The notes under the pieces were generated by a model that was given only the letters and a program-made list of their open reading frames with translations, was not told the origin of the DNA and made no database searches. Positions 1-64,000 of a stretch of 64,000 bases of DNA are shown in pieces. The number at the start of each line of letters is the position of its first letter. Position 1 is the first letter of the stretch. The position numbers and the translations under genes are program-made. The DNA is from Agromyces sp. Soil535 (GTDB lineage: Bacteria; Actinomycetota; Actinomycetes; Actinomycetales; Microbacteriaceae): NCBI RefSeq assembly GCF_001428255.1, contig NZ_LMRW01000025.1, positions 124,001 through 188,000 of the forward strand, given 5' to 3'.

Positions 1-325
1 TCGCCCGATCCGCGAGGTCTTCGCCGTCGACGACGAACAGGCCGCGCAGCTCCGCGGCCGGCAGCAGCTCGGTGACGGGCGTCTCGAGCGTGAACGCACC
101 GGACTCCACGAGCCGCATGACGAGGGTCGCCGTGAACATCTTGCCGATGCTCGCGACGTGGAACCGCGTGGTCTCGTCGCCGAAGCGGTAGTCGAGCCCG
201 TCGCGCGCCGAGCGCACCGCCACCTGCGGGGCGCCGAGCGAGCCACGCCGACGTGCGACCCCGGTCAGGTGCCGGTCGAGTTCCGCGGTGAACCGGTCGT
301 GGTCGAGGTGCGCGGTCGGCGCCAT
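1..325 (-). CDS. Serine hydrolase, beta-lactamase family (N-terminal part; cut by window edge)
   Basis: The visible 108 residues hold the Ser-x-x-Lys motif SIGK at residues 59-62, the acylation motif of class C beta-lactamase/DD-peptidase-like hydrolases, followed by the expected hydrophobic helix. No signal peptide is seen, so this is probably a cytoplasmic esterase- or peptidase-like member; the substrate is unknown. I chose the ATG ending at 325 because GAGGGG lies 10 bases upstream and a -10-like GATACT (complement of 346-351) would start the mRNA just before it. An in-frame ATG at 343 would add six residues. The gene is divergent from a PadR regulator, with a palindrome between them, so PadR control is likely. 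The C-terminal half with the other active-site motifs lies outside the window. Confidence 0.85.
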   Translation of the reverse strand, partial: MAPTAHLDHDRFTAELDRHLTGVARRRGSLGAPQVAVRSARDGLDYRFGDETTRFHVASIGKMFTATLVMRLVESGAFTLETPVTELLPAAELRGLFVVDGEDLADRA

Positions 326-356
326 CTGCGAGAATCCCCTCATCGAGTATCGAAGC

Positions 357-381
357 GTGATGTAGCTACTAGTGACATCAC
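357..381. promoter_or_regulatory. Near-perfect 25-bp palindrome, candidate PadR operator
   Basis: The arms GTGATGT (357-363) and ACATCAC (375-381) are perfect reverse complements, and the centre CTAcTAG (366-372) continues the symmetry, giving 10 of 12 possible pairs. ATGT...ACAT half-sites are known for PadR-type operators. The palindrome lies between the divergent serine hydrolase and PadR genes, upstream of a -10-like TAGCAT (388-393) for padR and AGTATC (346-351, reverse strand) for the hydrolase, so one bound dimer could cover both -35 regions. Confidence 0.65.
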
Positions 382-446
382 GGGTCGTAGCATACGGGGA
401 TGCACGATGCACCACAAGACACAGTCGTCGACGGGGAGGCGAACGC

Positions 447-989
447 ATGGGAAACGTGATCCTGGGGCTGCTGCTGCTCGGCCCGCAGACCCTCTACTCG
501 CTCAACAAGCAGTTCGAGCAGGGCATCTCACTCATCTATCGCGCGAGCTACGGCAGCCTGCAGAGCGCCCTCAAGTCGCTCCTCGCGAAAGGTCACGTGA
601 CCTTCGTCGAGGGCATCGAGGGCGGGCGGAACAAGAAGACGTACTCGATCACGGATGCCGGGACGGCCGCGTTCTTCGAATGGATGGGCGCCCCCGCGGC
701 ATCCGGCGACCTCGAGGTGCTCGCGTTGTCGAAGCTGTTCTTCCTCGGGCTCGTCGACGACCGCACTGAGCGAGCGCGGGTGCTCGACGACCTCGTGTCG
801 GCGATCGACCGCGAGCGCGCCTCGCTCGAGGGCTTCGGCGAGGACCTCGACGCGGTCGACGTGCCCGACGAGTTCGCGCGGGTCTTCCACTACCAGCGCA
901 GGACGCTCGACTACGGCGTCATGAGCCACCGCGCCGCACTCGACTGGTTCGCGCGGCTCGCCGTGGAGGAGCGGATGTCCGCGGGTTGA
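447..989 (+). CDS. PadR-family transcriptional regulator
   Basis: This 180-residue protein has the PadR layout: an N-terminal winged helix (about residues 1-85, starting MGNVILGLLLLGPQTLYSL, with the Y-G-S-L-Q-S-A-L recognition region and a GGRNKKTYSITDAG wing) and a C-terminal helical dimerisation region. The ATG at 447 follows GGGGAGG (433-439). It probably represses itself and the divergent serine hydrolase through the palindrome at 357-381. The ligand is unknown. The stop codon lies inside the left arm of a long inverted repeat that separates it from the convergent gene. Confidence 0.9.
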   Translation: MGNVILGLLLLGPQTLYSLNKQFEQGISLIYRASYGSLQSALKSLLAKGHVTFVEGIEGGRNKKTYSITDAGTAAFFEWMGAPAASGDLEVLALSKLFFLGLVDDRTERARVLDDLVSAIDRERASLEGFGEDLDAVDVPDEFARVFHYQRRTLDYGVMSHRAALDWFARLAVEERMSAG

Positions 990-1073
990 GGAGCCGCGAA
1001 GCGGCGTCTCGAAACCCGCTCCCCGGGGACGCGGTCTCGAGACGCGTCGCTTCGCGGCGCTCCTCAACCCGCG
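980..1073. repeat. Long imperfect inverted repeat, probable bidirectional terminator and dispersed repeat
   Basis: The two arms, each about 40 bp, match with a few indels: CGCGGGTTGAGGAG starts the left arm and its complement ends the right arm, with GTCTCGA-type cores toward the centre. The repeat sits between convergent genes and overlaps the padR stop codon. Related sequence is found at 2992-3024 (one arm) and 30294-30364 (both arms), so this is a family of mobile or self-similar intergenic elements. There is no T-run. Confidence 0.7.
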
Positions 1074-1092
1074 AGCCACGCCGGGCGGTCGG

Positions 1093-2505
1093 TCACGCGA
1101 AGCCGAACACCGGCGGGAAGACGAACACGATGATCGCCGCCCAGCCGAGGTAGACCGGCAGGTACCCGGTCTGCCAGCGCTCGATGCCGTCGAACGGCAC
1201 GCGCCGGCGCACGAAGCCGACCTGCAGCCACGTGGCCCACGCGAGGTTCGCGAGGAGGATGACGTTCAGCCCGAGCGAGGCCGTCTTGTTCGCACTGAAC
1301 CCGAACTCGCCCGTGCGGGCGATCATTGCGACGAGCACGATGACGTCGACGACGAGCGCGGCCGCGAGCATGAGCACCTGCAGTCGATCGAACCAGCCGG
1401 GGGGAAGCGCGGGGTCGCGCGCAGAGATCGAGTACACGAGGAGCGCGACGACCACGACGAGCACGAGGTCGAAGGCGATGAGCAGGTCGCGGCTTCCGTC
1501 GACGAGGTTCCATTGCATGACGGACGCCACGATGAGCGCGAGCATCATGAGCGTGAAGAGCGGGGTGAACACCTTCGTGAGCACCGGGGCGATGTTCTCG
1601 ATGACGCGCTGCTTCGCGCCCACGAGCCAGGCCGAGACGAGCACCGCGCCCGCCGCCCCGCACGGCAGCACCCACTCGCCGATGAACGGCATGACGTCGA
1701 CCTGGATCGACGCGAACACGGCGACGGTGAGCCCGCTCAGGGCACCGCCCACGATCGCGATGAGCACGTAATAGACGAGCCACTCGCCGCTGAAGCGCAG
1801 GAAGTCCATCCGGGTGCGGTCGCTCCGCCAGACGCCGCCGGCGTCGACGATGCCCGTGACGAGCCAGAGTGCGACGATCGAGCCGATGGTCGCGAGCACG
1901 GCGGTCGCGGAGTTCTGCCCCGCGATCTCGACGCTCGCGGACCCTCCGTCGAACGGGTAGAGGTTCAGTGCGAGCGCCACGGCGGCGAACGCCGCGGCAA
2001 CGCCGAAGAGAGTACCGGCAGGCGGGCGCCGCCGCCAGGCGAACCACGCGGCCAGGAATGGCAGCACCAGTACGGCGATGTTCCTGACGACGAGTTCGGG
2101 CTCGCCGGTGAGGAACTCGGTCGCCTTCACGGCGATGCCGGCGCCGACGCCGAGCAGGAGGGCGACCGCGAGCCCGTTGGCACGGCGAGCGAACGGGATC
2201 GTGCCGGTCGAGGCATCCGCGCCCTCGGTGTCGGACGAGTCGTTGAGCACGAGCTGTTTCCAGAGCCGGCCCGAGTGCTCGGCGGCGTACTCGCGGGAGA
2301 GCTCGTCCATGCTGCCGAGGCGCTTGACGGCGATGAGGAACGCCTCGTCCTCGGCGAGGCCTGCGGCCACGAGGGCGTCGACACGATCGCGGAGGTGCGA
2401 TTCGAGTTCGTCGACGTCGCGGATGCTCAGGGCGTCGCGGCGTTCCATCCAGTCGCGCCACGAAGCGATGAGCTCGTCGAGGGCGGGGGCCTTCTCGGTC
2501 GTCAT
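1093..2505 (-). CDS. Membrane protein with N-terminal permease-prefix (HAAS-like) domain
   Basis: The 470-residue protein begins with a soluble helical region (about 5-75, LDELIASWRDWMERR then SHLRDRVDALVAAGL and AFLIAVKRLGSMDELSREYA). This resembles the HAAS/permease prefix domain found on membrane proteins paired with PadR regulators. From about residue 105 it is almost entirely hydrophobic, with roughly ten membrane segments. The start is 3 bases after the stop of the upstream padR gene, so the two are translationally coupled. The gene pair is the classic PadR-HAAS module, in which the regulator senses and controls the membrane partner. Transport substrate or signal is unknown. Confidence 0.8.
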   Translation of the reverse strand: MTTEKAPALDELIASWRDWMERRDALSIRDVDELESHLRDRVDALVAAGLAEDEAFLIAVKRLGSMDELSREYAAEHSGRLWKQLVLNDSSDTEGADASTGTIPFARRANGLAVALLLGVGAGIAVKATEFLTGEPELVVRNIAVLVLPFLAAWFAWRRRPPAGTLFGVAAAFAAVALALNLYPFDGGSASVEIAGQNSATAVLATIGSIVALWLVTGIVDAGGVWRSDRTRMDFLRFSGEWLVYYVLIAIVGGALSGLTVAVFASIQVDVMPFIGEWVLPCGAAGAVLVSAWLVGAKQRVIENIAPVLTKVFTPLFTLMMLALIVASVMQWNLVDGSRDLLIAFDLVLVVVVALLVYSISARDPALPPGWFDRLQVLMLAAALVVDVIVLVAMIARTGEFGFSANKTASLGLNVILLANLAWATWLQVGFVRRRVPFDGIERWQTGYLPVYLGWAAIIVFVFPPVFGFA

Positions 2506-2508
2506 CGC

Positions 2509-2877
2509 TCAGTCCAGTCCGAGTGCGAGCCGCGGCTGACGGTGGTCGGCACCGCCGGGCCAGACCTGGTCGAGCACCCCGCCGATGATCGACCACTGTC
2601 GGCGATGGTCGGCGAGCGTCGACGCGCCCTGCGCGCTCAGGCGGTAGTGCTTGCGCGGCCGGCCGCCTGGCGACTGCCGCCATTCGGAGTCCACGTGGCC
2701 GAGCCGCTCGAGTCGGTGCAGCAGGGGGTAGAGCATGCCGTCGCTCCACTCGAGCTCACCGCCCGAGAGCTCGGCGATCCGCTGCAGGATCGCGTAGCCG
2801 TACGACTCGCCCTCGGCGAGGATGCCGAGGACCACCGGGGTGGCCGCCGCAGCCACCAGGTCCTTGCCGATGCGCAT
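2509..2877 (-). CDS. PadR-family transcriptional regulator
   Basis: A compact 122-residue PadR protein with winged-helix core: LAEGESYGYAILQRI, then GGELEWSDGMLYPLLHRLERLG (recognition helix) and RPRKHYRLSAQG (wing). The C-terminal helix is short. It is the first gene of an operon with the HAAS-like membrane protein. The upstream region carries TACCT/AGGTA inverted repeats (2919-2958) that probably mediate autoregulation. Confidence 0.92.
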   Translation of the reverse strand: MRIGKDLVAAAATPVVLGILAEGESYGYAILQRIAELSGGELEWSDGMLYPLLHRLERLGHVDSEWRQSPGGRPRKHYRLSAQGASTLADHRRQWSIIGGVLDQVWPGGADHRQPRLALGLD

Positions 2878-2918
2878 GCGAACTCCGATCGTGCCGTCGC
2901 GGACACCTCGACGTTCTA

Positions 2919-2958
2919 GATACCTAGATCAACGAGGTACATAGATCTGCAAGGTATC
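2919..2958. promoter_or_regulatory. Nested inverted repeats upstream of the PadR-HAAS operon
   Basis: TACCT (2921-2925) pairs with AGGTA (2935-2939) across 9 bases, and GATACCT (2919-2925) pairs with AGGTATC (2952-2958) across 26 bases, so one left half-site has two possible partners. The AT-rich patch stands out in GC-rich DNA and lies 42-81 bases before the padR start, where the promoter should be. A PadR operator is the simplest reading. Confidence 0.5.
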
Positions 2959-2991
2959 ACTGAGGCGTACTTCGCGCCACCCCGCTCGCAG

Positions 2992-3024
2992 GGTTTCGAG
3001 ACGCCGCTCCGCGGCTCCTCAACC
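2992..3024. repeat. Single-arm copy of the GGTTTCGAGACGCC...CTCCTCAACC dispersed repeat
   Basis: This 33-base stretch begins GGTTTCGAGACGCCGC and ends GGCTCCTCAACC, matching one arm of the element at 980-1073. It lies just downstream of ramB on the reverse strand. The inner GCCGC-tcc-GCGGC could form a small hairpin and serve as ramB terminator. Confidence 0.6.
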
Positions 3025-3033
3025 GGCAGGGGT

Positions 3034-4533
3034 TCAGCGAGGCGCGTGCGCCTCCAGGAACTGGTACACCTCGGTTTGGTCGACACCCGGGAACGTGCCC
3101 GTGGGCAGCGCCGCGAGCAGGCTCGTCGGGGTGCGCGCGGCGGGCCATGAGGCATCCGCCCATTTGTCGGCCAGGTCGCCCGGCGCACGACGGCAGCAGG
3201 ACTCGTCGGGGCAGCGCGACACCGCACGATGGGGTGTCTCGCGGCCGCGGAACCACTTGACGTGCTCGAACGGCACGCCCACCGACACCGAGTACTCGCC
3301 CTCTTTCGCCTTCTCGATGCGCGAGGTGCACCAGAACGTGCCCGACGGCGTGTCGGTGTACTGGTACCAGGGGCTGAACCGGTCCTCGACGTCGAACACG
3401 GTGCGCGCCGTCCAGTTGCGGCAGACCGTGGTGCCCTCGACGGCGCCGAGCGCGTCGCTCGGGAAGCGCACCTTGTCGTTCTCGTAGGCCTTGATGATGG
3501 TGCCCGACTCGTGCACCTTCATGAAGTGCACCGGGATGTCGAGGCGCGCCGTCGCGAGGTTCGTGAACCGGTGCGCGGCGGTCTCGTACGAGACGGCGAA
3601 GTGGTCGCGGAGCTCCTCCATCGAGATGCGGCGAAGGTTCTTCGCCTCGCTGAGGTAGCGCACAGCGGCCTGCTCGGGCAGGAGGATCGCCGCCGTCAGG
3701 TAGTTCGTCTCGATGCGCTGGCGCAGGAAGTCGCCGTAGTTCCGTGGCTCCTCGTGCCCGAGCAGGTGGCTCGCGAGCGCCTGCAGGATGGGGGAGCGGG
3801 AGTCGCGCGATGGCGACTGCTGCGTCGGCAGGTAGATGCGCCCGTTGCGCTTGTCGGTCACCGAGCGGGTGGAGTGCGGCAGGTCGCCGACGTAGTGCAG
3901 CGAGAAACCGAGGTGCGAGGCCATGTCGGCGACGAGCTGGTGCGACACCGGGCCGCCGGTGTGGCCCACCGCCTCGAGCAGTTCGGCGGCCTTCGCCTCG
4001 AGCTCGGGGTAGAAGTTGTCGCGGGCGCGCATCTCGGCGCGCAGCTCGGCGTTGGCGCGGCGGGCCTCCTCGGGCGTCGCTGCACGCTCGCGGTGCAGCC
4101 GGTCGATCTCGTGGTGCAGCGCGAGGATCGTCTGCAGCGTCTGGTCGCTCATCGACTTCGCGACCCGGAACGGCCCGAGTCCGAGCGCCTCGAACACCGG
4201 CCCACGTTGCGCCCGCTCGACGGCGATCTCGAGGGCGGCGCGCTCCGACGGGGCATCCGGCTTCAGCAGCTCGTCGGCGCTCGTGCCGAGTGCGAGGGCG
4301 ATCGTGCGAAGCATCGACAGGCGCGGTTCGCGCTTGCCGTTCTCGATCGCGGAGACCTGGCTCGGTGCACGGTCGATCGCGGTGGCCAACTCGCCGAGGG
4401 TCATGCCGAGCGCGGTGCGGCGGTCGCGGATGCGGCGGCCGAGGGTCAACGCATCGACCTCCTCGGGCTCGCCCACGGGCTCGGCGACGGCGGCTGCGAG
4501 AGCCGTTCGGGCGGTGCGATCCGCGATGACCAT
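3034..4533 (-). CDS. ramB: RamB-type XRE-family regulator of acetate/glyoxylate metabolism
   Basis: The 499-residue protein has an N-terminal XRE helix-turn-helix (about 29-90, LGRRIRDRRTALGMTLGELA, then SQVSAIENGKREPRL), a long middle region resembling the IrrE/ImmA metallopeptidase fold in degenerate form (SHLLGHEEP where HExxH would be), and a C-terminal Cys-rich segment (RCPDESCCRR). This is the architecture of actinobacterial RamB/ScfR regulators, which in Corynebacterium repress isocitrate lyase and malate synthase and respond to acyl-CoA/acetate status. The same window carries aceA and aceB at 10.7-13.8 kb, supporting this identity. The peptidase centre lacks the catalytic Glu, so proteolysis is unlikely. 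A 22-bp palindrome lies 37 bases before the start and may be an autoregulatory site. Confidence 0.85.
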   Translation of the reverse strand: MVIADRTARTALAAAVAEPVGEPEEVDALTLGRRIRDRRTALGMTLGELATAIDRAPSQVSAIENGKREPRLSMLRTIALALGTSADELLKPDAPSERAALEIAVERAQRGPVFEALGLGPFRVAKSMSDQTLQTILALHHEIDRLHRERAATPEEARRANAELRAEMRARDNFYPELEAKAAELLEAVGHTGGPVSHQLVADMASHLGFSLHYVGDLPHSTRSVTDKRNGRIYLPTQQSPSRDSRSPILQALASHLLGHEEPRNYGDFLRQRIETNYLTAAILLPEQAAVRYLSEAKNLRRISMEELRDHFAVSYETAAHRFTNLATARLDIPVHFMKVHESGTIIKAYENDKVRFPSDALGAVEGTTVCRNWTARTVFDVEDRFSPWYQYTDTPSGTFWCTSRIEKAKEGEYSVSVGVPFEHVKWFRGRETPHRAVSRCPDESCCRRAPGDLADKWADASWPAARTPTSLLAALPTGTFPGVDQTEVYQFLEAHAPR

Positions 4534-4569
4534 GCATCGATGGTCACACGAGCGAGCGGATGCCGCAAA

Positions 4570-4591
4570 CGGAAGAATCTCAAATCTTCCG
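4570..4591. promoter_or_regulatory. 22-bp inverted repeat CGGAAGA-N8-TCTTCCG, candidate RamB operator
   Basis: Perfect 7-bp arms CGGAAGA (4570-4576) and TCTTCCG (4585-4591) lie 37-58 bases upstream of ramB. The same half-sites recur in the aceA upstream region: TCTTCCG at 10550-10556 and CGGAAG at 10573-10578. The known corynebacterial RamB consensus is different, so this is an inference from co-occurrence. Confidence 0.45.
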
Positions 4592-4723
4592 CGCTCTTCG
4601 CCTCAGAGCCGTCGAATCGGCACACACGGCTCGGATCAAGATGGGAAAGTCCTCGATCCTTCCATCAGTCGCCGCGGGTCGGCTGGTGGCGGGGGATCAA
4701 CCGCGGCTCGAGCGGCGACGGCC

Positions 4724-4756
4724 GGGCGGCTCGGTGTTGACACCACCGAGCCGCCC
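4724..4756. promoter_or_regulatory. 13-bp perfect inverted repeat with TTGACA in its loop, upstream of luxR gene
   Basis: GGGCGGCTCGGTG (4724-4736) and its exact complement (4744-4756) enclose a 7-base loop. The loop reads TTGACAC, so a consensus -35 hexamer (4737-4742) sits at the symmetry centre. No strong -10 follows at 17 bases; TCGATA (4762-4767, spacing 19) is the best candidate. It may be an operator for the LuxR protein beginning at 4772, or a leader hairpin. No T-run follows. Confidence 0.45.
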
Positions 4757-4771
4757 GTGCCTCGATAGAGC

Positions 4772-6340
4772 ATGGCGAGTGCGGCGATCGATGACGCCGA
4801 CCTGGAGCAGGCACGGGCGGTCTTCCGCACCGGCGACATCCTCGGGGCCTGGGAGCTCTGCGAACGAGCGGCGTCGCGGGCGCGGGCACGAGGGGATGCC
4901 GCGACGATCGCCCGGGCGGCACTCGTGGTCCGCGGGCTCATGGAGGGATCCGTCTACGCGCGGGTGCACGCACTCAGTCGGGAGGCGCTCATGCTCCTGG
5001 ACGAGGATGAGGACGCGGTGTTGCGGGCCAGGGTGCAGGCTCAACTCGCGGCGACCGCCGACCGCTGGATGACGACCGCCGCTGAACATCCCGCCACGCG
5101 GGCGCTCGCCAAAGCCGAGGAGTCCGGCGACGCCGAGGCCGTGCTCATCGCCTTGAAGGCGCAGCGAGACGCGCTGGCGAACCCGCTGCACGCCGCGGAG
5201 TGGATCAGCATCGGCGGGCGCGCGATCGAGCTGGGCACGCGCGTGGGCGACTTCGACCGGGTCGCCTGGGGCCGGCTCTGCCGGTTGGCCGGGTACTGGG
5301 TGCTCGGAGACCGGATCTCGCTCGAGCATGAGCTGAGACTCGTCGAGGCGGAGACCTCGTTCGAGGCCGAACCTGCGACCGCCTGGCGGTACGAGCTCAC
5401 GCGAGCCTGCCTCGCGTTGCACGACGGGCGATTCGAGCTCGCGGCCCGCCTCGCCGACCGTGCGCTCGGGCGCGCGCGAGCCAGGGGGATCCCTGAGGCG
5501 GAGTACTTCGATGTCGTATTCCGGGACCATTTCACCGCCACCGTCGGGCCCGACGAGGCGATCGACGCGCGGATCGAGCGCACGATCCGCGAGGTGATCG
5601 ACTCGGGGCTCTACCTCGCGCGCGCATGGCTCGCGACCTTCCTCACCGAGCGCGGACGAGACGACGAGGCCGCGGTCGAATGGCACCAAGTGCGGGGGCA
5701 CCTCGACGAGATCCCCGACCACGTCCCCGAATATGTCACCGCACTCGTGGGCTTCATTCCCGTGTGCGTGCGGCAAGGCGATCTCGACGTGGCGCGACGG
5801 CTCTATCCCATGCTGCTGCCGTACGCCGGGCTCCAGGTGGTCGCCACACCGCACACCCCGTCCGTCGGGCCGGCGAGCCTGCCGCTGGGTGAGCTCTCCG
5901 AGGCGCTCGGCGACCTCGTCACCGCTGAGGAGCACGCACTCGACGGCCTCGCTTCGGCAGTGTCGATGGGCTCGCCGGTCTTCGAGGCTCGGGCACGACT
6001 CCTGCTCGCGCGCCTCGCTCGCGGCCGAGATCGCCGAGACGCCGCCGGCACCGAGGCCCGGCGGCATGCGGAGGCGGCGCGCGTGATCGCGCGACGGATC
6101 GCCTGGCCCGCGTTCGAGCAGCGCATCGACGCGGTCATCGCGGACGACCAACGCGGCGGCCTCTCGAAGCGGGAGTATGAGATCGCCGCGCTCATCGCCG
6201 AGGGGAAGAGCAATCGGCGGATCGCCGACGAGCTGTTCCTGTCGGAGCGCACCGTCGAGGCGCACGTTCGGCACATCTTCGCCAAGCTCGGCGTCGACTC
6301 CCGCGTCGCCGTCGCCATGTGGCAGGCCGCGCGCGGATGA
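4772..6340 (+). CDS. LuxR-family regulator with helical-repeat sensor region
   Basis: The last 65 of 522 residues form a LuxR/GerE helix-turn-helix ([20 protein letters not shown], then [20 protein letters not shown]). The first 450 residues are Ala/Leu/Arg/Glu-rich helices resembling TPR-like repeats of LAL/MalT-type regulators, but no Walker A site is present, so this is an ATPase-less large LuxR protein. No Shine-Dalgarno precedes the ATG at 4772. Two small membrane proteins follow on the same strand and could be targets. The signal is unknown. Confidence 0.85.
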
Positions 6341-6419
6341 CCCGAGCACCGGCCGAACGTGCCAGGAATTGGCGGAATCACGGATGTCGCGACCGCCCCG
6401 ACCGACCTACCGTGTCGGC

Positions 6420-7052
6420 ATGACCGCCATCACCGCACCCAGAACCCTGTCCTTCAGCCGCGTCGCGGGCGGCCTCGTGATCGTCGCTGCCGCGACCGGG
6501 ATCGCCGGGGCGATCGCGCTCCTCGTCGTCCCGCCTGCGGTCCCCCCCGACATCTTCAGTTATCCACTCGAAGGCAGCGCCTACGCGGTGGTGCAGGCGA
6601 GCTTCTTCGTCAATCACGTCCTGCTCGGCCTCGGACTCGTCGCGCTCCTGATGCTCCCCGTCTCGCGCGCGAGGCCCGGTCATGCCGGCCTCTGGATCGC
6701 CCTCGTCGGCATGGCAGTCCTCGCCGTCTGCGAGCTGTGGGCGATCGGCGTCGCCGATGCCGCCTACCCCTCGCCCGAGACCGCCCCGCTCGACATCGGC
6801 TACGGTGTCTCCTCGATCGCGCTCGGCGTGGGCCTGGTGCTCGCCGGCATCGGCGTGGCCCGGTCTCGCGAGTGGTCCGGCTGGCGCCGGTGGATCGTCC
6901 TCGTCGCCGGCGTGATGCTCTTCGTCGTCGTACTCCCCGGCCTCCTGGCGGGCTTCGTCGGCGGGCGGATCGGGCTCGCGCTCTGGATGGTCGCCTGGGG
7001 GCTCATCGGTGTCGCACTCGTCACCGAACGTCCTCCCGGTCGGCCCGCGTGA
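6420..7052 (+). CDS. Small membrane protein, unknown function
   Basis: A 210-residue protein with about six hydrophobic segments and a short basic C-terminus (TERPPGRPA). No family motif is recognised. The ATG at 6420 lies exactly 6 bases after TACCGT (6408-6413), a -10-like hexamer, with no Shine-Dalgarno, so the mRNA is probably leaderless. It follows the LuxR gene by 79 bases and precedes another membrane protein gene with its own start signal. Confidence 0.75.
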   Translation: MTAITAPRTLSFSRVAGGLVIVAAATGIAGAIALLVVPPAVPPDIFSYPLEGSAYAVVQASFFVNHVLLGLGLVALLMLPVSRARPGHAGLWIALVGMAVLAVCELWAIGVADAAYPSPETAPLDIGYGVSSIALGVGLVLAGIGVARSREWSGWRRWIVLVAGVMLFVVVLPGLLAGFVGGRIGLALWMVAWGLIGVALVTERPPGRPA

Positions 7053-7078
7053 TGCTCGAGCACGCGTAGGATCGCGCC

Positions 7079-7675
7079 GTGAGCATCGCTTCACCGCCAT
7101 CCGATGCGGCAGCGAGGAAGGTGACTGCTGTCCTCATGATCGGCAGCGGCACGATCATCGTCGGCGCGGCCTTGATGTATACCGGGCGGACGTTCTGGGG
7201 CTGGCCGGCGAACTTCGGCTACATCGCATGGGAGCGTGGGTTCGTCATCGCGGCGGTGCTGGTGTCGGTGCTCGGGCTCGCCTTGCTCGAGCAGTTGCTC
7301 CGCGATGCTGGGGCGGTCATCCTTCCCCGGCTTGCCTTCGTGACGTACCTTGTGGGTGCCATCGTGTTGATCTCAGCCGAAGCCTTCGTCATCGCTGGCC
7401 GCGGCTACCTCGAGCCGCAGATCGTCCTCTTCGTCGTCTTGGCGTGCCTGGCGCAGGCGGCATACGGCGTGGCGCTGGTGCAATCCCGCCTCGTGGCGGC
7501 ATGGGTCGGCTGGTTGACGATCGCCTGGAACGTGGGCGCGCTCGGGATCCTCGCACTTCTCTTCCCGAACGTGTACTACCCCGTGCTGCACTTCATCGCT
7601 CCGGTGATCATCGGCATAGCGCTGCTGCTCCCGCGCAGGCACCGAGCCGAGAGCGGCCCTGCCCCGTCCGGATGA
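7079..7675 (+). CDS. Small membrane protein, unknown function
   Basis: A 198-residue protein with six predicted membrane helices: a first helix at about 15-35 (VTAVLMIGSGTIIVGAALMY), then evenly spaced segments to LHFIAPVIIGIALLLP. No domain is recognised. The GTG at 7079 is 6 bases after TAGGAT (7067-7072), again a leaderless-type start. The 12-base string TAGGATCGCGCC before this GTG also precedes the MarR gene at 40872 on the other strand. A 117-base stretch with nothing recognisable follows, then the twin operator at 7793. Confidence 0.72.
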   Translation: MSIASPPSDAAARKVTAVLMIGSGTIIVGAALMYTGRTFWGWPANFGYIAWERGFVIAAVLVSVLGLALLEQLLRDAGAVILPRLAFVTYLVGAIVLISAEAFVIAGRGYLEPQIVLFVVLACLAQAAYGVALVQSRLVAAWVGWLTIAWNVGALGILALLFPNVYYPVLHFIAPVIIGIALLLPRRHRAESGPAPSG

Positions 7676-7792
7676 AGACCACCGGCGCGCCCGGCAGCCG
7701 TCCGATGTTCAGTGGTCGTTGATCGAGTCGATGCTGCCGCTGTTCCGGCGTTCCAAGGCCGACCGTAGTCACGGCGAGCGGTTCACCTAAAT

Positions 7793-7850
7793 GGAATGAG
7801 GCATTCCGCTTAGTGTAAGATCGTAGCGGAATGGCCAATTCCGATTAGTG
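7793..7850. promoter_or_regulatory. Twin 23-bp operators spaced 35 bp around a promoter
   Basis: Two copies of GGAAT-N5-ATTCCG-N-TTAGTG start at 7793 and 7828 (18 of 23 bases identical). Each has an inverted repeat GGAAT/ATTCC. Between them TAAGAT (7816-7821) is a good -10, so copy 1 covers the -35 position and copy 2 the transcription start. They precede the reductase-tetR operon, so the TetR protein is the likely ligand-responsive repressor. Confidence 0.7.
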
Positions 7851-7866
7851 CTCTGAAGGAGCCTCG

Positions 7867-8841
7867 TTGCCTGACCTGAACATGCACCCAGCGTCGTCGT
7901 CCGTAGACGCGGTCGACCGCGCCCCCGCGTCCTCACGGCACCTGAGACTGCTCGTGTACGGCGCCGGGGTGATCGGCACCATCTTCGCCGCCCGAATGCA
8001 TGAGGCCGGACACGACGTCTCGCTCCTCGCCCGAGGTGAACGCCTGACCGCGCTGCGAGAGCACGGCGTATTGCTCGCCGAGGGCGACAGCCCGGACATC
8101 AGGCAGGTCCCGGTCCCCGTCATCGAGAGCCCCGCGGGCCGATACGACCTGATCGCCGTCTTCGTCCGCACCCACCAGGTCGACGCCGTCCTCGAGTCGA
8201 TCGCAGGGCTCGACTGCGACGTCTTGTTCGCGCTGAACTGGGCGGCCGGTCCGGAGCCGCTTGCTGCGGCAATCGGCCGCGAGCGCGTGCTGCTCGGCTA
8301 CCCCGCAGTGGCCGGGACCATGGACGGGGAGGTGGTCCGCTACAGGCCGAGCTCGCTGCTGACCCGTCTGGTCCGGATGCCGATCGGCGAACCCGATGGT
8401 CGTACCACTCCGCGACTGGAACGAATCGTGCAGTCGTTCCAGTCCGCAGGAATCAACGCCAAGGCCGAACCCCGGATGGACGCGTGGCTCAAGACGCATG
8501 CCGCGTTCGAGGTGCCGCTCGGGCGGGCGGTGCGCGCTGCGGGCGGCCCCGCGGCTCTGGCCGGCGATCCCGACGCGATCCGGAACATGATCCGACTCAT
8601 GAGGCAGAACCTCGAGGGCATGCCGGCGCGGCCGGTCCCACGTGGCTTCGACGCGCTGCGCACCGTGCCCGAACGGGTGCTCGTGGCCGTGTTCCGCCGT
8701 TTCCTGCACAGCTCGGCGGCTGCACCCCTCGGCACCGCCTCGCCCGCCGTGTCCGCAGAACTCGACCGGATGGCCGAGCAGGTGCGCGCCCTTGCAAGCG
8801 CCCGTCAGCCGACGTTCGTGGTGACCCATCGGCGACGATAA
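7867..8841 (+). CDS. Ketopantoate reductase-family (ApbA/PanE-like) oxidoreductase
   Basis: The 324-residue protein has the NAD(P)-binding GAGVIG motif at residues 32-37 after a beta strand (LRLLVYGAG), the N-terminal Rossmann half, and a helical C-terminal half typical of 2-dehydropantoate 2-reductase relatives. The TTG at 7867 is chosen because GAAGGAG lies at 7855-7861; ATG at 7882 is too far from it. Because it sits in an inducible operon with a TetR regulator rather than with pantothenate genes, it probably acts on another 2-oxo/2-hydroxy substrate rather than in pantothenate synthesis (inference). The stop overlaps the -10 box of the next gene. Confidence 0.75.
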   Translation: MPDLNMHPASSSVDAVDRAPASSRHLRLLVYGAGVIGTIFAARMHEAGHDVSLLARGERLTALREHGVLLAEGDSPDIRQVPVPVIESPAGRYDLIAVFVRTHQVDAVLESIAGLDCDVLFALNWAAGPEPLAAAIGRERVLLGYPAVAGTMDGEVVRYRPSSLLTRLVRMPIGEPDGRTTPRLERIVQSFQSAGINAKAEPRMDAWLKTHAAFEVPLGRAVRAAGGPAALAGDPDAIRNMIRLMRQNLEGMPARPVPRGFDALRTVPERVLVAVFRRFLHSSAAAPLGTASPAVSAELDRMAEQVRALASARQPTFVVTHRRR

Positions 8842-8848
8842 TGTGCTG

Positions 8849-9490
8849 ATGCCAATCGACGAACACCTCGCGCGCACCAAGCGGAGAGACGCGGCCCTGA
8901 ATAGCGAGCGCCTCATGCAGGCGGCGCGTGAGGTGTTCGCGCGGCAGGGCCTTTCTGCGACGCTGGAGGACATTGCTCAGCATGCGGGAGTCGGCGTCGG
9001 CACGGTCTATCGGAATTTCGCCAGCAAACGGGAGATCATCGAGACCTTGTACGACGCGGCGCTGGATTCTGTCCTGGCCGATGTGCAGACGGCGCTGGAG
9101 ATCCAAGACCCGTGGGTAGCAATCGTGACGTTCTTCGAAGTCACGGCGTCGAATCAGGCGCAGGATCGCGGTCTGTGTGAGACATTCCTCGGGCACGACG
9201 GCTTCGGTCCCGACGAGCGTATCGCTGAGGAACTCGTCGCCGTTGTCTCTCCGTTGTTCGACCGGGCAAGTGAGGCCGGGGTTCTCCGCGAAGGAGTCAC
9301 CGTCACGGACATCGGCCCGATCTTCGCAATGCTCGACGGTGTCTACCGAATGAGCGATGCACGTCCCGACCTGTGGCGACGGTACCTGGCTCTCATCCTC
9401 GACGGCCTCCGTGCCGGCGACCGGCCGGCTCTTCCTGTACCTGCATTGGATGTCGCCGCGTTCAAGACAGCACTCACGGCTGCCGATTGA
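8849..9490 (+). CDS. TetR-family transcriptional regulator
   Basis: A 213-residue protein with N-terminal TetR HTH (about 10-60: ALNSERLMQAAREVFARQGL, LEDIAQHAGVGVGTVYRNFA, SKREIIETLY) and a helical ligand domain. The ATG at 8849 lies 6 bases after GATAAT (8837-8842), overlapping the stop of the preceding gene, so it may have its own leaderless transcript besides readthrough. A GTG at 8843 is an alternative start. It probably represses the promoter at 7793-7850. Confidence 0.88.
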   Translation: MPIDEHLARTKRRDAALNSERLMQAAREVFARQGLSATLEDIAQHAGVGVGTVYRNFASKREIIETLYDAALDSVLADVQTALEIQDPWVAIVTFFEVTASNQAQDRGLCETFLGHDGFGPDERIAEELVAVVSPLFDRASEAGVLREGVTVTDIGPIFAMLDGVYRMSDARPDLWRRYLALILDGLRAGDRPALPVPALDVAAFKTALTAAD

Positions 9491-9617
9491 AGCTCAAGGG
9501 GATTCCGCGGCCACGAATAACGGAGCCATACGATCTCGAGACCCGTCCAGCAGACATCTCGCGACTCCTCGACCTCGAAAGTGCCCTGCTTACGCTGCGT
9601 AATCGAGTAACCAACGA

Positions 9618-10514
9618 TTAGGCGCGTCGCCGCTCGGCCACCAGCGCGGCGATCACGTGGCGCGCATTGGCGGCGAGCGGCGGATTCCGCTCGGAGTAGT
9701 AGGGCAGCCGCGCGAGCGCCTGCAGCAGCACCCACCCGCGCGCCCGCGCCCAGGTCGCGTCGTCGGCCCCGACCTCGACGCGGAATACGGCCCGCGCGTG
9801 CGCAGGCAGCAGGTTCCACGCGGCGCGCAGGTCGCTCGCGGGGTCGCCCAAGCCCATCGAGCCGAAGTCGAGCACGCCCGTGAGCCGCCCCTCCCGCAGC
9901 AGTAGGTTGCTCGGTGCGAGGTCGCCGTGGATCCACGTCGGCGGTCCGGCGTGGTGCGGTGCGGCGAGCGCGTCCTCCCACACGGCGACCACGACATCGC
10001 GAGCGACGCCGAGCTCGTGCTCGAGGAGGCCGAGGTTCGTGCGCACGAGCTCGTCCTCCTCGTGCAGCGGTCTCGGCCATGCCGTCGTGGGTGCGCCCGT
10101 CGGGTCGAGCGAACGCATCGCGCGCACGAATCGGGCGAGGTCGACCGCGAGGGCGAGGGCGTCGTCGCCATGCTCGAACGGCGGATGCCGCCCCTCCACC
10201 CAGCGGCACACGGTCCAGGGCCATCCGTAGCCCTCGCCCGGCGCGCCGAGGGCGAGCGGCAGCGGCACCTCGACGGGAAGCGCGGGCGCGATCCGCGGGA
10301 GCCAGGCCCACTCGCGCTCGATGGGGGCGACCGCCCAGTGGATCCGCGGCATCCGCACGCTGAGCTCGTCACCGAGGCGGTAGATCGCGTTGTCGGTGCC
10401 GAACGACACGACGGGGGAGATCGGCAGCGCCGCCCATTCCGGGAACTGCGCGGCGACGAGGCCCGCGACGAGCGCGGCATCCGTCTCGACCTCGTCGTCG
10501 TGCATGCGCGTCAT
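9618..10514 (-). CDS. Aminoglycoside-phosphotransferase-family kinase
   Basis: A 298-residue APH-fold protein: nucleotide-binding N-lobe ([20 protein letters not shown]), the catalytic loop [13 protein letters not shown] (HGDxxxxN) and the metal-binding [16 protein letters not shown] (DFG-like). It phosphorylates a small hydroxylated molecule; aminoglycoside resistance cannot be claimed because this subfamily is broad. The ATG at 10514 follows TAGCGT by 7 bases (complement of 10522-10527), a leaderless-type start. The 127 bases between the tetR end and this gene's end hold no recognisable feature beyond TAATCG/CGATTA. Confidence 0.85.
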
Positions 10515-10549
10515 CGCACTCACGCTACGCCCGGGGGTGAGAGCGCGGT

Positions 10550-10578
10550 TCTTCCGCGGCGCAGAAGAACGCCGGAAG
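10550..10578. promoter_or_regulatory. TCTTCCG...CGGAAG half-site pair in the aceA upstream region
   Basis: TCTTCCG (10550-10556) and CGGAAG (10573-10578) repeat the half-sites found upstream of ramB, here with a 16-base gap. A second partial symmetry, TTCTTC (10549-10554) with GAAGAA (10563-10568), overlaps it. The complement reads GAACTTCCGG, sharing GAACTT with the corynebacterial RamB consensus. This is a candidate RamB site for aceA, 132-160 bases before its start. I could not identify a convincing aceA promoter in the 195-base divergent region. Confidence 0.4.
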
Positions 10579-10709
10579 TTCACCCCCCGGATCGTCGGGT
10601 CGGGGGTTCGAACCGGGCGCAGCATGGATGCACGGACCCCCGGACGGCGCCAGGGCAGGCGCCAGACGGAACACACCGAAACATCCGCTCAGCACCAACG
10701 GAGGACACC

Positions 10710-12035
10710 ATGAGCACCACGAACCGCCCCGGCGACCAGACCCAGACCGCTGCCGAGCTGCAGCTCGAGTGGGACGCGAACCCCCGCTGGAGCGACGTAA
10801 GCCGCGACTACACCGCCGAGGACGTCGTCGCCCTCCGCGGCCCGGTCCGCGAGGAGCGCACGCTCGCCAAGCGCGGCGCGGAGAAGCTCTGGCAGGACAT
10901 CCAGCGGAACACCGGCACCGCCTTCGCGCCCCAGGAGGACCCGCAGTGGTCGGCCGCACTCGGCGCCCTCACCGGCAACCAGGCCGTGCAGCAGGTGCGC
11001 GCTGGCCTGAAGGCGATCTACCTCAGCGGCTGGCAGGTCGCGGCCGACGCGAACCTCAGCGGCCAGACCTATCCCGACCAGTCGCTCTACCCTGCCAACT
11101 CGGTGCCCGCGGTCGTGCGCCGCATCAACAACGCGCTGCTGCGCGCCGGCCAGATCGAGCAGGGCACCGACGACCGCGACTGGATGGCGCCCATCGTCGC
11201 CGACGCCGAGGCCGGCTTCGGCGGCCCGCTCAACGCCTACGAGCTCATGGGCCAGATGATCGAGGCGGGCGCGGCCGGCGTGCACTGGGAGGACCAGCTC
11301 GCGAGCGAGAAGAAGTGCGGCCACATGGGCGGCAAGGTGCTGGTGCCGACGAGCCAGCACATCCGCACCATCAACGCGGCACGGCTCGCAGCGGATGTCG
11401 CCGGCGTGCCGTCGATCATCATCGCCCGCACCGACGCGCTCGCCGCAACGCTGCTCACGAGCGACCACGACGAGCGCGACCGGCCGTTCGTCACGGGAGA
11501 GCGCACCGCCGAGGGCTTCTACGAGGTGCAGAACGGCATCGAGCCGGTCATCGCCCGCGGCCTCGCCTACGCCGAGTACGCCGACCTGCTCTGGGTCGAG
11601 TCGGCCGAGCCCGACCTCGACCTCGCGCGCCGCTTCGCGGAGGCCGTGCACGAGAAGTTCCCGGGCAAGCGCCTGAGCTACAACTGCTCGCCGTCGTTCA
11701 ACTGGAAGCGCCACCTCGACGACGACCAGATCGCGAAGTTCCAGCGCGAGCTGGCGTCGATGGGCTACGCATTCCAGTTCATCACCCTCGCGGGCTTCCA
11801 CGCCCTCAACCACTCCATGTTCACGCTCGCCAAGGACTACAGCGAGCGGCACATGAGCGCCTACGTCGAACTCCAGGAGGCCGAATTCGCCTCGGAGGCA
11901 TCCGGATACACCGCCACGCGCCACCAGCGCGAGGTCGGCACCGGCTACTTCGACCAGATCGCCACCGCGCTGAACCCCAACAGCGCAACCCTCGCCCTCG
12001 TCGGATCGACCGAGGAAGAACAGTTCAACCACTGA
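10710..12035 (+). CDS. aceA: Isocitrate lyase
   Basis: A 441-residue enzyme that cleaves isocitrate to glyoxylate and succinate in the cytoplasm. The catalytic motif KKCGHMGGK is intact with Cys203; [11 protein letters not shown]-like ([17 protein letters not shown]) and NCSPSFNW motifs match the family. ATG 10710 follows a good site, CGGAGGA. Its partner aceB begins 35 bases after its stop, so they form the glyoxylate-bypass operon for growth on acetate or fatty acids. The RamB-type regulator encoded at 3034-4533 is the likely controller. Confidence 0.98.
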
Positions 12036-12070
12036 CCCGCTCGCGGGTTCCGAACTCCGAGGAGAAGACC

Positions 12071-13786
<1,716 letters not shown>

Positions 13787-13796
13787 TCGAAGGGCC

Positions 13797-13842
13797 GAGC
13801 ACGGATGCCGCGGAGGAACGTTCCTCCGCGGCATCCGTGCTC
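13797..13842. terminator. Perfect 46-bp palindrome, bidirectional terminator
   Basis: The left arm 13797-13819 is exactly complementary to the right arm 13820-13842, with no unpaired centre (in RNA an ACGT loop). It sits between convergent aceB and the HerA-like gene and overlaps the latter's stop codon. The stem contains GGATGCCGCGG, the word over-represented in this genome. Confidence 0.85.
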
Positions 13843-15217
13843 AGCGCAGCGGCACGCCGACGTCGCTGCCGCCCTCGGGCGTGAGCCGGGCGTTCATCTT
13901 CACGAGCGAGGGCGTCGGCACGAAGCCGCCCGCGAACAGCGCCTCGCCCTGGCGGAACCACGGCGACCTCGCGAGCAGCGACGTGGGCGCGTAGCCGAAG
14001 TAGGTGCCGAGCTCCGCGAGGTCGACCGGCGAGGTCATCTTCATGAGGGCGAGGTTGTCGCACTGCGAGATGATCCCCGGATGCACCTTCGACGGCCGCT
14101 GCGTCGACAGCAGGAGCCAGAGGCCGAACTTGCGACCCTCGGCGGCGATCTGCACGATCCGCTCGCGCACGGCGACCGCGAGCGGGGAGTCGAGCCGGGG
14201 CGAGCACAGGTTGTGCGCTTCGTCGATCACGAGCAGCACAGGACGCCGCTCCTCGCGCCGCTCCCAGAGGTCGTCGAGCAGCGACAGCGCGACGACGAGC
14301 TGCTGCTCCGGCGTCGAGAAGCCGCCGAGGTCGAGCACCGTGGCATCCGGCCGCTCGGCCACCACGTCGGTGACGGCGGTGGCGCCGGCCGCCCACACCT
14401 CCCAGTCGAGCACGCCGAGGTTCTCGATGCGCTCGGCGAGCGGATGCGCCTCGTCGCCGGTCTGGGTCCGCTCCCGTAGCATCGGCATGATCTGGGCGAG
14501 CTCGCCGGCGCGCATCAACTCCTCGAGGTGCACGAGCCGGTTGTACTCATCGCGATCGACGACCGGGTCGAGCCGCAGCACGGCGGCCTTCGACGGCAGG
14601 CGCAGGTCGATGAACCGGGCCCGGAGGGCGGAGTCGCCCTCGCCGCGGGCACGCAGCACCCGGATGTCGCGCTGCGCGAGCGCCTCCGCGGTCGGACCGG
14701 TCGCATCGGGGTTCAGCTCGCCGAGCCTCACGAAGTCGGAGTTGGGATCGAAGATCACCACCGGGAGTGCAGTGTGGGCGATGAGCTGCTCGAGCACCAC
14801 GCCGAGCGCATAGGTCTTGCCGGAGCCGCTCTGCCCGCACCAGAACGTGTGCCGATTGAAGCGGTGCGGGAGGAGCTTCGCCGGCCCGCCGGGCTGAGTG
14901 AGGTTCGAGCCGACCTCGAGGAGCGCTCCCGTGGTCTCGTGAAGCGTCTCGATGGTCGCGACGTCGACCTCCTCCAGGGTGCCCGTGTCGAACGGAAGGC
15001 TGCGGGCGGTGTCGAGCCCGGCGTCCGTGAGCACGCCGATGAGCCGGCCGCGCAGGCTCGCCGGCTGTTCGTCCGAGCGATCCTCGACGAGCGCGAGCTG
15101 CCGTTCACCGTCACCGGTGACGATGACGAGCGACCCCGCCACGAAGCTCGTCCCACCGGCGTCGCCGACGGTGAAGGAGCGGCCGTCGTTCGATCGGGCT
15201 TCACGTGCAGCATCCAT
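13841..15217 (-). CDS. HerA-like P-loop ATPase (DUF87 type), cytoplasmic
   Basis: A 458-residue protein with an N-terminal beta-barrel-like region (residues about 10-110), Walker A GQSGSGKT at about 128-135, Walker B VLLVIDEAHN near 327, and STQRPSKVHPGIISQCDN, the arginine/sensor region of HerA/FtsK-type motors. Family members are hexameric DNA translocases. HerA normally works with the nuclease NurA, but no nuclease gene is adjacent. Role could be DNA repair, conjugation-like or defence; context gives no decision. It stands alone and shares a terminator with aceB. Confidence 0.82.
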   Translation of the reverse strand: MDAAREARSNDGRSFTVGDAGGTSFVAGSLVIVTGDGERQLALVEDRSDEQPASLRGRLIGVLTDAGLDTARSLPFDTGTLEEVDVATIETLHETTGALLEVGSNLTQPGGPAKLLPHRFNRHTFWCGQSGSGKTYALGVVLEQLIAHTALPVVIFDPNSDFVRLGELNPDATGPTAEALAQRDIRVLRARGEGDSALRARFIDLRLPSKAAVLRLDPVVDRDEYNRLVHLEELMRAGELAQIMPMLRERTQTGDEAHPLAERIENLGVLDWEVWAAGATAVTDVVAERPDATVLDLGGFSTPEQQLVVALSLLDDLWERREERRPVLLVIDEAHNLCSPRLDSPLAVAVRERIVQIAAEGRKFGLWLLLSTQRPSKVHPGIISQCDNLALMKMTSPVDLAELGTYFGYAPTSLLARSPWFRQGEALFAGGFVPTPSLVKMNARLTPEGGSDVGVPLR

Positions 15218-15268
15218 GCGCCGATCATCCCACCGGAGCGCACGCCCGCTCTGGAAGAATCGGTGACC

Positions 15269-15811
15269 GTGTCAGACATCTCGATCCGCGTCGCGGGAGC
15301 AGCGGATGCCGCGGCGCTCGCCGAGCTCGCCGCGGAGACGTTCCCGCTCGCCTGTCCGCCGTCCACCACCGCCGAGGCGATCGCCGCGTTCATCGCCGCC
15401 AACTTCACGGTCGATCGCATGGCCGGGTACCTCGGCGACGCGCATCGCACGCTGCTCGTGGCGGAGGAACCGGGCGGCCGTTTCGTCGGCTACTCGATGC
15501 TCATCGCCGGTGAGCCGGGCGATGCGGATGCCGCGGCGGCGGTGTCGGCGCGACCGGCCGTCGAGCTCAGCAAGTTCTACACCCGCGCACTCACCCACGG
15601 CACGGGCGTCGTCGCCGGTCCGCTGATGGCGGCGACGCTCGAGGCGGCCGCGACGACGGGCGCGGCCTCTGCGTGGCTCGGCGTGAACAAGGAGAACGCG
15701 CGCGCCATCCGCTTCTACGAGAAGCACGGATTCGCGAAGGTGGGTCGGAAGCGCTTCCGCCTCGGCGACCGCGAGGAGGACGACTGGGTGCTCGAGCGAC
15801 CGCTCGGCTGA
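15269..15811 (+). CDS. GNAT-family N-acetyltransferase
   Basis: A 180-residue GNAT protein: N-terminal strand ISIRVAGAADAAALAELAAE, acceptor region, then LGVNKENARAIRFYEKHGFA, the typical C-terminal acetyl-CoA-fold motif. The usual motif A Q/R-x-x-G-x-G/A is replaced by LTHGTGVVAGPLM, so the pyrophosphate loop is degenerate but recognisable. GTG 15269 is 8 bases after AAGAAT (15255-15260); GTG 15263 would add two residues. Substrate unknown. Confidence 0.82.
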   Translation: MSDISIRVAGAADAAALAELAAETFPLACPPSTTAEAIAAFIAANFTVDRMAGYLGDAHRTLLVAEEPGGRFVGYSMLIAGEPGDADAAAAVSARPAVELSKFYTRALTHGTGVVAGPLMAATLEAAATTGAASAWLGVNKENARAIRFYEKHGFAKVGRKRFRLGDREEDDWVLERPLG

Positions 15812-15856
15812 TCGACCGCGATAGCGGTACCGACGTGACGGGTGTCTTGCCCGGCA

Positions 15857-15889
15857 CCGGCACTGATGCCGAAATAGCATCAGTGCCGG
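15857..15889. terminator. 13-bp perfect hairpin, copy of the hairpin at 36236-36270
   Basis: CCGGCACTGATGC (15857-15869) pairs perfectly with 15877-15889 around a 7-base loop. GGTGTCTT lies 16 bases to its left, exactly as at 36221 beside the related hairpin. Together with the gene remnant at 15922-16003 it marks a duplicated 3' end of an ABC permease locus. Confidence 0.75.
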
Positions 15890-15921
15890 AGTCGGCAAAG
15901 GTCGGAGTTGCCGTGGCGGTT

Positions 15922-16003
15922 TCAGCCGACGCTGCGGAGGGCATCGGCGGGCCGGAGGCGGGAGGCACGCCTTCGCCGATCGCTCCGGCGAGAAGGCCGC
16001 CGC
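15922..16003 (-). pseudogene. Remnant of the 3' end of a MacB/FtsX-type ABC permease gene
   Basis: About 82 bases closely match 36322-36404, the last 27 codons of the intact permease at 36322-37827. In the matching frame the peptide reads GGLLAGAIG and then a one-base deletion (GGCGAAGGCG against GGCGGATGGCG) shifts the frame, so WRASRLRPAEALRSV is not encoded in frame. The rest of the gene is absent; the fragment ends at the promoter of the MarR-GNAT gene. This is a vestige of a lost paralog or of a recombination event. Confidence 0.75.
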
Positions 16004-16010
16004 GGTCACA

Positions 16011-16046
16011 TTGCATCGCCGCATTTCCCTGACTAAAGTCAGAGAT
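16011..16046 (+). promoter_or_regulatory. Leaderless promoter with palindromic operator over the -10
   Basis: TTGCAT (16011-16016), a 17-base spacer and TAAAGT (16034-16039) form a good sigma-70 promoter; the ATG at 16047 is at the predicted transcription start. The 14-bp palindrome CTGACTAAAGTCAG (16029-16042) contains the -10 hexamer, so a bound dimer would block transcription directly. The MarR-GNAT protein encoded next is the likely ligand. Confidence 0.7.
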
Positions 16047-16955
16047 ATGTCGAACGAGCCCGAGCGCGAGGCTGTCGACACGGTGCGCGCCTTCAACCGC
16101 ACGGTGACGAGCCGCATCGGTGCGCTCCAGGACCACTACCTCGGCAGCGACCGCTCGCTCGGCAGCTCCCGCGTGCTCTGGGAGGTCTCGGGCGACGGCG
16201 TCGACGTGCGCGCCATCCGCGAGCGGCTGGAGCTCGACTCGGGCTACCTCAGCCGGCTCCTGCGCTCGCTCGAACGCGAGGGGCTCGTGACCGTCGTCGG
16301 CTCGGCCGCCGACTCGCGGGTGCGGACCGTGCAGCCGACCGCGGCCGGGCGCGCGGAGCGCGCCGAGCTCGACCGCCGAAGCGACGAGCTCGCGGCATCC
16401 GTGCTCGCACCGCTCAGCGACGGGCAGCGGGCCCGCCTCGTCGACGCGATGGGCACGGTGATGCGCCTCCTCGAGGCCGGGCTCGTGCAGGTCGAGCCCG
16501 CGGATGCCGCGTCCGACGACGCGCGCCGGTGCCTTGCGGCGTACTACGCCGAGCTCGCCCGGCGATTCCCGGGCGGGTTCGACCCGGGGCGGAGCCTGCA
16601 TCCCGACACGCACGAGTTCGCCGAGCCGTCGGGACTCTTCGTGCTCGCGCGCCTGCACGGGCGGGCGATCGGATGCGGCGCGGTGCTGTTCCACGACGAC
16701 GCGCCGGCGTACATCAAGCGCATGTGGGTCGACGACGCCGTGCGCGGCATGGGCGTGGGGCGGCGCATCCTCGTCGCGCTCGAGCAGGCCGCACGCGACC
16801 ACGGCGCGGCATCCGTCACGCTTGAGACGAACGCGAGCCTCACCGAGGCGATCGCGATGTACCGCGCGGCGGGCTACGTCGAGGTCGAGCCGTTCAACGA
16901 CGAGGTCTACGCCGACCACTGGTTCGAGAAGCCGCTCGCGCCTGCCGTCGGCTAG
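16047..16955 (+). CDS. MarR-type regulator fused to GNAT acetyltransferase
   Basis: The 302-residue protein has a MarR winged helix (about 1-145: SSRVLWEVSGDGVDVRAIRE, LDSGYLSRLLRSLEREGLVT, wing SAADSRVRTVQPTAAG) followed by a GNAT domain (about 155-295) with motif A VRGMGVGRRIL and ASLTEAIAMYRAAGYVEV. Such fusions are known; acetyl-CoA binding may modulate DNA binding, or the enzyme may detoxify a compound. It has its own leaderless promoter with palindromic operator. The stop codon overlaps that of the convergent MFS gene (shared CTAG, 16952-16955). Confidence 0.9.
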   Translation: MSNEPEREAVDTVRAFNRTVTSRIGALQDHYLGSDRSLGSSRVLWEVSGDGVDVRAIRERLELDSGYLSRLLRSLEREGLVTVVGSAADSRVRTVQPTAAGRAERAELDRRSDELAASVLAPLSDGQRARLVDAMGTVMRLLEAGLVQVEPADAASDDARRCLAAYYAELARRFPGGFDPGRSLHPDTHEFAEPSGLFVLARLHGRAIGCGAVLFHDDAPAYIKRMWVDDAVRGMGVGRRILVALEQAARDHGAASVTLETNASLTEAIAMYRAAGYVEVEPFNDEVYADHWFEKPLAPAVG

Positions 16956-18382
16956 CTCCGCGCCGCGAGCGAGGCCGCGATGGGCCGCCCGCGGCGCCGC
17001 GACGCCGAGCGTGCCGCAGCCCGCGCGATCGCCCAGGTGCCGAGTCCCGACGCGAGGAACACCGCCGCGAGGATCGCCCAGCCGCCGAACCCGAGGGTGA
17101 GCGCGGTCGAGGTGACGAACAGCGGTGCCACCATCGCGCCGAGCGAGTAGCCCATGGAGAAGACGCCCTGGTAGGTGCCCGCCCGCACCGGATCGGCGAG
17201 CTCGAAGCTCAACCCCCAACCGCCCGCCTGCGAGAGCACCTCGGCGAACGCGTGGGCGATGGCGGCCGCGACGATCACCGCGACGGCGAACCCCGCGGGC
17301 AGTCCCGCCGCCGCGGCATACACGAGGCAGGCCCCGGCCATCATCCAGGCGGCGATGGCCGACACGCGCCCGGCCCGCCGCAGGTCGTGCGTGCCCCGGG
17401 AGAGCGGCACCTGGAAGAGCACGACGATCACGGTGTTGAGGATGAGCACCGCCGCCACGAGCACCTCGGGCGCGGAGGTGTGGTTCGCGATCCAGAGCGG
17501 CACACCCACCTCGCCCACGCCGAACTGCATGCCGAACACCGCGGTCAGGGCGGTGAGGGCGAGGTAGCGCGGGTCGCGCCAGGGGGAGTGGGCGCGCAGC
17601 GCGCGCCGCTCAGCGCGAGCGGATGCCGCGACATCCGTCGACCCCGTCACGGTCGTCGCGGGCGCGACCGCCTCCCGCTCCCGTGCGTCCACGTTCGCCG
17701 GCAGTCGCACGAGCTGGGTCACGCCCGCGAGGGACATCACGCCGGCGGCGACGATGATCCAGCGGTAGGCGTCGGCCGTGCCGGCGAGCAGGGCGAGCGC
17801 GCCGATGCCGGAGCCGACGGCGATCGCGAGGTTCGTGACCGTGCGGAGCACCGCGCGGGCGTGCACCCGCCGGTCGCCGTCGAAGGCGCGGGCGATGATC
17901 GCCATGCGCGTCGAGTTCCCGGCCTGCTCGATCGCCCCGACGAGCACGGCGATGACGAGGGCGCTCGCGAAGTCGTGCGCGAACACATAGCAGATGAGCC
18001 CGACGCCGTCGATCACCGAGAGCACCACGAGCAGGCGCCGTGCGCTCACGCGGTCGGCGAGCCATCCGCCCGCGAGCGACGAGAGCACCCCGGCGGCGCT
18101 CGCGGCGCCGAGCACGATGGCGACCTCGTGCGCGGGGAGGCCGACGATGAGCGTGAAGTACAGCACCGTGACCGTCAGGAAGATGCCCCGGCCGACGCGG
18201 CTGATGAGCGTCGCGATGACGAGGATCCGCAGCACGGGGTCGGCGACCGAGTCGACCATGCGGCGGAGGAGTCCGGCGCGGGGCGGTGCGGCCGCGGCCT
18301 GCTCGACCGCCGCCGCGGCGGCGTCGAGCTGGGGTTCGATGATGGGGAGGGTGCCGGTGTCGGGGGTGGGGGTAGGGCTCAC
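16952..18382 (-). CDS. Major facilitator superfamily transporter, 12 membrane segments
   Basis: A 476-residue MFS protein. After a 45-residue Pro/Ala-rich cytoplasmic N-terminus, twelve hydrophobic segments follow, with the loop 2-3 motif GGWLADRVSARRLL (motif A, G-x-x-x-D-R-x-x-R-R) between helices 2 and 3. Probably a drug/metabolite exporter, given the divergent HTH regulator 56 bases away. GTG 18382 has only a weak GGAAG upstream. Its last bases overlap the convergent MarR-GNAT stop. Confidence 0.9.
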   Translation of the reverse strand: MSPTPTPDTGTLPIIEPQLDAAAAAVEQAAAAPPRAGLLRRMVDSVADPVLRILVIATLISRVGRGIFLTVTVLYFTLIVGLPAHEVAIVLGAASAAGVLSSLAGGWLADRVSARRLLVVLSVIDGVGLICYVFAHDFASALVIAVLVGAIEQAGNSTRMAIIARAFDGDRRVHARAVLRTVTNLAIAVGSGIGALALLAGTADAYRWIIVAAGVMSLAGVTQLVRLPANVDAREREAVAPATTVTGSTDVAASARAERRALRAHSPWRDPRYLALTALTAVFGMQFGVGEVGVPLWIANHTSAPEVLVAAVLILNTVIVVLFQVPLSRGTHDLRRAGRVSAIAAWMMAGACLVYAAAAGLPAGFAVAVIVAAAIAHAFAEVLSQAGGWGLSFELADPVRAGTYQGVFSMGYSLGAMVAPLFVTSTALTLGFGGWAILAAVFLASGLGTWAIARAAARSASRRRGRPIAASLAARS

Positions 18383-18438
18383 GGTTCTGTTCTTCCAGAG
18401 CGCGGTGGGCCGTCGAAATCGATGTAGCGTTGTGCTTC

Positions 18439-19398
18439 ATGTTGAGGTACCTGCTCACCGAGGACGACGTCGGCAGCGTGCGCTTCGGCATCTCCCCGCT
18501 GTGCGAGCTCGGCCTCTCGCTGCGGGCGATCCGCGAACCAGCCCGGTTCCCGCTGCAGCTCGGCTGGCTGCGCCGCACCGAGGAGGCCCGCGCCCGCCTC
18601 GACCTGGCGACCCTCTCGGGCCTCATCGACGAGCGCATGTGGACGCCCGACTTCCTGAACCCGCGCCCGAGCTCGCCGCTCACGCGCCTCGACGAGGAGC
18701 TCGACGTGCTGCTCGCGACGCCCGCCGAGGTCTTCCGCGGCGACCTCGTCGCCGTGCACGGACGCGTGCCCGACGTGTTCGCGGGCTCCACGAGCGCCGC
18801 GCTCCGCCGCATCGTGCGTGCGCTCCGCCAGCTGTGGGACACCTGCTTCGAGCCGTACTGGCCGCGTATGCGTGCGGTGCTGGAGGCCGACGTCGTCTAT
18901 CGCGGAAGGCAGATCGCCCAGTCGGGCGTGGCCACGATGCTGAACGGCCTCTCATCGCGCGTCGAGTACGACCACGGCGTCGTGATCGTGCGCCTCGCCG
19001 ATCCGACCGACCGCGTGCAGGCGATCGACGGCAACGGCCTCACCCTCGTGCCGACGATGTTCACGCGGCGCGCGTCGGCGCCAGTCGGCGACGGCCCGCC
19101 CATGATCATGTACTCGGCCCGCGGCCAGGGCGCGCTCTGGGAGGCGGAGCAGGTCGCGAATCCCGCGGCGGTGGCCGCGGTGCTCGGCGAGACCCGGGCG
19201 AGCCTGCTCGCAGCGCTCGGCGACCCGGCGTCGTCGACCGAGCTCGGCGTTCGCCTGGGCGTCACCGCGTCGGCCGTCAACCAGCACCTGCGCGTGCTCC
19301 GCGACGCGGGCCTGCTCGTCAGCACGCGCTACGGTCGCAGCGTGCTGTACCTCCGCAGCGAGCTCGGCAGCGCGCTGCTCGAGTCGCGCGCGGGCTGA
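18439..19398 (+). CDS. ArsR-like HTH regulator with DUF5937-type N-terminal domain
   Basis: In this 319-residue protein the C-terminal 75 residues are an ArsR-type winged helix (LLAALGDPASSTELGVRLGV, TASAVNQHLRVLRDAGLLVS, SRYGRSVLYL-like wing). The N-terminal 240 residues form the conserved domain that often accompanies this HTH next to MFS exporter genes in actinobacteria. ATG 18439 is 8 bases after TAGCGT (18425-18430). It very likely controls the divergent MFS gene. The effector is unknown. Confidence 0.85.
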   Translation: MLRYLLTEDDVGSVRFGISPLCELGLSLRAIREPARFPLQLGWLRRTEEARARLDLATLSGLIDERMWTPDFLNPRPSSPLTRLDEELDVLLATPAEVFRGDLVAVHGRVPDVFAGSTSAALRRIVRALRQLWDTCFEPYWPRMRAVLEADVVYRGRQIAQSGVATMLNGLSSRVEYDHGVVIVRLADPTDRVQAIDGNGLTLVPTMFTRRASAPVGDGPPMIMYSARGQGALWEAEQVANPAAVAAVLGETRASLLAALGDPASSTELGVRLGVTASAVNQHLRVLRDAGLLVSTRYGRSVLYLRSELGSALLESRAG

Positions 19399-19403
19399 GG
19401 CCG

Positions 19404-19423
19404 GCGGATGCCGCGGCATCCGC
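19404..19423. terminator. Perfect 20-bp palindrome between convergent genes
   Basis: GCGGATGCCGCGGCATCCGC is fully self-complementary and lies 6 bases after the HTH gene and 17 before the end of the convergent oxidoreductase. It consists of two inverted copies of the genome's abundant GGATGCC word and probably acts as a shared terminator. Confidence 0.7.
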
Positions 19424-19439
19424 TTCCTCGGCGGTCGTG

Positions 19440-20414
19440 CTACTCGGGGTCGGGCGCGACCCGCAGCACCACCTTGCCTCGCACGTGCCCCGTCTCGAGC
19501 AGCCGGTGCGCCTCGGCGCCTTCGGCAAGCGGCAGTTCGCGCTCGACGTGCACGCGCACGGAGCCGTCGTCGATGAGCCGTGTGATGACCGCGAGGGTGC
19601 GGGCATCGGGCGACACCGAGTAGCCGGTCGCACGGATGCCGCGGGCCGACGCCTCCTCGGCCATGGTGGGCCACGACCCGGTCGGCACGCTCACGATGAG
19701 CCCGCGCCGGCGCAGCACGTCGAGGGAGCGGGTGCCGGTGTCATCCGTCGCGTTGCCGACGAGATCGATCACGACGTCCTGCTCGCCGACGACCTGCTCG
19801 AAGCGCGCCGACCCGTAGTCGACGACGTGTCGCGCACCGAGGGAGCGCACGAACTCCACGTTCGGTGCCGAGCACGTCGCGGTGACCTCGGCACCGAAGT
19901 ACGTCGCGAGCTGCACCGCGAAGTGGCCGACCCCGCCGCCCCCCGCGTGGATGAGCATGCGCTGCCCCTCGTGGGCGCGGGCGGTGTCGACCACGGCGCC
20001 CCACGCCGTGAGGGCGGCCAGCGGCACTGCCGCCGCGTCGACGAATCCGAGTGACGAGGGCATCGGTGCGAGGCTCATCGACGACACGGAGATGGCCTCG
20101 GCATAGCTGCCGCCGACCCGCGGCACGCGGCCCATGCCGTAGACGCGGTCCCCGGGGTGCAGTGGGTGCGACGCGTAGGGCACGGTCTCGACGATGCCGG
20201 CGAAGTCGTTGCCGAGCACGGCGGGGAACGAGCCGATCGCCGCCGCCACTCCGCGTCCTGCCCGGGTCTTGACGTCGATCGGGTTCACCCCTGCGACCAC
20301 CACCCGCACGAGCACCTCGTCGCTCACCCGGATCGGACGCGGCACCTCGGCCAGGTGCAGCTCGTCGGCATCCCCGGTGCGATCGATCACGAGCGCCTGC
20401 ATCGTCTCCGTCAT
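19440..20414 (-). CDS. NADP-dependent quinone-oxidoreductase-like MDR dehydrogenase
   Basis: A 324-residue medium-chain dehydrogenase/reductase: GroES-like N-terminal domain (VAGVNPIDVKTRAG, FPAVLGNDFAGIVETV), then a Rossmann domain with HAGGGGVGHFAVQLA (AxGGVG) at about 150. There are no structural or catalytic Zn ligands, as in the quinone reductase/zeta-crystallin branch. ATG 20414 follows GGGAGGAAG. It probably reduces quinones or enones with NADPH. No operon partner. Confidence 0.9.
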   Translation of the reverse strand: MTETMQALVIDRTGDADELHLAEVPRPIRVSDEVLVRVVVAGVNPIDVKTRAGRGVAAAIGSFPAVLGNDFAGIVETVPYASHPLHPGDRVYGMGRVPRVGGSYAEAISVSSMSLAPMPSSLGFVDAAAVPLAALTAWGAVVDTARAHEGQRMLIHAGGGGVGHFAVQLATYFGAEVTATCSAPNVEFVRSLGARHVVDYGSARFEQVVGEQDVVIDLVGNATDDTGTRSLDVLRRRGLIVSVPTGSWPTMAEEASARGIRATGYSVSPDARTLAVITRLIDDGSVRVHVERELPLAEGAEAHRLLETGHVRGKVVLRVAPDPE

Positions 20415-20505
20415 CGGCACTTCCTCCCGTCGCAATCCCCACGCACCACTATGCTGCACGCAGAGCGTCTCGGAGCGGGCGGATGCGGCGGGAACGGGGA
20501 TTTCC

Positions 20506-21210
20506 ATGAGGCGGCTGTTCGGGGTCCTGCGGGTGCTGGCGGCGGCGGCGATCATCGTCGCGATCGTGGGGCAGTTCGCACAGAGCTGGTCGATGGTGCC
20601 CGATCGGGTGGCCTTCGTCGTCAACTTCTTCAGCTTCTTCACGATCCTCTCGAATGCCGTCGCGGCGATCGTGCTGCTCGTCGGCGCGTGGTATGCATTC
20701 ACGCGGTCCGCGGATACGTACTCCTACAACCTCGTGCGTGCCTGCGCGGTCACCTACATGGCCACGACGCTGGTCGTCTACAACCTGTTGCTGCGCGAGA
20801 TCTCCCTCGACCAGGCCACGACGGTGCCATGGTCGAACGAGATCCTGCACCTGTGGGCGCCGCTCTACCTCGTCGTCGACTGGGTGCTCGCGCCCGGCCG
20901 CAGGCACGTCGAGTGGCGCCGGCTCTGGACCATCGCGATCTTCCCGATCGCATGGGTGATCTACTCGATGATCCGCGGCGCGCTCATCGGGTGGTACCCG
21001 TACCCGTTCCTGAACCCCGCGCAGCCGGCGGGCTACGGTGCCGTCGCCGTGTACGTCATCGCCATCGCCTCGTTCATCCTGCTCGTCGGAGCCGGCATCA
21101 TCGCGCTCAGCCGCACCCCATGGCCGCACGAGCCCGAGGAGCCGACGCCATCCGCCCACGTCTCCGTCTCCGGCGAGCGCGATGAGCGCGAGGGCGCCGT
21201 CAGGGCCTGA
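20506..21210 (+). CDS. Pr6Pr-family membrane protein
   Basis: A 234-residue protein with six membrane helices. It resembles the Pr6Pr family (LRVLAAAAIIVAIVGQF, FFTILSNAVAAIVLL, LHLWAPLYLVVDWVL, YPYPFLNP), known from actinobacteria with unknown function. A charged Glu/Pro tail ends the protein in the cytoplasm. ATG 20506 has a weak ACGGGGA upstream; earlier in-frame starts are possible. It converges on the hydrolase gene with an 8-base gap. Confidence 0.78.
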   Translation: MRRLFGVLRVLAAAAIIVAIVGQFAQSWSMVPDRVAFVVNFFSFFTILSNAVAAIVLLVGAWYAFTRSADTYSYNLVRACAVTYMATTLVVYNLLLREISLDQATTVPWSNEILHLWAPLYLVVDWVLAPGRRHVEWRRLWTIAIFPIAWVIYSMIRGALIGWYPYPFLNPAQPAGYGAVAVYVIAIASFILLVGAGIIALSRTPWPHEPEEPTPSAHVSVSGERDEREGAVRA

Positions 21211-21218
21211 GTCTGGGC

Positions 21219-22013
21219 TCAGTCGCGCTGCAGCCAGCGACCGACGCGCTCCCGCAGCACCGCCGTCTGCGCCGCCTGGCCGTCGTCGCGTGGGGGCAGC
21301 AGCTCGAACATCGTCCGCAGGCCCCCGGCCCAGCGCTCCGCGATGGCGAAGGGGTGCACCGGGTCGCGCGGCGCGCCGACGACGAGCGAGCGGATGTCCC
21401 GGTCGGGGAGCTCCGCGAGCTCGGCGTCGTCCGCGAACGCACGGTTGCGCGGGATCTCGACGAGGCGCATGGCCCGGCGCGCGGCATCCGGCGCTTGGAA
21501 CTGCGAGAGGAGCGCTCGCCCGCCGGCGGGCGAGGCCGCGGCGACCTCCTGGAAGATCGCCCGCTCCCGGAACTCCGACGCGCCGGCCGGCCCGGCCTCG
21601 GCGAGGATCTGGCCGATGACGGGGAAGGGCCGGAGGTTCTCCGGCAGCGATCGGTCGTCGAACGCGGGCCGCACGAAGACGGCGCGGCGCACCGGCAGCA
21701 GGCCGTCGAGCGCGATGCGCAGCGCGAGCGCCGCGCCCATCGAGATGCCGATGATCGTGATCGGGTCGGATGCCTCGGGGTGGCCGCGACCCGCCTCCGC
21801 GAGGGCCGCGGGCACCTGCTCGCACACCTCGGCGGCGAGGCGGTCGATCGCGAAGTCGGCCGGTTCGCCGACCGCCAGGAACCCGCCGTGCGCGCGCACG
21901 TCGGGTGCGACGATGAGCTCGTCGGCGCCCGCCACGGCCTGCACGACGGGCTCGAAGATACCGAGGGGCTGTCGGCGGTCGGCGCCGAGCCCGTGCAGCA
22001 GCACTGTCGTCAC
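21219..22013 (-). CDS. Alpha/beta hydrolase
   Basis: A 264-residue alpha/beta hydrolase with the oxyanion-hole HGLGADRRQP near the N-terminus, nucleophile elbow GISMGA (Ser near 93), and a late DPVHPFAIAERW region holding the acid and His. The GTG start overlaps the upstream nuclease-like gene's stop by 4 bases (GTGA, 22010-22013), so translation is coupled. The substrate is unknown; lipase/esterase or lactonase activity is possible. Confidence 0.88.
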   Translation of the reverse strand: MTTVLLHGLGADRRQPLGIFEPVVQAVAGADELIVAPDVRAHGGFLAVGEPADFAIDRLAAEVCEQVPAALAEAGRGHPEASDPITIIGISMGAALALRIALDGLLPVRRAVFVRPAFDDRSLPENLRPFPVIGQILAEAGPAGASEFRERAIFQEVAAASPAGGRALLSQFQAPDAARRAMRLVEIPRNRAFADDAELAELPDRDIRSLVVGAPRDPVHPFAIAERWAGGLRTMFELLPPRDDGQAAQTAVLRERVGRWLQRD

Positions 22014-22702
22014 GCGAGCGCTCCGGGGCGGTAGACCGCCCTCGCCGGGTCGTCGGGGCGCAGTGCGAGCAGGACCTCCTCGGCGAGCCGGACGAGGATC
22101 GCGATCTGGTCGTCGTCGCGGTCGACCCACCGGCAGCGCGGCTCGTCGCCGATGGGCACGAAGTCCTCGTGCTGCTCCCACACCACGAGCGTGCGCTCGG
22201 CGCCGAGCACGTACTGCTGCCACCACACCTGCCGAAGGTAGCCGCGCGGGATGCCGCGCCAGGTGCGTGACGTGGTCTTGATCTCGCAGAGCTCTGGGGT
22301 TCCGTCGGCCGCGACCCGGAGCCCGTCGGGCGTCGCCAGGTGCCGCCGGTCGGATGCCGCGTGGAACAGCAGCGTCGACGGCTCGATGCCGTGTGTGCTC
22401 CGCACCCACTCTGCGATCACGGGCTCGCGCTGCCGGCCGTGATCGGTGAACCGGCTGCCGCCGAAGCCGCGGAGCGTGCCGTGCAGCTTCTCCCACGCCG
22501 CCGATCGCACCGCCGCCCGCGACGAGAGTTTCGCCGCATCCGTCGCGGTGATGCCCTGGGAGCGCGCACGCAACCACGCAACCCGGTCGTTCGAATCGGC
22601 CACGATCCGCAGCTCGTGCGGGAGCGGGGACGCCCGAAGCTCCGCTGCGACGCGCGGAGCGACCGACTCGAGGTCGAACAGCGCGAAGGGAGTGTCGGTC
22701 AC
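22010..22702 (-). CDS. YqaJ-type PD-(D/E)XK nuclease-like protein
   Basis: The 230-residue protein contains the YqaJ/lambda-exonuclease motif series: GITATDAAKLS, then GRQREPVIAEW (Glu), ATPDGL (Asp) and CEIKTTS (E-x-K), spaced as in the recombinase exonuclease fold. Members resect DNA ends in phage recombination; chromosomal copies without phage context occur in actinobacteria. GTG 22702 is 6 bases after TACCGT (complement of 22709-22714), a leaderless-type start. Overlap with the hydrolase gene makes a two-gene operon of unclear logic. Confidence 0.82.
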   Translation of the reverse strand: MTDTPFALFDLESVAPRVAAELRASPLPHELRIVADSNDRVAWLRARSQGITATDAAKLSSRAAVRSAAWEKLHGTLRGFGGSRFTDHGRQREPVIAEWVRSTHGIEPSTLLFHAASDRRHLATPDGLRVAADGTPELCEIKTTSRTWRGIPRGYLRQVWWQQYVLGAERTLVVWEQHEDFVPIGDEPRCRWVDRDDDQIAILVRLAEEVLLALRPDDPARAVYRPGALA

Positions 22703-22815
22703 TCCATCACGGTACCCCCGCTCGTCCCCTGCGGACCCGCTCGAAGTCGCGCGCCCGTCAGAACCGCCTGGCGAACGACCGGGAGCGCGAGAAACCCGCG
22801 TACGCGTCCGCTGTT

Positions 22816-24003
22816 TCAGCGGGCGGCGAGCGCATCGATGCCCTCGGGGGAGAGCGCGTGGTGGATGGCGAGCATCGCGGCGCCCAGCACGGCGGCGTTC
22901 TCGGCGGCGGCCGACTGCACGATGGCCAGGTGCTCGGTGGCGAGCGGCATCGAGCGCGTGTAGACGACCTCGCGCACGCCGGCGATGAGGTGTTCCCCGG
23001 CCCTGGCCATCGAGCCGCCGATCGCGATCACGGAGGGGTTGATGAGGCTCACGCACGCCGTGAGCACTTCGCCGATGTCGCGGCCCGCCTGGCGCACCGC
23101 CTGGATGGCATCGAGGTCGCCGCGCTTGACGAGGTCGACCACCTCCCCGCCCGTGCGCACATCGACGCCCTGCTCGCGGAGTGCCCGTGCGATGGCGGGA
23201 CCCGACGCGAGTGCCTCGAGGCATCCGCGGTTGCCGCAGTGGCAGGGCACGTCGGCGCCCCGCGCGACCCGCACGTGCCCGATGTCGCCCGCGATGCCCT
23301 GGGCGCCGCGCTGCAGCAACCCTCCCGAGATGATGCCCGAGCCGATGCCCGTCGCCACCTTCACGAACACGAGGTGCTCGACATGCGGCCAGGCGAGCGC
23401 GCGCTCTCCGAGCGCCATGATGTTCACGTCGTTGTCGACGAGCACCGGGACCTCGAGGTGCTGTTGCACCCATCCCGGCACGTCGAAGCGATTCCACCCG
23501 GGCATGATGGGCGGATTCACGGGCCGCCCGGTGGAGTGCTCGACCGGTCCCGGCACGCCGATCCCGATCGCGACCAGGTCGCGGCGGTCTCGCCCGAGTT
23601 CGGCGATGAGCGCGAGGGCCGCGTCGACCATCCAGCCGAGCACGGCCTCGGGGCCCTGCGCGATGTCCATGCGCTCGCGGCGTTGCGCGAGCACCGACCC
23701 GGCGAGGTCGGTGACCGCGAGCGACGCGTGCGAGGCGCCGAGGTCCGCGGCCAGCACGATGCGCGCGGCGGGGTTCAACGCGAACTGCGACGGCGGACGG
23801 CCGCCCGTGGAGGCGGCATCCGACACCGGGGTGACCAGGCCGAGGCGCATGAGCTCGTCGACGCGGGCGGCGACCGTCGAACGCGCCAGCCCGGTCGCCA
23901 GCGCGAGCGATGCCCGTGTGCGCGGCACGCCGTCGCGGAGCAGCTGGAACAGCTCGCTCGCCCCCGAGATGCCGAGGGCCGATCCCCGACTGATGTCGAC
24001 CAT
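22816..24003 (-). CDS. ROK-family transcriptional repressor
   Basis: A 395-residue NagC/XylR-type regulator: N-terminal winged helix (about 12-80, RASLALATGLARSTVAARVD), then an ASKHA fold with ADLGASHASLAVTD, GIGVPGPVEH, VDNDVN, and the zinc motif CHCGNRGCLE near 251-260. It is divergent from the sugar operon and almost certainly represses it until a sugar or sugar phosphate binds. ATG 24003 sits 6 bases from TTTACT (complement of 24010-24015); an ATG at 24030 is an alternative. A short stem CCGCTG-ttt-CAGCGG spans its stop. The 113 bases between it and the YqaJ-like gene hold nothing else. Confidence 0.92.
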   Translation of the reverse strand: MVDISRGSALGISGASELFQLLRDGVPRTRASLALATGLARSTVAARVDELMRLGLVTPVSDAASTGGRPPSQFALNPAARIVLAADLGASHASLAVTDLAGSVLAQRRERMDIAQGPEAVLGWMVDAALALIAELGRDRRDLVAIGIGVPGPVEHSTGRPVNPPIMPGWNRFDVPGWVQQHLEVPVLVDNDVNIMALGERALAWPHVEHLVFVKVATGIGSGIISGGLLQRGAQGIAGDIGHVRVARGADVPCHCGNRGCLEALASGPAIARALREQGVDVRTGGEVVDLVKRGDLDAIQAVRQAGRDIGEVLTACVSLINPSVIAIGGSMARAGEHLIAGVREVVYTRSMPLATEHLAIVQSAAAENAAVLGAAMLAIHHALSPEGIDALAAR

Positions 24004-24048
24004 GCACTGAGTAAAGCACACCCTCTTCACGCATGCGTCGATAACGAA

Positions 24049-24088
24049 GCTGTCACGACAGCGACATCTTTTGTCGAGGGACTAGCAT
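24049..24088. promoter_or_regulatory. Palindromes and promoter between ROK gene and sugar operon
   Basis: GCTGTC-AC-GACAGC (24049-24062) and CGACA-N5-TGTCG (24062-24076) are adjoining inverted repeats; TAGCAT (24083-24088) is a -10 candidate for the operon starting at 24111. They are placed to let the ROK protein repress both directions. The rest of the 107-base gap shows nothing else. Confidence 0.5.
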
Positions 24089-24110
24089 AAGTTGGCAGAG
24101 CTGTGTCAGC

Positions 24111-25226
24111 ATGGCCAGCATGACAACGGACGTCATCGCCCCGGCCCGCACGCTCCGCGCCGGCTTCGTCGGCGGGGGCTTCATGGCCGCCGTGCACTCC
24201 CGAGCCGCTCGCGCCGCACGGGCCGAGCTCGCGGGAGGTGCGTCGTCGTCGGCACGAAGCGCACGCGATGCCGTCGGCCGGCTGGGCCTCGACGCCGCGT
24301 TCGACTCGGTGGAGGCGCTCGTCGCCGATCCCGACATCGACGTCATCCACGTCTGCACCCCGAACGCCACGCACGCGCCGATCGCGCGTGCCGCGCTCGA
24401 GGCCGGGAAGCACGTCATCTGCGAGAAGCCCCTGGCCACCTCCGTCGCGGATGCCGCGGCGCTCGCCGACCTCGCCGCGGAGCGCGGCCTCGTCGCCGCC
24501 GTGCCCTTCGTCTACCGGTTCCACCCGATGGCGCGCGAGGCGCGGGCGCGGATCGCACACGGCGACATCGGGCGACTCGTCAGCGTGCACGGCGCCTACC
24601 TGCAGGACTGGCTCGCCACCCCGCACGACGACGACTGGCGCGTCGACGCGTCGCTCGGCGGGCCGTCACGCGCATTCGCCGACATCGGGTCGCACCTCGT
24701 CGACCTCGTGGAGTTCGTCTCGGGCGACCGGATCGTGCGGCTGAACGCCTCCACTCGCACGGTCTACGAGCGCCGCGCCACCAACGTCGACATCGCCACC
24801 GAGGACCTCGTCGCGGTCGTGGTGCAGCTCGGCTCCGGTGCGGTCGGCACCCTGCTCGTGTCGCAGGTGGCGCCGGGGCACAAGAACGCCCTCTCGATCG
24901 AGCTGTCGGGCACCGACGCGACCGTGCGGTTCGAGCAGGAGCGTCCCGAGCAGCTGTGGGTCGGGCGGGCTGACGGGGCGAGCGTCATCGACCGCGACGC
25001 CGGCCGCCTCGCGCCCGACGCCGCACGGCTCGCGCTCGTGCCTGCGGGGCATCCGATGGGCTATCAGGACGCCTTCAACGCGTTCGTCGCCGATGCCTAT
25101 GCCGCGATCGGCGGGGTGAGCCCCGAGGGGCTTCCGCGGTTCGACGACGGGCTGCGTGCAGTGCGCGTCACCGAGGCCGTGCTCGCCTCCGCGGCATCCG
25201 GCGCCTGGGTGGAGGTGGCCGAATGA
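24111..25226 (+). CDS. Gfo/Idh/MocA-family oxidoreductase
   Basis: A 371-residue NAD(P)-dependent sugar dehydrogenase-like enzyme: Rossmann motif GFVGGGFMAAVHSRA (GxGxxG variant) at about 18-32, the family signature ICEKPLATS with E105-K106-P107, and a C-terminal alpha/beta domain with DIGSHLVDLVEFVSG carrying the catalytic His. It opens the operon and probably oxidises or dehydrogenates the imported sugar or polyol (inositol dehydrogenase relatives are typical). Its stop overlaps the next start (ATGA). Confidence 0.93.
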   Translation: MASMTTDVIAPARTLRAGFVGGGFMAAVHSRAARAARAELAGGASSSARSARDAVGRLGLDAAFDSVEALVADPDIDVIHVCTPNATHAPIARAALEAGKHVICEKPLATSVADAAALADLAAERGLVAAVPFVYRFHPMAREARARIAHGDIGRLVSVHGAYLQDWLATPHDDDWRVDASLGGPSRAFADIGSHLVDLVEFVSGDRIVRLNASTRTVYERRATNVDIATEDLVAVVVQLGSGAVGTLLVSQVAPGHKNALSIELSGTDATVRFEQERPEQLWVGRADGASVIDRDAGRLAPDAARLALVPAGHPMGYQDAFNAFVADAYAAIGGVSPEGLPRFDDGLRAVRVTEAVLASAASGAWVEVAE

Positions 25227-26863
25227 GCGCCGGCTACGACTCGGTGGCCGAGGCCGCAGCCGGCCGCGGAGGCGTGACCGAGGCCGAGCCGGTGCTCGTG
25301 GCCGAGGGGCTCGAGAAGTCGTTCTTCGGCGTCACGGTGCTGCGGGGAGTGGGCCTCACGCTGCGACCGGGCGAGGTGCACGGCCTCGTCGGCGAGAACG
25401 GCGCGGGCAAGTCCACGTTCATGAAGATCCTCGCGGGGGTCTACGACCGCGACGCGGGAACGGTCACGCTCGGCGGCAACGAGGTCGCCTTCACGCACCC
25501 GGTCGAGGCCGCGCGGGCCGGCCTCGCGACCGTGTTCCAGGAGTTCAACCTGCTCCCCGAGCGCACGGTCGCGCAGAACGTCTTCCTCGGGCGCGAGCCC
25601 AAGCGCGGCGGGTTCGTGGACCGCAAGGCGATGGTCCGGGAGACGCGGGCCCTGCTCGACGAGCTCGGCATCGAGGGCGTCGACCCGGATGCCCCGGTGC
25701 GCACCCTCACCGTCGCCGAGCAGCAGATCGTCGAGATCGTGAAGGCGCTCTCGGTCGACGCGCGCGTGATCCAGATGGACGAACCCACGGCGGCGCTCGC
25801 CGACCACGAGGTCGAGCTGCTCTATGCGATCGTGCGTCGCCTCCAGGCGCGCGGCGTGGCGATCCTCTACGTCTCGCACCGCCTGAAGGAGATCTTCGAT
25901 CTCTGCGACACGATCACGGTATTGAAGGACGGGGCGCTCGTCTCGAGCGGGCCCGCCTCGGAGCTCGACACCGACGAACTCGTGCGGCGGATGGTGGGCC
26001 GCCCGATCTCCGCATACTTCCCAGGGGCCGAGGAGGGCACCGAGCTCGGCGAGCCGCGGCTCGTGCTCCACGGCGCCGGCAACGCGTACGTCGACGGCAT
26101 CGACCTCGAACTCCGCGCCGGCGAGATCGTCGGCGTCGCGGGGCTGCAGGGATCGGGGCGCACCGAGCTCGTCGAGGCGCTGTTCGGCATCGTGCCGTTC
26201 ACGCGCGGCGAGCTGCTGCTGAAGGGCCGGCCCGTGCACATGACCAGCCCGCGGCAGGCGGTGAAGGCCGGAATCGCGCTCATCACCGAGGACCGCAAGG
26301 CCCAGGGGCTCGCGCTCAACCAGTCGGTCGCCGACAACGCGCTGCTCGTCATCCGCTCGGTGTTCGCCCGCCGCACGGGCGAGGTGCGCCGGGAGCTGCC
26401 CGGGGTGCTCTCCTCGCTCGAGGTCGCCTCGCGCGGGCTCGACCAGGAGGTGCAGTACCTCTCCGGCGGCAACCAGCAGAAGGTGGTGCTCGCCAAGTGG
26501 CTCGCCACCAAGCCGCGAGTCGTGCTCCTCGACGAGCCGACCCGCGGCATCGACGTCGGTGCGAAGGTCGCCGTGTACACGCTCATGCGCCGCCTCGCGA
26601 AGGACGGCGTCGCCATCCTCATGATCTCGTCGGAGCTGCCCGAGGTGATCGGCATGTCCGATCGCATCGTCGTGATGCACGACGGCCGCGCGTCGGCCGA
26701 GCTCCCCGCCATGAGCGACGAGGCCACGATCCTCTCGGCCGCCACGGGCATGCTCCGCGTCGGCGAGGCCGGGCACGAGGCATCCGGCAGCGTCGCCGCG
26801 GTCGGCGAGGCGGTCACAGATGCCGCGACGGATGCCGACACCGACGAGGAGGACGACCGATGA
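25223..26863 (+). CDS. Sugar ABC transporter ATPase, RbsA type (two ATP-binding domains)
   Basis: The 546-residue protein has duplicated ABC modules: domain 1 with Walker A GENGAGKS (about 57-64), VIQMDEPTAAL Walker B and LTVAEQQIVEI in place of the signature; domain 2 with a degenerate Walker A GLQGSGRTE, signature LSGGNQQK and VVLLDEPTRGID. This is the ribose/galactose importer type (CUT2). The C-terminus adds an Ala/Asp-rich tail of about 35 residues. ATGA overlaps couple it on both sides. Confidence 0.96.
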   Translation: MSAGYDSVAEAAAGRGGVTEAEPVLVAEGLEKSFFGVTVLRGVGLTLRPGEVHGLVGENGAGKSTFMKILAGVYDRDAGTVTLGGNEVAFTHPVEAARAGLATVFQEFNLLPERTVAQNVFLGREPKRGGFVDRKAMVRETRALLDELGIEGVDPDAPVRTLTVAEQQIVEIVKALSVDARVIQMDEPTAALADHEVELLYAIVRRLQARGVAILYVSHRLKEIFDLCDTITVLKDGALVSSGPASELDTDELVRRMVGRPISAYFPGAEEGTELGEPRLVLHGAGNAYVDGIDLELRAGEIVGVAGLQGSGRTELVEALFGIVPFTRGELLLKGRPVHMTSPRQAVKAGIALITEDRKAQGLALNQSVADNALLVIRSVFARRTGEVRRELPGVLSSLEVASRGLDQEVQYLSGGNQQKVVLAKWLATKPRVVLLDEPTRGIDVGAKVAVYTLMRRLAKDGVAILMISSELPEVIGMSDRIVVMHDGRASAELPAMSDEATILSAATGMLRVGEAGHEASGSVAAVGEAVTDAATDADTDEEDDR

Positions 26864-27918
26864 CCGCGACCACCGCGGCGCCGGCCCGCCGCTCCCGTCG
26901 CCGGCGGCTCGACGCGACCCTCATCGTGGGCATCGCGCTCGTGGCGGTGATCGTGATCGGCGCGGTGCTGGTGGCGAGCGTCGGACGCAACTTCTTCAGC
27001 CCCGGCAACATCCGCGACATCCTCACCGGGATGAGCGTGCTCGGGTTCGTCGCGATCGGCCAGACCCTCGTCATCCTGTGCGCGTCGCTCGACCTGTCGG
27101 TGCCCTACGTCGTGAGCCTGTCGAGCCTCATCGCCGCCGACCTGATGGCCGGCAACCCGGCGAACATCCCGATCGCGGTGCTCGCGGTGCTCGCCACCGC
27201 CGCGGTCATCGGGCTGGCCAACGGGCTGATTGTCACGAAGCTGAAGGTCAACGGCTTCATCGCGACCCTCGGCACCGGCCTCATCATCAAGGGCTACCTT
27301 GACACCAACTACAAGGGCACGAGCGGCGAGGTGCCATGGGCGTTCCAGGTCATCGGCGCGACCGGCATCGGCCCGGTGCCGGTGTCGACGATGATCATGC
27401 TGCTCGTGGCGCTCGCCGCGGCGCTCTTCCTCGCCCGCACCCGCGTCGGCAACCACATGTTCGCGGTCGGCGGCAACGAACAGGTGGCGCGCCTCTCGGG
27501 CATCCGCACCGCACGCCCCCTGATCCTCGCGCACGTGCTGTGCTCGATCACCGCGGCGCTGGCAGGCCTGCTGCTCGCGAGCCGTCTCGGCGTGGGCAGC
27601 CCGACCGTCGGCATCCAGGGCGGCTACGACCTGCTCTCGATCGCGGCGGTGGTGCTGGGCGGCACCCTGCTCATGGGCGGGCGCGGCTCGATCTGGGGCA
27701 CCATCGGCGGCGTCGCGATCTTCGCCGTCGTCGACAACGTGATGAGCGTCATGCAGGTGAACCCGTTCCTGAAGGACGTCGTGCGCGGCATCGTCATCGT
27801 CGCGGCCGTGGCGATCTACACGAGCCGGTCGCTCGACCGGCGCAGGCCCAGGTTCACGACGGGGGCGACCGGCACGACGACGCCGGATGCCGCACACGAG
27901 AAGGAGGCCTCGGCATGA
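26860..27918 (+). CDS. Sugar ABC transporter permease, RbsC type (first)
   Basis: A 352-residue CUT2 permease with 8-10 hydrophobic segments. It has the family features SVLGFVAIGQTLVILCASLDLS (periplasmic entry helix), LATAAVIGLANGLIVTKLKV and the cytoplasmic GGNEQVARLSGI loop contacting the ATPase. It differs from the second permease next to it, so the importer is probably a heterodimer. Starts in a 4-base overlap with the ATPase stop. Confidence 0.95.
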   Translation: MTATTAAPARRSRRRRLDATLIVGIALVAVIVIGAVLVASVGRNFFSPGNIRDILTGMSVLGFVAIGQTLVILCASLDLSVPYVVSLSSLIAADLMAGNPANIPIAVLAVLATAAVIGLANGLIVTKLKVNGFIATLGTGLIIKGYLDTNYKGTSGEVPWAFQVIGATGIGPVPVSTMIMLLVALAAALFLARTRVGNHMFAVGGNEQVARLSGIRTARPLILAHVLCSITAALAGLLLASRLGVGSPTVGIQGGYDLLSIAAVVLGGTLLMGGRGSIWGTIGGVAIFAVVDNVMSVMQVNPFLKDVVRGIVIVAAVAIYTSRSLDRRRPRFTTGATGTTTPDAAHEKEASA

Positions 27919-29072
27919 GCGCCGTGTCATCCGACCGGCCGAGCCTCGGCCGCCGGCTCGCCGACCTCGGCCGCATGCTCGTGAGCCCGCGAGGGGCCGT
28001 CTTCCTGCTGCTGATCGTGCTGCTCGTGGCGATCGCGCTGCTGAACCCGTCGTTCGCCGAGCCCGGCCAGCTCATCCGCTTCGTGCAGCGCGTGTCGCCC
28101 GTGGCGATCGTCGCGATCGGCCAGTACTTCGTGATCGTCGGCGGCGAGTTCGACCTCTCGATGGGCTCGGTGGTCACCGCGCAGGTCGTGATCGCGGGCA
28201 ACCTCATCGGCCAGGACGACGCGAAGTCGCTGCCCGTGCTGGCGCTCATGCTCGCCTTCGGCGCGTTCATCGGCCTCGTGAACGGCCTCATCGTGACCCT
28301 GCTCAAGGTGCCGAGCTTCATCGCCACCCTCGGCATGATGCTCGCGCTGCTCGGCGCCACCCTGTACTGGACGGGCGGGGCGGCCACCGGCAACCCGGCC
28401 GACTCGTTCCGCGAGATCGGCAGGGGCGGCATCCGCGACCTGCCGGTGATCGAGATCCTGCCGTGGTCGGTGCTGGTCCTCGTGATCGTGCTCGCCGTGG
28501 CGATCTGGTTCGCCCGGCGGCCGTTCGGGCGCACGATCATCGCCCTCGGCGACAACGCGATGACCGCCCGCTACTCGGGCACCCGCAGCTGGTGGGTGAA
28601 GACCTCGACGTTCATCATCTCCGCCCTCTCGGCGACGCTCGCCGGCGTGCTGCTCGTCGGCTACGCGGGCGTGCACCCGAGCGTCGGCCGGGGGTACGAG
28701 TTCACCGCCATCACCGCGGTCGTGCTCGGCGGCGTGGTGCTCGGCGGCGGGCGCGGCTGGGTCGTGGCGGCGGCCGCTGGCGCGTTCGCCCTCGAGGCCC
28801 TCTTCACGCTGCTGAACTTCGCGGGCGTGCCCTCGACGTACCGCGACGCGGTGCAGGGCGTGATCATCATCCTCGCCGTCGCCTACGCGGCGACCACCAT
28901 CCGCGCGCGCCGACGCGGCCGCGCACTCGAGACCTCGCCGGGGCCAGCTCCGACGAACGACACTTCGCCGGCACCGGTGGCGAAGGAGCCCGATCCGTCA
29001 CCGGATCCCGCTCGCCCTGCACACATTCCCTCGACGCAGAGGGCTGACAACGAAACCAAGGGAGGTTCGTGA
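27915..29072 (+). CDS. Sugar ABC transporter permease, RbsC type (second)
   Basis: A 385-residue CUT2 permease: VAIVAIGQYFVIVGGEFDLS, FIGLVNGLIVTLLKVPSFIA and the GDNAMTARYSGT loop are diagnostic. After the last helix a 50-residue Pro/Thr-rich hydrophilic tail continues to the stop, longer than usual. The TGA stop shares its A with the ATG of the binding-protein gene (TGATG, 29070-29074). Confidence 0.95.
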   Translation: MSAVSSDRPSLGRRLADLGRMLVSPRGAVFLLLIVLLVAIALLNPSFAEPGQLIRFVQRVSPVAIVAIGQYFVIVGGEFDLSMGSVVTAQVVIAGNLIGQDDAKSLPVLALMLAFGAFIGLVNGLIVTLLKVPSFIATLGMMLALLGATLYWTGGAATGNPADSFREIGRGGIRDLPVIEILPWSVLVLVIVLAVAIWFARRPFGRTIIALGDNAMTARYSGTRSWWVKTSTFIISALSATLAGVLLVGYAGVHPSVGRGYEFTAITAVVLGGVVLGGGRGWVVAAAAGAFALEALFTLLNFAGVPSTYRDAVQGVIIILAVAYAATTIRARRRGRALETSPGPAPTNDTSPAPVAKEPDPSPDPARPAHIPSTQRADNETKGGS

Positions 29073-30274
29073 TGCGACGCAGGTTCACTGTTGCATCCGC
29101 CATGGTCGGCGCTCTCGCGCTGATCACGCTCGCAGGCTGTACCACCGACCCCAACGTGACCGCGCCGACGGAGGACGCCGCCACCGAGGAAGCGGTCGAG
29201 TGGTTCGACCAGGAGCTCTACGACAAGCAGGACGCCGAGCGCGACGTCGTGCCGGAAGGCCCGGAGGACCAGCCGTGGCTGCAGTACATCAACGCCGAGT
29301 TCGTCGACACCTCGCAGTATGCGAGCACGGGAGCGAAGAAGGCGTGCTTCGCCAACGCCTCCATCTCCAACCCGTGGCGCCAGACCGGCTGGATCACGAT
29401 GAACCAGCAGCTCCAGGTGCTGCAGGAGGCCGGCGCCATCTCCGAGATGGAGACCCGCGACGCGCAGGACTCGGATGACACGCAGATCGCCGACATCGAC
29501 TACTTCATCGAGGAGGGCAACTGCGACGTCTTCATCATCTCGCCGAACTCCACGGCGGCGATGACCCCGGCCGTCGAGCGTGCATGCGAGACCGGCAAGC
29601 CGGTCATCGTGTTCGACCGTGGCGTGGAGACCGACTGCCCGACCACGTTCATCCACCCGATCGGGGGATTCGCGTGGGGCATCGACACGGCGGAGTTCCT
29701 CATCGAGGAGCTCGAGGAGGGCGACAAGGTCGTGGCGCTTCGCATCCTGCCGGGTGTGGACGTGCTCGAGCAGCGCTGGGCGGCCGCCGAGAAGCTGTTC
29801 GACGAGGCCGGCATCGACGCGGTCGACTACTTCACGGGAGCCGACCCCGCCGAGATCAAGAAGATCATCTCCGACGAGCTCGCCAAGGGCGATGTGCAGG
29901 GCGTGTGGATGGATGCCGGTGACGGCGCCGTCGCGGCCATCGAGGCGTTCGAGGACGCCGGCGTCGACTACCCGGTGATGACCGGCGAGGACGAGATGAG
30001 CTTCCTCCGCAAGTGGAAGGAGACCGGGCTCACGGGCCTCGCGCCGGTGTACTCGAACTTCCAGTGGCGCACCCCGCTGCTCGCCGCGCAGATGATCTTC
30101 GCGGGCCAGCAGGTGCCCAAGGAGTGGGTGCTCCCGCAGGAGCCGATCCCCGCGGAGGAGGTCGACGAGTACCTCGCGCTCAACGAGAACATGCCCGACG
30201 GCCACTATGCGAAGTTCGGCGGCGAGGACCTGCCCGGTTACCCGCAGGTCTGGGAGGACCGGCAGATGCCGTAG
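29072..30274 (+). CDS. Sugar-binding lipoprotein of the ABC importer
   Basis: A 400-residue substrate-binding protein with a lipoprotein signal peptide: MRRRFTVASAMV, hydrophobic core, lipobox LAGC with Cys23. The mature part has the type-I periplasmic binding fold (VFIISPNSTAAMTPAVERAC, KPVIVFDRGVETD, GVWMDAGDGAVAAIEAFEDA). It delivers a sugar to the two permeases. ATG 29072 follows GGGAGG (29060-29065). The ligand cannot be read from sequence. Confidence 0.94.
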   Translation: MRRRFTVASAMVGALALITLAGCTTDPNVTAPTEDAATEEAVEWFDQELYDKQDAERDVVPEGPEDQPWLQYINAEFVDTSQYASTGAKKACFANASISNPWRQTGWITMNQQLQVLQEAGAISEMETRDAQDSDDTQIADIDYFIEEGNCDVFIISPNSTAAMTPAVERACETGKPVIVFDRGVETDCPTTFIHPIGGFAWGIDTAEFLIEELEEGDKVVALRILPGVDVLEQRWAAAEKLFDEAGIDAVDYFTGADPAEIKKIISDELAKGDVQGVWMDAGDGAVAAIEAFEDAGVDYPVMTGEDEMSFLRKWKETGLTGLAPVYSNFQWRTPLLAAQMIFAGQQVPKEWVLPQEPIPAEEVDEYLALNENMPDGHYAKFGGEDLPGYPQVWEDRQMP

Positions 30275-30293
30275 GCCGACCCCTCGCTGGTCG

Positions 30294-30364
30294 AGGAGGC
30301 GCGCAGCGCCGTCTCGAGACCCGGTGCAGACTGGGTCTCGAGACGGCCGCGATGCGGCATCCTC
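30294..30364. repeat. Inverted-repeat element between binding-protein and isomerase genes
   Basis: GTCTCGAGACCC (30311-30322) pairs perfectly with 30333-30344 around 10 bases, and GAGGA (30294-30298) with TCCTC (30360-30364) outside. The cores match the element at 980-1073. Lying inside the operon after the binding-protein gene, it may stabilise upstream mRNA or reduce expression of the isomerases. Confidence 0.65.
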
Positions 30365-30401
30365 GGCCCGCACCATCGGCTTCGGCTCGCAAGGAGGCAG
30401 C

Positions 30402-31271
30402 ATGCGCCGCACGATCGGCGTGAACACGTGGGTCTGGACGTCGCCGCTCCACGACGACGCGCTCATCGCCCTCGCCGCGAAGGCGGCCGGCATGGGCTTC
30501 GGCGCCATGGAGCTGCCGGTCGAGCAGCCGGGGGACTGGTCGCCGGATGCCGCGGCCGACGTGCTCGCCGAGCACGGGCTCGCTGCCGTCGTGATCGGCG
30601 CCATGGGCCCCGGCCGCAACCTCGTCGCCGCGCCCGGCTCCGAGGTGGTCGCAACGCAGAACTACCTCGTACACTGCCTCGGCGTCGCCGAGCGGGTCGG
30701 GTCCCGCGTCGTCGCGGGCCCCTTCACCGCGGCGACCGGGCGCGCCTGGCGGATGGACGCCGACGAGCGGGCGGCGCGCTACCGCGAACTGCGGGCGAGC
30801 CTCGCGCCCGTCGTGCGCGCGGCGGAGCGCAGCGGCATCCGCCTGGCCATCGAACCGCTGAACCGCTACGAGACGAGCCTCGTGAACACCGTCGAGCAGG
30901 CGCTCGAGGCGCTCGGCCCGCTGCTCGGCCCGGGGCTCGGCCTCGCCCTCGACAGCTACCACCTGAACATCGAGGAGAAGCGCGTCGGCGACGCGATCCG
31001 CGCGGCGGGCGAGCACCTCGTGCACGTGCAGGTCTGCGGCAACGACCGGGGGGCCGTCGGCGACGACCATATGGACTGGCGGGCCTTCCTCGACGCGCTC
31101 GACGATGCCGGCTACGAGGGACCGCTCGGGCTCGAGAGCTTCACCGGCGAGAACGCGACGATCGCCGTCGCGGCATCCGTGTGGCGACCGCTCGCCGCAT
31201 CCCAGGACGAACTCGCGGAGCGCAGCATCCGCTACCTGACCGCGCTGCAGGACGAAAGGGAACTGTCATGA
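30402..31271 (+). CDS. Sugar phosphate isomerase/epimerase (TIM barrel, ketose 3-epimerase-like)
   Basis: A 289-residue AP-endonuclease-2-fold TIM barrel. The metal-binding Glu/Asp/His set is visible in LAIEPLNRYETS, LGLALDSYHLNIEE, HVQVCGNDRGAVGDDHMDW and LGLESFTG, the pattern of D-psicose/tagatose 3-epimerases. It probably epimerises the imported sugar or its oxidised form. ATG 30402 follows AAGGAGG. It overlaps the next gene by ATGA. Confidence 0.9.
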   Translation: MRRTIGVNTWVWTSPLHDDALIALAAKAAGMGFGAMELPVEQPGDWSPDAAADVLAEHGLAAVVIGAMGPGRNLVAAPGSEVVATQNYLVHCLGVAERVGSRVVAGPFTAATGRAWRMDADERAARYRELRASLAPVVRAAERSGIRLAIEPLNRYETSLVNTVEQALEALGPLLGPGLGLALDSYHLNIEEKRVGDAIRAAGEHLVHVQVCGNDRGAVGDDHMDWRAFLDALDDAGYEGPLGLESFTGENATIAVAASVWRPLAASQDELAERSIRYLTALQDERELS

Positions 31272-32326
31272 GCCTTCGAGAGCCTCAGGCCGGCGCGGAT
31301 GCCGCAGCCGACCGCGCCACCGCCACCCACCCCGTGACGCTCTTCACCGGCCAGTGGGCCGACCTCCCATTCGAGGAGGTCGCGCGCCTGGCGGCGGAGT
31401 GGGGGTACGACGGCCTCGAGATCGCGTGCTCGGGCGACCACCTCGACCTGAAGCTCGCCGACGAGGAGCCCGGGTATCTCGACGAGCGACGCGAGATCCT
31501 GAAGCGCCACGGGCTCGAGGTCTACGCCATCTCGAACCACCTCACCGGGCAGGCCGTGTGCGACGCACCCATCGACTTCCGCCACGAGGCGATCGTGCGC
31601 TCCTACACGTGGGGCGACGGCGACGCCGAGGGCGTGCGACAGCGCGCGGCGGAGGACATGAAGCGTTCGGCGCGGGTCGCGCGCAAGCTCGGCGTCGACA
31701 CCGTGGTCGGGTTCACGGGCTCGTCGATCTGGCCGTACGTGGCGATGTTCCCGCCCGTGCCCCCGTCGGTGATCGAGGGCGGCTTCGAGGATTTCGCGAG
31801 CCGGTGGAACCCGATCCTCGACGTGTTCGACGCCGAGGGGGTGCGGTTCGCGCACGAGGTGCATCCGGGCGAGATCGCGTACGACTACTGGAGCACGGTC
31901 CGCACACTGGAGGCGATCGATCGGCGGCAGGCGTTCGGGATCAACTGGGACCCCTCGCACATGATGTGGCAGGGCATCGATCCGGTCGGCTTCATCCTCG
32001 ACTTCCAGGACCGCATCTACCACGTCGACTGCAAGGACACGCGGTTGCGCCCGCAAAACGGCCGCGCCGGCATCCTCGGATCGCACCTCCCGTGGGGCGA
32101 CCCGCACCGGGGCTGGGACTTCGTGTCGACCGGACACGGCGACGTGCCGTGGGAGGACTCGTTCCGTGCCCTCGACGCGATCGGCTATTCCGGCCCGATC
32201 TCGGTCGAGTGGGAGGACGCGGGCATGGACCGGCTGCACGGCGCGAAGGAGGCCGTGGGATTCATCCGCTCGCTCATCTGGCCGCAACCGACGGCGTCGT
32301 TCGACGCCGCGTTCTCGAACCAGTAG
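31268..32326 (+). CDS. Sugar phosphate isomerase/epimerase (TIM barrel)
   Basis: A 352-residue member of the same fold but distinct from its neighbour: VTLFTGQWADLPFEEVARLA, FAHEVHPGEIAYDYWST (Glu), INWDPSHMMWQGIDPV (Asp/His), YHVDCKDTRL and ISVEWEDAG (Glu). Such proteins accompany Gfo/Idh enzymes in inositol- or keto-sugar-type catabolism. It ends the operon. The last step of the pathway (kinase or aldolase) is not in this window. Confidence 0.9.
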   Translation: MSLREPQAGADAAADRATATHPVTLFTGQWADLPFEEVARLAAEWGYDGLEIACSGDHLDLKLADEEPGYLDERREILKRHGLEVYAISNHLTGQAVCDAPIDFRHEAIVRSYTWGDGDAEGVRQRAAEDMKRSARVARKLGVDTVVGFTGSSIWPYVAMFPPVPPSVIEGGFEDFASRWNPILDVFDAEGVRFAHEVHPGEIAYDYWSTVRTLEAIDRRQAFGINWDPSHMMWQGIDPVGFILDFQDRIYHVDCKDTRLRPQNGRAGILGSHLPWGDPHRGWDFVSTGHGDVPWEDSFRALDAIGYSGPISVEWEDAGMDRLHGAKEAVGFIRSLIWPQPTASFDAAFSNQ

Positions 32327-32469
32327 CGGGCGGATGCCGCGGGGTGGCCCGTTCGGGCCATCGCAGGATGGCCCGAAGCCGCGATGCCGCCCGGAGCGTG
32401 GGCGAGTGGAATCGGAGCATGTCCATCGCCCGGCCGCCGGGCGCCGCGATCCAAGAGGAAGTGCCGACC

Positions 32470-32913
32470 ATGTCCATGTTCACCAGTGAGACCCGCAGCA
32501 GCACCCGCACCGTCGGTGAAGAGCCGACGACGGCGGACGCGCGCTCCGGCGCCGTCGTCGGCGAGGGGGTCCGGCGCGGTTGGTACCGCCTGCTCTTCGA
32601 CCTCGGACCGGTCACCGTCGTCGAGTTCGCCATCGCGGCCGGCATCGAGCGCGACACCGCCGCCGGCTGGATCGATGAGCAGCTCGAGGCCGGCGTGCTG
32701 CGCGTCGTCGGCATCGACGAGCACGACGACGAGATGGTGCTGCTGCCGGGGGAGCACGTCACCGCGCTCCTCGGCGACCACGGCGGTCCCGAGCTCTCCG
32801 GAGCGCGCGTGATGGCCGAGCGGCACGTCGACCGCATGGCGCCGGTGGTTCGAGCGCTCGCCGACATCGGCCCGCGCGGCATCGGGGCGTTCCCGCGGGT
32901 GGCGGCGGGCTGA
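32470..32913 (+). CDS. Orphan winged-helix protein resembling the N-terminal domain of SAM methyltransferases
   Basis: The 147-residue protein has a winged-helix-like stretch at about 35-95 ([58 protein letters not shown]). This resembles the dimerisation domain preceding the catalytic domain in class I methyltransferases, but no GxGxG SAM-binding part follows before the stop. It may be a truncated methyltransferase or a small regulator. ATG 32470 follows AGAGGAAG; an in-frame ATG at 32419 has poorer context. Confidence 0.65.
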
Positions 32914-32969
32914 GCGACGCCGCGGGCCCGCTCTTCCCCGGGTTCCGTGGCGCTCCTACACTGGGGGCC

Positions 32970-34016
32970 GTGGAGCCCGGGGATCAGCTGATCCGCTACG
33001 CCGAGGTCGACGGGCGCTCCGTCGCCTGGTCGGCGGTGGGGTCCGGCCCGCCCTTGGTGCTGGGCGGCTGGTGGTGCAGCAATCTCGGTCTCGACTGGCA
33101 GAACCCCCGATTCCGTCGCTTCGTCTCGACCCTCGCCGAGCATCGCACGGTGATCAGGTACGACCGCCCGGGCACCGGGGCATCCCATCACGACGATCCG
33201 CCGCCGGCGAACCTCGAAGCGGAACTCGGGCTGCTCGAGGCGATCGTCGACGCGGCCGTCGGCGATGCGTCGATCGCCCTGTTCGGCGTGTCCTCGGGCG
33301 GAGCGGTCTCGTCGCTGTTCGCGGCGCGGCATCCGGAGAGGGTGTCGGCGCTCATCCTGTACGGCGCGTTCGCGAACGGCGCCGACCTGGCTTCGCCCTC
33401 GGTGCGAGCGGAGCTGGTCGACGTGATCCGGGCGCACTGGGGGTTCGGTTCCCGCGTGCTCGCCGACCTGTTCCTTCCCGAGGGCACCGCAGACGAGCGC
33501 GACGAGTTCGTCGCCTTCCAGCGGCGCACGGCGTCCCGCGAGACCGCCGCCGCGTCGATGGCCGAGCTGCACGGCTTCGACTCCACGACGCATCTCGGGC
33601 TGGTCATGGCACCCACGCTCGTACTGCACCGGCGTGAGGACCACGCGATCCGCTTCGCGCTCGGCCGCGACCTCGCGGCGCGGATCCCAGGTGCGCGCCT
33701 GGTGGAGCTGCACGGCCCGGATCACTTCCCGTGGCGTGGCGACGCGGCAGCCGTGACGGATGAGACGCTGCGCTTCCTGGGTGTCGAGGTCGCCCGCGAG
33801 GCACCCGCCGCCGAGCCGATGCGCGCGGCGCTCACGGCGCGGGAGAAGGAGGTCCTGCGGCTTGTCGCGCGCGGCGAGACCGACCAGGCGATCGCGGCGG
33901 AGCTCGTGCTGAGTCCGCACACCGTGCACCGGCATCTCGCGAACATCCGCACGAAGCTCGGCGTTCCGTCCCGGGCGGCTGCCGCGGCCTGGGCGCTGCG
34001 CCACGGCCTCATCTGA
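32970..34016 (+). CDS. Alpha/beta hydrolase fused to LuxR DNA-binding domain
   Basis: The 348-residue protein couples an alpha/beta hydrolase domain (1-275: [12 protein letters not shown], nucleophile elbow GVSSGG with Ser, [11 protein letters not shown] for the acid, HGPDHFPW for the His) to a C-terminal LuxR HTH (about 285-348: [39 protein letters not shown]). The catalytic triad looks intact, so the domain may bind or hydrolyse the inducer. GTG 32970 is 7 bases after TACACT (32957-32962), leaderless-type. No obvious target gene. Confidence 0.9.
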
Positions 34017-34070
34017 CCGGCGGCTCATCTGGCCCATGGCACGAAACGGATGCCGCGGGGCCGGATCCGG

Positions 34071-34631
34071 TCACTGGAGGCTCAGCACCTCTTCGATGGG
34101 CACGCTGTCGACGAGGATCACGGCCGCCGAGGCGCCGGCCGCCGCCATGGCCGTGCGCTCGAGCTGGCTCTCGATGCGGGGGTTGTCGCACACACCCGCG
34201 GGAGCCGGTCGCCCGGTGAGCTCGACGGTGACCGTTCCGGTGCCGTCCACCCCGCCCGAGAGGTATTCGAGCGTGCCACCGGGGATCGCCGAGTAGAGTC
34301 CGGATGCGCCGAGCTCGCGTTCCGGGTCCGCGAGCAGCCGCTCCATACCGGCGCGCAACGGGTCGTCGGTCGACACGGGCTCGGTCTCGAACGCGACCAG
34401 GCTGTCGCCGCATCCGAGGGGCTCACCGGATGCCCCGCCATCGCCGAGCACGACGTAGTAGAGCGTGAGGGGCGCTGCCCGCGGTGTCGGCGAGGGGCTC
34501 GTCGTCGGCGAGGCCGGCGACGTCTGAACCGGAGGGCTGCTCGTCTCGCCGTCACCGCCGGGCACGCAACCCGTTATGGCCATGACGACCATCGTCACCG
34601 CGACCGCAGCCCATGCTGACCGGACCCGCAT
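34071..34631 (-). CDS. Lipoprotein with GerMN-like domain
   Basis: A 186-residue lipoprotein: signal peptide with lipobox ITGC (Cys22), a Thr/Ser/Pro-rich linker (about 25-52), then LTLYYVVLGDG, FETEPVSTDDPLRAGMERLL and VTVELTGRPAPAGVC, resembling the GerMN domain of extracytoplasmic proteins. Probably attached to the outer face of the membrane. GGAGGG lies upstream of ATG 34631. Function unknown; the amidase-domain gene upstream is on the same strand. Confidence 0.75.
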   Translation of the reverse strand: MRVRSAWAAVAVTMVVMAITGCVPGGDGETSSPPVQTSPASPTTSPSPTPRAAPLTLYYVVLGDGGASGEPLGCGDSLVAFETEPVSTDDPLRAGMERLLADPERELGASGLYSAIPGGTLEYLSGGVDGTGTVTVELTGRPAPAGVCDNPRIESQLERTAMAAAGASAAVILVDSVPIEEVLSLQ

Positions 34632-34675
34632 GCCACCACCGTGCCCTCCGGGCGCCAGCCTAGTCCGGACAGCTG

Positions 34676-35386
34676 CTACTCGGGGATGCTCCAGTAGTAC
34701 GCCACCCCGCCGGGGTGCAGCTCGGTGATCGCCATGTCGACCGAGCGGTCCCACGTGGCATCCGTGTGGCCGGCGTACTCGACCGTGATCGAGCCGTCGG
34801 ACTCGGTGATCACCGCGGTCACGACGGCAGTATGGTCGCGGTCGCCCGAGTCGTCCCAGTCGAACTGCACGAGGTCGCCGACCTTCACCTGGTCGCGCTG
34901 GTCGTCGGTGAGTGCGGTGGCGCGCTCGGGGTGCTCCTCCAGGTAGTCCATGAGCGCGGTGGAGCTCCGCCATGCCTCGGAGCTCGAGTACGGGTCGCCC
35001 GACTCGTCGTACCACCACTCGTCATCGGTCTCCCAGCCGCGCGCGAGGAGGGTCTGGCTCGCGAAGTTCACACAGTCGTTCTCGTCGAGGTAGCCGAACT
35101 CGTCGCTCTGGGTGTCGTTCCAGTAGGCGTAGGCGTACTCGAGCTGGGCGGCCACGGCGGGGCTCAGCGACGAGGTGTCGAGCTCGCCCTCGGTCGTGTC
35201 GCCGCCGTCGACGCCGGAGGCAGGGTCGGCCGCGGCCGCTACGGGGGTCTGCGCGGCTTGCTGCCCGAGCGTCAACGCGATCGTGGTGCCGCCGGCGACG
35301 AGGAGGGCGGCTGCCGCGATGGCCACCACGCGACGACGCCGCACCAGGACGGTGCGACGGGTCGGATCATCCGTGGGGGGAGTCAT
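34676..35386 (-). CDS. Membrane-anchored amidase-domain (Amidase_6) protein
   Basis: A 236-residue protein with one N-terminal transmembrane or signal segment (about 19-40, after RRRRVV) and an extracellular Amidase_6-like domain: NDCVNFASQTLLARGW (Cys nucleophile), then GDLVQFDWDDSG and RDHTAVVTAV (His). This fold occurs in cell-wall-associated peptidases. The ATG at 35386 follows TACCGT by 7 bases (complement of 35394-35399), leaderless-type. Cell-wall role is inferred from family and location. Confidence 0.85.
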   Translation of the reverse strand: MTPPTDDPTRRTVLVRRRRVVAIAAAALLVAGGTTIALTLGQQAAQTPVAAAADPASGVDGGDTTEGELDTSSLSPAVAAQLEYAYAYWNDTQSDEFGYLDENDCVNFASQTLLARGWETDDEWWYDESGDPYSSSEAWRSSTALMDYLEEHPERATALTDDQRDQVKVGDLVQFDWDDSGDRDHTAVVTAVITESDGSITVEYAGHTDATWDRSVDMAITELHPGGVAYYWSIPE

Positions 35387-35490
35387 CCCCTCGACGGTAC
35401 GACGCGGGCCTGAGCGTCGCCTCAACCGACGATGGCGAGGACCGCCGGGACCGCGGGAGGAAGCCGTCTCCCCGGCCCCGGCGATCGGCC

Positions 35491-36159
35491 TCATCGCTCG
35501 GTCACCGTGCCGTGCTTGATGTGCAGCCGGCGTTCGGCGCGTTTCGCCACGGCCGTGTCGTGGGTCACGATCACGAGCGTCAGCCCGCGGTCGCGCCAGA
35601 GGCCCTCGAGGAGGTCCATGATCTCGTCGCGCGTCTCCTCGTCGAGGTTGCCGGTCGGCTCGTCGGCGAGGAGCACGTCGGGTTCCTTCACGAGCGCCCT
35701 GGCGATGGCGACCCGCTGCTGCTGGCCGCCCGACAGCTCGCCCGGCACGTGACCGGCGCGGTCGGCGAGCCCGACCGACGCGAGCGCATCGACGGCCCGC
35801 CGCCGCCGCTCCTCCGCAGAGATGCCGAGCGGCGCGAGCGCCGTCTCCACGTTCTCCTGCGCCGTGAGCGTGGGGATGAGGTTGAAGCCCTGGAAGACGA
35901 AGCCGATCTCCTTCGCCCGGATGCCGCCGAGCTTGCGGTCGGGCAGGTGCGACAGCTCCGACTCGCCGAGGCTGATGCGCCCCGACGTCGGCCGGTCGAG
36001 GGCGCCGAGCATCTGCAGCAGCGTCGACTTGCCGCCGCCGGTCGGTCCCTGGATCGCGACGAGCTGCCCCGACGGGATCGTGAGGGTCACATCGGCGAGC
36101 GCCGTGACCTTCCGCTTCGACTGGGTGTAGGTCTTCGAGACGTTCTCGAGGGTGTACAT
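35491..36159 (-). CDS. ABC transporter ATPase, MacB/LolD type
   Basis: The 222-residue ATPase has Walker A GPTGGGKST, Q-loop FVFQGFNLIPTLTAQENV, signature LSGGQQQR, Walker B VLLADEPTGNLD and H-loop VTHD, the set typical of LolCDE/MacB/BceA exporters. ATG 36159 has GGGAG six bases upstream; an earlier in-frame start at 36243 would read through a hairpin and is not favoured. It follows the permease gene after a 162-base gap containing that hairpin. Confidence 0.95.
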   Translation of the reverse strand: MYTLENVSKTYTQSKRKVTALADVTLTIPSGQLVAIQGPTGGGKSTLLQMLGALDRPTSGRISLGESELSHLPDRKLGGIRAKEIGFVFQGFNLIPTLTAQENVETALAPLGISAEERRRRAVDALASVGLADRAGHVPGELSGGQQQRVAIARALVKEPDVLLADEPTGNLDEETRDEIMDLLEGLWRDRGLTLVIVTHDTAVAKRAERRLHIKHGTVTER

Positions 36160-36235
36160 GGTGCTCCCATTTCGGTGGGTATCGGTGATGGATGTCTCGA
36201 CGGCGGGCGCCGAGGTTGTAGGTGTCTTGGGCGAC

Positions 36236-36270
36236 TCCGGCACTGATGCTGATATCGCATCAGCGCCGGA
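36236..36270. terminator. Hairpin between permease and ATPase genes
   Basis: Arms 36236-36249 (TCCGGCACTGATGC) and 36257-36270 pair with one mismatch around a 7-base loop. GGTGTCTT lies 16 bases left of the stem, as at 15841. Located inside the exporter operon, it may reduce ATPase gene expression or protect permease mRNA. The sibling at 15857-15889 is perfectly paired. Confidence 0.65.
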
Positions 36271-36321
36271 GTCCGCGGCGGTTGCTGCTGACGTGGTGAT
36301 CGACGCGGTGGCGCGTTGCGC

Positions 36322-37827
36322 TCAGGCGACGCTGCGGAGGGCCTCGGCGGGCCGGAGGCGGGAGGCGCGCCATCCGCCGATCGCGCCGGCGAGGAGGCCG
36401 CCGAGCACGGCGAGGCCGATCGCGATCGCGACGACCGAGATCGTCACGGGCGCGTTGAGCACCACCTCGGTGGTTGCGCCGGCCGCGTCCGAGACGCCGC
36501 CGAATGGTCCGGCCGCGGTCGCACCGTCCGTGGCGCCCGGTCCGGCCATCGTCGGTCCACCGCCGGCCGTCGTGGTGCCGGCGCTGCCGCCGAGCGTCGG
36601 CGCGATGAGGTTCACGACCCAGATGCCGGCGAGGCCGACGACGAGCCCCGCCGCGCCGCCGATGAGGCCCTGCACGAGCGACTCGCCCGCCACCTGCCCC
36701 ACGACGCGGCGGTTCGACCAGCCGATCGCCTTGAGCGTGCCGAACTCGCGCGTGCGGCGCGTCACGCCCTGGATCGTGAAGAGGATCGCGATGAGGAACG
36801 CCGCCACCAGTACGGCGACCGAGAGCCAGAGGCCGAGGTTCGAGATCAGGCTCGACGCGGTCGCGAGTGATCCCGACACGGATGCGGCGAGGTCGGCCTG
36901 CGTCGACACGGTCGCGTCGGGCAGGGCCTCCTCGATGTCCGCTTGCACCGTGGCGATCTGATCCGACGACGTGGCCTGCACGTAGATATCGCTCACCTGG
37001 CCGTCGAGGCCGGCGATCTGCTGCGCGAGGTCGAGCGGGATGTAGACGTTCGACGCCGTCGCGGCATCCGCCGACGTCGAGGTCACCGTGCCGACGACCT
37101 CCAACTCCGTGCCCCCCACGTCGATCGTGTCGCCCACCGCGAGCTCGGCGCTCGTCGCGTAGCTCGCGTCGAGCACGGCGACGGCCTGGCCGGCGTCGGA
37201 TGCCTCGAGCCCGCGCCCGTCGGCGAGCTCCACGGCCGAGAGCGGCCCGACCGCTTCGGCGCCGGGATCGATGCCGAGCACCGAGAAGCTGTTCACGTCG
37301 AAGGCGCTGCCACCCGCGCCGTCGAATCCGCCGGTCGGCGGCTCCTGCGCGGTGTCGCCGTCCGTGGGCGCCGTGCCGTCGGTGGGCGCCTCCTGCATGC
37401 GCTGCGGCATCTCGCCCGAGAACGTCATGTTGGTGAGCGACAGCGCAGCGGATGCCGCGGCCACGCCGTCGAGGTCGGTCACCGTGTCGAGCGCCGAGGC
37501 GTCGAACGTCGTGCTGCCGAACCCGGCGGTGAGCCGGGACTGGCTGATCTCGGTCGAGTCGCCCGACGTCGTGCCGTCGTCGGCGCCGAATTCGAACCGT
37601 CCCCCGCCCTCCTCGCCCTCCTCGGGCGGAGTGGGGTCCTGCGAGACGGTGAGGTCGGTGCCGACGCCGTAGACGGATTCGAGCACCGAGGCCTGGGCGT
37701 CTTTGACGCCGGTGGAGACGGCGTTCACAATCATGACGAGGGCGATCGCGAGCGCCATGCCGATCGCGACGATCGCGGTCTGCCTGCGGCGTCCGGCGAG
37801 TTCTCGTCGGAGGTAGGTGAAGAACAT
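36322..37827 (-). CDS. ABC transporter permease, MacB/FtsX type
   Basis: A 501-residue permease: one N-terminal helix (RRQTAIVAIGMALAIALVMI), a large extracellular MacB-like domain (about 45-320), then three helices (SLISNLGLWLSVAVLVAAFL; GLIGGAAGLVVGLAGIWVV; VTISVVAIAIGLAVLGGLLA). A Gly/Thr/Ala-rich insert of about 50 residues separates the last two. The C-terminus WRASRLRPAEALRSV is the classic FtsX-family ending. Exports peptides, lipids or drugs, or acts in envelope maintenance. It is divergent from a two-component system, its probable regulator. Confidence 0.93.
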   Translation of the reverse strand: MFFTYLRRELAGRRRQTAIVAIGMALAIALVMIVNAVSTGVKDAQASVLESVYGVGTDLTVSQDPTPPEEGEEGGGRFEFGADDGTTSGDSTEISQSRLTAGFGSTTFDASALDTVTDLDGVAAASAALSLTNMTFSGEMPQRMQEAPTDGTAPTDGDTAQEPPTGGFDGAGGSAFDVNSFSVLGIDPGAEAVGPLSAVELADGRGLEASDAGQAVAVLDASYATSAELAVGDTIDVGGTELEVVGTVTSTSADAATASNVYIPLDLAQQIAGLDGQVSDIYVQATSSDQIATVQADIEEALPDATVSTQADLAASVSGSLATASSLISNLGLWLSVAVLVAAFLIAILFTIQGVTRRTREFGTLKAIGWSNRRVVGQVAGESLVQGLIGGAAGLVVGLAGIWVVNLIAPTLGGSAGTTTAGGGPTMAGPGATDGATAAGPFGGVSDAAGATTEVVLNAPVTISVVAIAIGLAVLGGLLAGAIGGWRASRLRPAEALRSVA

Positions 37828-37890
37828 GATTTCCTCGTGGTCGGGGGAGACGCACCAGCCGGGGCGCCGATCGCGACGCTAGGGAGCCGC

Positions 37891-37997
37891 GCTATGGCCG
37901 GTCGATGCGCAGGCTATGAGAACCTCATGCATCCGGTCCTCGTGCAGAATTCGAGGGTCGTGGCATCCGCTCACCGAACCCATAGGAAACGCATAGG
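37891..37997. promoter_or_regulatory. CATAGG/GCTATG repeats with 11-bp periodicity, candidate response-regulator sites
   Basis: CATAGG occurs at 37981 and 37992 (11-base period) before the response regulator gene. GCTATG, its near-complement, occurs at 37891 and 37913 (22 bases), with TCGATG at 37902 between, facing the exporter operon. Eleven-base direct repeats are characteristic of OmpR/PhoB-family sites. GATACT (38006-38011) is a -10 for the regulator. The 190-base gap holds nothing else I can name. Confidence 0.55.
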
Positions 37998-38017
37998 GGG
38001 ACCCGGATACTTGAAGC

Positions 38018-38764
38018 ATGAGCACCACGTCGACCACCCAGCACCGCGCCCCCCAGATCACCAAGGGCGACGGCTCCATGGTGCGAGTGCTCGTCGTGGA
38101 CGACGAGCACTCGCTCACCGAGCTGTTGAAGATGGCCCTCAAGTACGAGGGCTGGGACGTGCGCACCGCCGCCGACGGCTTCAACGCCGTGAAGGTGGCC
38201 CGGGAGTTCCGGCCCGACGCGATCGTGCTCGACATCATGCTCCCCGACATCGACGGACTCGAGGTGCTGCAGCGCGTGCGCGCCGACGGCACCGAGACGC
38301 CCGTGCTGTTCCTCACCGCGAAGGACTCCCTCGACGACCGCATCGCCGGGCTCACCGCGGGCGGCGACGACTACGTCACCAAGCCCTTCAGCCTCGAGGA
38401 GGTCGTGGCGCGGCTGCGCGGACTCATCCGCCGTTCCACCCTCACTCTCGCGCAGGCGAAGGACCCGGTGCTGGTGGTCGGCGACCTCACTCTTGACGAA
38501 GACTCCTACGAGGTCGCCCGCGGCGGCACGCCGATCGAGCTCACCGCCACCGAGTTCGAGCTCCTCCGCTTCCTCATGCGCAACCCCCGCCGCGTGCTCT
38601 CGAAGGCGCAGATCCTCGACCGGGTCTGGTCGTACGACTTCGGCGGCAAGGAGTCGGTCGTCGAGCTGTACATCTCCTACCTGCGCAAGAAGATCGACGC
38701 GGGGCGTGAGCCGATGATCCACACGGTGCGTGGCGCCGGCTACATGCTGAAGGCCGCCGGATGA
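38018..38764 (+). CDS. OmpR-family response regulator
   Basis: A 248-residue regulator with a receiver domain (VLVVDDEHSLTELLKMALKY, phospho-acceptor Asp72 in VLDIMLPD, Thr in FLTAKDS, Lys in VTKPF) and a C-terminal winged helix (ELTATEFELLRFLMRNPRRV, VVELYISYLRKKID, TVRGAGYML). ATG 38018 lies 6 bases after GATACT; Met21 is an alternative start. Coupled to the kinase by ATGA overlap. Confidence 0.95.
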   Translation: MSTTSTTQHRAPQITKGDGSMVRVLVVDDEHSLTELLKMALKYEGWDVRTAADGFNAVKVAREFRPDAIVLDIMLPDIDGLEVLQRVRADGTETPVLFLTAKDSLDDRIAGLTAGGDDYVTKPFSLEEVVARLRGLIRRSTLTLAQAKDPVLVVGDLTLDEDSYEVARGGTPIELTATEFELLRFLMRNPRRVLSKAQILDRVWSYDFGGKESVVELYISYLRKKIDAGREPMIHTVRGAGYMLKAAG

Positions 38765-40395
38765 CCCGACCCGGCGATCCCGGCTACGCCGCGGCATCGC
38801 GCGAGGAGGCGCGGACGCACGAGACGGGATCGTCGACGGACACGGAGGCCGCGGGCCGCCGTCGCCCGTGGACGCTCCGCAGGCGGCTGCTCGTCATCGT
38901 CGCCGCGCTCCTCGTCGCGGTGAGCGCCGTGATCGGCATCGCGAGCGTCGCGGTCTTCCACTCACTGTCGGTCGAACGCCTCGACGCGAGCCTGCGGGAC
39001 GCATCTTCGCGGGCGACTGAGGCGACCGGCCCCGGCTTCCCATCCGACCCCAGCCAGAGCGTGCTCGGGTTCCTCCGCGTGCCGGGGCAACCCGTGGGGA
39101 CGCTCGGCGTGCTCGTGGCCGGCGACACGGTCATCGGAGCGTACATCTCCGAGAGCGGTGAGCTCATCGAAGCGGATGCCAGCGCCACGGCGGCGCTGAC
39201 CCGCGTGCCGCTCGACGGCGAGCCGCACACTGTCGCCGCCGGCCCGCTCGGCGATTACCGCGCGCTCGCCGTGGAGACCCAGCCTCAGGTGCGCGCCGTG
39301 CTCGCGCTGCCCCTCGCCGATGTGAACGTGCAGACTGCGCAACTCGCGTGGACGGTCGCGATCGTCGCGGCCGCGGGCCTCATCCTAGCGCTGGGCGTCG
39401 GGTGGCTCGTCGTCAGCCGCTCGCTTGCACCGCTCGCCCGCGTGACCGCGACCGCCCAAGCGGTCTCGAAGCTGCCCCTCGACCGGGGCGACGTCGACCT
39501 CACCGAGCGCGTGCCGGAAGCGGACGGCGTCACCGAGGTCGGCCGGCTCGGCACGGCGTTCAACCGCATGCTGGGGCACGTGGCATCCGCGCTCTCGGCG
39601 CGCGAGCAGAGCGAGCAGAAGGTGCGCCGCTTCGTCGCCGACGCGAGCCACGAGCTGCGTACGCCGCTCGCCTCGATCCGGGGCTACGCCGAGCTCACCC
39701 GCCTGCACGGCGGCGAGCTGCCGCCCGATGTGACGCACGCGATCGGCCGCATCGAGTCGGAGTCGATGCGCATGACCGAGCTCGTCGAGGACCTGCTGCT
39801 GCTCGCCCGCCTCGACGAGGGGCGCGAGCTCGCGGCCCAGCCCGTCGACCTCGGCCGTGTCGTCGTCGAGGCCGTCGGCGATGCGCAAGCCGCCGGGCCG
39901 GGCCATGAGTGGGAGGTGCGGCTGTCGGATGACGCGACCGTCGTGACCGGCGACGAGCCGCGCCTGCGCCAGGTCGTCACGAACCTGCTCGCGAACGCCC
40001 GCGTGCACACTCCCGAGGGCACGAGCGTCGTGGCCGCGCTCGAGCGCGGCGGCGACGATGTCGTGCTCACCGTCGAGGACGACGGGCCGGGCATCCCACC
40101 GGAGCTCCTCGGCTCGCTGTTCGAGCGGTTCGCGCGCGGCGACTCCTCGCGCTCCCGGCGGGCGGGAAGCACGGGTCTCGGGCTCGCGATCGTGAGCGCG
40201 GTCGTCGAGGCGCACCACGGCACCGTCGATGTGTCGAGCGAACCCGGGGCGACCCGGTTCACGGTGCGCCTGCCGGTGACGAACGTCTCCGACTCCGCAG
40301 CAGACGACGAAGCGCCCGGCTCGCGCCGATCGGAGGTCGACCTGGAGGAGCCGGGCGCGGAGACCGCGGGGGAGCGGTCAGTCGTCGGACGCTGA
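38761..40395 (+). CDS. Sensor histidine kinase
   Basis: The 544-residue kinase has two membrane helices (about 40-62 and 195-220) around an extracellular sensor of some 130 residues, a HAMP linker, a HisKA domain with His297 in DASHELRTPLASIRGY, and an ATPase domain (NLLANARVHTPEG, DDGPGIPPELL, GSTGLGLAIVSAVVEAH). It ends with a 50-residue acidic tail. It phosphorylates the response regulator with which it overlaps. Its 3' end overlaps the convergent marR gene by 18 bases. Confidence 0.95.
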   Translation: MTRPGDPGYAAASREEARTHETGSSTDTEAAGRRRPWTLRRRLLVIVAALLVAVSAVIGIASVAVFHSLSVERLDASLRDASSRATEATGPGFPSDPSQSVLGFLRVPGQPVGTLGVLVAGDTVIGAYISESGELIEADASATAALTRVPLDGEPHTVAAGPLGDYRALAVETQPQVRAVLALPLADVNVQTAQLAWTVAIVAAAGLILALGVGWLVVSRSLAPLARVTATAQAVSKLPLDRGDVDLTERVPEADGVTEVGRLGTAFNRMLGHVASALSAREQSEQKVRRFVADASHELRTPLASIRGYAELTRLHGGELPPDVTHAIGRIESESMRMTELVEDLLLLARLDEGRELAAQPVDLGRVVVEAVGDAQAAGPGHEWEVRLSDDATVVTGDEPRLRQVVTNLLANARVHTPEGTSVVAALERGGDDVVLTVEDDGPGIPPELLGSLFERFARGDSSRSRRAGSTGLGLAIVSAVVEAHHGTVDVSSEPGATRFTVRLPVTNVSDSAADDEAPGSRRSEVDLEEPGAETAGERSVVGR

Positions 40396-40872
40396 CGTCG
40401 CGCTCGGCGCGACGACGTCGGCGCTGAGCCGGCCGAGGAGCTTCGCGAGCGTGTCGACGTCCTCGCCCGACCACGTGCGCAACTGCGAGTACAGCTGTCG
40501 CTGCATCCGGGAGCCCTTGTGGCCCACGGTCTCGATCGCGGCGGGCGTGGCCTCGATGAAGCGGGCCCGGCCATCGTTCGGATCCGCGACGCTCTGTGCG
40601 AGGCCGAGCGACTCGAGGTGCTTCACCTGGCGACTCACCACGCTCTTGTCGATCTCGAGCGCGTCGGCGATGGCGCCCGCGTGCATGCGACCGCGGTGCA
40701 CGATCGCCGAGAGGATCTTGTATCCGACGGGCTGGAGGTCGGGGTGCACCGCTGCCGCGGCCTCCTTCCAGACGGCCCGCACCCGGACGAAGAGCAGCCG
40801 GAGCTGCTCCTCGACCGAGGCGATCTCCTCGTCGGTGGCCGTGCGGGCGGCGGCCGGGGCGGTGGGGGTCAT
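40378..40872 (-). CDS. MarR-family transcriptional regulator
   Basis: A 164-residue MarR protein: VGYKILSAIVHRGRMHAGAI, recognition helix LEIDKSVVSRQVKHLESLGL, wing DPNDGRARFIEATPAAIE. It lies 9 bases after the DHA2 exporter gene in the same direction, and may also have its own leaderless promoter: TAGGAT (complement of 40879-40884) is 6 bases before the ATG, its TAG being the exporter's stop codon. It probably represses the exporter operon through the site at 42739-42762. Confidence 0.93.
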   Translation of the reverse strand: MTPTAPAAARTATDEEIASVEEQLRLLFVRVRAVWKEAAAAVHPDLQPVGYKILSAIVHRGRMHAGAIADALEIDKSVVSRQVKHLESLGLAQSVADPNDGRARFIEATPAAIETVGHKGSRMQRQLYSQLRTWSGEDVDTLAKLLGRLSADVVAPSATSASDD

Positions 40873-40881
40873 GGCGCGATC

Positions 40882-42711
40882 CTATTCCGCGCGCGATCCG
40901 GCGTCTCGGTTCGAACCGGATGCCTCGCGCACGGCCCCGATCGACCCGGTCGCCGGGTCGTGGGCGAGGCCGACGGGGGTCAGCGCCACCGAGGCGGCGG
41001 CTGCGTCGATCGCCGCGTCCTCCGCGTCCTCGAGCTCGCGGGCGAGCTCATCCTCGATGGTGTGCACGGATGCCGCGCCGGCCGAGCCGGTCGTGCTGGC
41101 GCCGCCCGCGCCCTGCTCGGCCTTCGCCCGCTGGATCGCGTTCTGGGTGCCGAGGTCCGTGTTGGGGATGAAGATCACCGCGATGAGCGTGACGATCGCG
41201 AGCGGAACAGCCGCCAGGAAGACGCTGCCCACGCCGGTGCCGTAGGCGGACTCGACGACGACCCGGAGGAAGTCGGGCAGCTCGCTGACCTGCGGGATCG
41301 TGCCCCCGCCCAGGGTCTTCGCGGCCTCGAGCTGCTGCTCGGGGGCGAGCCCGCCGATGCCGCTCTTGATGTTCTCGGCGACGACGGTGCCGAGGATCGA
41401 GCCCATCACCGCGACCCCGATCGTGCCGCCGAGGCTGCGGAAGAAAGTCACCGCACTCGTGGCGACGCCCATGTTGCGCACCTCGGTCGTGTTCTGCACG
41501 ACGAGCACGAGGTTCTGCATGAGCATGCCGACCCCCGCGCCGAGCACGAACATCGAGATGCCGACGTACCAGAACTCGGTGTCGTAGTGCAGCTGCGAGA
41601 GCAGCAGGCTGCCGATCACCAGCAGCACGCCGCCCGTGATCATGAAGCCCTTCCACTTGCCGCGGCGGCTCACGAGGGCGCCGATGACGGTGGAGGAGAT
41701 GAGCACGCCCGCCATCATCGGGATGGTGAGCAGGCCCGACTCGGTGGGCGTGGCGCCGCGCGCGAGCTGCATGTACTGGCTGAGGAACACGGCCGTGCCG
41801 AACATCGCCACTCCGACCGAGATCGACGCGATCACCGAGAGGGTGAAAGTGCGGTTCTTGAAGAGGCCGAGCGGGATGACCGGCTCCTTCACGCGGAGCT
41901 CGACGATCACGGCGATGACGAGGAGCAGGGCGGCACCGCCCACCATGAGGAGGCTCGGGACCGACATCCACTCGAATTCGTTGCCGGCGAACGTGACCCA
42001 GAGCAGCAGCAGCGAGACGCCCGCCGAGATGAGCACGATGCCGAGGTAGTCGATCGAGACCTTCGTCTTCGGACGCTTCGGCAGGTGCAGCGTGCGCTGG
42101 AGGAGGATGAGCGCGACCACCGCGATGGGCAGGCCGACGAAGAAGTTCCATCGCCAGCCGAGGGTGTCGGTGATGACGCCGCCGAGCAGCGGGCCGCCGA
42201 CCGTGGCCACGGCCATGACCGCGCCGAAGAGGCCGGCGTACCTGCCGCGTTCGCGCGGGCTGATGATGTCGGCCATGACGATCTGGCTGAGGGCTGCGAG
42301 GCCGCCGGCGCCGATGCCCTGGAAGACACGCATCGTGATGAGCGTGCCCGTGTCCTGCGAGAACCCGGCGACGGCCGAGGCGACCACGAAGATCACGAGC
42401 GCGAGCTGCAGCAGGAGCTTGCGGTTGAAGAGGTCGGCGAGCTTGCCCCAGATCGGGGTCGAGACCGTCGTGGCGAGGAGGGTCGCGGTGACGACCCAGG
42501 TGAAGGCGGACTGGTCGCCCTCGAGGTCGGAGATGATGAGCGGCAGCGAGGTGCCGACCACGGTCGAGGCGAGCATCGACACGAACATGCCGAGGAGCAG
42601 GCCCGAGAGGGCGGTGAGCACCTCGCGGTGGGTCATGCCGTTGTCGGAGCGTGCGGCGGGTGCGGCGGCATCCGTCTTCTTGGGGGCGCGAGTGCGCGCA
42701 GCGGTGGCCAT
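40882..42711 (-). CDS. DHA2-family (EmrB/QacA-type) drug efflux transporter
   Basis: A 609-residue MFS exporter with 14 membrane helices. Motif A GKLADLFNRKLLL and motif C-like AVATVGGPLLGGVITDTLGW are diagnostic for the DHA2 antiporters (14-TMS). It ends in a long acidic/Ala-rich cytoplasmic tail of about 90 residues (ELARELEDAEDAAIDAAAAS). ATG 42711 follows TGGAG. It expels hydrophobic compounds using the proton gradient; the specific drug is unknown. MarR gene downstream, strong regulated promoter upstream. Confidence 0.95.
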   Translation of the reverse strand: MATAARTRAPKKTDAAAPAARSDNGMTHREVLTALSGLLLGMFVSMLASTVVGTSLPLIISDLEGDQSAFTWVVTATLLATTVSTPIWGKLADLFNRKLLLQLALVIFVVASAVAGFSQDTGTLITMRVFQGIGAGGLAALSQIVMADIISPRERGRYAGLFGAVMAVATVGGPLLGGVITDTLGWRWNFFVGLPIAVVALILLQRTLHLPKRPKTKVSIDYLGIVLISAGVSLLLLWVTFAGNEFEWMSVPSLLMVGGAALLLVIAVIVELRVKEPVIPLGLFKNRTFTLSVIASISVGVAMFGTAVFLSQYMQLARGATPTESGLLTIPMMAGVLISSTVIGALVSRRGKWKGFMITGGVLLVIGSLLLSQLHYDTEFWYVGISMFVLGAGVGMLMQNLVLVVQNTTEVRNMGVATSAVTFFRSLGGTIGVAVMGSILGTVVAENIKSGIGGLAPEQQLEAAKTLGGGTIPQVSELPDFLRVVVESAYGTGVGSVFLAAVPLAIVTLIAVIFIPNTDLGTQNAIQRAKAEQGAGGASTTGSAGAASVHTIEDELARELEDAEDAAIDAAAASVALTPVGLAHDPATGSIGAVREASGSNRDAGSRAE

Positions 42712-42738
42712 GGGACTCCAGAGAATTGATTGACGGAG

Positions 42739-42771
42739 GTCAACTATATCAAGATAGTGGACATTCGTCAA
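42739..42771 (-). promoter_or_regulatory. Near-consensus promoter overlapped by a 24-bp operator (MarR site)
   Basis: On the reverse strand TTGACG (complement of 42766-42771), 17 bases and TATAGT (complement of 42743-42748) form an excellent sigma-70 promoter. GTCAACTAT (42739-42747) and ATAGTGGAC (42754-42762) are inverted repeats (8 of 9) over the spacer and -10. A bound MarR dimer would occlude RNA polymerase. Confidence 0.8.
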
Positions 42772-42821
42772 CTAAAGTCGGGGCTGGCCTTCGCCGGTCC
42801 GCGCCGAGCGGATGCTGCGGA

Positions 42822-43211
42822 TCAGTCGAGCACGGCCACGGCCTCGATCTCGACCAGCGCATCGGGCCGCGCGAGCCCGGCGACCTTGAACCCGGTGATC
42901 GCGGTCGGACGCATGCCCCACACGGACGCGGAGGCGGCGAAGCCCTCCTCGAACGACTGTCCGTCGACGAGGTACACCGCGAACCGTACGACGTTCGACT
43001 GGTCGGCGCCCGCCTCCGCGAGCACCGCGAGCACGTTGCGGAGGGCCTGCTCCGTCTGGGGGCGGAGGCCGCCCTCGACGATGGCGCCGGAGGTATCCGT
43101 GCCGTTCTGGCCGCCGACGTACAGGGTGGTCGATGCGCCGCGAACCAGCACCCCCTGGCTGAACGCCGGATTCGAGAAGAGGGACTCGGGGTTCAGGTGT
43201 GTGATCTCCAT
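42822..43211 (-). CDS. RidA/YjgF-family deaminase
   Basis: A 129-residue Rid protein, full length: GVLVRGASTTLYVGGQNGTD, QTEQALRNVLAVLAEAGAD, FAVYLVDG and ALVEIEAVAVLD. Members hydrolyse reactive enamines/imines released by PLP enzymes; the conserved catalytic Arg (RPD region, ARPDALVEIE) is at the usual place near residue 115. It is upstream of the efflux operon but outside its promoter. No partner enzyme is adjacent. Confidence 0.9.
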   Translation of the reverse strand: MEITHLNPESLFSNPAFSQGVLVRGASTTLYVGGQNGTDTSGAIVEGGLRPQTEQALRNVLAVLAEAGADQSNVVRFAVYLVDGQSFEEGFAASASVWGMRPTAITGFKVAGLARPDALVEIEAVAVLD

Positions 43212-43263
43212 GGCTCTGGTCTAGCGCGCCCCTCCGACACCTCGCCCGGTCGCCGCATGAGCC

Positions 43264-43296
43264 GGGAGCCGGGTCCGTCGAGCGGACCCGGCTCCC
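43264..43296. terminator. 14-bp perfect hairpin after the subtilase operon
   Basis: Arms 43264-43277 and 43283-43296 are exactly complementary (GGGAGCCGGGTCCG) with loop TCGAG, 10 bases after the end of the small-protein gene on the reverse strand. No T-run follows. Confidence 0.75.
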
Positions 43297-43305
43297 TGGC
43301 GTGCG

Positions 43306-43542
43306 TTACTGCACCGGTGCATCCGGTGGCGGCAGCTGCACGTCGCTCTCCGGCTCGACCGTGACGCCGTCGATCGACCGGAGCCGCTCTACGGTCTCCT
43401 CGTCGGCCCAGCCGGTGACGATGCCGATGGCGTCGAGGCGCTCGTCGACATCGAATCCGGCCGCGGCGAGCTCCTCGGTGGTCGGTGCCGGGCCGGGGCC
43501 GCCGAGGGTCACGTGGACCCGGCGCTTCCGCTGGTTCTCCAC
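43306..43542 (-). CDS. Small protein paired with subtilase, possible peptidase inhibitor I9-like
   Basis: A 78-residue cytoplasmic-looking protein with alternating strand/helix segments (RRVHVTLGG, TTEELAAAGFDVDERLD, IGIVTGWADEETVERLRSI, VTVEPES), compatible with the ferredoxin-like fold of I9 propeptide inhibitors. No signal peptide. GTG 43542 follows GGGAGGG, 27 bases after the subtilase stop, so they are co-transcribed. Inhibitor or intramolecular-chaperone function is inferred only from neighbourhood and predicted fold. Confidence 0.6.
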   Translation of the reverse strand: MENQRKRRVHVTLGGPGPAPTTEELAAAGFDVDERLDAIGIVTGWADEETVERLRSIDGVTVEPESDVQLPPPDAPVQ

Positions 43543-43569
43543 GGCCTCACCCTCCCGTCCATCGCCGCA

Positions 43570-44919
43570 TCACGGCGCCGGCGGGATCGGGCCCGGGTCG
43601 ATGATCGGACCCGGTCGCCACGGGGTGGGCGGCTGCACGACGATGCCCATCCGTCGCGTCGGCACGACGGCGAGGCCCTTGCCCACCTCCTGGGCTGACT
43701 GTGGAAGCGGCACAGCCGTGCGCTCGAGCTCGCTCCAGAGGGCGCGGCCGCGGAAACCGGTCTTCTGCGCGAGCGATGCCGCGATGCCGGCGACGTGCGG
43801 CGTCGCCATGCTCGTGCCGTTCTTGAACCCGTAGGAGCCCTTGTCGACCGGAACCGACGAGTACGTCGCCACGCCGGGCGCCGCGACGTTGATCTCGCCG
43901 CCGCCGCCGTTCAGCGCGACGCACGAGAACGACGCGCGCTGCAGCGACTGGTCGAGTGCGGCCACCGCGAGCACCGACGGGCTGTTCGCCGGTGCGCCGA
44001 CGGGCGCCCAGCCGGAGTTGCCCGCGGCGGCCACGATGAGCGACCCCGCGTTCAGGGCCGCGACCGCGGCCTGCTCGTAGTAGACGAAGTACGTCTGCCC
44101 GACGGCCACCGCCGAGCCGAGCGACATCGAGATGACGTGGGCACCCTGCCGGATCGCCCAGTCGATGCCCGCGAGGATCTGGCCGCTCGTGCCGCTGCCC
44201 GAGTTCGACAGCACCTTGCCGATGAGCAGGCGCGCGCCATGCGCGACGCCGTAGCGGCGCTGGCCGCCCGGAGGCTTCTTGATGCCGGCCGCGGTCCCCG
44301 CGCAGTGCGTGCCGTGCGAATGCCCGTCCTGCACGGCCTGGTTGGGGATGAACGACTGGCTCGCCAGCACGCGCCCGACGAAGTCGGGGTGACCGAGATC
44401 GATGCCGGTGTCGAGCACCGCGATCCGGATGCCGGTGCCCGACCAGGGCGCCGTGTGCAGGATCGGCGGGACGGCACGCACGGCCTTCAGGCCCCATGCG
44501 TACGTCGCCGTGTCGACGTACGTCTCGGCCGCGTCCACCTCGTCGTCCTGCGTGTCGTCGCCGGTCTCGAGGTCCTCGAAGGTCGTCGTCTCCTCGATCG
44601 TGTCGAAGGCGTACACGTAGACCTCGGGCTCGACGGCGAGGATGGGGCTCGCCGAGTCGTCCACCGCCCGCGAGAGCGCGCCGGCCCGGTCGGGGGGAGC
44701 ATCGACGATCGCGATGTTGAGCGCCTCCAGGTAGACGCCATCGGCGTCGACCTCCTCGAGCGTGCCGAACGCGCCGACGTCGCGGGCGTTCGCGAGGTCG
44801 AGTCCGGCGACGTCGTGCAGCTCGCGCATGGCCGTGCCGGGGTCGACCTCGGCGAACGTGATGATCTGCCGCCCAGTCGGGCCTTCGGGGACCCGACCGG
44901 AGGCGGTCTCAGTGCTCAT
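43570..44919 (-). CDS. S8 subtilisin-family serine peptidase without signal peptide
   Basis: A 449-residue subtilase with complete triad: Asp170 in VLDTGID, His202 in HGTHCAGT, Ser370 in [12 protein letters not shown]; oxyanion Asn in AAAGNSG. Residues 1-150 form an acidic prodomain-like region ([20 protein letters not shown]). No hydrophobic signal is present, so it is cytoplasmic or exported by an unrecognised route, unusual for this family. ATG 44919 follows GGAGGAAC; ATG 44934 is an alternative start. A small protein gene follows. Confidence 0.92.
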
Positions 44920-45092
44920 GATCTGTTCCTCCATTCAAGGGGCGTCGTCACATGCCCCAAGAAGGGGTCGGGGTGCAACGCCCGTGTCGCACACAGTCTC
45001 CATCCGGATGGCGCGCGTAGCATCGGGGGACACCCCGAACCGTGTCGAGCCGGACGGAAACGCTCCGGGGCGAACCCGGTCCGAGCGCGATT

Positions 45093-45285
45093 TTGCCGCG
45101 CCCGCGGCATCCGGTACCCTTGTCTGAGCCGAAGACCGTTGGTTGTCGTGCCCACCACTGTGTTGATCACAGCTGTTGGAATCGACCGAAGTCTTGCGAA
45201 AGCAAGTGCCCACGCAGGTGTGACGAAGACTTTCCGGAGCGATCCGGGCCGAGCTCCGCGCGTCTGCGCCGGAGCTCTTTTCTTT
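45093..45285 (+). ncRNA. Ribosomal L10 leader with promoter and terminator-like hairpin
   Basis: TTGCCG (45093-45098) and TACCCT (45115-45120, spacing 16) give a promoter, followed by a leader of about 245 bases before rplJ. The segment to 45250 should contain the L10(L7/L12)4-binding structure. GAGCTCC (45251-45257) pairs with GGAGCTC (45271-45277), followed by TTTTCTTT (45278-45285), a Rho-independent terminator/attenuator. It fits the known autoregulatory L10 leader, in which excess L10 complex halts rplJL expression. Between 44920 and 45092 I see only the subtilase upstream region. Confidence 0.65.
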
Positions 45286-45372
45286 CCCATTGCCGTTGTT
45301 CATGAGAACCCGCCAACGCTCCGAGGCCGTGCACCGCCACCGCGATGCACGTTGAAGACACAAGGAGTGGCC

Positions 45373-45888
45373 ATGGCGAACAAGGAAGCCTCGGTTGCCG
45401 AACTCACGAACCTGTTCGAGAGCTCGACCGCCGTTCTGCTGACCGAATACCGCGGCCTCACTGTTGCCCAGCTCAAGACGCTGCGCAAGTCCATCAGTGG
45501 GGACGCGAGCTACGCCGTGGTGAAGAACACGCTGACGAAGATCGCGGCCAACAACGCCGGGATCTCCTCGTTCGACGACGAGCTCAAGGGCCCGTCGGCG
45601 ATCGCGTTCGTGCATGGCGACCCCGTCGCCGTCGCGAAGTCGCTGCGTGACTTCACCAAGGCGAACCCTCTCCTCGTGGTCAAGGGCGGCTATTTCGATG
45701 GCAAGCCCCTGACCGCCGAAGAGGTAGGCAAGCTCGCCGACCTCGAGTCCCGCGAAGTGCTGCTGGCGAAGCTCGCCGGCGCCTTCAAGGCCTCGCTGTT
45801 CGGAGCCGCATATCTGTTCAACGCACCGCTGTCGAAGGCCGTTCGCACGGTCGACGCGCTGCGTGAGAAGCAGGAGTCCGCTGCGTAG
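45373..45888 (+). CDS. rplJ: 50S ribosomal protein L10
   Basis: A 171-residue L10: [53 protein letters not shown] (rRNA-binding N-domain) and the C-terminal helix that carries L7/L12 dimers. It forms the base of the ribosomal stalk. Start has AAGGAG at 45362-45367. Precedes rplL by 45 bases. Confidence 0.99.
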
Positions 45889-45933
45889 GCGCGAGCCTCT
45901 CAAGCGGTGAGTAACCAACAAAGGAGATTAGAA

Positions 45934-46320
45934 ATGGCAAAGCTGTCCACTGAGGAGCTGCTCGAGCAGTTCAAGGGCCTCACCCTCATCGAGCTCTCGG
46001 AGTTCGTCAAGGCGTTCGAGGAGACCTTCGAGGTCACCGCCGCTGCCCCGGTCGCCGTTGCGGCTGCCGGCGCCGGCGCCGCCGCCCCGGTCGAAGAGAT
46101 CGAGGAGCAGACTGCTTTCGACGTCGTGCTCGAGGCCGCTGGCGAGAAGAAGATCCAGGTCATCAAGGTCGTCCGCGAGCTCACCTCGCTCGGCCTCGGC
46201 GAGGCCAAGGCCGTCGTCGACGGTGCCCCCAAGGCCGTGCTCGAGGGCGCGACCAAGGAAGCCGCTGACAAGGCGAAGGCCGCCCTCGAAGAGGCCGGCG
46301 CGACCGTCACCCTCAAGTAG
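45934..46320 (+). CDS. rplL: 50S ribosomal protein L7/L12
   Basis: A 128-residue L7/L12: N-terminal dimerisation helix region ([20 protein letters not shown]), Ala-rich hinge (about 38-57), and C-terminal factor-binding domain ([20 protein letters not shown]). It recruits elongation factors. AAGGAG lies at 45921-45926. It ends before two hairpins. Confidence 0.99.
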
Positions 46321-46326
46321 TCGCGG

Positions 46327-46415
46327 CCCTCGCGAGAGGGTCGCAGCTTGAGGTGACGAGCGTCACCTGAATACACGGATGCCCCGTGGTCGATCATCGG
46401 CCACGGGGCATCCGT
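46327..46415. terminator. Two hairpins after rplL, the second bidirectional
   Basis: The first stem CCCTC-gcga-GAGGG (46327-46340) follows the stop. The second has perfect 15-bp arms, ACGGATGCCCCGTGG (46375-46389) and 46401-46415, between convergent rplL and the DUF805 gene; it again contains GGATGCC. Confidence 0.75.
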
Positions 46416-46439
46416 CGTTCTCAGGCTGCATTCGCCGCG

Positions 46440-46886
46440 TCAGCGATCGAAGCGGGCACCCGCCTCGACGGGCGGCAGCAGGAAGAAGACGAGCAGGATG
46501 ATCCAGCCGACGAACGGGATGAGGCCGATGAACCACCACGCGCCCGACCGGTTGGTGTCGTGCAGGCGGCGCCACGAGAGCGCGAGCCACGGGATGATCA
46601 CGGCGAGGTTCCAGAGGGTGTACGGGATCAGCGCCGCCGTGTAGACCGGCGTGGGGACGCCGCTCTCGTTGACCGTCATCGGTGCGCCCATCGTGTACGA
46701 GATGCCGTAGAGCATGCCGCTGATGACCCAGTTGGCCAGGAACCACCACCAGAACTCGCTGCGGCTGGCCCGCCCGTGGAAGGTCACGTACTTCTTGAAG
46801 AACCGGGTGAAGGCCTGCCCGAAGCTCGCTCCACGGAGCGGAGCGTCGAGCGGAACCTGGCCGCTGTTGGCGGTGACGTCGGTCAC
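46440..46886 (-). CDS. DUF805 membrane protein
   Basis: A 148-residue protein with the DUF805 hallmarks: FHGRASRSEFWWWFLANWVI, LALSWRRLHDTNRSGAWWFI, and four hydrophobic segments. Function is unknown; some members relate to osmotic/aromatic compound transport but evidence is thin. GTG 46886 follows AAGGAG. The 168 bases up to the lacI end hold nothing recognisable. Confidence 0.9.
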   Translation of the reverse strand: MTDVTANSGQVPLDAPLRGASFGQAFTRFFKKYVTFHGRASRSEFWWWFLANWVISGMLYGISYTMGAPMTVNESGVPTPVYTAALIPYTLWNLAVIIPWLALSWRRLHDTNRSGAWWFIGLIPFVGWIILLVFFLLPPVEAGARFDR

Positions 46887-47054
46887 GGGAACTCCTTGCG
46901 TCGAGTGGAATCACGCCCCGGCGTGGCTCGCGGAGCTCAGGGTCATGATGGCGCGCACCGGAGCCCATGCGTGCGCGCCGCGCCGGAACGGCGCATGCTT
47001 CGGCGGCCAGACGGGTCACCCCTCGAGGCTCGATGTGAGCGACCGCGGGAGGAC

Positions 47055-48077
47055 TCAGCGAGGCGCGCTCGTCGTCGCCCGCACCACGAGCCGGGTCGTC
47101 AGCGGCGCGCCCGAGTCGGGGAGCGGGTCGGCCGTCGCGTCCTCGCCGAGCAGGCGCAGCACCACGTCGACGGCGAGCCGCCCCTGCTCGCCTGGGTACT
47201 GCTCGACGGTCGTGAGCTCGAACATCTCGGCGTACTCGTGCCCGTCGACGCCGATCACCGAGAGGTCGCCGGGCACGTCGATGCCGAGCTTCTCGGCGGC
47301 CCGGATGGCGCCGATGGCCATCTCGTCGGATGCCGCGAACAGCGCCGTCGGGCGCGGGCCCGGGTGGCCCAGCAGTTGAAGTGCGCCGGTGTAGCCGCCC
47401 GGCAGGCTCACCTCCGCCTCCAAGATGTGCGTCTGCCCCTCGGCTGGGATCCCCGCCGCGGACATCGCGTCGAGGAAGCCCTCGCGACGCTGCCCCTGCA
47501 CGCTCGCGGGTGTCTCGGACGCGCCACTGCCGGCGAGGTGCGCGATGCGCGCGTGGCCGAGGTGCAGCAGGTGCTCGGTGGCGAGCTGCCCCACGGCCCG
47601 GTCGTCGACCGAGAGGCGGGCATCGGCGCCGCCCGTGCCGCCGAGGGCGACGAGCGGCTTCTCGCGCTTCTCGAGGGACGCGACCTCATGCTCGTCGAGG
47701 TCGACGCTCACGGCGATGACGGCATCGACGCGCTTGCGCGCGAGGAAGAAGTCGAACACGCGCGCCCGCCCGGGCCCGCGCTCCGAGAGGTTGTAGAGCG
47801 TGAGGTCGTACCCTGCCGAGAGGAGCGCGCGTTCGATGCCCTCCAGGACCTCGCCGAAGAACCAGCGGTTCACGAACGGGATGATCACCCCGACGTTCTT
47901 CGTGCGCCCGGTGACCAGACTCGCCGCATCCGGCGAGACGATGTAGCCGATCTTCGCGGCGGCCGCCTCCACGCGCTGCCGCGTCTCCTCCGCGACGTAG
48001 CCGCGACCCGAGAGTGCCCGCGAGGCGGTGGCCTTCGAGACGCCGGCAAGGCGCGCGACGTCGCCGATGGCGGCCAT
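47055..48077 (-). CDS. LacI-family sugar repressor
   Basis: A 340-residue LacI protein: HTH at 3-25 (IGDVARLAGVSKATASRALS), hinge helix, and periplasmic-binding-like sensor (VGVIIPFVNRWFFGEVLEGI, ALFAASDEMAIGAIRAAEKL, LSVIGVDGHEYAEMFELTTV). ATG 48077 follows GGAGGGAGG; upstream in-frame starts would add unrelated sequence. It is divergent from a sugar ABC importer and has GGAACC-type operators on both sides. Confidence 0.95.
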   Translation of the reverse strand: MAAIGDVARLAGVSKATASRALSGRGYVAEETRQRVEAAAAKIGYIVSPDAASLVTGRTKNVGVIIPFVNRWFFGEVLEGIERALLSAGYDLTLYNLSERGPGRARVFDFFLARKRVDAVIAVSVDLDEHEVASLEKREKPLVALGGTGGADARLSVDDRAVGQLATEHLLHLGHARIAHLAGSGASETPASVQGQRREGFLDAMSAAGIPAEGQTHILEAEVSLPGGYTGALQLLGHPGPRPTALFAASDEMAIGAIRAAEKLGIDVPGDLSVIGVDGHEYAEMFELTTVEQYPGEQGRLAVDVVLRLLGEDATADPLPDSGAPLTTRLVVRATTSAPR

Positions 48078-48137
48078 CAGCGCCTCCCTCCTTCGGGCTG
48101 CTCCGATGCAGAGTGTAGTGCTCACGGGAGCGAATGT

Positions 48138-48149
48138 GGAACCGTTTCC
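48138..48149. promoter_or_regulatory. LacI operator O1, GGAACCGTTTCC
   Basis: A near-palindrome with central CG, as expected for LacI-family sites, 61-72 bases upstream of the repressor gene. It matches the perfect site at 48295-48306 in 11 of 12 positions. Confidence 0.7.
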
Positions 48150-48257
48150 CGACCGTGCCCCGATCGGCCGTCGCAGGCGACGATCATGGCGTGGGAGCGC
48201 TCTCGCGGAGCATCCTCGCCGATCGGGGTCGGTTGCCGAACCGTGACCTCTGCTCTC

Positions 48258-48306
48258 TTGTGAGGAGTCGCCCGCTTGTCCTACCGTGGAGGCTGGAACC
48301 GGTTCC
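48258..48306 (+). promoter_or_regulatory. Promoter and LacI operator O2 of the sugar importer
   Basis: TTGTGA (48258-48263), 18 bases and TACCGT (48282-48287) form the promoter. The perfect palindrome GGAACCGGTTCC (48295-48306) begins at about the transcription start, an ideal repression site. O1 lies 157 bases upstream, so looping is possible. The remaining divergent region shows nothing else. Confidence 0.75.
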
Positions 48307-48343
48307 CGGCTTCCCCTGCATCACACTCAACGAGGAGATGGAC

Positions 48344-49702
48344 ATGAGACTCACACGGCATCGCCGTTGGATGGCCCCCGTCGTGGCGGCCGCAGCGGTC
48401 GGCCTCGCACTCACCGCCTGTACTGGCGACGTCGCCGAACAGGACGCGGCCGACGTCGACTGCGGCGACTACGAGCAGTACGGCACGTTCGACGGCGCCG
48501 AGGTCACGGTCGGCGGCACGATCCTCGACCTCGAGGCCGACCGGCTGAACGAGTCCTGGGCCGACTTCGAGACCTGCACGGGCATCTCGGTCGAGTACCA
48601 GGGCTCGAGCGAGTTCGAGGCCCAGATCGCTGTGCTCGCCGAGGGCGGCAACGCGCCCGACGTCGGCTTCGTGCCGCAGCCGGGCCTGATGAACCGCCTC
48701 GCGGCAGGCGGCTGGCTCATCCCGGGCTCCGAGGCGGTCGAGGCGAACACCGACGAGTTCTGGTCCGCGGACTGGAAGCAGTACGGCACCTTCGAAGACA
48801 CCTTCTACGGGGCTCCGCTCATGGCGAGCATCAAGGGCTATATCTGGTACTCGCCAGCGGAGTTCGAGGAGAAGGGCTACGAGATCCCCGCGACGCTCGA
48901 CGATCTCACTGCGCTCTCCGAGCAGATCGCCGCCGAGGGCGACCACAAGCCCTGGTGTGTCGGCCTCGAGTCAGGTGAGGCCACCGGCTGGCCGGGCACC
49001 GACTGGGTCGAGGACTACATGCTGCGCCTGCACGGCGCCGACGTCTACGACCAGTGGGTGACCCACGGGATCCCGTTCAACGACCCCCAGGTCGCTGAGG
49101 CATTCGACGCGGTCGGCGCGTACCTCAAGAGCGAGGACATGGTCAACGGCGGCATCGGAGACGTGTCGACGGAGATCACCGAGGCGTTCCAGACGGGTGG
49201 CCTGCCGATCCTCGACGGCACGTGCTCGCTGCACCACCAGGCCTCGTTCTACGAGACCTTCTGGAACCCCGAGGGCGGCGACGAGAACGTGGTGGCCTCC
49301 GACGGCACCGTGTTCGCGTTCCTGCTCCCGCCGGAGAACGCCGACGACCCCCTGTCGGTCACGGGCGGTGGCGAGATCGTCGTGGCCTTCCGCGACGCGG
49401 AGGAGGTGGAGGCGTTCCGCGCGTACCTCTCGAGCGACACCTGGGCGAACAACCGGGTGAGCCTCGGCGGCGTGATCAGCGCGAACAAGGGGCTCGATCC
49501 CCAGGTCGCGTCGAGCGAGCTGCTGACGCAGTCGATCGAGATCCTGCAGGACCCCGAGACGACGTTCCGCTTCGACGGCTCCGACCTGATGCCGGGCGCC
49601 GTCGGTGCCGACTCGTTCTGGAAGGGCATCGTGGCCTGGGTCGGCGGTGAGAGCACGCAACAGGTGCTCGACACGATCGAGTCCAGCTGGCCGGCGAGTT
49701 AG
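48344..49702 (+). CDS. Sugar-binding lipoprotein of a CUT1-type ABC importer
   Basis: A 452-residue extracellular binding protein: signal peptide, lipobox LTAC with Cys26, then family-1 features (ILDLEADRLNESWADFETCT, ISVEYQGSSEFEAQIAVLAE, NAPDVGFVPQPGLM). With the long AglF-like permease it resembles alpha-glucoside transporters (AglE), which is my best guess at the ligand class. ATG 48344 is placed six bases after GAGGAG; ATG 48338 abuts it. Confidence 0.92.
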   Translation: MRLTRHRRWMAPVVAAAAVGLALTACTGDVAEQDAADVDCGDYEQYGTFDGAEVTVGGTILDLEADRLNESWADFETCTGISVEYQGSSEFEAQIAVLAEGGNAPDVGFVPQPGLMNRLAAGGWLIPGSEAVEANTDEFWSADWKQYGTFEDTFYGAPLMASIKGYIWYSPAEFEEKGYEIPATLDDLTALSEQIAAEGDHKPWCVGLESGEATGWPGTDWVEDYMLRLHGADVYDQWVTHGIPFNDPQVAEAFDAVGAYLKSEDMVNGGIGDVSTEITEAFQTGGLPILDGTCSLHHQASFYETFWNPEGGDENVVASDGTVFAFLLPPENADDPLSVTGGGEIVVAFRDAEEVEAFRAYLSSDTWANNRVSLGGVISANKGLDPQVASSELLTQSIEILQDPETTFRFDGSDLMPGAVGADSFWKGIVAWVGGESTQQVLDTIESSWPAS

Positions 49703-49734
49703 TAGCGGATATCAGGCGACAGGGCGCATGATGA

Positions 49735-49759
49735 GGGGCGGGGTTTCACACCCCGCCCC
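49735..49759 (+). terminator. Intercistronic hairpin after the binding-protein gene
   Basis: GGGGCGGGGT (49735-49744) pairs perfectly with 49750-49759 around TTCAC. It lies in the 95-base gap between binding protein and permease genes, typical of partial terminators or mRNA-stabilising stems that give more binding protein than permease. Confidence 0.75.
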
Positions 49760-49797
49760 TTGTCACCCCAGCTTCAACGACGAACCCGGGAGGCACG

Positions 49798-50766
49798 ATG
49801 ACCACGGCCGATCTGCTCGGCAAGCTCCTCCAGGTGGTGATGGCGCTCGTGATCTTCGCAGCGATCGTCGGCCTCCTGATCTTCTTCATCGACAAGGCCC
49901 CGAAGAGGGGCCGTGACTACTGGCAGCTGCTGGGGTTCCTCGCGCCCGCCCTGCTCTTCGTGGCGGTCGGCCTGGTCTATCCGGCGATCCGCACGAGCAT
50001 CCTCGCGTTCCAGGACTCGAGCGGCGACTGGACCTGGGACAACTTCATCTGGGCGTTGACGCAGCCGGCGGCGATCCGGACGCTCCTCAATACGATCGTC
50101 TGGGTGCTGCTCGTACCCACGTTCGCGACCGCAGTCGGCCTGGCCTACGCGGTGTTCATCGACCGGTCGCGCGGTGAGCGGTACTACAAGGTCGTGCTCT
50201 TCATGCCGATCGCCATCTCGTTCGTCGGTGCCAGCGTGATCTGGAAGTTCGTCTACGAGTACCGCTCGGGCGAACGCGAGCAGATCGGTCTGTTGAACGC
50301 GATCGTGGTCGCGTTCGGCGGTGAACCCGTGCAGTGGCTGCAGACCGACCCGATCAACACGATCCTCCTCATCGTGGTGATGATCTGGGTGCAGACCGGG
50401 TTCGCGATGATCGTGCTGAGTGCGGCGATCAAGGGCATCCCGACCGAGCAGCTCGAGGCGGCGCAGCTCGACGGCACGAACGGATGGCAGCGCTTCACCA
50501 ACGTCACGCTCCCGGGCATCCAGGGGGCGCTCGTGGTGGTGCTCACGGCGATCTCGATCGCCTCGCTGAAGGTCTTCGATATCGTGCGCACGATGACCGC
50601 CGGAAACTTCGACACGAGCGTCATCGCCAACGAGATGTACACGCAGGCGTTCCGGGCGAGCGAGATCGGGCGGGGTTCGGCGCTCGCGCTCATCCTGTTC
50701 GTGCTCGTGCTGCCGATCGTCATCTACAACGTCAACGTGCTCCGCAAGCAGAGGGAGATCCGATGA
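49798..50766 (+). CDS. Sugar ABC transporter permease, MalF/AglF type
   Basis: A 322-residue permease with an extra N-terminal helix (LLQVVMALVIFAAIVGLLIF) before the usual six. The coupling EAA loop is EQLEAAQLDGTNGWQRFTNVTLPG. The preceding hydrophobic extension is as seen in alpha-glucoside permeases. ATG 49798 follows GGGAGG. It overlaps the second permease by ATGA. Confidence 0.94.
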   Translation: MTTADLLGKLLQVVMALVIFAAIVGLLIFFIDKAPKRGRDYWQLLGFLAPALLFVAVGLVYPAIRTSILAFQDSSGDWTWDNFIWALTQPAAIRTLLNTIVWVLLVPTFATAVGLAYAVFIDRSRGERYYKVVLFMPIAISFVGASVIWKFVYEYRSGEREQIGLLNAIVVAFGGEPVQWLQTDPINTILLIVVMIWVQTGFAMIVLSAAIKGIPTEQLEAAQLDGTNGWQRFTNVTLPGIQGALVVVLTAISIASLKVFDIVRTMTAGNFDTSVIANEMYTQAFRASEIGRGSALALILFVLVLPIVIYNVNVLRKQREIR

Positions 50767-51755
50767 GCAGCGTCGCCCCCGCCGATCTTCCCGTCGGCAA
50801 GGACCTCGGCACCCTCGAGGCCGTCGAAGAGACCGAGTACGCCCAGCCCAAGACCGCGCGCGTCAAGAAGCGCCTGACGTCGCGCACCGCGACGATCGTG
50901 TCGCTGATCATCGCGGTCCTCTGGACGATCCCCACGTTCGGGCTGTTCCTCTCGTCGTTCCGTCCGGCGGAGCTCATCCGCACCACCGGGTGGTGGACCT
51001 ACTTCCAGAACCCGGGCCTCACGCTCGAGAACTACGGGAGCGTGCTGTTCTCGGCGTCCTCGTCGTCGCCGCAGCTCGGCGCCTACATCGTGAACTCGAT
51101 CGCCATCGCGCTGATCGCCACGATCATCCCGCTGGTGTTCGCGTCGATGGCCGCGTACGCGTTCGCGTGGATGAAGTTCCCCGGCGTGAACGTGCTCTTC
51201 GTCCTCATCTTCGCGCTGCAGATCATCCCGCTGCAGATGGCGCTCGTGCCGCTGCTGCAGATCTTCTCGACGATCTTGCGGCCCATGCAGGCCTGGCTGC
51301 ACGACGTGGTCCCGATCATCCCCGAGCAGAACTACCTGCCGGTGTGGCTCGCCCACTCGATGTTCGCGATCCCGCTCGCGATCTACCTGTTGCACAACTT
51401 CATCTCGCAGATCCCGGGCGACATCATCGAGGCGGCGAGGGTCGACGGTGCGAGCCACGGCCAGATCTTCTTCCGGATCGTGCTGCCGCTCTCGGTGCCC
51501 GCGCTCGCCTCCTTCGCGATCTTCCAGTTCATCTGGGTCTGGAACGACCTGCTCGTCGCCCTGATCTTCTCGGGTGGCACGCAGGACGTTGCGCCGCTCA
51601 CGCAGCGGTTGGCGGAGCTGACCGGCACGAGGGGCCAGGACTGGCAACTGTTGACCGCGGCCGCCTTCATCTCGATCATCGTCCCGCTGATCGTGTTCTT
51701 CGCCCTGCAGCGGTACTTCGTGCGCGGGCTGCTCGTCGGCGCGACGAAGGGCTGA
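50763..51755 (+). CDS. Sugar ABC transporter permease, MalG type
   Basis: A 330-residue permease with a 40-residue cytoplasmic N-terminus, six helices and the EAA loop GDIIEAARVDGASHGQIFFR followed by ILPLSVPA-like VLPLSVPALA. It pairs with the MalF-type subunit. The operon lacks an ATPase gene; actinobacterial importers of this type commonly share a single MsiK ATPase encoded elsewhere. No glycosidase is adjacent either. Confidence 0.95.
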   Translation: MSSVAPADLPVGKDLGTLEAVEETEYAQPKTARVKKRLTSRTATIVSLIIAVLWTIPTFGLFLSSFRPAELIRTTGWWTYFQNPGLTLENYGSVLFSASSSSPQLGAYIVNSIAIALIATIIPLVFASMAAYAFAWMKFPGVNVLFVLIFALQIIPLQMALVPLLQIFSTILRPMQAWLHDVVPIIPEQNYLPVWLAHSMFAIPLAIYLLHNFISQIPGDIIEAARVDGASHGQIFFRIVLPLSVPALASFAIFQFIWVWNDLLVALIFSGGTQDVAPLTQRLAELTGTRGQDWQLLTAAAFISIIVPLIVFFALQRYFVRGLLVGATKG

Positions 51756-51788
51756 TCGAGGGACTCCACCCGAATGGGCAGGGGGAGA

Positions 51789-51820
51789 CGGATGCCGCGT
51801 GCGGGGGCACGCGGCATCCG
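51789..51820. terminator. 14-bp hairpin ending the sugar importer operon
   Basis: CGGATGCCGCGTGC (51789-51802) pairs exactly with 51807-51820 around GGGG, 34 bases after the permease stop. It contains the GGATGCC word. Confidence 0.8.
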
Positions 51821-51844
51821 CCGTGTCCATGGCGACCACTGCCC

Positions 51845-51884
51845 CCCGGTCGTCGAGTAGCGCCGCCCGGTCGTCGAGTAGCGC
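51845..51884. repeat. Two direct repeats of 19 bp, period 21
   Basis: CCCGGTCGTCGAGTAGCGC occurs at 51845-51863 and 51866-51884 in the 260-base gap between the importer and the surface-protein gene. GCGCGCCGC...GCGGCGCGC-like symmetry follows. It is a short dispersed-type repeat, not a CRISPR. Confidence 0.7.
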
Positions 51885-51956
51885 GCCGCACAGCGGCGCG
51901 CAGGAGATCAGCCCCCATACCCGCGTGACAGCGCGGCGGGCGGATGTCGCGACGAA

Positions 51957-51998
51957 CGGACGGAGGCGGGCACCCGATCGGGCGCCCGCCTCCGTCCG
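51957..51998. terminator. 15-bp hairpin after the LPxTG protein gene
   Basis: Arms 51957-51971 (CGGACGGAGGCGGGC) and 51984-51998 are perfectly complementary with a 12-base loop, 17 bases beyond the stop of the reverse-strand gene. Confidence 0.78.
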
Positions 51999-52014
51999 CT
52001 GTGCGGATCGCAGG

Positions 52015-53238
52015 TCAGCTCACGTCGCGCGAGCCGGCCTCACGTCGGCGGGCGGCGACGAGAGTCGCACCGCCGAGGCCGAGGAGCAGCAGCCCGCTCA
52101 GCACGAGCGGACCCACGCCGTCGACACCCGTCGCGGGCAGCGTCGTGGTCGATGCGGGCTTCACCGGGGCGGCCGGGCAGGCCGCGAGCGCGAAGTCGGC
52201 GCTCACCGAGAGCATCACCGTCTCGAGCGGCGTGAAGTTCCCGCTGCCGACGAACGGCGGCTCCTCCCACGGCGGGATCGCCTGCCACACGCCCTCGACC
52301 CAGACGGTGTAGGCGCGCCCGCCGGGTAGCGACGAGAGGTCCAGCTCCGCCGTGCCCGTCGGGTCACCTGTCACGGTCTGCACCTCACCGTACGGCGTGC
52401 CGTCGATTACGCCCTGGTCGGTGACCCAGACCAGGTACTCGACGCCGTCGACAAGGCTCGAGAGGGCAACGTGCACCGCGCCGGTGCCGACGGCCGACGT
52501 GCATTCAGTAGCGTCCACCGCGATGGCGGGCTGGCAGGGCTCGATCGCGAAGCCGACCCAGTCGTAGACCGGCGGAGCAGGCGCGGCCGCCTGCCCCGGA
52601 CCCTCCGGACCCCGCAGGTGCTCGGCGTAGGCGTAGTAATTGCCCGGCGGGAGGCCGACGAGTTCGATGTCCTCGGTCTCACCGACCTCATCCAACTGGC
52701 CGCCCGCTGAGAAGTTCGGTCCCTGCACGTCGTACACGTAGAAGTCGCCCGGCACGAGCCCGGTGAGTGTGAGCAGCGCTTCGCCATTGCGATCGGTGCT
52801 GCATGCCAGGGGCGTCACGGCGACGCCCAGCTCTGGCGCGCAGGCCTCGACCGTGAACTCGCCCAAGACGGGGTCCAGGCCCTCGACCTCGGCGCTGGTG
52901 GAATACACCCCGGGCGCCAGGCCCTCGATCGCGATTTCCGTCTCGGCACCGGAGGCGACGAAGGACCCGCCGACCGAATACCCCTGGCCCGTCACCGTCC
53001 AGGCGTAGCCGTAGCCTTCGAACAGCCCGAACAACTGCAGCACCCCCGCGCCGTCGTCGCCGGTGCTGCAACCGACACTCACCTCCACCCAGGGGTCGGG
53101 GAGGGCTTTGGCAGCGGCCGGTGCCGCGGCGGCCAGGCCCGCGCCCGCGAGCAGCGCCACCGCGATGGTCGTCAGTAGCGCACGCCATCGCGACCGGGTC
53201 CGAGAGATCGCGTTCACGGGCAAGTTCGATCGAGGCAT
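52015..53238 (-). CDS. Sortase-anchored surface protein with three Cys-bearing repeats
   Basis: A 407-residue secreted protein: signal peptide (about 1-42, RALLTTIAVALLAGAGLAAA), three tandem domains of about 95-120 residues, and a C-terminal sorting signal LPATG (367-371), hydrophobic stretch and RRR tail. Each repeat starts near a C-S-T/C-T-S motif (VGCSTGDDGAG, LACSTDRNGEA, TECTSAVGTGA) and ends in a Cys (VEAC, EPC, LAAC), suggesting one disulphide per beta-sandwich domain. Ligand unknown; adhesion or wall structure likely. ATG 53238 follows GAGGGAG. Confidence 0.85.
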   Translation of the reverse strand: MPRSNLPVNAISRTRSRWRALLTTIAVALLAGAGLAAAAPAAAKALPDPWVEVSVGCSTGDDGAGVLQLFGLFEGYGYAWTVTGQGYSVGGSFVASGAETEIAIEGLAPGVYSTSAEVEGLDPVLGEFTVEACAPELGVAVTPLACSTDRNGEALLTLTGLVPGDFYVYDVQGPNFSAGGQLDEVGETEDIELVGLPPGNYYAYAEHLRGPEGPGQAAAPAPPVYDWVGFAIEPCQPAIAVDATECTSAVGTGAVHVALSSLVDGVEYLVWVTDQGVIDGTPYGEVQTVTGDPTGTAELDLSSLPGGRAYTVWVEGVWQAIPPWEEPPFVGSGNFTPLETVMLSVSADFALAACPAAPVKPASTTTLPATGVDGVGPLVLSGLLLLGLGGATLVAARRREAGSRDVS

Positions 53239-53363
53239 GGCGGACTCCCTCGGGTTGGAGCCGAACAATGCTCACTGTATTCCTGTCACGCCATGCGCGA
53301 ACGCCCCACTTCGGGGCCGTCGTGCAGGCGGTGGTGTTTCAGACGCAGCTTAGGCTGGAGCGC

Positions 53364-55277
53364 ATGAGCATGCACGGGAGCGCGCCGGGCGGGCAGACCG
53401 GCACATACGGAAAGGCGCGCACTCGCATCGCGTCGGCCGACGAAGTGACGCAGCGGGCCGAGAACGCGGTTGCGCCGAAGGTGCCGCACCTGCTCCGCCG
53501 CATCACGGAGTTGTTCGCGCCGCACAAAGCCGCACTCGTCACCACGGTCGTGCTCGTGCTGGTCGGTGCGGCCCTCAGCGTCATCCCGCCGCTGCTCACC
53601 CAGCGGGCGTTCGACGACGGGCTGTTCCCGGTCGGCGCCGACGGCCAGGTCACCGGGCCCGATCTCCCGGTGCTCATCCGGATCGTGGCCGCCATGGTCC
53701 TGGTGTACCTCGTGTCGGCACTGCTCGGCGTGTGGCAGACCTGGCTCACCGCCACGATCGGCAACAAGGTCATGGGCGCCTTGCGAGTGCGCCTCTTCAC
53801 TCACCTGCAGTCGATGGAGCTCAGCTTCTTCACGCGCACGAAGACCGGTGTCATCCAGTCGCGGCTGCAGAACGACGTGGGTGGGGTCGCGAGCGTGCTC
53901 ACGAACACGGTGTCGAGTGTGCTCGGCAACACGGTCACGGTGATCTCGGCGTTCGTGGCGATGCTGCTGCTGAACTGGCAGCTCACGATCATCGCCCTCG
54001 TGCTCATGCCCTTCATGGTCATCGCGCAGCGCCGCGTCGGCCGCGTCCGCGCACGTATCGCCGGCAAGACGCAGGAGTCGCTGTCGGAGATGACCGCCAT
54101 CACCCAGGAGACCCTGTCGGTGTCGGGCATCCTGCTCTCCAAGAGCTTCACGCGTCAGAAGAGCGAGATCGATCGCTACGACGACGAGAACCAGAACCAG
54201 ATCCGGCTCCAGGTCAAGCAGCAGATGACGGGCCAGTGGTTCTTCGCCATGGTCAGCATCTTCATGTCGTCGATCCCGGCGATCGTGTACCTCGCATCGG
54301 GGTGGCTGATGGCGGACGGTGCGGCGGATGTCACGGCGGGCACCATCGTGGCGTTCACCACGGTGCAAGCGCGACTGCTCTTCCCGCTCATGGGGCTCAT
54401 GCGCGTCGCCCTCGACCTGCAGACCTCGAGCGCCCTCTTCGCGAGGATCTTCGAGTATCTCGACCTGAAGCCCGCGATCACTGATGCCCCCGGCGCGCGC
54501 GAGGTGCCGACCGATGGCGCCCTCGGCCGAGTCGAGTTCGACGACGTCACGTTCCGCTACCCCGACGCCGATGGCGAGACGCAGCCCACGCTCGACGGCG
54601 TGAGCTTCACGATCGAGCCCGGCCAGTACGCGGCGTTCGTGGGGCCATCGGGCGCGGGCAAGACGACGGTGTCGTACCTCGTGCCGCGACTGTACGAGGC
54701 ATCCGGCGGCGCGGTGCGGTTCGCGGGCGACGACGTGCGGGAGCTCCGCCAGGAGTCGCTCATCTCGAACATCGGCATCGTGAGCCAGGAGACGTACCTC
54801 TTTCATGCGACCATCGCCGAGAACCTCCGGTATGCGAGGCCCGACGCCACCGACGCGGAGCTCGTGGCCGCGGCGAGGGCCGCGAACATCCACGAGACGA
54901 TCGCTTCGTTCCCCGAGGGCTACGACACGGTGGTCGGCGAGCGCGGCTACCGGCTCTCCGGCGGCGAGAAGCAGCGTATCGCCATCGCGCGCGTACTGCT
55001 GAAGGACCCGCCCGTGCTCGTGCTCGACGAGGCGACGAGCGCGCTCGACACGATCTCTGAGCGCGTCGTGCAGCAGGCGCTCGACGATGCCGCGCGCGGC
55101 CGCACGACCATCGCGATCGCGCATCGCCTGTCGACCGTGGTCGCGGCCGACGTGATCTTCGTGGTCGTCGCGGGCCGCGTCGTCGAGCGGGGCACGCACG
55201 CCGAGCTCGTGCTCGCCGACGGCGTGTACGCCTCGCTGTACCGTCAGCAGGAGGAGCGCCCCGTCTTCGAGTCCTGA
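53364..55277 (+). CDS. ABC exporter (fused membrane and ATPase domains)
   Basis: A 637-residue half-transporter: six-helix membrane domain (about 50-345) and C-terminal ATPase with Walker A GPSGAGKTT, Q-loop IVSQETYLFHATIAENL, signature LSGGEKQR, Walker B VLVLDEATSALD and H-loop AHRLST. Functions as a homodimer or with a partner elsewhere; exports lipids, peptides or drugs. ATG 53364 lies 7 bases after TAGGCT (53351-53356), leaderless-type. The 125-base divergent region also carries CGCCCC-acttc-GGGGC. Confidence 0.93.
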   Translation: MSMHGSAPGGQTGTYGKARTRIASADEVTQRAENAVAPKVPHLLRRITELFAPHKAALVTTVVLVLVGAALSVIPPLLTQRAFDDGLFPVGADGQVTGPDLPVLIRIVAAMVLVYLVSALLGVWQTWLTATIGNKVMGALRVRLFTHLQSMELSFFTRTKTGVIQSRLQNDVGGVASVLTNTVSSVLGNTVTVISAFVAMLLLNWQLTIIALVLMPFMVIAQRRVGRVRARIAGKTQESLSEMTAITQETLSVSGILLSKSFTRQKSEIDRYDDENQNQIRLQVKQQMTGQWFFAMVSIFMSSIPAIVYLASGWLMADGAADVTAGTIVAFTTVQARLLFPLMGLMRVALDLQTSSALFARIFEYLDLKPAITDAPGAREVPTDGALGRVEFDDVTFRYPDADGETQPTLDGVSFTIEPGQYAAFVGPSGAGKTTVSYLVPRLYEASGGAVRFAGDDVRELRQESLISNIGIVSQETYLFHATIAENLRYARPDATDAELVAAARAANIHETIASFPEGYDTVVGERGYRLSGGEKQRIAIARVLLKDPPVLVLDEATSALDTISERVVQQALDDAARGRTTIAIAHRLSTVVAADVIFVVVAGRVVERGTHAELVLADGVYASLYRQQEERPVFES

Positions 55278-55314
55278 GTCGGGTCGGTCACGCGCCCGAG
55301 GTCGTCAATCCGGC

Positions 55315-55359
55315 TAGGCTGTGGCCGTGAGTTCATCCATGCTGTGTTGTCGTCGCTGA
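55315..55359 (+). CDS. Leaderless cysteine-codon leader peptide (10 residues) and its -10 box
   Basis: TAGGCT (55315-55320) is followed after 6 bases by GTG at 55327, which opens an 11-codon frame ending TGA at 55357-55359. The peptide is MSSSMLCCRR, with adjacent Cys codons TGTTGT at 55345-55350. Poly-Cys leaderless small ORFs controlling cysteine genes by translation-dependent attenuation are established in mycobacteria. Here it lies 77 bases before cystathionine beta-synthase, with hairpins and a T-run right behind it. Ribosome stalling at the Cys codons under cysteine shortage would change folding downstream. Too small for standard gene finders; expression is inferred. Confidence 0.68.
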
Positions 55360-55382
55360 GACGAGGCGACCCCTTTTCAGCG
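55350..55382 (+). promoter_or_regulatory. Competing hairpins with T-run, cysteine attenuator
   Basis: TCGTC (55350-55354) can pair with GACGA (55360-55364); alternatively GTCGC (55352-55356) pairs with GCGAC (55366-55370), followed by CCCTTTT (55371-55377), a terminator-like form; a third option pairs CGCTGA (55354-55359) with TCAGCG (55377-55382). The left arms overlap the end of the leader ORF, so a stalled ribosome would block them. Confidence 0.55.
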
Positions 55383-55436
55383 TCGAGCACCGCATCCGGC
55401 GCCCAAGACGCACTGACACGAGGAAATGAACACGGC

Positions 55437-56804
55437 ATGAAGTATGCAGAGACCATCGTCGATCTCGTCGGCGACACCCCGCTCGTCAAGCTCCACCGGG
55501 TGACCGAGGGGGTGACGGATGCCACGGTGCTCGTGAAGCTCGAGTACTTCAACCCGGGCGGCTCGGCGAAGGACCGCATCGCCGCGCGCATCATCGACGC
55601 CGCCGAGGCCGAGGGCAAGCTGAAGCCGGGTGGCACCATCGTGGAGCCGACGTCGGGCAACACCGGGGTGGGCCTCGCGCTCGTGGCGCAGCAGCGCGGC
55701 TACAAGTGCATCTTCGTCTGCCCCGACAAGGTCGGCGAGGACAAGCGCAACGTGCTCACCGCGTACGGCGCCGAGGTCGTGGTGACGCCGACGGCGGTCG
55801 CCCCCGACAGCCCCGAGTCGTACTACGGCGTCTCGGATCGCCTGGCCCGCGAGATCCCCGGCGCGTTCAAGCCCGACCAGTACTCCAACCCGAACGGGCC
55901 GCGTTCGCACTACGAGACCACCGGCCCCGAGATCTGGCGCGACACCGACGGCAGGGTCACGCACTTCGTCGCGGGCGTCGGCACCGGCGGCACCATCACC
56001 GGCGCCGGACGCTACCTGCGCGAGGTCTCGGGCGACACCGTGCGCATCATCGGCGCCGACCCCGAGGGCTCCGTGTACTCGGGCGGCACCGGGCGCCCCT
56101 ACCTCGTGGAGGGCGTCGGCGAGGACTTCTGGCCCGCGGCCTACGACCCCGCGGTGCCGCACGAGATCATCGCCGTGTCCGACGCGGAGTCGTTCGAGAT
56201 GACCCGGCGGCTCGCGCGCGAGGAGGGCATCCTCGTGGGCGGGTCGAGCGGCATGGCCGTCGTCGCGGCGCTGAGGGCAGCGGCATCCGCCGGCCCCGAC
56301 GACGTGTTCGTCGTGCTGCTGCCCGACGGCGGCCGCGGCTACCTCGGCAAGATCTTCAACGACAAGTGGATGCGCGCCTACGGCTTCTCGAACGCGCCCG
56401 CCGGCCACACCATCGCCGAGCTGCTCGCCGCGAAGGCCGACCGCACGCCGCCCATCGTCTACGTGCACCCGAACGACACGATCCGCGAGGCCATCGACAC
56501 GATGACCGAGGCCGGCGTCTCGCAGCTGCTCGTGCTGGCTACGGAGCCGCCAGTGGTGCTCGGCGAGGTGGCGGGCGCGCTGCACGAGGAGGAGCTGCTC
56601 GACCTCGTGTTCTCGGGGCGGGCGAAGCTCACCGACAAGGTCTCGGGCGTGATGGGGGAGTCGCTGCCGCTCATCGGCGTGAACGAGCCCATTGCCGCTG
56701 CACGCTCGGCCTTCACCACGGCGCCGGCGATGCTCGTGACCGACGGGGGCAAGGCCCTCGGCGTCATCAGCCGGACCGACCTGCTGACCTACCTCTCGGC
56801 CTGA
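55437..56804 (+). CDS. cbs: Cystathionine beta-synthase
   Basis: A 455-residue PLP enzyme making cystathionine from serine and homocysteine. PLP lysine is Lys45 in GGSAKDRIAARI; EPTSGNTGVGLA and the phosphate loop GTGGTITGAG are intact. The C-terminus (about 340-455) is a pair of CBS domains (IVYVHPNDTIREAIDTMTEA and MLVTDGGKALGVISRTDLLT). No haem-binding N-terminus. The start has GAGGA 12 bases upstream. Together with metB it carries out transsulfuration between methionine and cysteine, under a cysteine leader. Confidence 0.93.
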   Translation: MKYAETIVDLVGDTPLVKLHRVTEGVTDATVLVKLEYFNPGGSAKDRIAARIIDAAEAEGKLKPGGTIVEPTSGNTGVGLALVAQQRGYKCIFVCPDKVGEDKRNVLTAYGAEVVVTPTAVAPDSPESYYGVSDRLAREIPGAFKPDQYSNPNGPRSHYETTGPEIWRDTDGRVTHFVAGVGTGGTITGAGRYLREVSGDTVRIIGADPEGSVYSGGTGRPYLVEGVGEDFWPAAYDPAVPHEIIAVSDAESFEMTRRLAREEGILVGGSSGMAVVAALRAAASAGPDDVFVVLLPDGGRGYLGKIFNDKWMRAYGFSNAPAGHTIAELLAAKADRTPPIVYVHPNDTIREAIDTMTEAGVSQLLVLATEPPVVLGEVAGALHEEELLDLVFSGRAKLTDKVSGVMGESLPLIGVNEPIAAARSAFTTAPAMLVTDGGKALGVISRTDLLTYLSA

Positions 56805-56825
56805 CAGAAAGCACCAGGTACGACC

Positions 56826-57995
56826 ATGACCACTCCTGAATTCGGGAAGGGTTTCGACACGCGCGCCATCCACGCGGGCCAGGAGTTCGACCCCACCACC
56901 GGCGCGGTCATCCCGCCCGTGTACCTCACGTCCACCTACGTGCAGGACGGCATCGGCGGCCTCCGCAACGGCTACGAGTACTCGCGCGGCGGCAACCCGA
57001 CCCGCACGGCGCTCGAGACCCAGCTCGCGTCGCTCGAAGGCGGCATCCGCGGCCTGTCGTTCGCGTCGGGCCTCGCCGCAGAAGACGCGCTGCTGCGCAC
57101 CGTGCTCGTGCCCGGCGACCACGTGGTCATCGGCAACGACGTGTACGGCGGCACGCACCGGCTCATCCGCCGGATCTTCGGCGACTGGGGCATCCGTCAC
57201 TCCACCGTCGACACCAGCGACCTCGACGCGGTGCGCGCCGCGATCGAGCTCGGCACGACCAAGGTGCTCTGGGTCGAGACACCGTCGAACCCGCTCATGA
57301 AGATCTCGGATGTCGCCGCGCTCGCCGAGCTCGGCTACGAGGCGGGCGTGCTCGTGGTGGTCGACAACACGTTCGCGTCGCCCGCACTGCAGCAGCCCCT
57401 CGCGCTCGGCGCCGACGTGGTCATCCACTCCACCACGAAGTACCTCGGCGGCCACTCCGACATCGTCGGCGGCGGCCTGGTCTTCGCCGCCGGGCAGGAG
57501 GAGCTCGCCGAGCGGGTCACGTTCACGCAGTTCGCGGCCGGTGCGGTCTCGAGCCCGTTCGACGCGTTCCTCACCTCGCGCGGCATCAAGACCCTCGGCA
57601 TCCGGATGCAGCGGCACAGCCAGAACGCGCTCGCGATCGCGCGGCGCCTCGAGGAGCACGCGGGCATCGAGCACGTGTTCTACCCCGGCCTCGAGTCGCA
57701 CCCCGGGCACCAGCTCGCCGCGCGCCAGATGTCGGGCTTCGGCGGCATGGTGTCGATCTCGCTCACGGGCGGCGCCGGGGCGGCGCGCAGGTTCGCGGAG
57801 TCGACCACGCTGTTCCAGCTCGCGGAGTCGCTCGGCGGGGTGGAATCGCTCGTGAACTACCCGTCGGAGATGACGCACGCGTCGGTGCGCGGCACCGAGG
57901 CCGAGGTGCCCGAGTCGGTCGTGCGCCTCTCGGTCGGCATCGAGGACGTCGACGACCTGCTCGCCGACATCGACGAGGCGCTCGCGCGGCTGTAG
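56826..57995 (+). CDS. metB: Cystathionine gamma-synthase
   Basis: A 389-residue Cys/Met-metabolism PLP enzyme: ATG, IPPVYLTSTYVQDGIGG, YSRGGNPTRTALE, ASGLAAEDALLRTV, and PLP Lys near 205 in IHSTTKYLGGHSD; C-terminal RLSVGIEDVDDLLADI. It condenses O-acylhomoserine with cysteine, or works as a lyase in reverse transsulfuration. It follows cbs after 21 bases in the same operon. The pair could run cysteine from methionine (reverse), which fits cysteine-responsive control. Confidence 0.95.
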   Translation: MTTPEFGKGFDTRAIHAGQEFDPTTGAVIPPVYLTSTYVQDGIGGLRNGYEYSRGGNPTRTALETQLASLEGGIRGLSFASGLAAEDALLRTVLVPGDHVVIGNDVYGGTHRLIRRIFGDWGIRHSTVDTSDLDAVRAAIELGTTKVLWVETPSNPLMKISDVAALAELGYEAGVLVVVDNTFASPALQQPLALGADVVIHSTTKYLGGHSDIVGGGLVFAAGQEELAERVTFTQFAAGAVSSPFDAFLTSRGIKTLGIRMQRHSQNALAIARRLEEHAGIEHVFYPGLESHPGHQLAARQMSGFGGMVSISLTGGAGAARRFAESTTLFQLAESLGGVESLVNYPSEMTHASVRGTEAEVPESVVRLSVGIEDVDDLLADIDEALARL

Positions 57996-58085
57996 CGGCG
58001 CCTGCCCTGCCGACTCCTCGCCGGTGGGAGAATGGGAGCAGCGGCGCGCGGCACGTCAACGGGCGCCCCGGGGAGATGAGTTCTC

Positions 58086-58895
58086 ATGGTCTGGCTCTGG
58101 GTCACTCTCGTCATCGTGGGCGTGCTCGCGATCGTGCTGTTCTTCATGTCGGTGAAGATCGTGAAGCAGTACGAGCGCGGCGTGGTGCTGCGGTTCGGGC
58201 GGTTGCACAACGTGCGCGAGCCGGGCATCCGGTTCATCATCCCGATCGTCGACGTGATGACCAAGGTGTCGCTGCGCATCGTGACCGTGCCGATCCAGTC
58301 GCAGGGCATCATCACGCAGGACAACGTGAGCGTGGGGGTCTCCGCCGTCGCGTACTACCGGATCGTGGACCCCGTGAAGTCGGTGATCGCGATCGAGAAC
58401 GTGCAGTCCGCGATCGACCAGATCGCGCAGACCACGCTCCGTAAGGTCGTCGGCCAGCACCACCTCGACGAGACGCTCGCCGAGACGGCGAAGCTCAACG
58501 TGAACATCCGCGAGATCCTCGACGAGACCACGGTCGAATGGGGCGCGCAGGTCACGCTCGTCGAGCTCAAGGACATCCTGCTGCCCGACTCGATGAAACG
58601 CGCCATGGCGAAGCAGGCCGAGGCGGAGCGCGAGAAGCGCGCGAAGATCATCGCCGCCGAGGGCGAGTCGCTCGCTGCGACGCAGCTCGGCGTCGCATCG
58701 GACACGATGATGTCGCATCCGCTCGCCCTGCAGCTGCGTACACTGCAGACCCTCGTCGAGATCGGCGTGGACAAGAACACGCTCGTGATCGTGCCGGCGC
58801 CGCTCCTGGGCTCGATCGGGGAGCTCACGAACTTCCTCGACCGCGAGTCGGCGGTGGCGCAGGTGAGAGGGGGCGCAGGACTGGCAGGATCTTGA
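58086..58895 (+). CDS. Slipin / SPFH-domain membrane protein
   Basis: The 269-residue protein has one N-terminal membrane helix (about 2-22) and an SPFH/band-7 domain (VKIVKQYERGVVLRFGRLHN, PGIRFIIPIVDVMTKVSLRI, VAYYRIVDPVKSVIAIENV), then a coiled-coil-like Ala/Glu stretch (KQAEAEREKRAKIIAAEGES). Slipins scaffold membrane microdomains and often work with an NfeD protein, which is not adjacent. GGGGAG precedes the ATG. Confidence 0.93.
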   Translation: MVWLWVTLVIVGVLAIVLFFMSVKIVKQYERGVVLRFGRLHNVREPGIRFIIPIVDVMTKVSLRIVTVPIQSQGIITQDNVSVGVSAVAYYRIVDPVKSVIAIENVQSAIDQIAQTTLRKVVGQHHLDETLAETAKLNVNIREILDETTVEWGAQVTLVELKDILLPDSMKRAMAKQAEAEREKRAKIIAAEGESLAATQLGVASDTMMSHPLALQLRTLQTLVEIGVDKNTLVIVPAPLLGSIGELTNFLDRESAVAQVRGGAGLAGS

Positions 58896-58952
58896 CGAAA
58901 CGGGTCAGTCCTGCCAACGGCGCATGTCGGTGGGATGCCGCAGAATGAGCGG

Positions 58953-60341
58953 GTGACTTCGAGCGACACCACCCCGGCGCGGCTGCCGGATGCCCCCGAC
59001 CCCACGGCCCCGGGAGCGACGCATCACGGCACGCTCGGCCTCGGTCAGGGCACTGCGCTCTACATCGCCAGCGTGCTCGGCACCGGCATCCTCGTCCTGC
59101 CCGGCCTTGCGGCGGCAGTGGCCGGGCCGGCGTCCATCCTTGCGGTCGCGGCCGTGCTCGTGCTCTCCATCCCGCTCGCCGGCACGTTCGCCTCGCTCGC
59201 CGCGCGGTACCCCGACCCGGGCGGCGTCGCGAGCTACGTGCGGCGCACGCTCGGCGACACGGCCGCGCGCATGACGGGGTACTGGTTCTACTTCGGCGTC
59301 TGCATCGGCGCGCCGGTGCTCGCGGTGCTCGGGGGCGAGTACGTCGTCGCGGTGCTCGGAGTCGACCGAGCCGCAGTCCCGATCATCGCGTTCGCGATCT
59401 TCGTGCCGCCGTTCGTGGCGAACTGGTTCGGCGTCCGGGTCGCCGGCTGGGTGCAGTTCGTCCTGACGGGCCTCCTGATCACGGTGGTCGTCGGCGTCGT
59501 CGCGGTGACGTTCCCCGCGGTCGAGCCGGGCAACTTCCAGCCGTTCCTCCCCAACGGGTGGTCGGGCGTCGGCACCGCGATCAGCCTGTTCGTGTGGGCG
59601 TTCGCCGGTTGGGAGGTCGGCACGCACATCGCGGGCGAGTTCAAGAACCCTCGGCGCATCATCCCCCTCGCCACGGGCATCGCGATCGTCGTCGTCGGCG
59701 CCGGATACCTCGCCCTGCAGGTGGTGACCGTCGGCGTGCTCGGCGACCAGGCGGGCGTCGGCGTCGTGCCGCTCCTCGATCTCGTCGAGACGACCGCGCC
59801 CGGCATCGGGTCCACGCTCGTGGCGATCGTCACGGCGATCGTCTGCCTCGGGGTGATGAACGCGTACCTGCCCGCGTTCGCCAAGCTCGGCGCGGCGCTC
59901 GGCCGCGACGGCGATCTGCCGCGCTTCCTCGCGAAGGGTGCCGGCAGCGGCGAGATCCCGCGCCGTGCGCTGATGCTCACCGCGGCGATGGTCGCCGTGT
60001 ACTTCGTGCTGATGCTGGTGAACGGCATGAACCTCTCTGCGTTCATCCTCATCCACACGAGCAACATGGTCGCGATCTACGCCGCGGGCATGCTCGCCGC
60101 GACCCTGCTCCTTCGGCGGTGGAGCTTCGGCTGGTGGCTCGCGGTCATCGCGACGATCATGACGGCGGGCCTCCTGGTGCTCGCCTGGGCGAACCTCCTC
60201 GTGCCGCTCATCCTCGCCGCGGCGGCCGTGCTCGTCACCGTCGTGCGCCGCGTGCGTCGGGCCCGCGCGAAGCGCGCACCGGCGACAAACCCGAACGCCA
60301 CCGAGTTGCCCGAATCTGCACGGATCCAGGCAACTCGGTGA
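58953..60341 (+). CDS. APC-family amino acid permease
   Basis: A 462-residue permease with 12 hydrophobic segments; the first unwound helix shows YIASVLGTGILVLPGLA (GxG), consistent with APC transporters. GTG 58953 is 6 bases after CAGAAT (58941-58946), leaderless-type; ATG 58935 would add six residues. Substrate undetermined (amino acid or polyamine). Its 3' end contains an inverted repeat at 60301-60338. Confidence 0.9.
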   Translation: MTSSDTTPARLPDAPDPTAPGATHHGTLGLGQGTALYIASVLGTGILVLPGLAAAVAGPASILAVAAVLVLSIPLAGTFASLAARYPDPGGVASYVRRTLGDTAARMTGYWFYFGVCIGAPVLAVLGGEYVVAVLGVDRAAVPIIAFAIFVPPFVANWFGVRVAGWVQFVLTGLLITVVVGVVAVTFPAVEPGNFQPFLPNGWSGVGTAISLFVWAFAGWEVGTHIAGEFKNPRRIIPLATGIAIVVVGAGYLALQVVTVGVLGDQAGVGVVPLLDLVETTAPGIGSTLVAIVTAIVCLGVMNAYLPAFAKLGAALGRDGDLPRFLAKGAGSGEIPRRALMLTAAMVAVYFVLMLVNGMNLSAFILIHTSNMVAIYAAGMLAATLLLRRWSFGWWLAVIATIMTAGLLVLAWANLLVPLILAAAAVLVTVVRRVRRARAKRAPATNPNATELPESARIQATR

Positions 60342-60374
60342 GGGCTCACACCGACTCGGTGAGCGCGCACACCC
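60301..60374. repeat. Inverted repeat and 21-bp tandem repeat at the end of the permease gene
   Basis: CCGAGTTGCC (60301-60310) pairs perfectly with GGCAACTCGG (60329-60338) across the final codons. Immediately after, ACTCGGTGAG-containing 21-mers at 60333-60353 and 60354-60374 repeat with 18 of 21 matches, over the stop codon and the 52-base gap before the cyclase gene. Confidence 0.6.
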
Positions 60375-60393
60375 GAATCGCAGAGGACTGCAC

Positions 60394-61332
60394 ATGACCG
60401 AGTACCGCGCCCACTTCGACGCCGAGATCACGTTCGTGAACGGGGGCGCACTTCGCGCGGAGGCGTTCCGCCTCGACCTGCCGTCGGCCGAGCTGACGAC
60501 GGAGGAGATCGGCGATCTGCTCGTGCGACACCTCGGGCTCGCGCTCGTCGGCAGTGTGGCGCTGTCGAACCTCGAGATCGTGGAGGAACTGCACCGGGGT
60601 TCGCGCGGCGTCATCGATGCGACCGACGCGATGACCGGGTCATCCGTCGCCCCTGCCGGCGTGCGCGGCGAGCTCGTCGACCTCAGCCAGCCCATCCGCG
60701 CCGGGCTGGTGACCTACCCCGGCATCCCGGCCCCCACGATCACGCCGCACCTCACTCGCGAGGCGTCGCGCGAGCACTACGCGCCCGGCACCGAGTTCGC
60801 GATCGACATCATCACCATGGCGGGCAACACGGGCACCTACCTCGACAGCCCCTACCACCGGTACCCCGACGGCGGCGATCTCGCGAGCCTCAGCCTCGAC
60901 ACGCTCGTCGGCGTGCCGGCCGAGGTGTTCCGGTTGACGGATGCCGCGAGCCGCGGCATCCCGGCCGAGGTCTTCCTCGACCGCGAGCTCGCCGGCACCG
61001 CCGTGCTGCTGCACACCGGATGGAGCCGCCACTTCGGCACGCCCGCGTACGCGCAGGGATCCCCGTTCCTCACCGAGGCGGGCGCACGGCATCTCGCCGA
61101 CGCCGGCGTTGCGCTCGTGGGCATCGACGCGCTCAACATCGACGACACCGAATCAGGCGGCGAGCGTCCCGCTCACTCGATCCTGCTCGAGGCGGGCGTG
61201 CACGTCGTGGAGCACCTCACGGCGCTCGAGCGCGTGCCGGTGCGCGGCGCGCGGTTCACGGCGGTGCCACCGCGCGTCGAGGGCTTCGGCACGTTCCCGG
61301 TGCGGGCGTTCGCGGAGCTGCCCCCTCGCTGA
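60394..61332 (+). CDS. Cyclase-family (kynurenine-formamidase-like) hydrolase with extra N-terminal domain
   Basis: A 312-residue protein: an N-terminal domain of about 90 residues of unknown kind (FDAEITFVNGGALRAEAFRL), then a cyclase-fold domain (LVDLSQPIRAGLVTYPGIPA). The family metal motif HxGTHxDxPxH appears as NTGTYLDSPYH (145-155), so the first two His are Asn145 and Tyr149 while Asp151 and His155 remain. Either a distinct subfamily with altered metal site or altered chemistry. It may share a transcript with the permease upstream. Confidence 0.82.
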   Translation: MTEYRAHFDAEITFVNGGALRAEAFRLDLPSAELTTEEIGDLLVRHLGLALVGSVALSNLEIVEELHRGSRGVIDATDAMTGSSVAPAGVRGELVDLSQPIRAGLVTYPGIPAPTITPHLTREASREHYAPGTEFAIDIITMAGNTGTYLDSPYHRYPDGGDLASLSLDTLVGVPAEVFRLTDAASRGIPAEVFLDRELAGTAVLLHTGWSRHFGTPAYAQGSPFLTEAGARHLADAGVALVGIDALNIDDTESGGERPAHSILLEAGVHVVEHLTALERVPVRGARFTAVPPRVEGFGTFPVRAFAELPPR

Positions 61333-61396
61333 ACGCGCTGCGTCGGGCGGCGCGGGGCAGTGGCATCCGCCGCCCCTTGTGGGTGAGGATAAGGGG

Positions 61397-62227
61397 ATGA
61401 CCGCTCCCGAGTACTCCCTCCGCGACGGCAACTCCATCCCGGCCATCGGGCTCGGCACGTTCGGGCTCAACGAGCAGACCGGCATCGGGGCCATCGTGTC
61501 GGGCATCGCCGACGGGTACCGGCTCATCGACACGGCGTACAACTACGGCAACGAGGACGTCGTGGGGGAGGCCGTGCGTCGCGCCGACGTCGACCGCAGC
61601 GACCTCGTCATCACGACGAAGCTGCCCGGCCGACACCACGGCTTCGACGAGACGATCGCGAGCCTCGGGGAGTCGCTTCGTCGGCTCGACCTCGAGTGGG
61701 TCGACCTCTACCTCATCCACTGGCCTCTCCCGCGCATCGACAAGTTCGTCGACAGCTGGCGTGCGATGATCCGGTTGCGCGAGAGGGGGCTCGCGCGCTC
61801 GATCGGCGTCTCGAACTTCACCCCCGCGATGCTCGACCGGCTCGAGCGCGACACGGGCGTCGTGCCCGTCGTGAACCAGGTGGAGCTGCATCCGTACTTC
61901 CCGCAGGAGGAGCTGCGCGCCTACCACGACGAGCACGACATCCGCACCGAGAGCTGGAGCCCGCTCGCCAAGCGCAGCGAGCTCCTGAAGGAAGGCGTCA
62001 TCACCGCGATCGCGGCCGAGCACGGGGTCTCGCCGGCGCAGGTCGTGCTGCGCTGGCACGTCGAGCTCGAGGCGGTGCCGATCCCGAAGTCGGCGGATGC
62101 CGCACGGCGGCGTGAGAACCTCGACGTGTTCTCGTTCAGCCTCTCGAACGACGAGATCGAGGCGATCACCGCCCTGTCGCGCGGTCGGCTGTGGGGCGGC
62201 GACCCCGACACGCACGAGGAGTTCTGA
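61397..62227 (+). CDS. Aldo/keto reductase
   Basis: A 276-residue AKR with Asp/Tyr/Lys/His tetrad in sequence order: GYRLIDTAYNYGNE (Asp, Tyr), TTKLPGRHH (Lys), LIHWPLP (His), and NADPH site IPKSADAARRRENL. ATG 61397 is 6 bases after GAGGAT (61385-61390). It reduces aldehydes or ketones with NADPH; the physiological substrate is unknown. Related to 2,5-diketo-gluconate reductases. Confidence 0.95.
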   Translation: MTAPEYSLRDGNSIPAIGLGTFGLNEQTGIGAIVSGIADGYRLIDTAYNYGNEDVVGEAVRRADVDRSDLVITTKLPGRHHGFDETIASLGESLRRLDLEWVDLYLIHWPLPRIDKFVDSWRAMIRLRERGLARSIGVSNFTPAMLDRLERDTGVVPVVNQVELHPYFPQEELRAYHDEHDIRTESWSPLAKRSELLKEGVITAIAAEHGVSPAQVVLRWHVELEAVPIPKSADAARRRENLDVFSFSLSNDEIEAITALSRGRLWGGDPDTHEEF

Positions 62228-62261
62228 CCGCCGCGCCCTGAGCCGTCGGGATGCCGCGTGC

Positions 62262-64000
62262 TCAGGCGTGCGGACGGCGGCCCGCGCGGGCGCGCAGGTG
62301 CTTGTCGAGCGCGTCGACCGCCAGCAGGATCGGGATGGACGCGAAGGCGACGGCCCATCCCCAGAGCGGCGGATTCGCCTGTCCGAGCGCCCGCGCGACC
62401 GGCGGAACCCAGAGCACCAGGAGCGAGACGGCCACCCCGATGGCGATCCCGGGGATGAGCAGGCGGTTGGTCGTCCAGCCCAGGGCGCCCGGCCACTTCG
62501 TGGACGAGCGGCAGGCGAAGGCGTTCGCGGCCTGCGCGAAGACGACCGTGATGAACGCGGCGCCCGAGGCGGCCATCAGGTCTGGGCCTGTCGGGAACGG
62601 ATCGCCGGGCCGCCAGCCGAACGCCGCGAGGGACACGACGAAGGCCGCCATGCTGAGGGCGGCCTCGAGCGGCCCCAGCACGCCGAAGGCGCGCCGTAGC
62701 ACGGTGCCGTTCATGAGCCGGCCGCGCACGGGCGGCCCGTCGAGGAGGTGCTTCGCGGGCGGCTCGGCGCCGAGCGCCACCGCCGAGAGCGTGTCGGTGC
62801 CGATGTCGAGCGCGATGATCTGGAGCACGCCGAGGGCGAGCGGGAACTGGCCGCCCGAGAGCGCCCACACGAGGAACGGCGTGAGCTCGGCGACGTTGTC
62901 GGTGAGGTGGTACGTGAGGAACCGGCGGATGTTCACGAACGTCGCGCGCCCGTGCTCGATGCCCGCCACGATGCCGGCGAACGAGTCGTCGAGGAGCACG
63001 AGGTCGGCCGCCTCGCGCGCCACGTCGGTGCCCGACCGGCCCATCGCGACGCCGATGTCCGCCTCGTGCAGCGCCGGGGCGTCGTTCACGCCGTCGCCGG
63101 TCATCGCCACGACGTGCCCACGCGACCGGAGCGCGCGGGCGATGCGGAGCTTGTCCTCAGGCGAGACGCGGGCGATGACCACGCCGTCGTGGTCGAGCAG
63201 CGCCGCGAGCTCCGGCTCGCCCGCGGGCAGTTCGTCGCCGACCAGCACGGGCGCGCCGGGGAGTCGCAACCCAACCTCGTCGGCGATGGCCGCCGCGGTC
63301 ACAGGGTGGTCGCCCGTCACCATCGCGACCTTGACGCTCGCCCGTCGGCACGCCTGCAACGCCTCCCGCACGTCGTCGCGCGGCGGATCCTCGAGGCCCA
63401 CGAAGCCGAGGAGGTGAAGGCCCTCCTCGCACTCCTCGAGGCTCCGCGGCGTGCGGCCGCCGCGCGGCGCAACCGCAACCGCGAGCACGCGCAGACCCCG
63501 GGCCGTGAGGTTCTCCACCGCCTGCCGAGCGGTCGGGTCGTCGCCGCAGAGGGGGAGCACGCCGTCGGGTGACCCCTTCACCACGACCTCGTCGGCGAGC
63601 ACCACGGCCATCCGGCGGCGCCGCGGGTCGAAGGGGAACCGCAGCTCGGCGAGCGCCGCAGCACGGTCGGCCGAGGTGTCGAAGCCGAGGCGCATGGCGA
63701 ACGTGTCGAGCGCCGCCTCCATGGGGTCGCCGTGGGCGCGCCACTGCCCGCCGACCTCCTCGGTGTACCCGGTTGAGCAGCGCGTGCCCGCGAGTGCGAG
63801 CTTGCGCAGCGACTCCGAGGCATCCGGTGCCGACCAGCGCAGTTCGGCGGTCGGACCGTACCCGCCGCCGTCGACCGAGACGGAGCCGGCCGGCGACCAT
63901 GCCTCGACGACGGTCATCTGGTTGCGGGTGAGCGTGCCGGTCTTGTCGGTGCAGATGAACGTCGTCGAGCCGAGCGTCTCGACGGCCTCGAGGTTTCGCA
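62262..64000 (-). CDS. P-type cation-transporting ATPase (C-terminal part; cut by window edge)
   Basis: The visible 579 residues start around the phosphorylation motif DKTGTLTRNQMT, with Asp near the window edge (complement of about 63945). They include the nucleotide-binding domain, VAMTGDGVNDAPALHEADIGVAM (hinge, Mg site), and six C-terminal helices. This resembles P2-type Ca2+/cation pumps. Ion cannot be fixed because the membrane helix 4 motif lies outside the window. C-terminus RARAGRRPHA is basic. Confidence 0.93.
   Translation of the reverse strand, partial: RNLEAVETLGSTTFICTDKTGTLTRNQMTVVEAWSPAGSVSVDGGGYGPTAELRWSAPDASESLRKLALAGTRCSTGYTEEVGGQWRAHGDPMEAALDTFAMRLGFDTSADRAAALAELRFPFDPRRRRMAVVLADEVVVKGSPDGVLPLCGDDPTARQAVENLTARGLRVLAVAVAPRGGRTPRSLEECEEGLHLLGFVGLEDPPRDDVREALQACRRASVKVAMVTGDHPVTAAAIADEVGLRLPGAPVLVGDELPAGEPELAALLDHDGVVIARVSPEDKLRIARALRSRGHVVAMTGDGVNDAPALHEADIGVAMGRSGTDVAREAADLVLLDDSFAGIVAGIEHGRATFVNIRRFLTYHLTDNVAELTPFLVWALSGGQFPLALGVLQIIALDIGTDTLSAVALGAEPPAKHLLDGPPVRGRLMNGTVLRRAFGVLGPLEAALSMAAFVVSLAAFGWRPGDPFPTGPDLMAASGAAFITVVFAQAANAFACRSSTKWPGALGWTTNRLLIPGIAIGVAVSLLVLWVPPVARALGQANPPLWGWAVAFASIPILLAVDALDKHLRARAGRRPHA

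Follow-up and report, generated by a model that had tools for sequence, protein, structure and literature searches.

A cysteine-codon leader reading frame ahead of cbs-metB in Agromyces: a probable cysteine-sensing translation attenuator

What is a ten-codon open reading frame with two adjacent cysteine codons doing directly ahead of a pair of transsulfuration genes? The question is raised by a locus in the window (the whole 64 kb stretch of Agromyces DNA that was analysed), where an initial annotation had pointed out a TAGGCT box, a GTG six bases on, two adjacent Cys codons and a stop, all of which are present as described. The codons of this leader read GTG AGT TCA TCC ATG CTG TGT TGT CGT CGC, its stop TGA occupies 55357-55359, and 77 nt separate that TGA from the ATG of cbs at 55437. 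The parts of the locus are:

55315..55320, plus strand: -10 promoter element TAGGCT, 6 nt (GTGGCC) ahead of the GTG at 55327
55327..55359, plus strand: leader open reading frame, GTG to TGA, peptide MSSSMLCCRR, leaderless-type (from sequence and conservation in the genus)
55345..55350, plus strand: tandem Cys codons TGT TGT, the proposed sensor (from sequence and genus comparison)
55420..55423, plus strand: Shine-Dalgarno-like GAGG of cbs, 13 nt ahead of its ATG
55437..56804, plus strand: cbs, cystathionine beta-synthase (TIGR01137, 594 bits, above the cut-off of 510)
56826..57995, plus strand: metB, cystathionine gamma-synthase family (NF005871, 631 bits, above the cut-off of 513)

The gap between cbs and metB is 21 nt, and metB adjoins cbs in 99 of 100 loci (some species being represented twice), the single miss having no metB match in its flank. 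In a contig search the best matches of the cbs protein are from Agromyces, and in the tree of cbs proteins the window adjoins Agromyces bauzanensis. Judging from the enzyme families, the products of cbs and metB would make cysteine from homocysteine via reverse transsulfuration. On the 3' side of metB, at 58935-60341, lies a gene resembling L-methionine/branched-chain amino acid transporters, with a score below the model cut-off.

Chance has to be considered first. The 64 kb window has five reading frames of at most 20 codons that start 6-7 nt behind a TANNNT, and of these only the leader contains a Cys pair. Across the family, represented by the best-scoring 110 cbs places from a 199-genome search, a reading frame with at least two Cys codons begins 5-8 nt after a TANNNT in 33 of 110 cbs upstream regions. 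None of the 110 shows this anatomy when its strand is reversed, and among 2200 dinucleotide shuffles 2 do. Leaders with at least two Cys codons were also found at 14 of the 80 cbs loci from the contig search, among them two of Occultella, which lies outside the family. Judged by these counts, the leader anatomy is not a product of chance.

Within the genus, 60 genomes yielded 59 cbs orthologues (G215 being the one without a full-length cbs match), and a Cys leader at promoter spacing precedes 57 of these 59. The leaders carry two Cys codons in 37 cases, three in 15, four in 3 and one in 2; the codons are not tandem in some of them, e.g. MTVRLGCRCRS. Conservation in close relatives, one of the two points on which the initial annotation had let its proposal stand or fall, is thus borne out, with at least two Cys codons before 55 of the 59 orthologues, one before 2 and no leader before 2. 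The start codon is GTG in 56 leaders and ATG in one, and it lies 6 nt (35 leaders) or 7 nt (22 leaders) from the -10 element, a spacing that was itself among the search criteria (5-9 nt in the first pass, 6-7 nt for 11 leaders added afterwards, ten of which were outside the start-motif filter and one, from G228, outside the two-Cys rule). Comparison of the 57 promoters, in which the TA...T of the -10 was fixed by the selection criterion, shows a preference for GGC-like bases ahead of the -10 and no conserved -35.

The same comparison bears on the annotation of cbs itself. An open frame runs from a GTG at 55344 into cbs, as it would if cbs encoded a longer protein with an upstream start, the leader being a by-product of overlapping frames. 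Stop-to-ATG distances within the genus (e.g. 73, 74, 75, 76 and 77 nt) differ by non-multiples of three, however, and an N-terminally extended cbs, which is contradicted by these non-triplet spacers, was therefore rejected as having next to no chance of being correct. A micro-ORF, ATG AAC ACG GCA TGA, at 55426-55440 overlaps the start of cbs (ATGA); it is probably incidental, since its ATG occurs in some relatives and is missing from others (G208, G243).

How might a leader of this kind act on cbs? The initial annotation had seen overlapping stems ending in CCCTTTT and read them as an attenuator. Folding of the RNA from 55327 to 55439 (113 nt) does give a structure, at -41.0 kcal/mol (z -2.08; 4 of 200 shuffles fold as stably) and with the minimum free energy (MFE) fold identical to the centroid, but what this structure indicates is a hidden cbs start codon and not a CCCTTTT attenuator. 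The predicted elements are:

55338..55348, plus strand: 5' strand of helix P1, CAUGCUGUGUU, containing the first Cys codon (predicted fold, MFE = centroid)
55429..55439, plus strand: 3' strand of helix P1, AACACGGCAUG, containing the cbs start codon (predicted fold)
55352..55370, plus strand: hairpin P2, 55352-55357 with 55365-55370, with the stop codon on the loop side (fold)
55372..55375, plus strand: P3, CCUU pairing with the Shine-Dalgarno-like GAGG, 4 pairs (fold; 75% of cells paired, weakly conserved)
55380..55411, plus strand: stem P4, 55380-55384 with 55407-55411 (fold; 96% of cells paired)

Helix P1 is predicted to consist of 11 pairs, joining 55338-55348 to 55429-55439; the latter strand lies at the downstream end of the interval first annotated and extends past it. 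Hairpin P2, with 96.8% of cells paired in 21 relatives yet nearly invariant, is the element on which transcription attenuation, the reading of the initial annotation, would depend: the stem at 55352-55370 followed by CCCCTTTT would terminate transcription unless a stalled ribosome blocked the stem. The components are there, since GTCGCT at 55352-55357 can pair with GGCGAC at 55365-55370 and CCCCTTTT follows, and the stem, besides being kept in those relatives, overlaps the last leader codons and the stop. Passages of PMC8632094, moreover, describe a Cys-codon upstream ORF (uORF) with a terminator before cysS in Rhodobacterales. Against this, a terminator scan finds no intrinsic terminator at the locus, and of the 57 genus leaders only 5 have a TTTT in the 30 nt that follow the stop. 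The stem and the T-run of the initial annotation hold up, then, and their role as an attenuator does not; intrinsic termination is disfavoured, and we consider this reading very unlikely. A comparison of positions 50000-62000 of the window with Rfam cis-regulatory families gave 0 matches at the gathering score.

Start-codon sequestration by P1 can be followed through the relatives. By eye, and without a tree, a window-type group was drawn up from shared leader and spacer sequence, giving 24 distinct pairs of leader and cbs start. In 21 of these 24 the Cys region and the cbs start form an uninterrupted helix of at least 6 pairs, compared with 4 of the 27 other distinct genus pairs. Where the strands differ they can differ together: the leader and cbs-start strands are AUGCUGUGUU/AACACGGCAU in the window, AUGUUGUGUU/AACACAGCAU in G208 and AUGCCGUGUU/AACACGGCAU in G234; G220 has a matched variant, CCGGUGUU with AACACCGG, and another, GCCUGUU with AACAGGC, occurs outside the window-type group in G204. 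Both single-Cys genus leaders, MSAPMLCRRR (L211, from G228) and MSSSLLC (L233, from G238), keep the start helix, and among leaders that are not of the window type there are examples without a long start helix, such as those of G244, G217 and G142.

Permutation of partners, in which kinship is ignored, agrees with this division. The pairing score of the true partners was reached in 16 of 100000 permutations of all 51 distinct pairs and in 221 of 100000 inside the 24 window-type pairs; among the 27 other genus pairs, own partners were no better than swapped ones (13143 of 100000, not significant). By duplex energy, the sum over the 51 pairs was reached by 3 of 100000 permutations, again with kinship ignored, and for the individual pair a mean of 0.42 of swapped ribosome-binding sites (RBSs) and 0.34 of swapped leaders beat the own partner. 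An alignment of 21 chosen window-type rows, several of them misaligned at the cbs start, has 85.2% of cells paired (matched by 5 of 500 shuffles) and a covariation score reached by 26 of 500 column shuffles; its pairs with two-sided change are not above shuffles (336 of 500). At the pair 55343-55434, the 12 of 21 rows in which both neighbouring pairs are formed have U-G (7), U-A (2), G-C (2) and C-G (1), and the raw counts, which include rows without a real helix, are U-G 8, G-C 4, U-A 4 and C-G 1.

Recoding of the leader in silico gives a further view of the same pairing. The RBS of the window is unpaired with a value of 0.27 in the native sequence, as against 0.48 after synonymous recoding and 0.42 when the Cys codons are kept, and the mean openness of the cbs start in 65 of 88 leaders is 0.381 for native sequences versus 0.474 for recoded ones (p 1e-6) and 0.443 with Cys codons kept. 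Native openness is below that of the fully recoded sequence in 39 of 55 genus leaders; this holds for 5 of the 10 non-genus leaders, among which recoding makes no difference. Duplexes formed by the entire leader and the RBS were in weak excess over 40 leaders, at -17.7 kcal/mol versus -16.3 and -16.4 kcal/mol in shuffle controls, with p <= 0.05 in 4 of 40 per control and a combined p of about 0.01 from rows that are not independent; because this excess is weak, the pairing tests were moved to the Cys region alone. Taken as comparative sequence evidence, P1 is supported among window-type leaders and rarely elsewhere in the genus.

The helix also bears on Rho-dependent attenuation, in which the untranslated 77-nt spacer would expose a Rho site past the leader stop and a stalled ribosome would hinder Rho. 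Such a mechanism is put forward for Cys leaders of Mycobacterium, P. acnes and B. longum in passages of PMC1262725, and it could cover the relatives without P1, but it leaves P1 and its matching changes with the cbs start in window-type leaders unexplained, and we regard it as unlikely.

A second signal lies in the choice of Cys codon. Genus leaders use TGT 124 times and TGC 9 times, against TGC 58 and TGT 1 in the full-length cbs genes of the genus. A pool of 190 cbs upstream regions (L001-L190), from which six with an unrecognised cbs start were dropped (L056, L058, L088, L153, L178 and L184), retained 43 leaders, and the 40 distinct ones have TGT 93 times and TGC 13 times. The bias is equal at both codons of Cys pairs (63 : 4 each) and is present too in genus leaders without the start helix. 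Since the last base of the second Cys codon of the window is unpaired in the predicted fold, the choice of that codon is not explained by pairing alone, and this, together with the bias in leaders lacking the helix, suggests that the rare UGU may be kept for decoding as well.

Does the leader serve this operon only? A sequence model of promoter plus leader, built from 21 of 62 different cbs leaders with that of the window among its rows, found the leader anatomy in the genome of the window at cbs only (34.7 bits), the next match scoring 13.9 bits and lacking the anatomy. In 85 family genomes it gave 23 matches at E <= 0.02, of which 10 have the leader anatomy and all 10 of these stand before cbs; its sensitivity is 9 of the 16 cbs leaders known in those genomes, where the cbs upstream region was read in 50. 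No Cys leader was seen near cysK, cysE, PAPS-reductase-type genes or four other PF01053 genes of the same genome within flanks of at most 1.5 kb (0.9 kb for cysK), lengths at which promoters further up an operon would be missed. The cysE gene adjoins a cysK-like gene (contig C12, 320052-321489), and no Cys leader was seen near them.

These searches also concern a plainer account, namely that this is a leaderless mini-ORF like any other, or encodes a Cys-rich micropeptide acting by itself, without control in cis. Outside the Cys/Arg end the peptide is variable (62 distinct sequences), the rare Cys codon has been retained, and the 10 anatomy-bearing matches all precede cbs under a model that recovers 9 of 16 known leaders, all of which speak against a free-standing product; we give this account little credence.

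Promoter spacing, the reading frame, conservation of the Cys codons, the UGU bias and, among window-type leaders, the putative P1 with its matching changes are thus documented at the level of sequence. The reading that we prefer, with a probability of roughly two in three (0.68), is that the leader is a cysteine-sensing translation attenuator of cbs-metB, for which we infer the transcript start, translation, stalling, the cysteine response and the direction of regulation. Transcription would begin at or near the GTG at 55327, giving an mRNA that opens with the ten-codon reading frame, on which a ribosome would start without a Shine-Dalgarno site. With Cys-tRNA plentiful, the ribosome would finish and depart, and CAUGCUGUGUU would pair with AACACGGCAUG, burying the AUG of cbs; with Cys-tRNA scarce, it would wait on UGU UGU, holding the 5' strands of P1 and P2 and leaving the cbs start free. 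The products of the freed cbs and of metB would then supply cysteine from homocysteine by reverse transsulfuration. The mycobacterial model of Canestrari 2020 (Mol Microbiol 114:93) is reportedly one of ribosome-binding-site sequestration.

Modelling of ribosome positions qualifies this scheme. The modelled openness of the Shine-Dalgarno core, as a mean of 40 leaders, is 0.37 for free RNA, 0.56 with a ribosome stalled at Cys and 0.57 with one at the stop codon; the corresponding values for the wider cbs start region of the window are 0.35, 0.55 and 0.49, and the Shine-Dalgarno core of the window is not opened in the model (0.35, 0.34 and 0.32). A ribosome stalled at Cys and one standing on the stop codon are thus not told apart by the model. 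Since a stop-codon ribosome opens cbs as well, the switch would have to rest on dwell time and not on position alone.

Related systems have been described. Shell and co-workers found Cys-rich upstream ORFs on leaderless transcripts in mycobacteria in 2015, according to passages of PMC4633059; six polycysteine leaderless ORFs are predicted in M. tuberculosis in a passage of PMC9094748, and that article, PMC13236596 and PMC9031893 contain passages citing Canestrari 2020 for cysteine-dependent attenuation in M. smegmatis. As far as these passages go, the Agromyces leader has in common with the mycobacterial type a short leaderless-type ORF, Cys codons near its end and cysteine-metabolism genes downstream. 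Its Cys codons are conserved (at least two in the 55 of 59 genus orthologues) and it is the first ORF before a cysteine-metabolism operon; stall-dependent attenuation of the downstream gene is described for mycobacteria in the same sources and proposed here likewise. Unlike the mycobacterial type, the Agromyces leader stands before cbs-metB, often has two Cys codons only, nearly all of them UGU, and includes a Cys codon that is itself a predicted pairing partner of the cbs start region. In a limited search its genome has the leader at cbs alone, compared with the six predicted in M. tuberculosis (PMC9094748); control of more than one locus per genome is characteristic of the mycobacterial set without being strictly required.

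Earlier still, in 2005, Cys leaders were predicted in Bifidobacterium longum, where cbs follows, and at cys operons in Mycobacterium and P. acnes, as passages of PMC1262725 relate. The B. longum leader described there shares with that of Agromyces a short ORF, consecutive Cys codons close to the stop and the same downstream gene, cbs. According to those passages, conserved (terminator) hairpins were not found for the mycobacterial set, and a role of Rho is suggested; the genome list includes Leifsonia xyli, for which the passages report no cbs leader (PMC1262725). The term leaderless is never used in the text of that paper. The uORFC-8-2 before cysS of Rhodobacterales, in the passages of PMC8632094 devoted to it, likewise has two tandem conserved Cys codons and a proposed ribosome-mediated attenuation, and differs in its AUG start, in the dominance of UGC, in a U-run that fits an intrinsic terminator and in the tRNA synthetase gene downstream.

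A literature search that covered few subscription papers found, among the papers listed, no report of a Cys leader before cbs in Microbacteriaceae. The initial description of the system as under-described is right only in part, since predictions of 2005 (in passages of PMC1262725) and a mycobacterial mechanism are published. Its suggestion that the mycobacterial logic operates here on transsulfuration genes agrees with the conserved Cys ORF, the leaderless-type spacing and the cbs/metB context; the transcription attenuator is the part that falls away. By analogy, the Agromyces cbs leader probably works like the mycobacterial polycysteine leaderless ORFs, its cysteine response included. If so, ribosome-based cysteine sensing would extend from mycobacteria to Microbacteriaceae, here with a comparative set deep enough to reveal a pairing partner and a codon choice, and in a ten-codon gene that would escape length-limited annotation.

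The leader is not the only arrangement at cbs. Among the 110 family places, cbs itself begins 5-8 nt after a TANNNT in 39, neither cbs nor a Cys leader does so in 38, and both do in none; judged by this spacing, many Microbacteriaceae have a probably leaderless cbs in place of the Cys leader. Fitting the leader label to a tree of 70 distinct cbs proteins takes 10 changes, of which well-supported branches force at least 5, with gains and losses not told apart.

Drawing these lines together, it is conceivable, at somewhat under even odds, that in window-type leaders a single short segment of the mRNA serves as sensor and as lock, in that rare UGU codons would report Cys-tRNA and the first of them lies in the strand that would cover the cbs start. 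On this combined account UGU would be kept for slow decoding and for pairing, a single operon would be served, and the switch would have been gained or lost repeatedly, with a leaderless cbs in many related lineages instead. Were it true, the lineages would form a natural series for how such switches arise and vanish.

Relatives lacking the leader, like the single-Cys variants, offer natural test material for its role. In G219 (L199) and G248 (L204) the leader and most of the spacer are missing, while TAGGCT and the Shine-Dalgarno region are kept; their upstream sequences are near-identical, so this loss may be one deletion. Judging from these sequences, G219, G248 and L001, which is Agromyces humi, are natural candidates for constitutive cbs expression; the upstream sequence of Agromyces humi is the same as that of G219, and the two may be the same genome.
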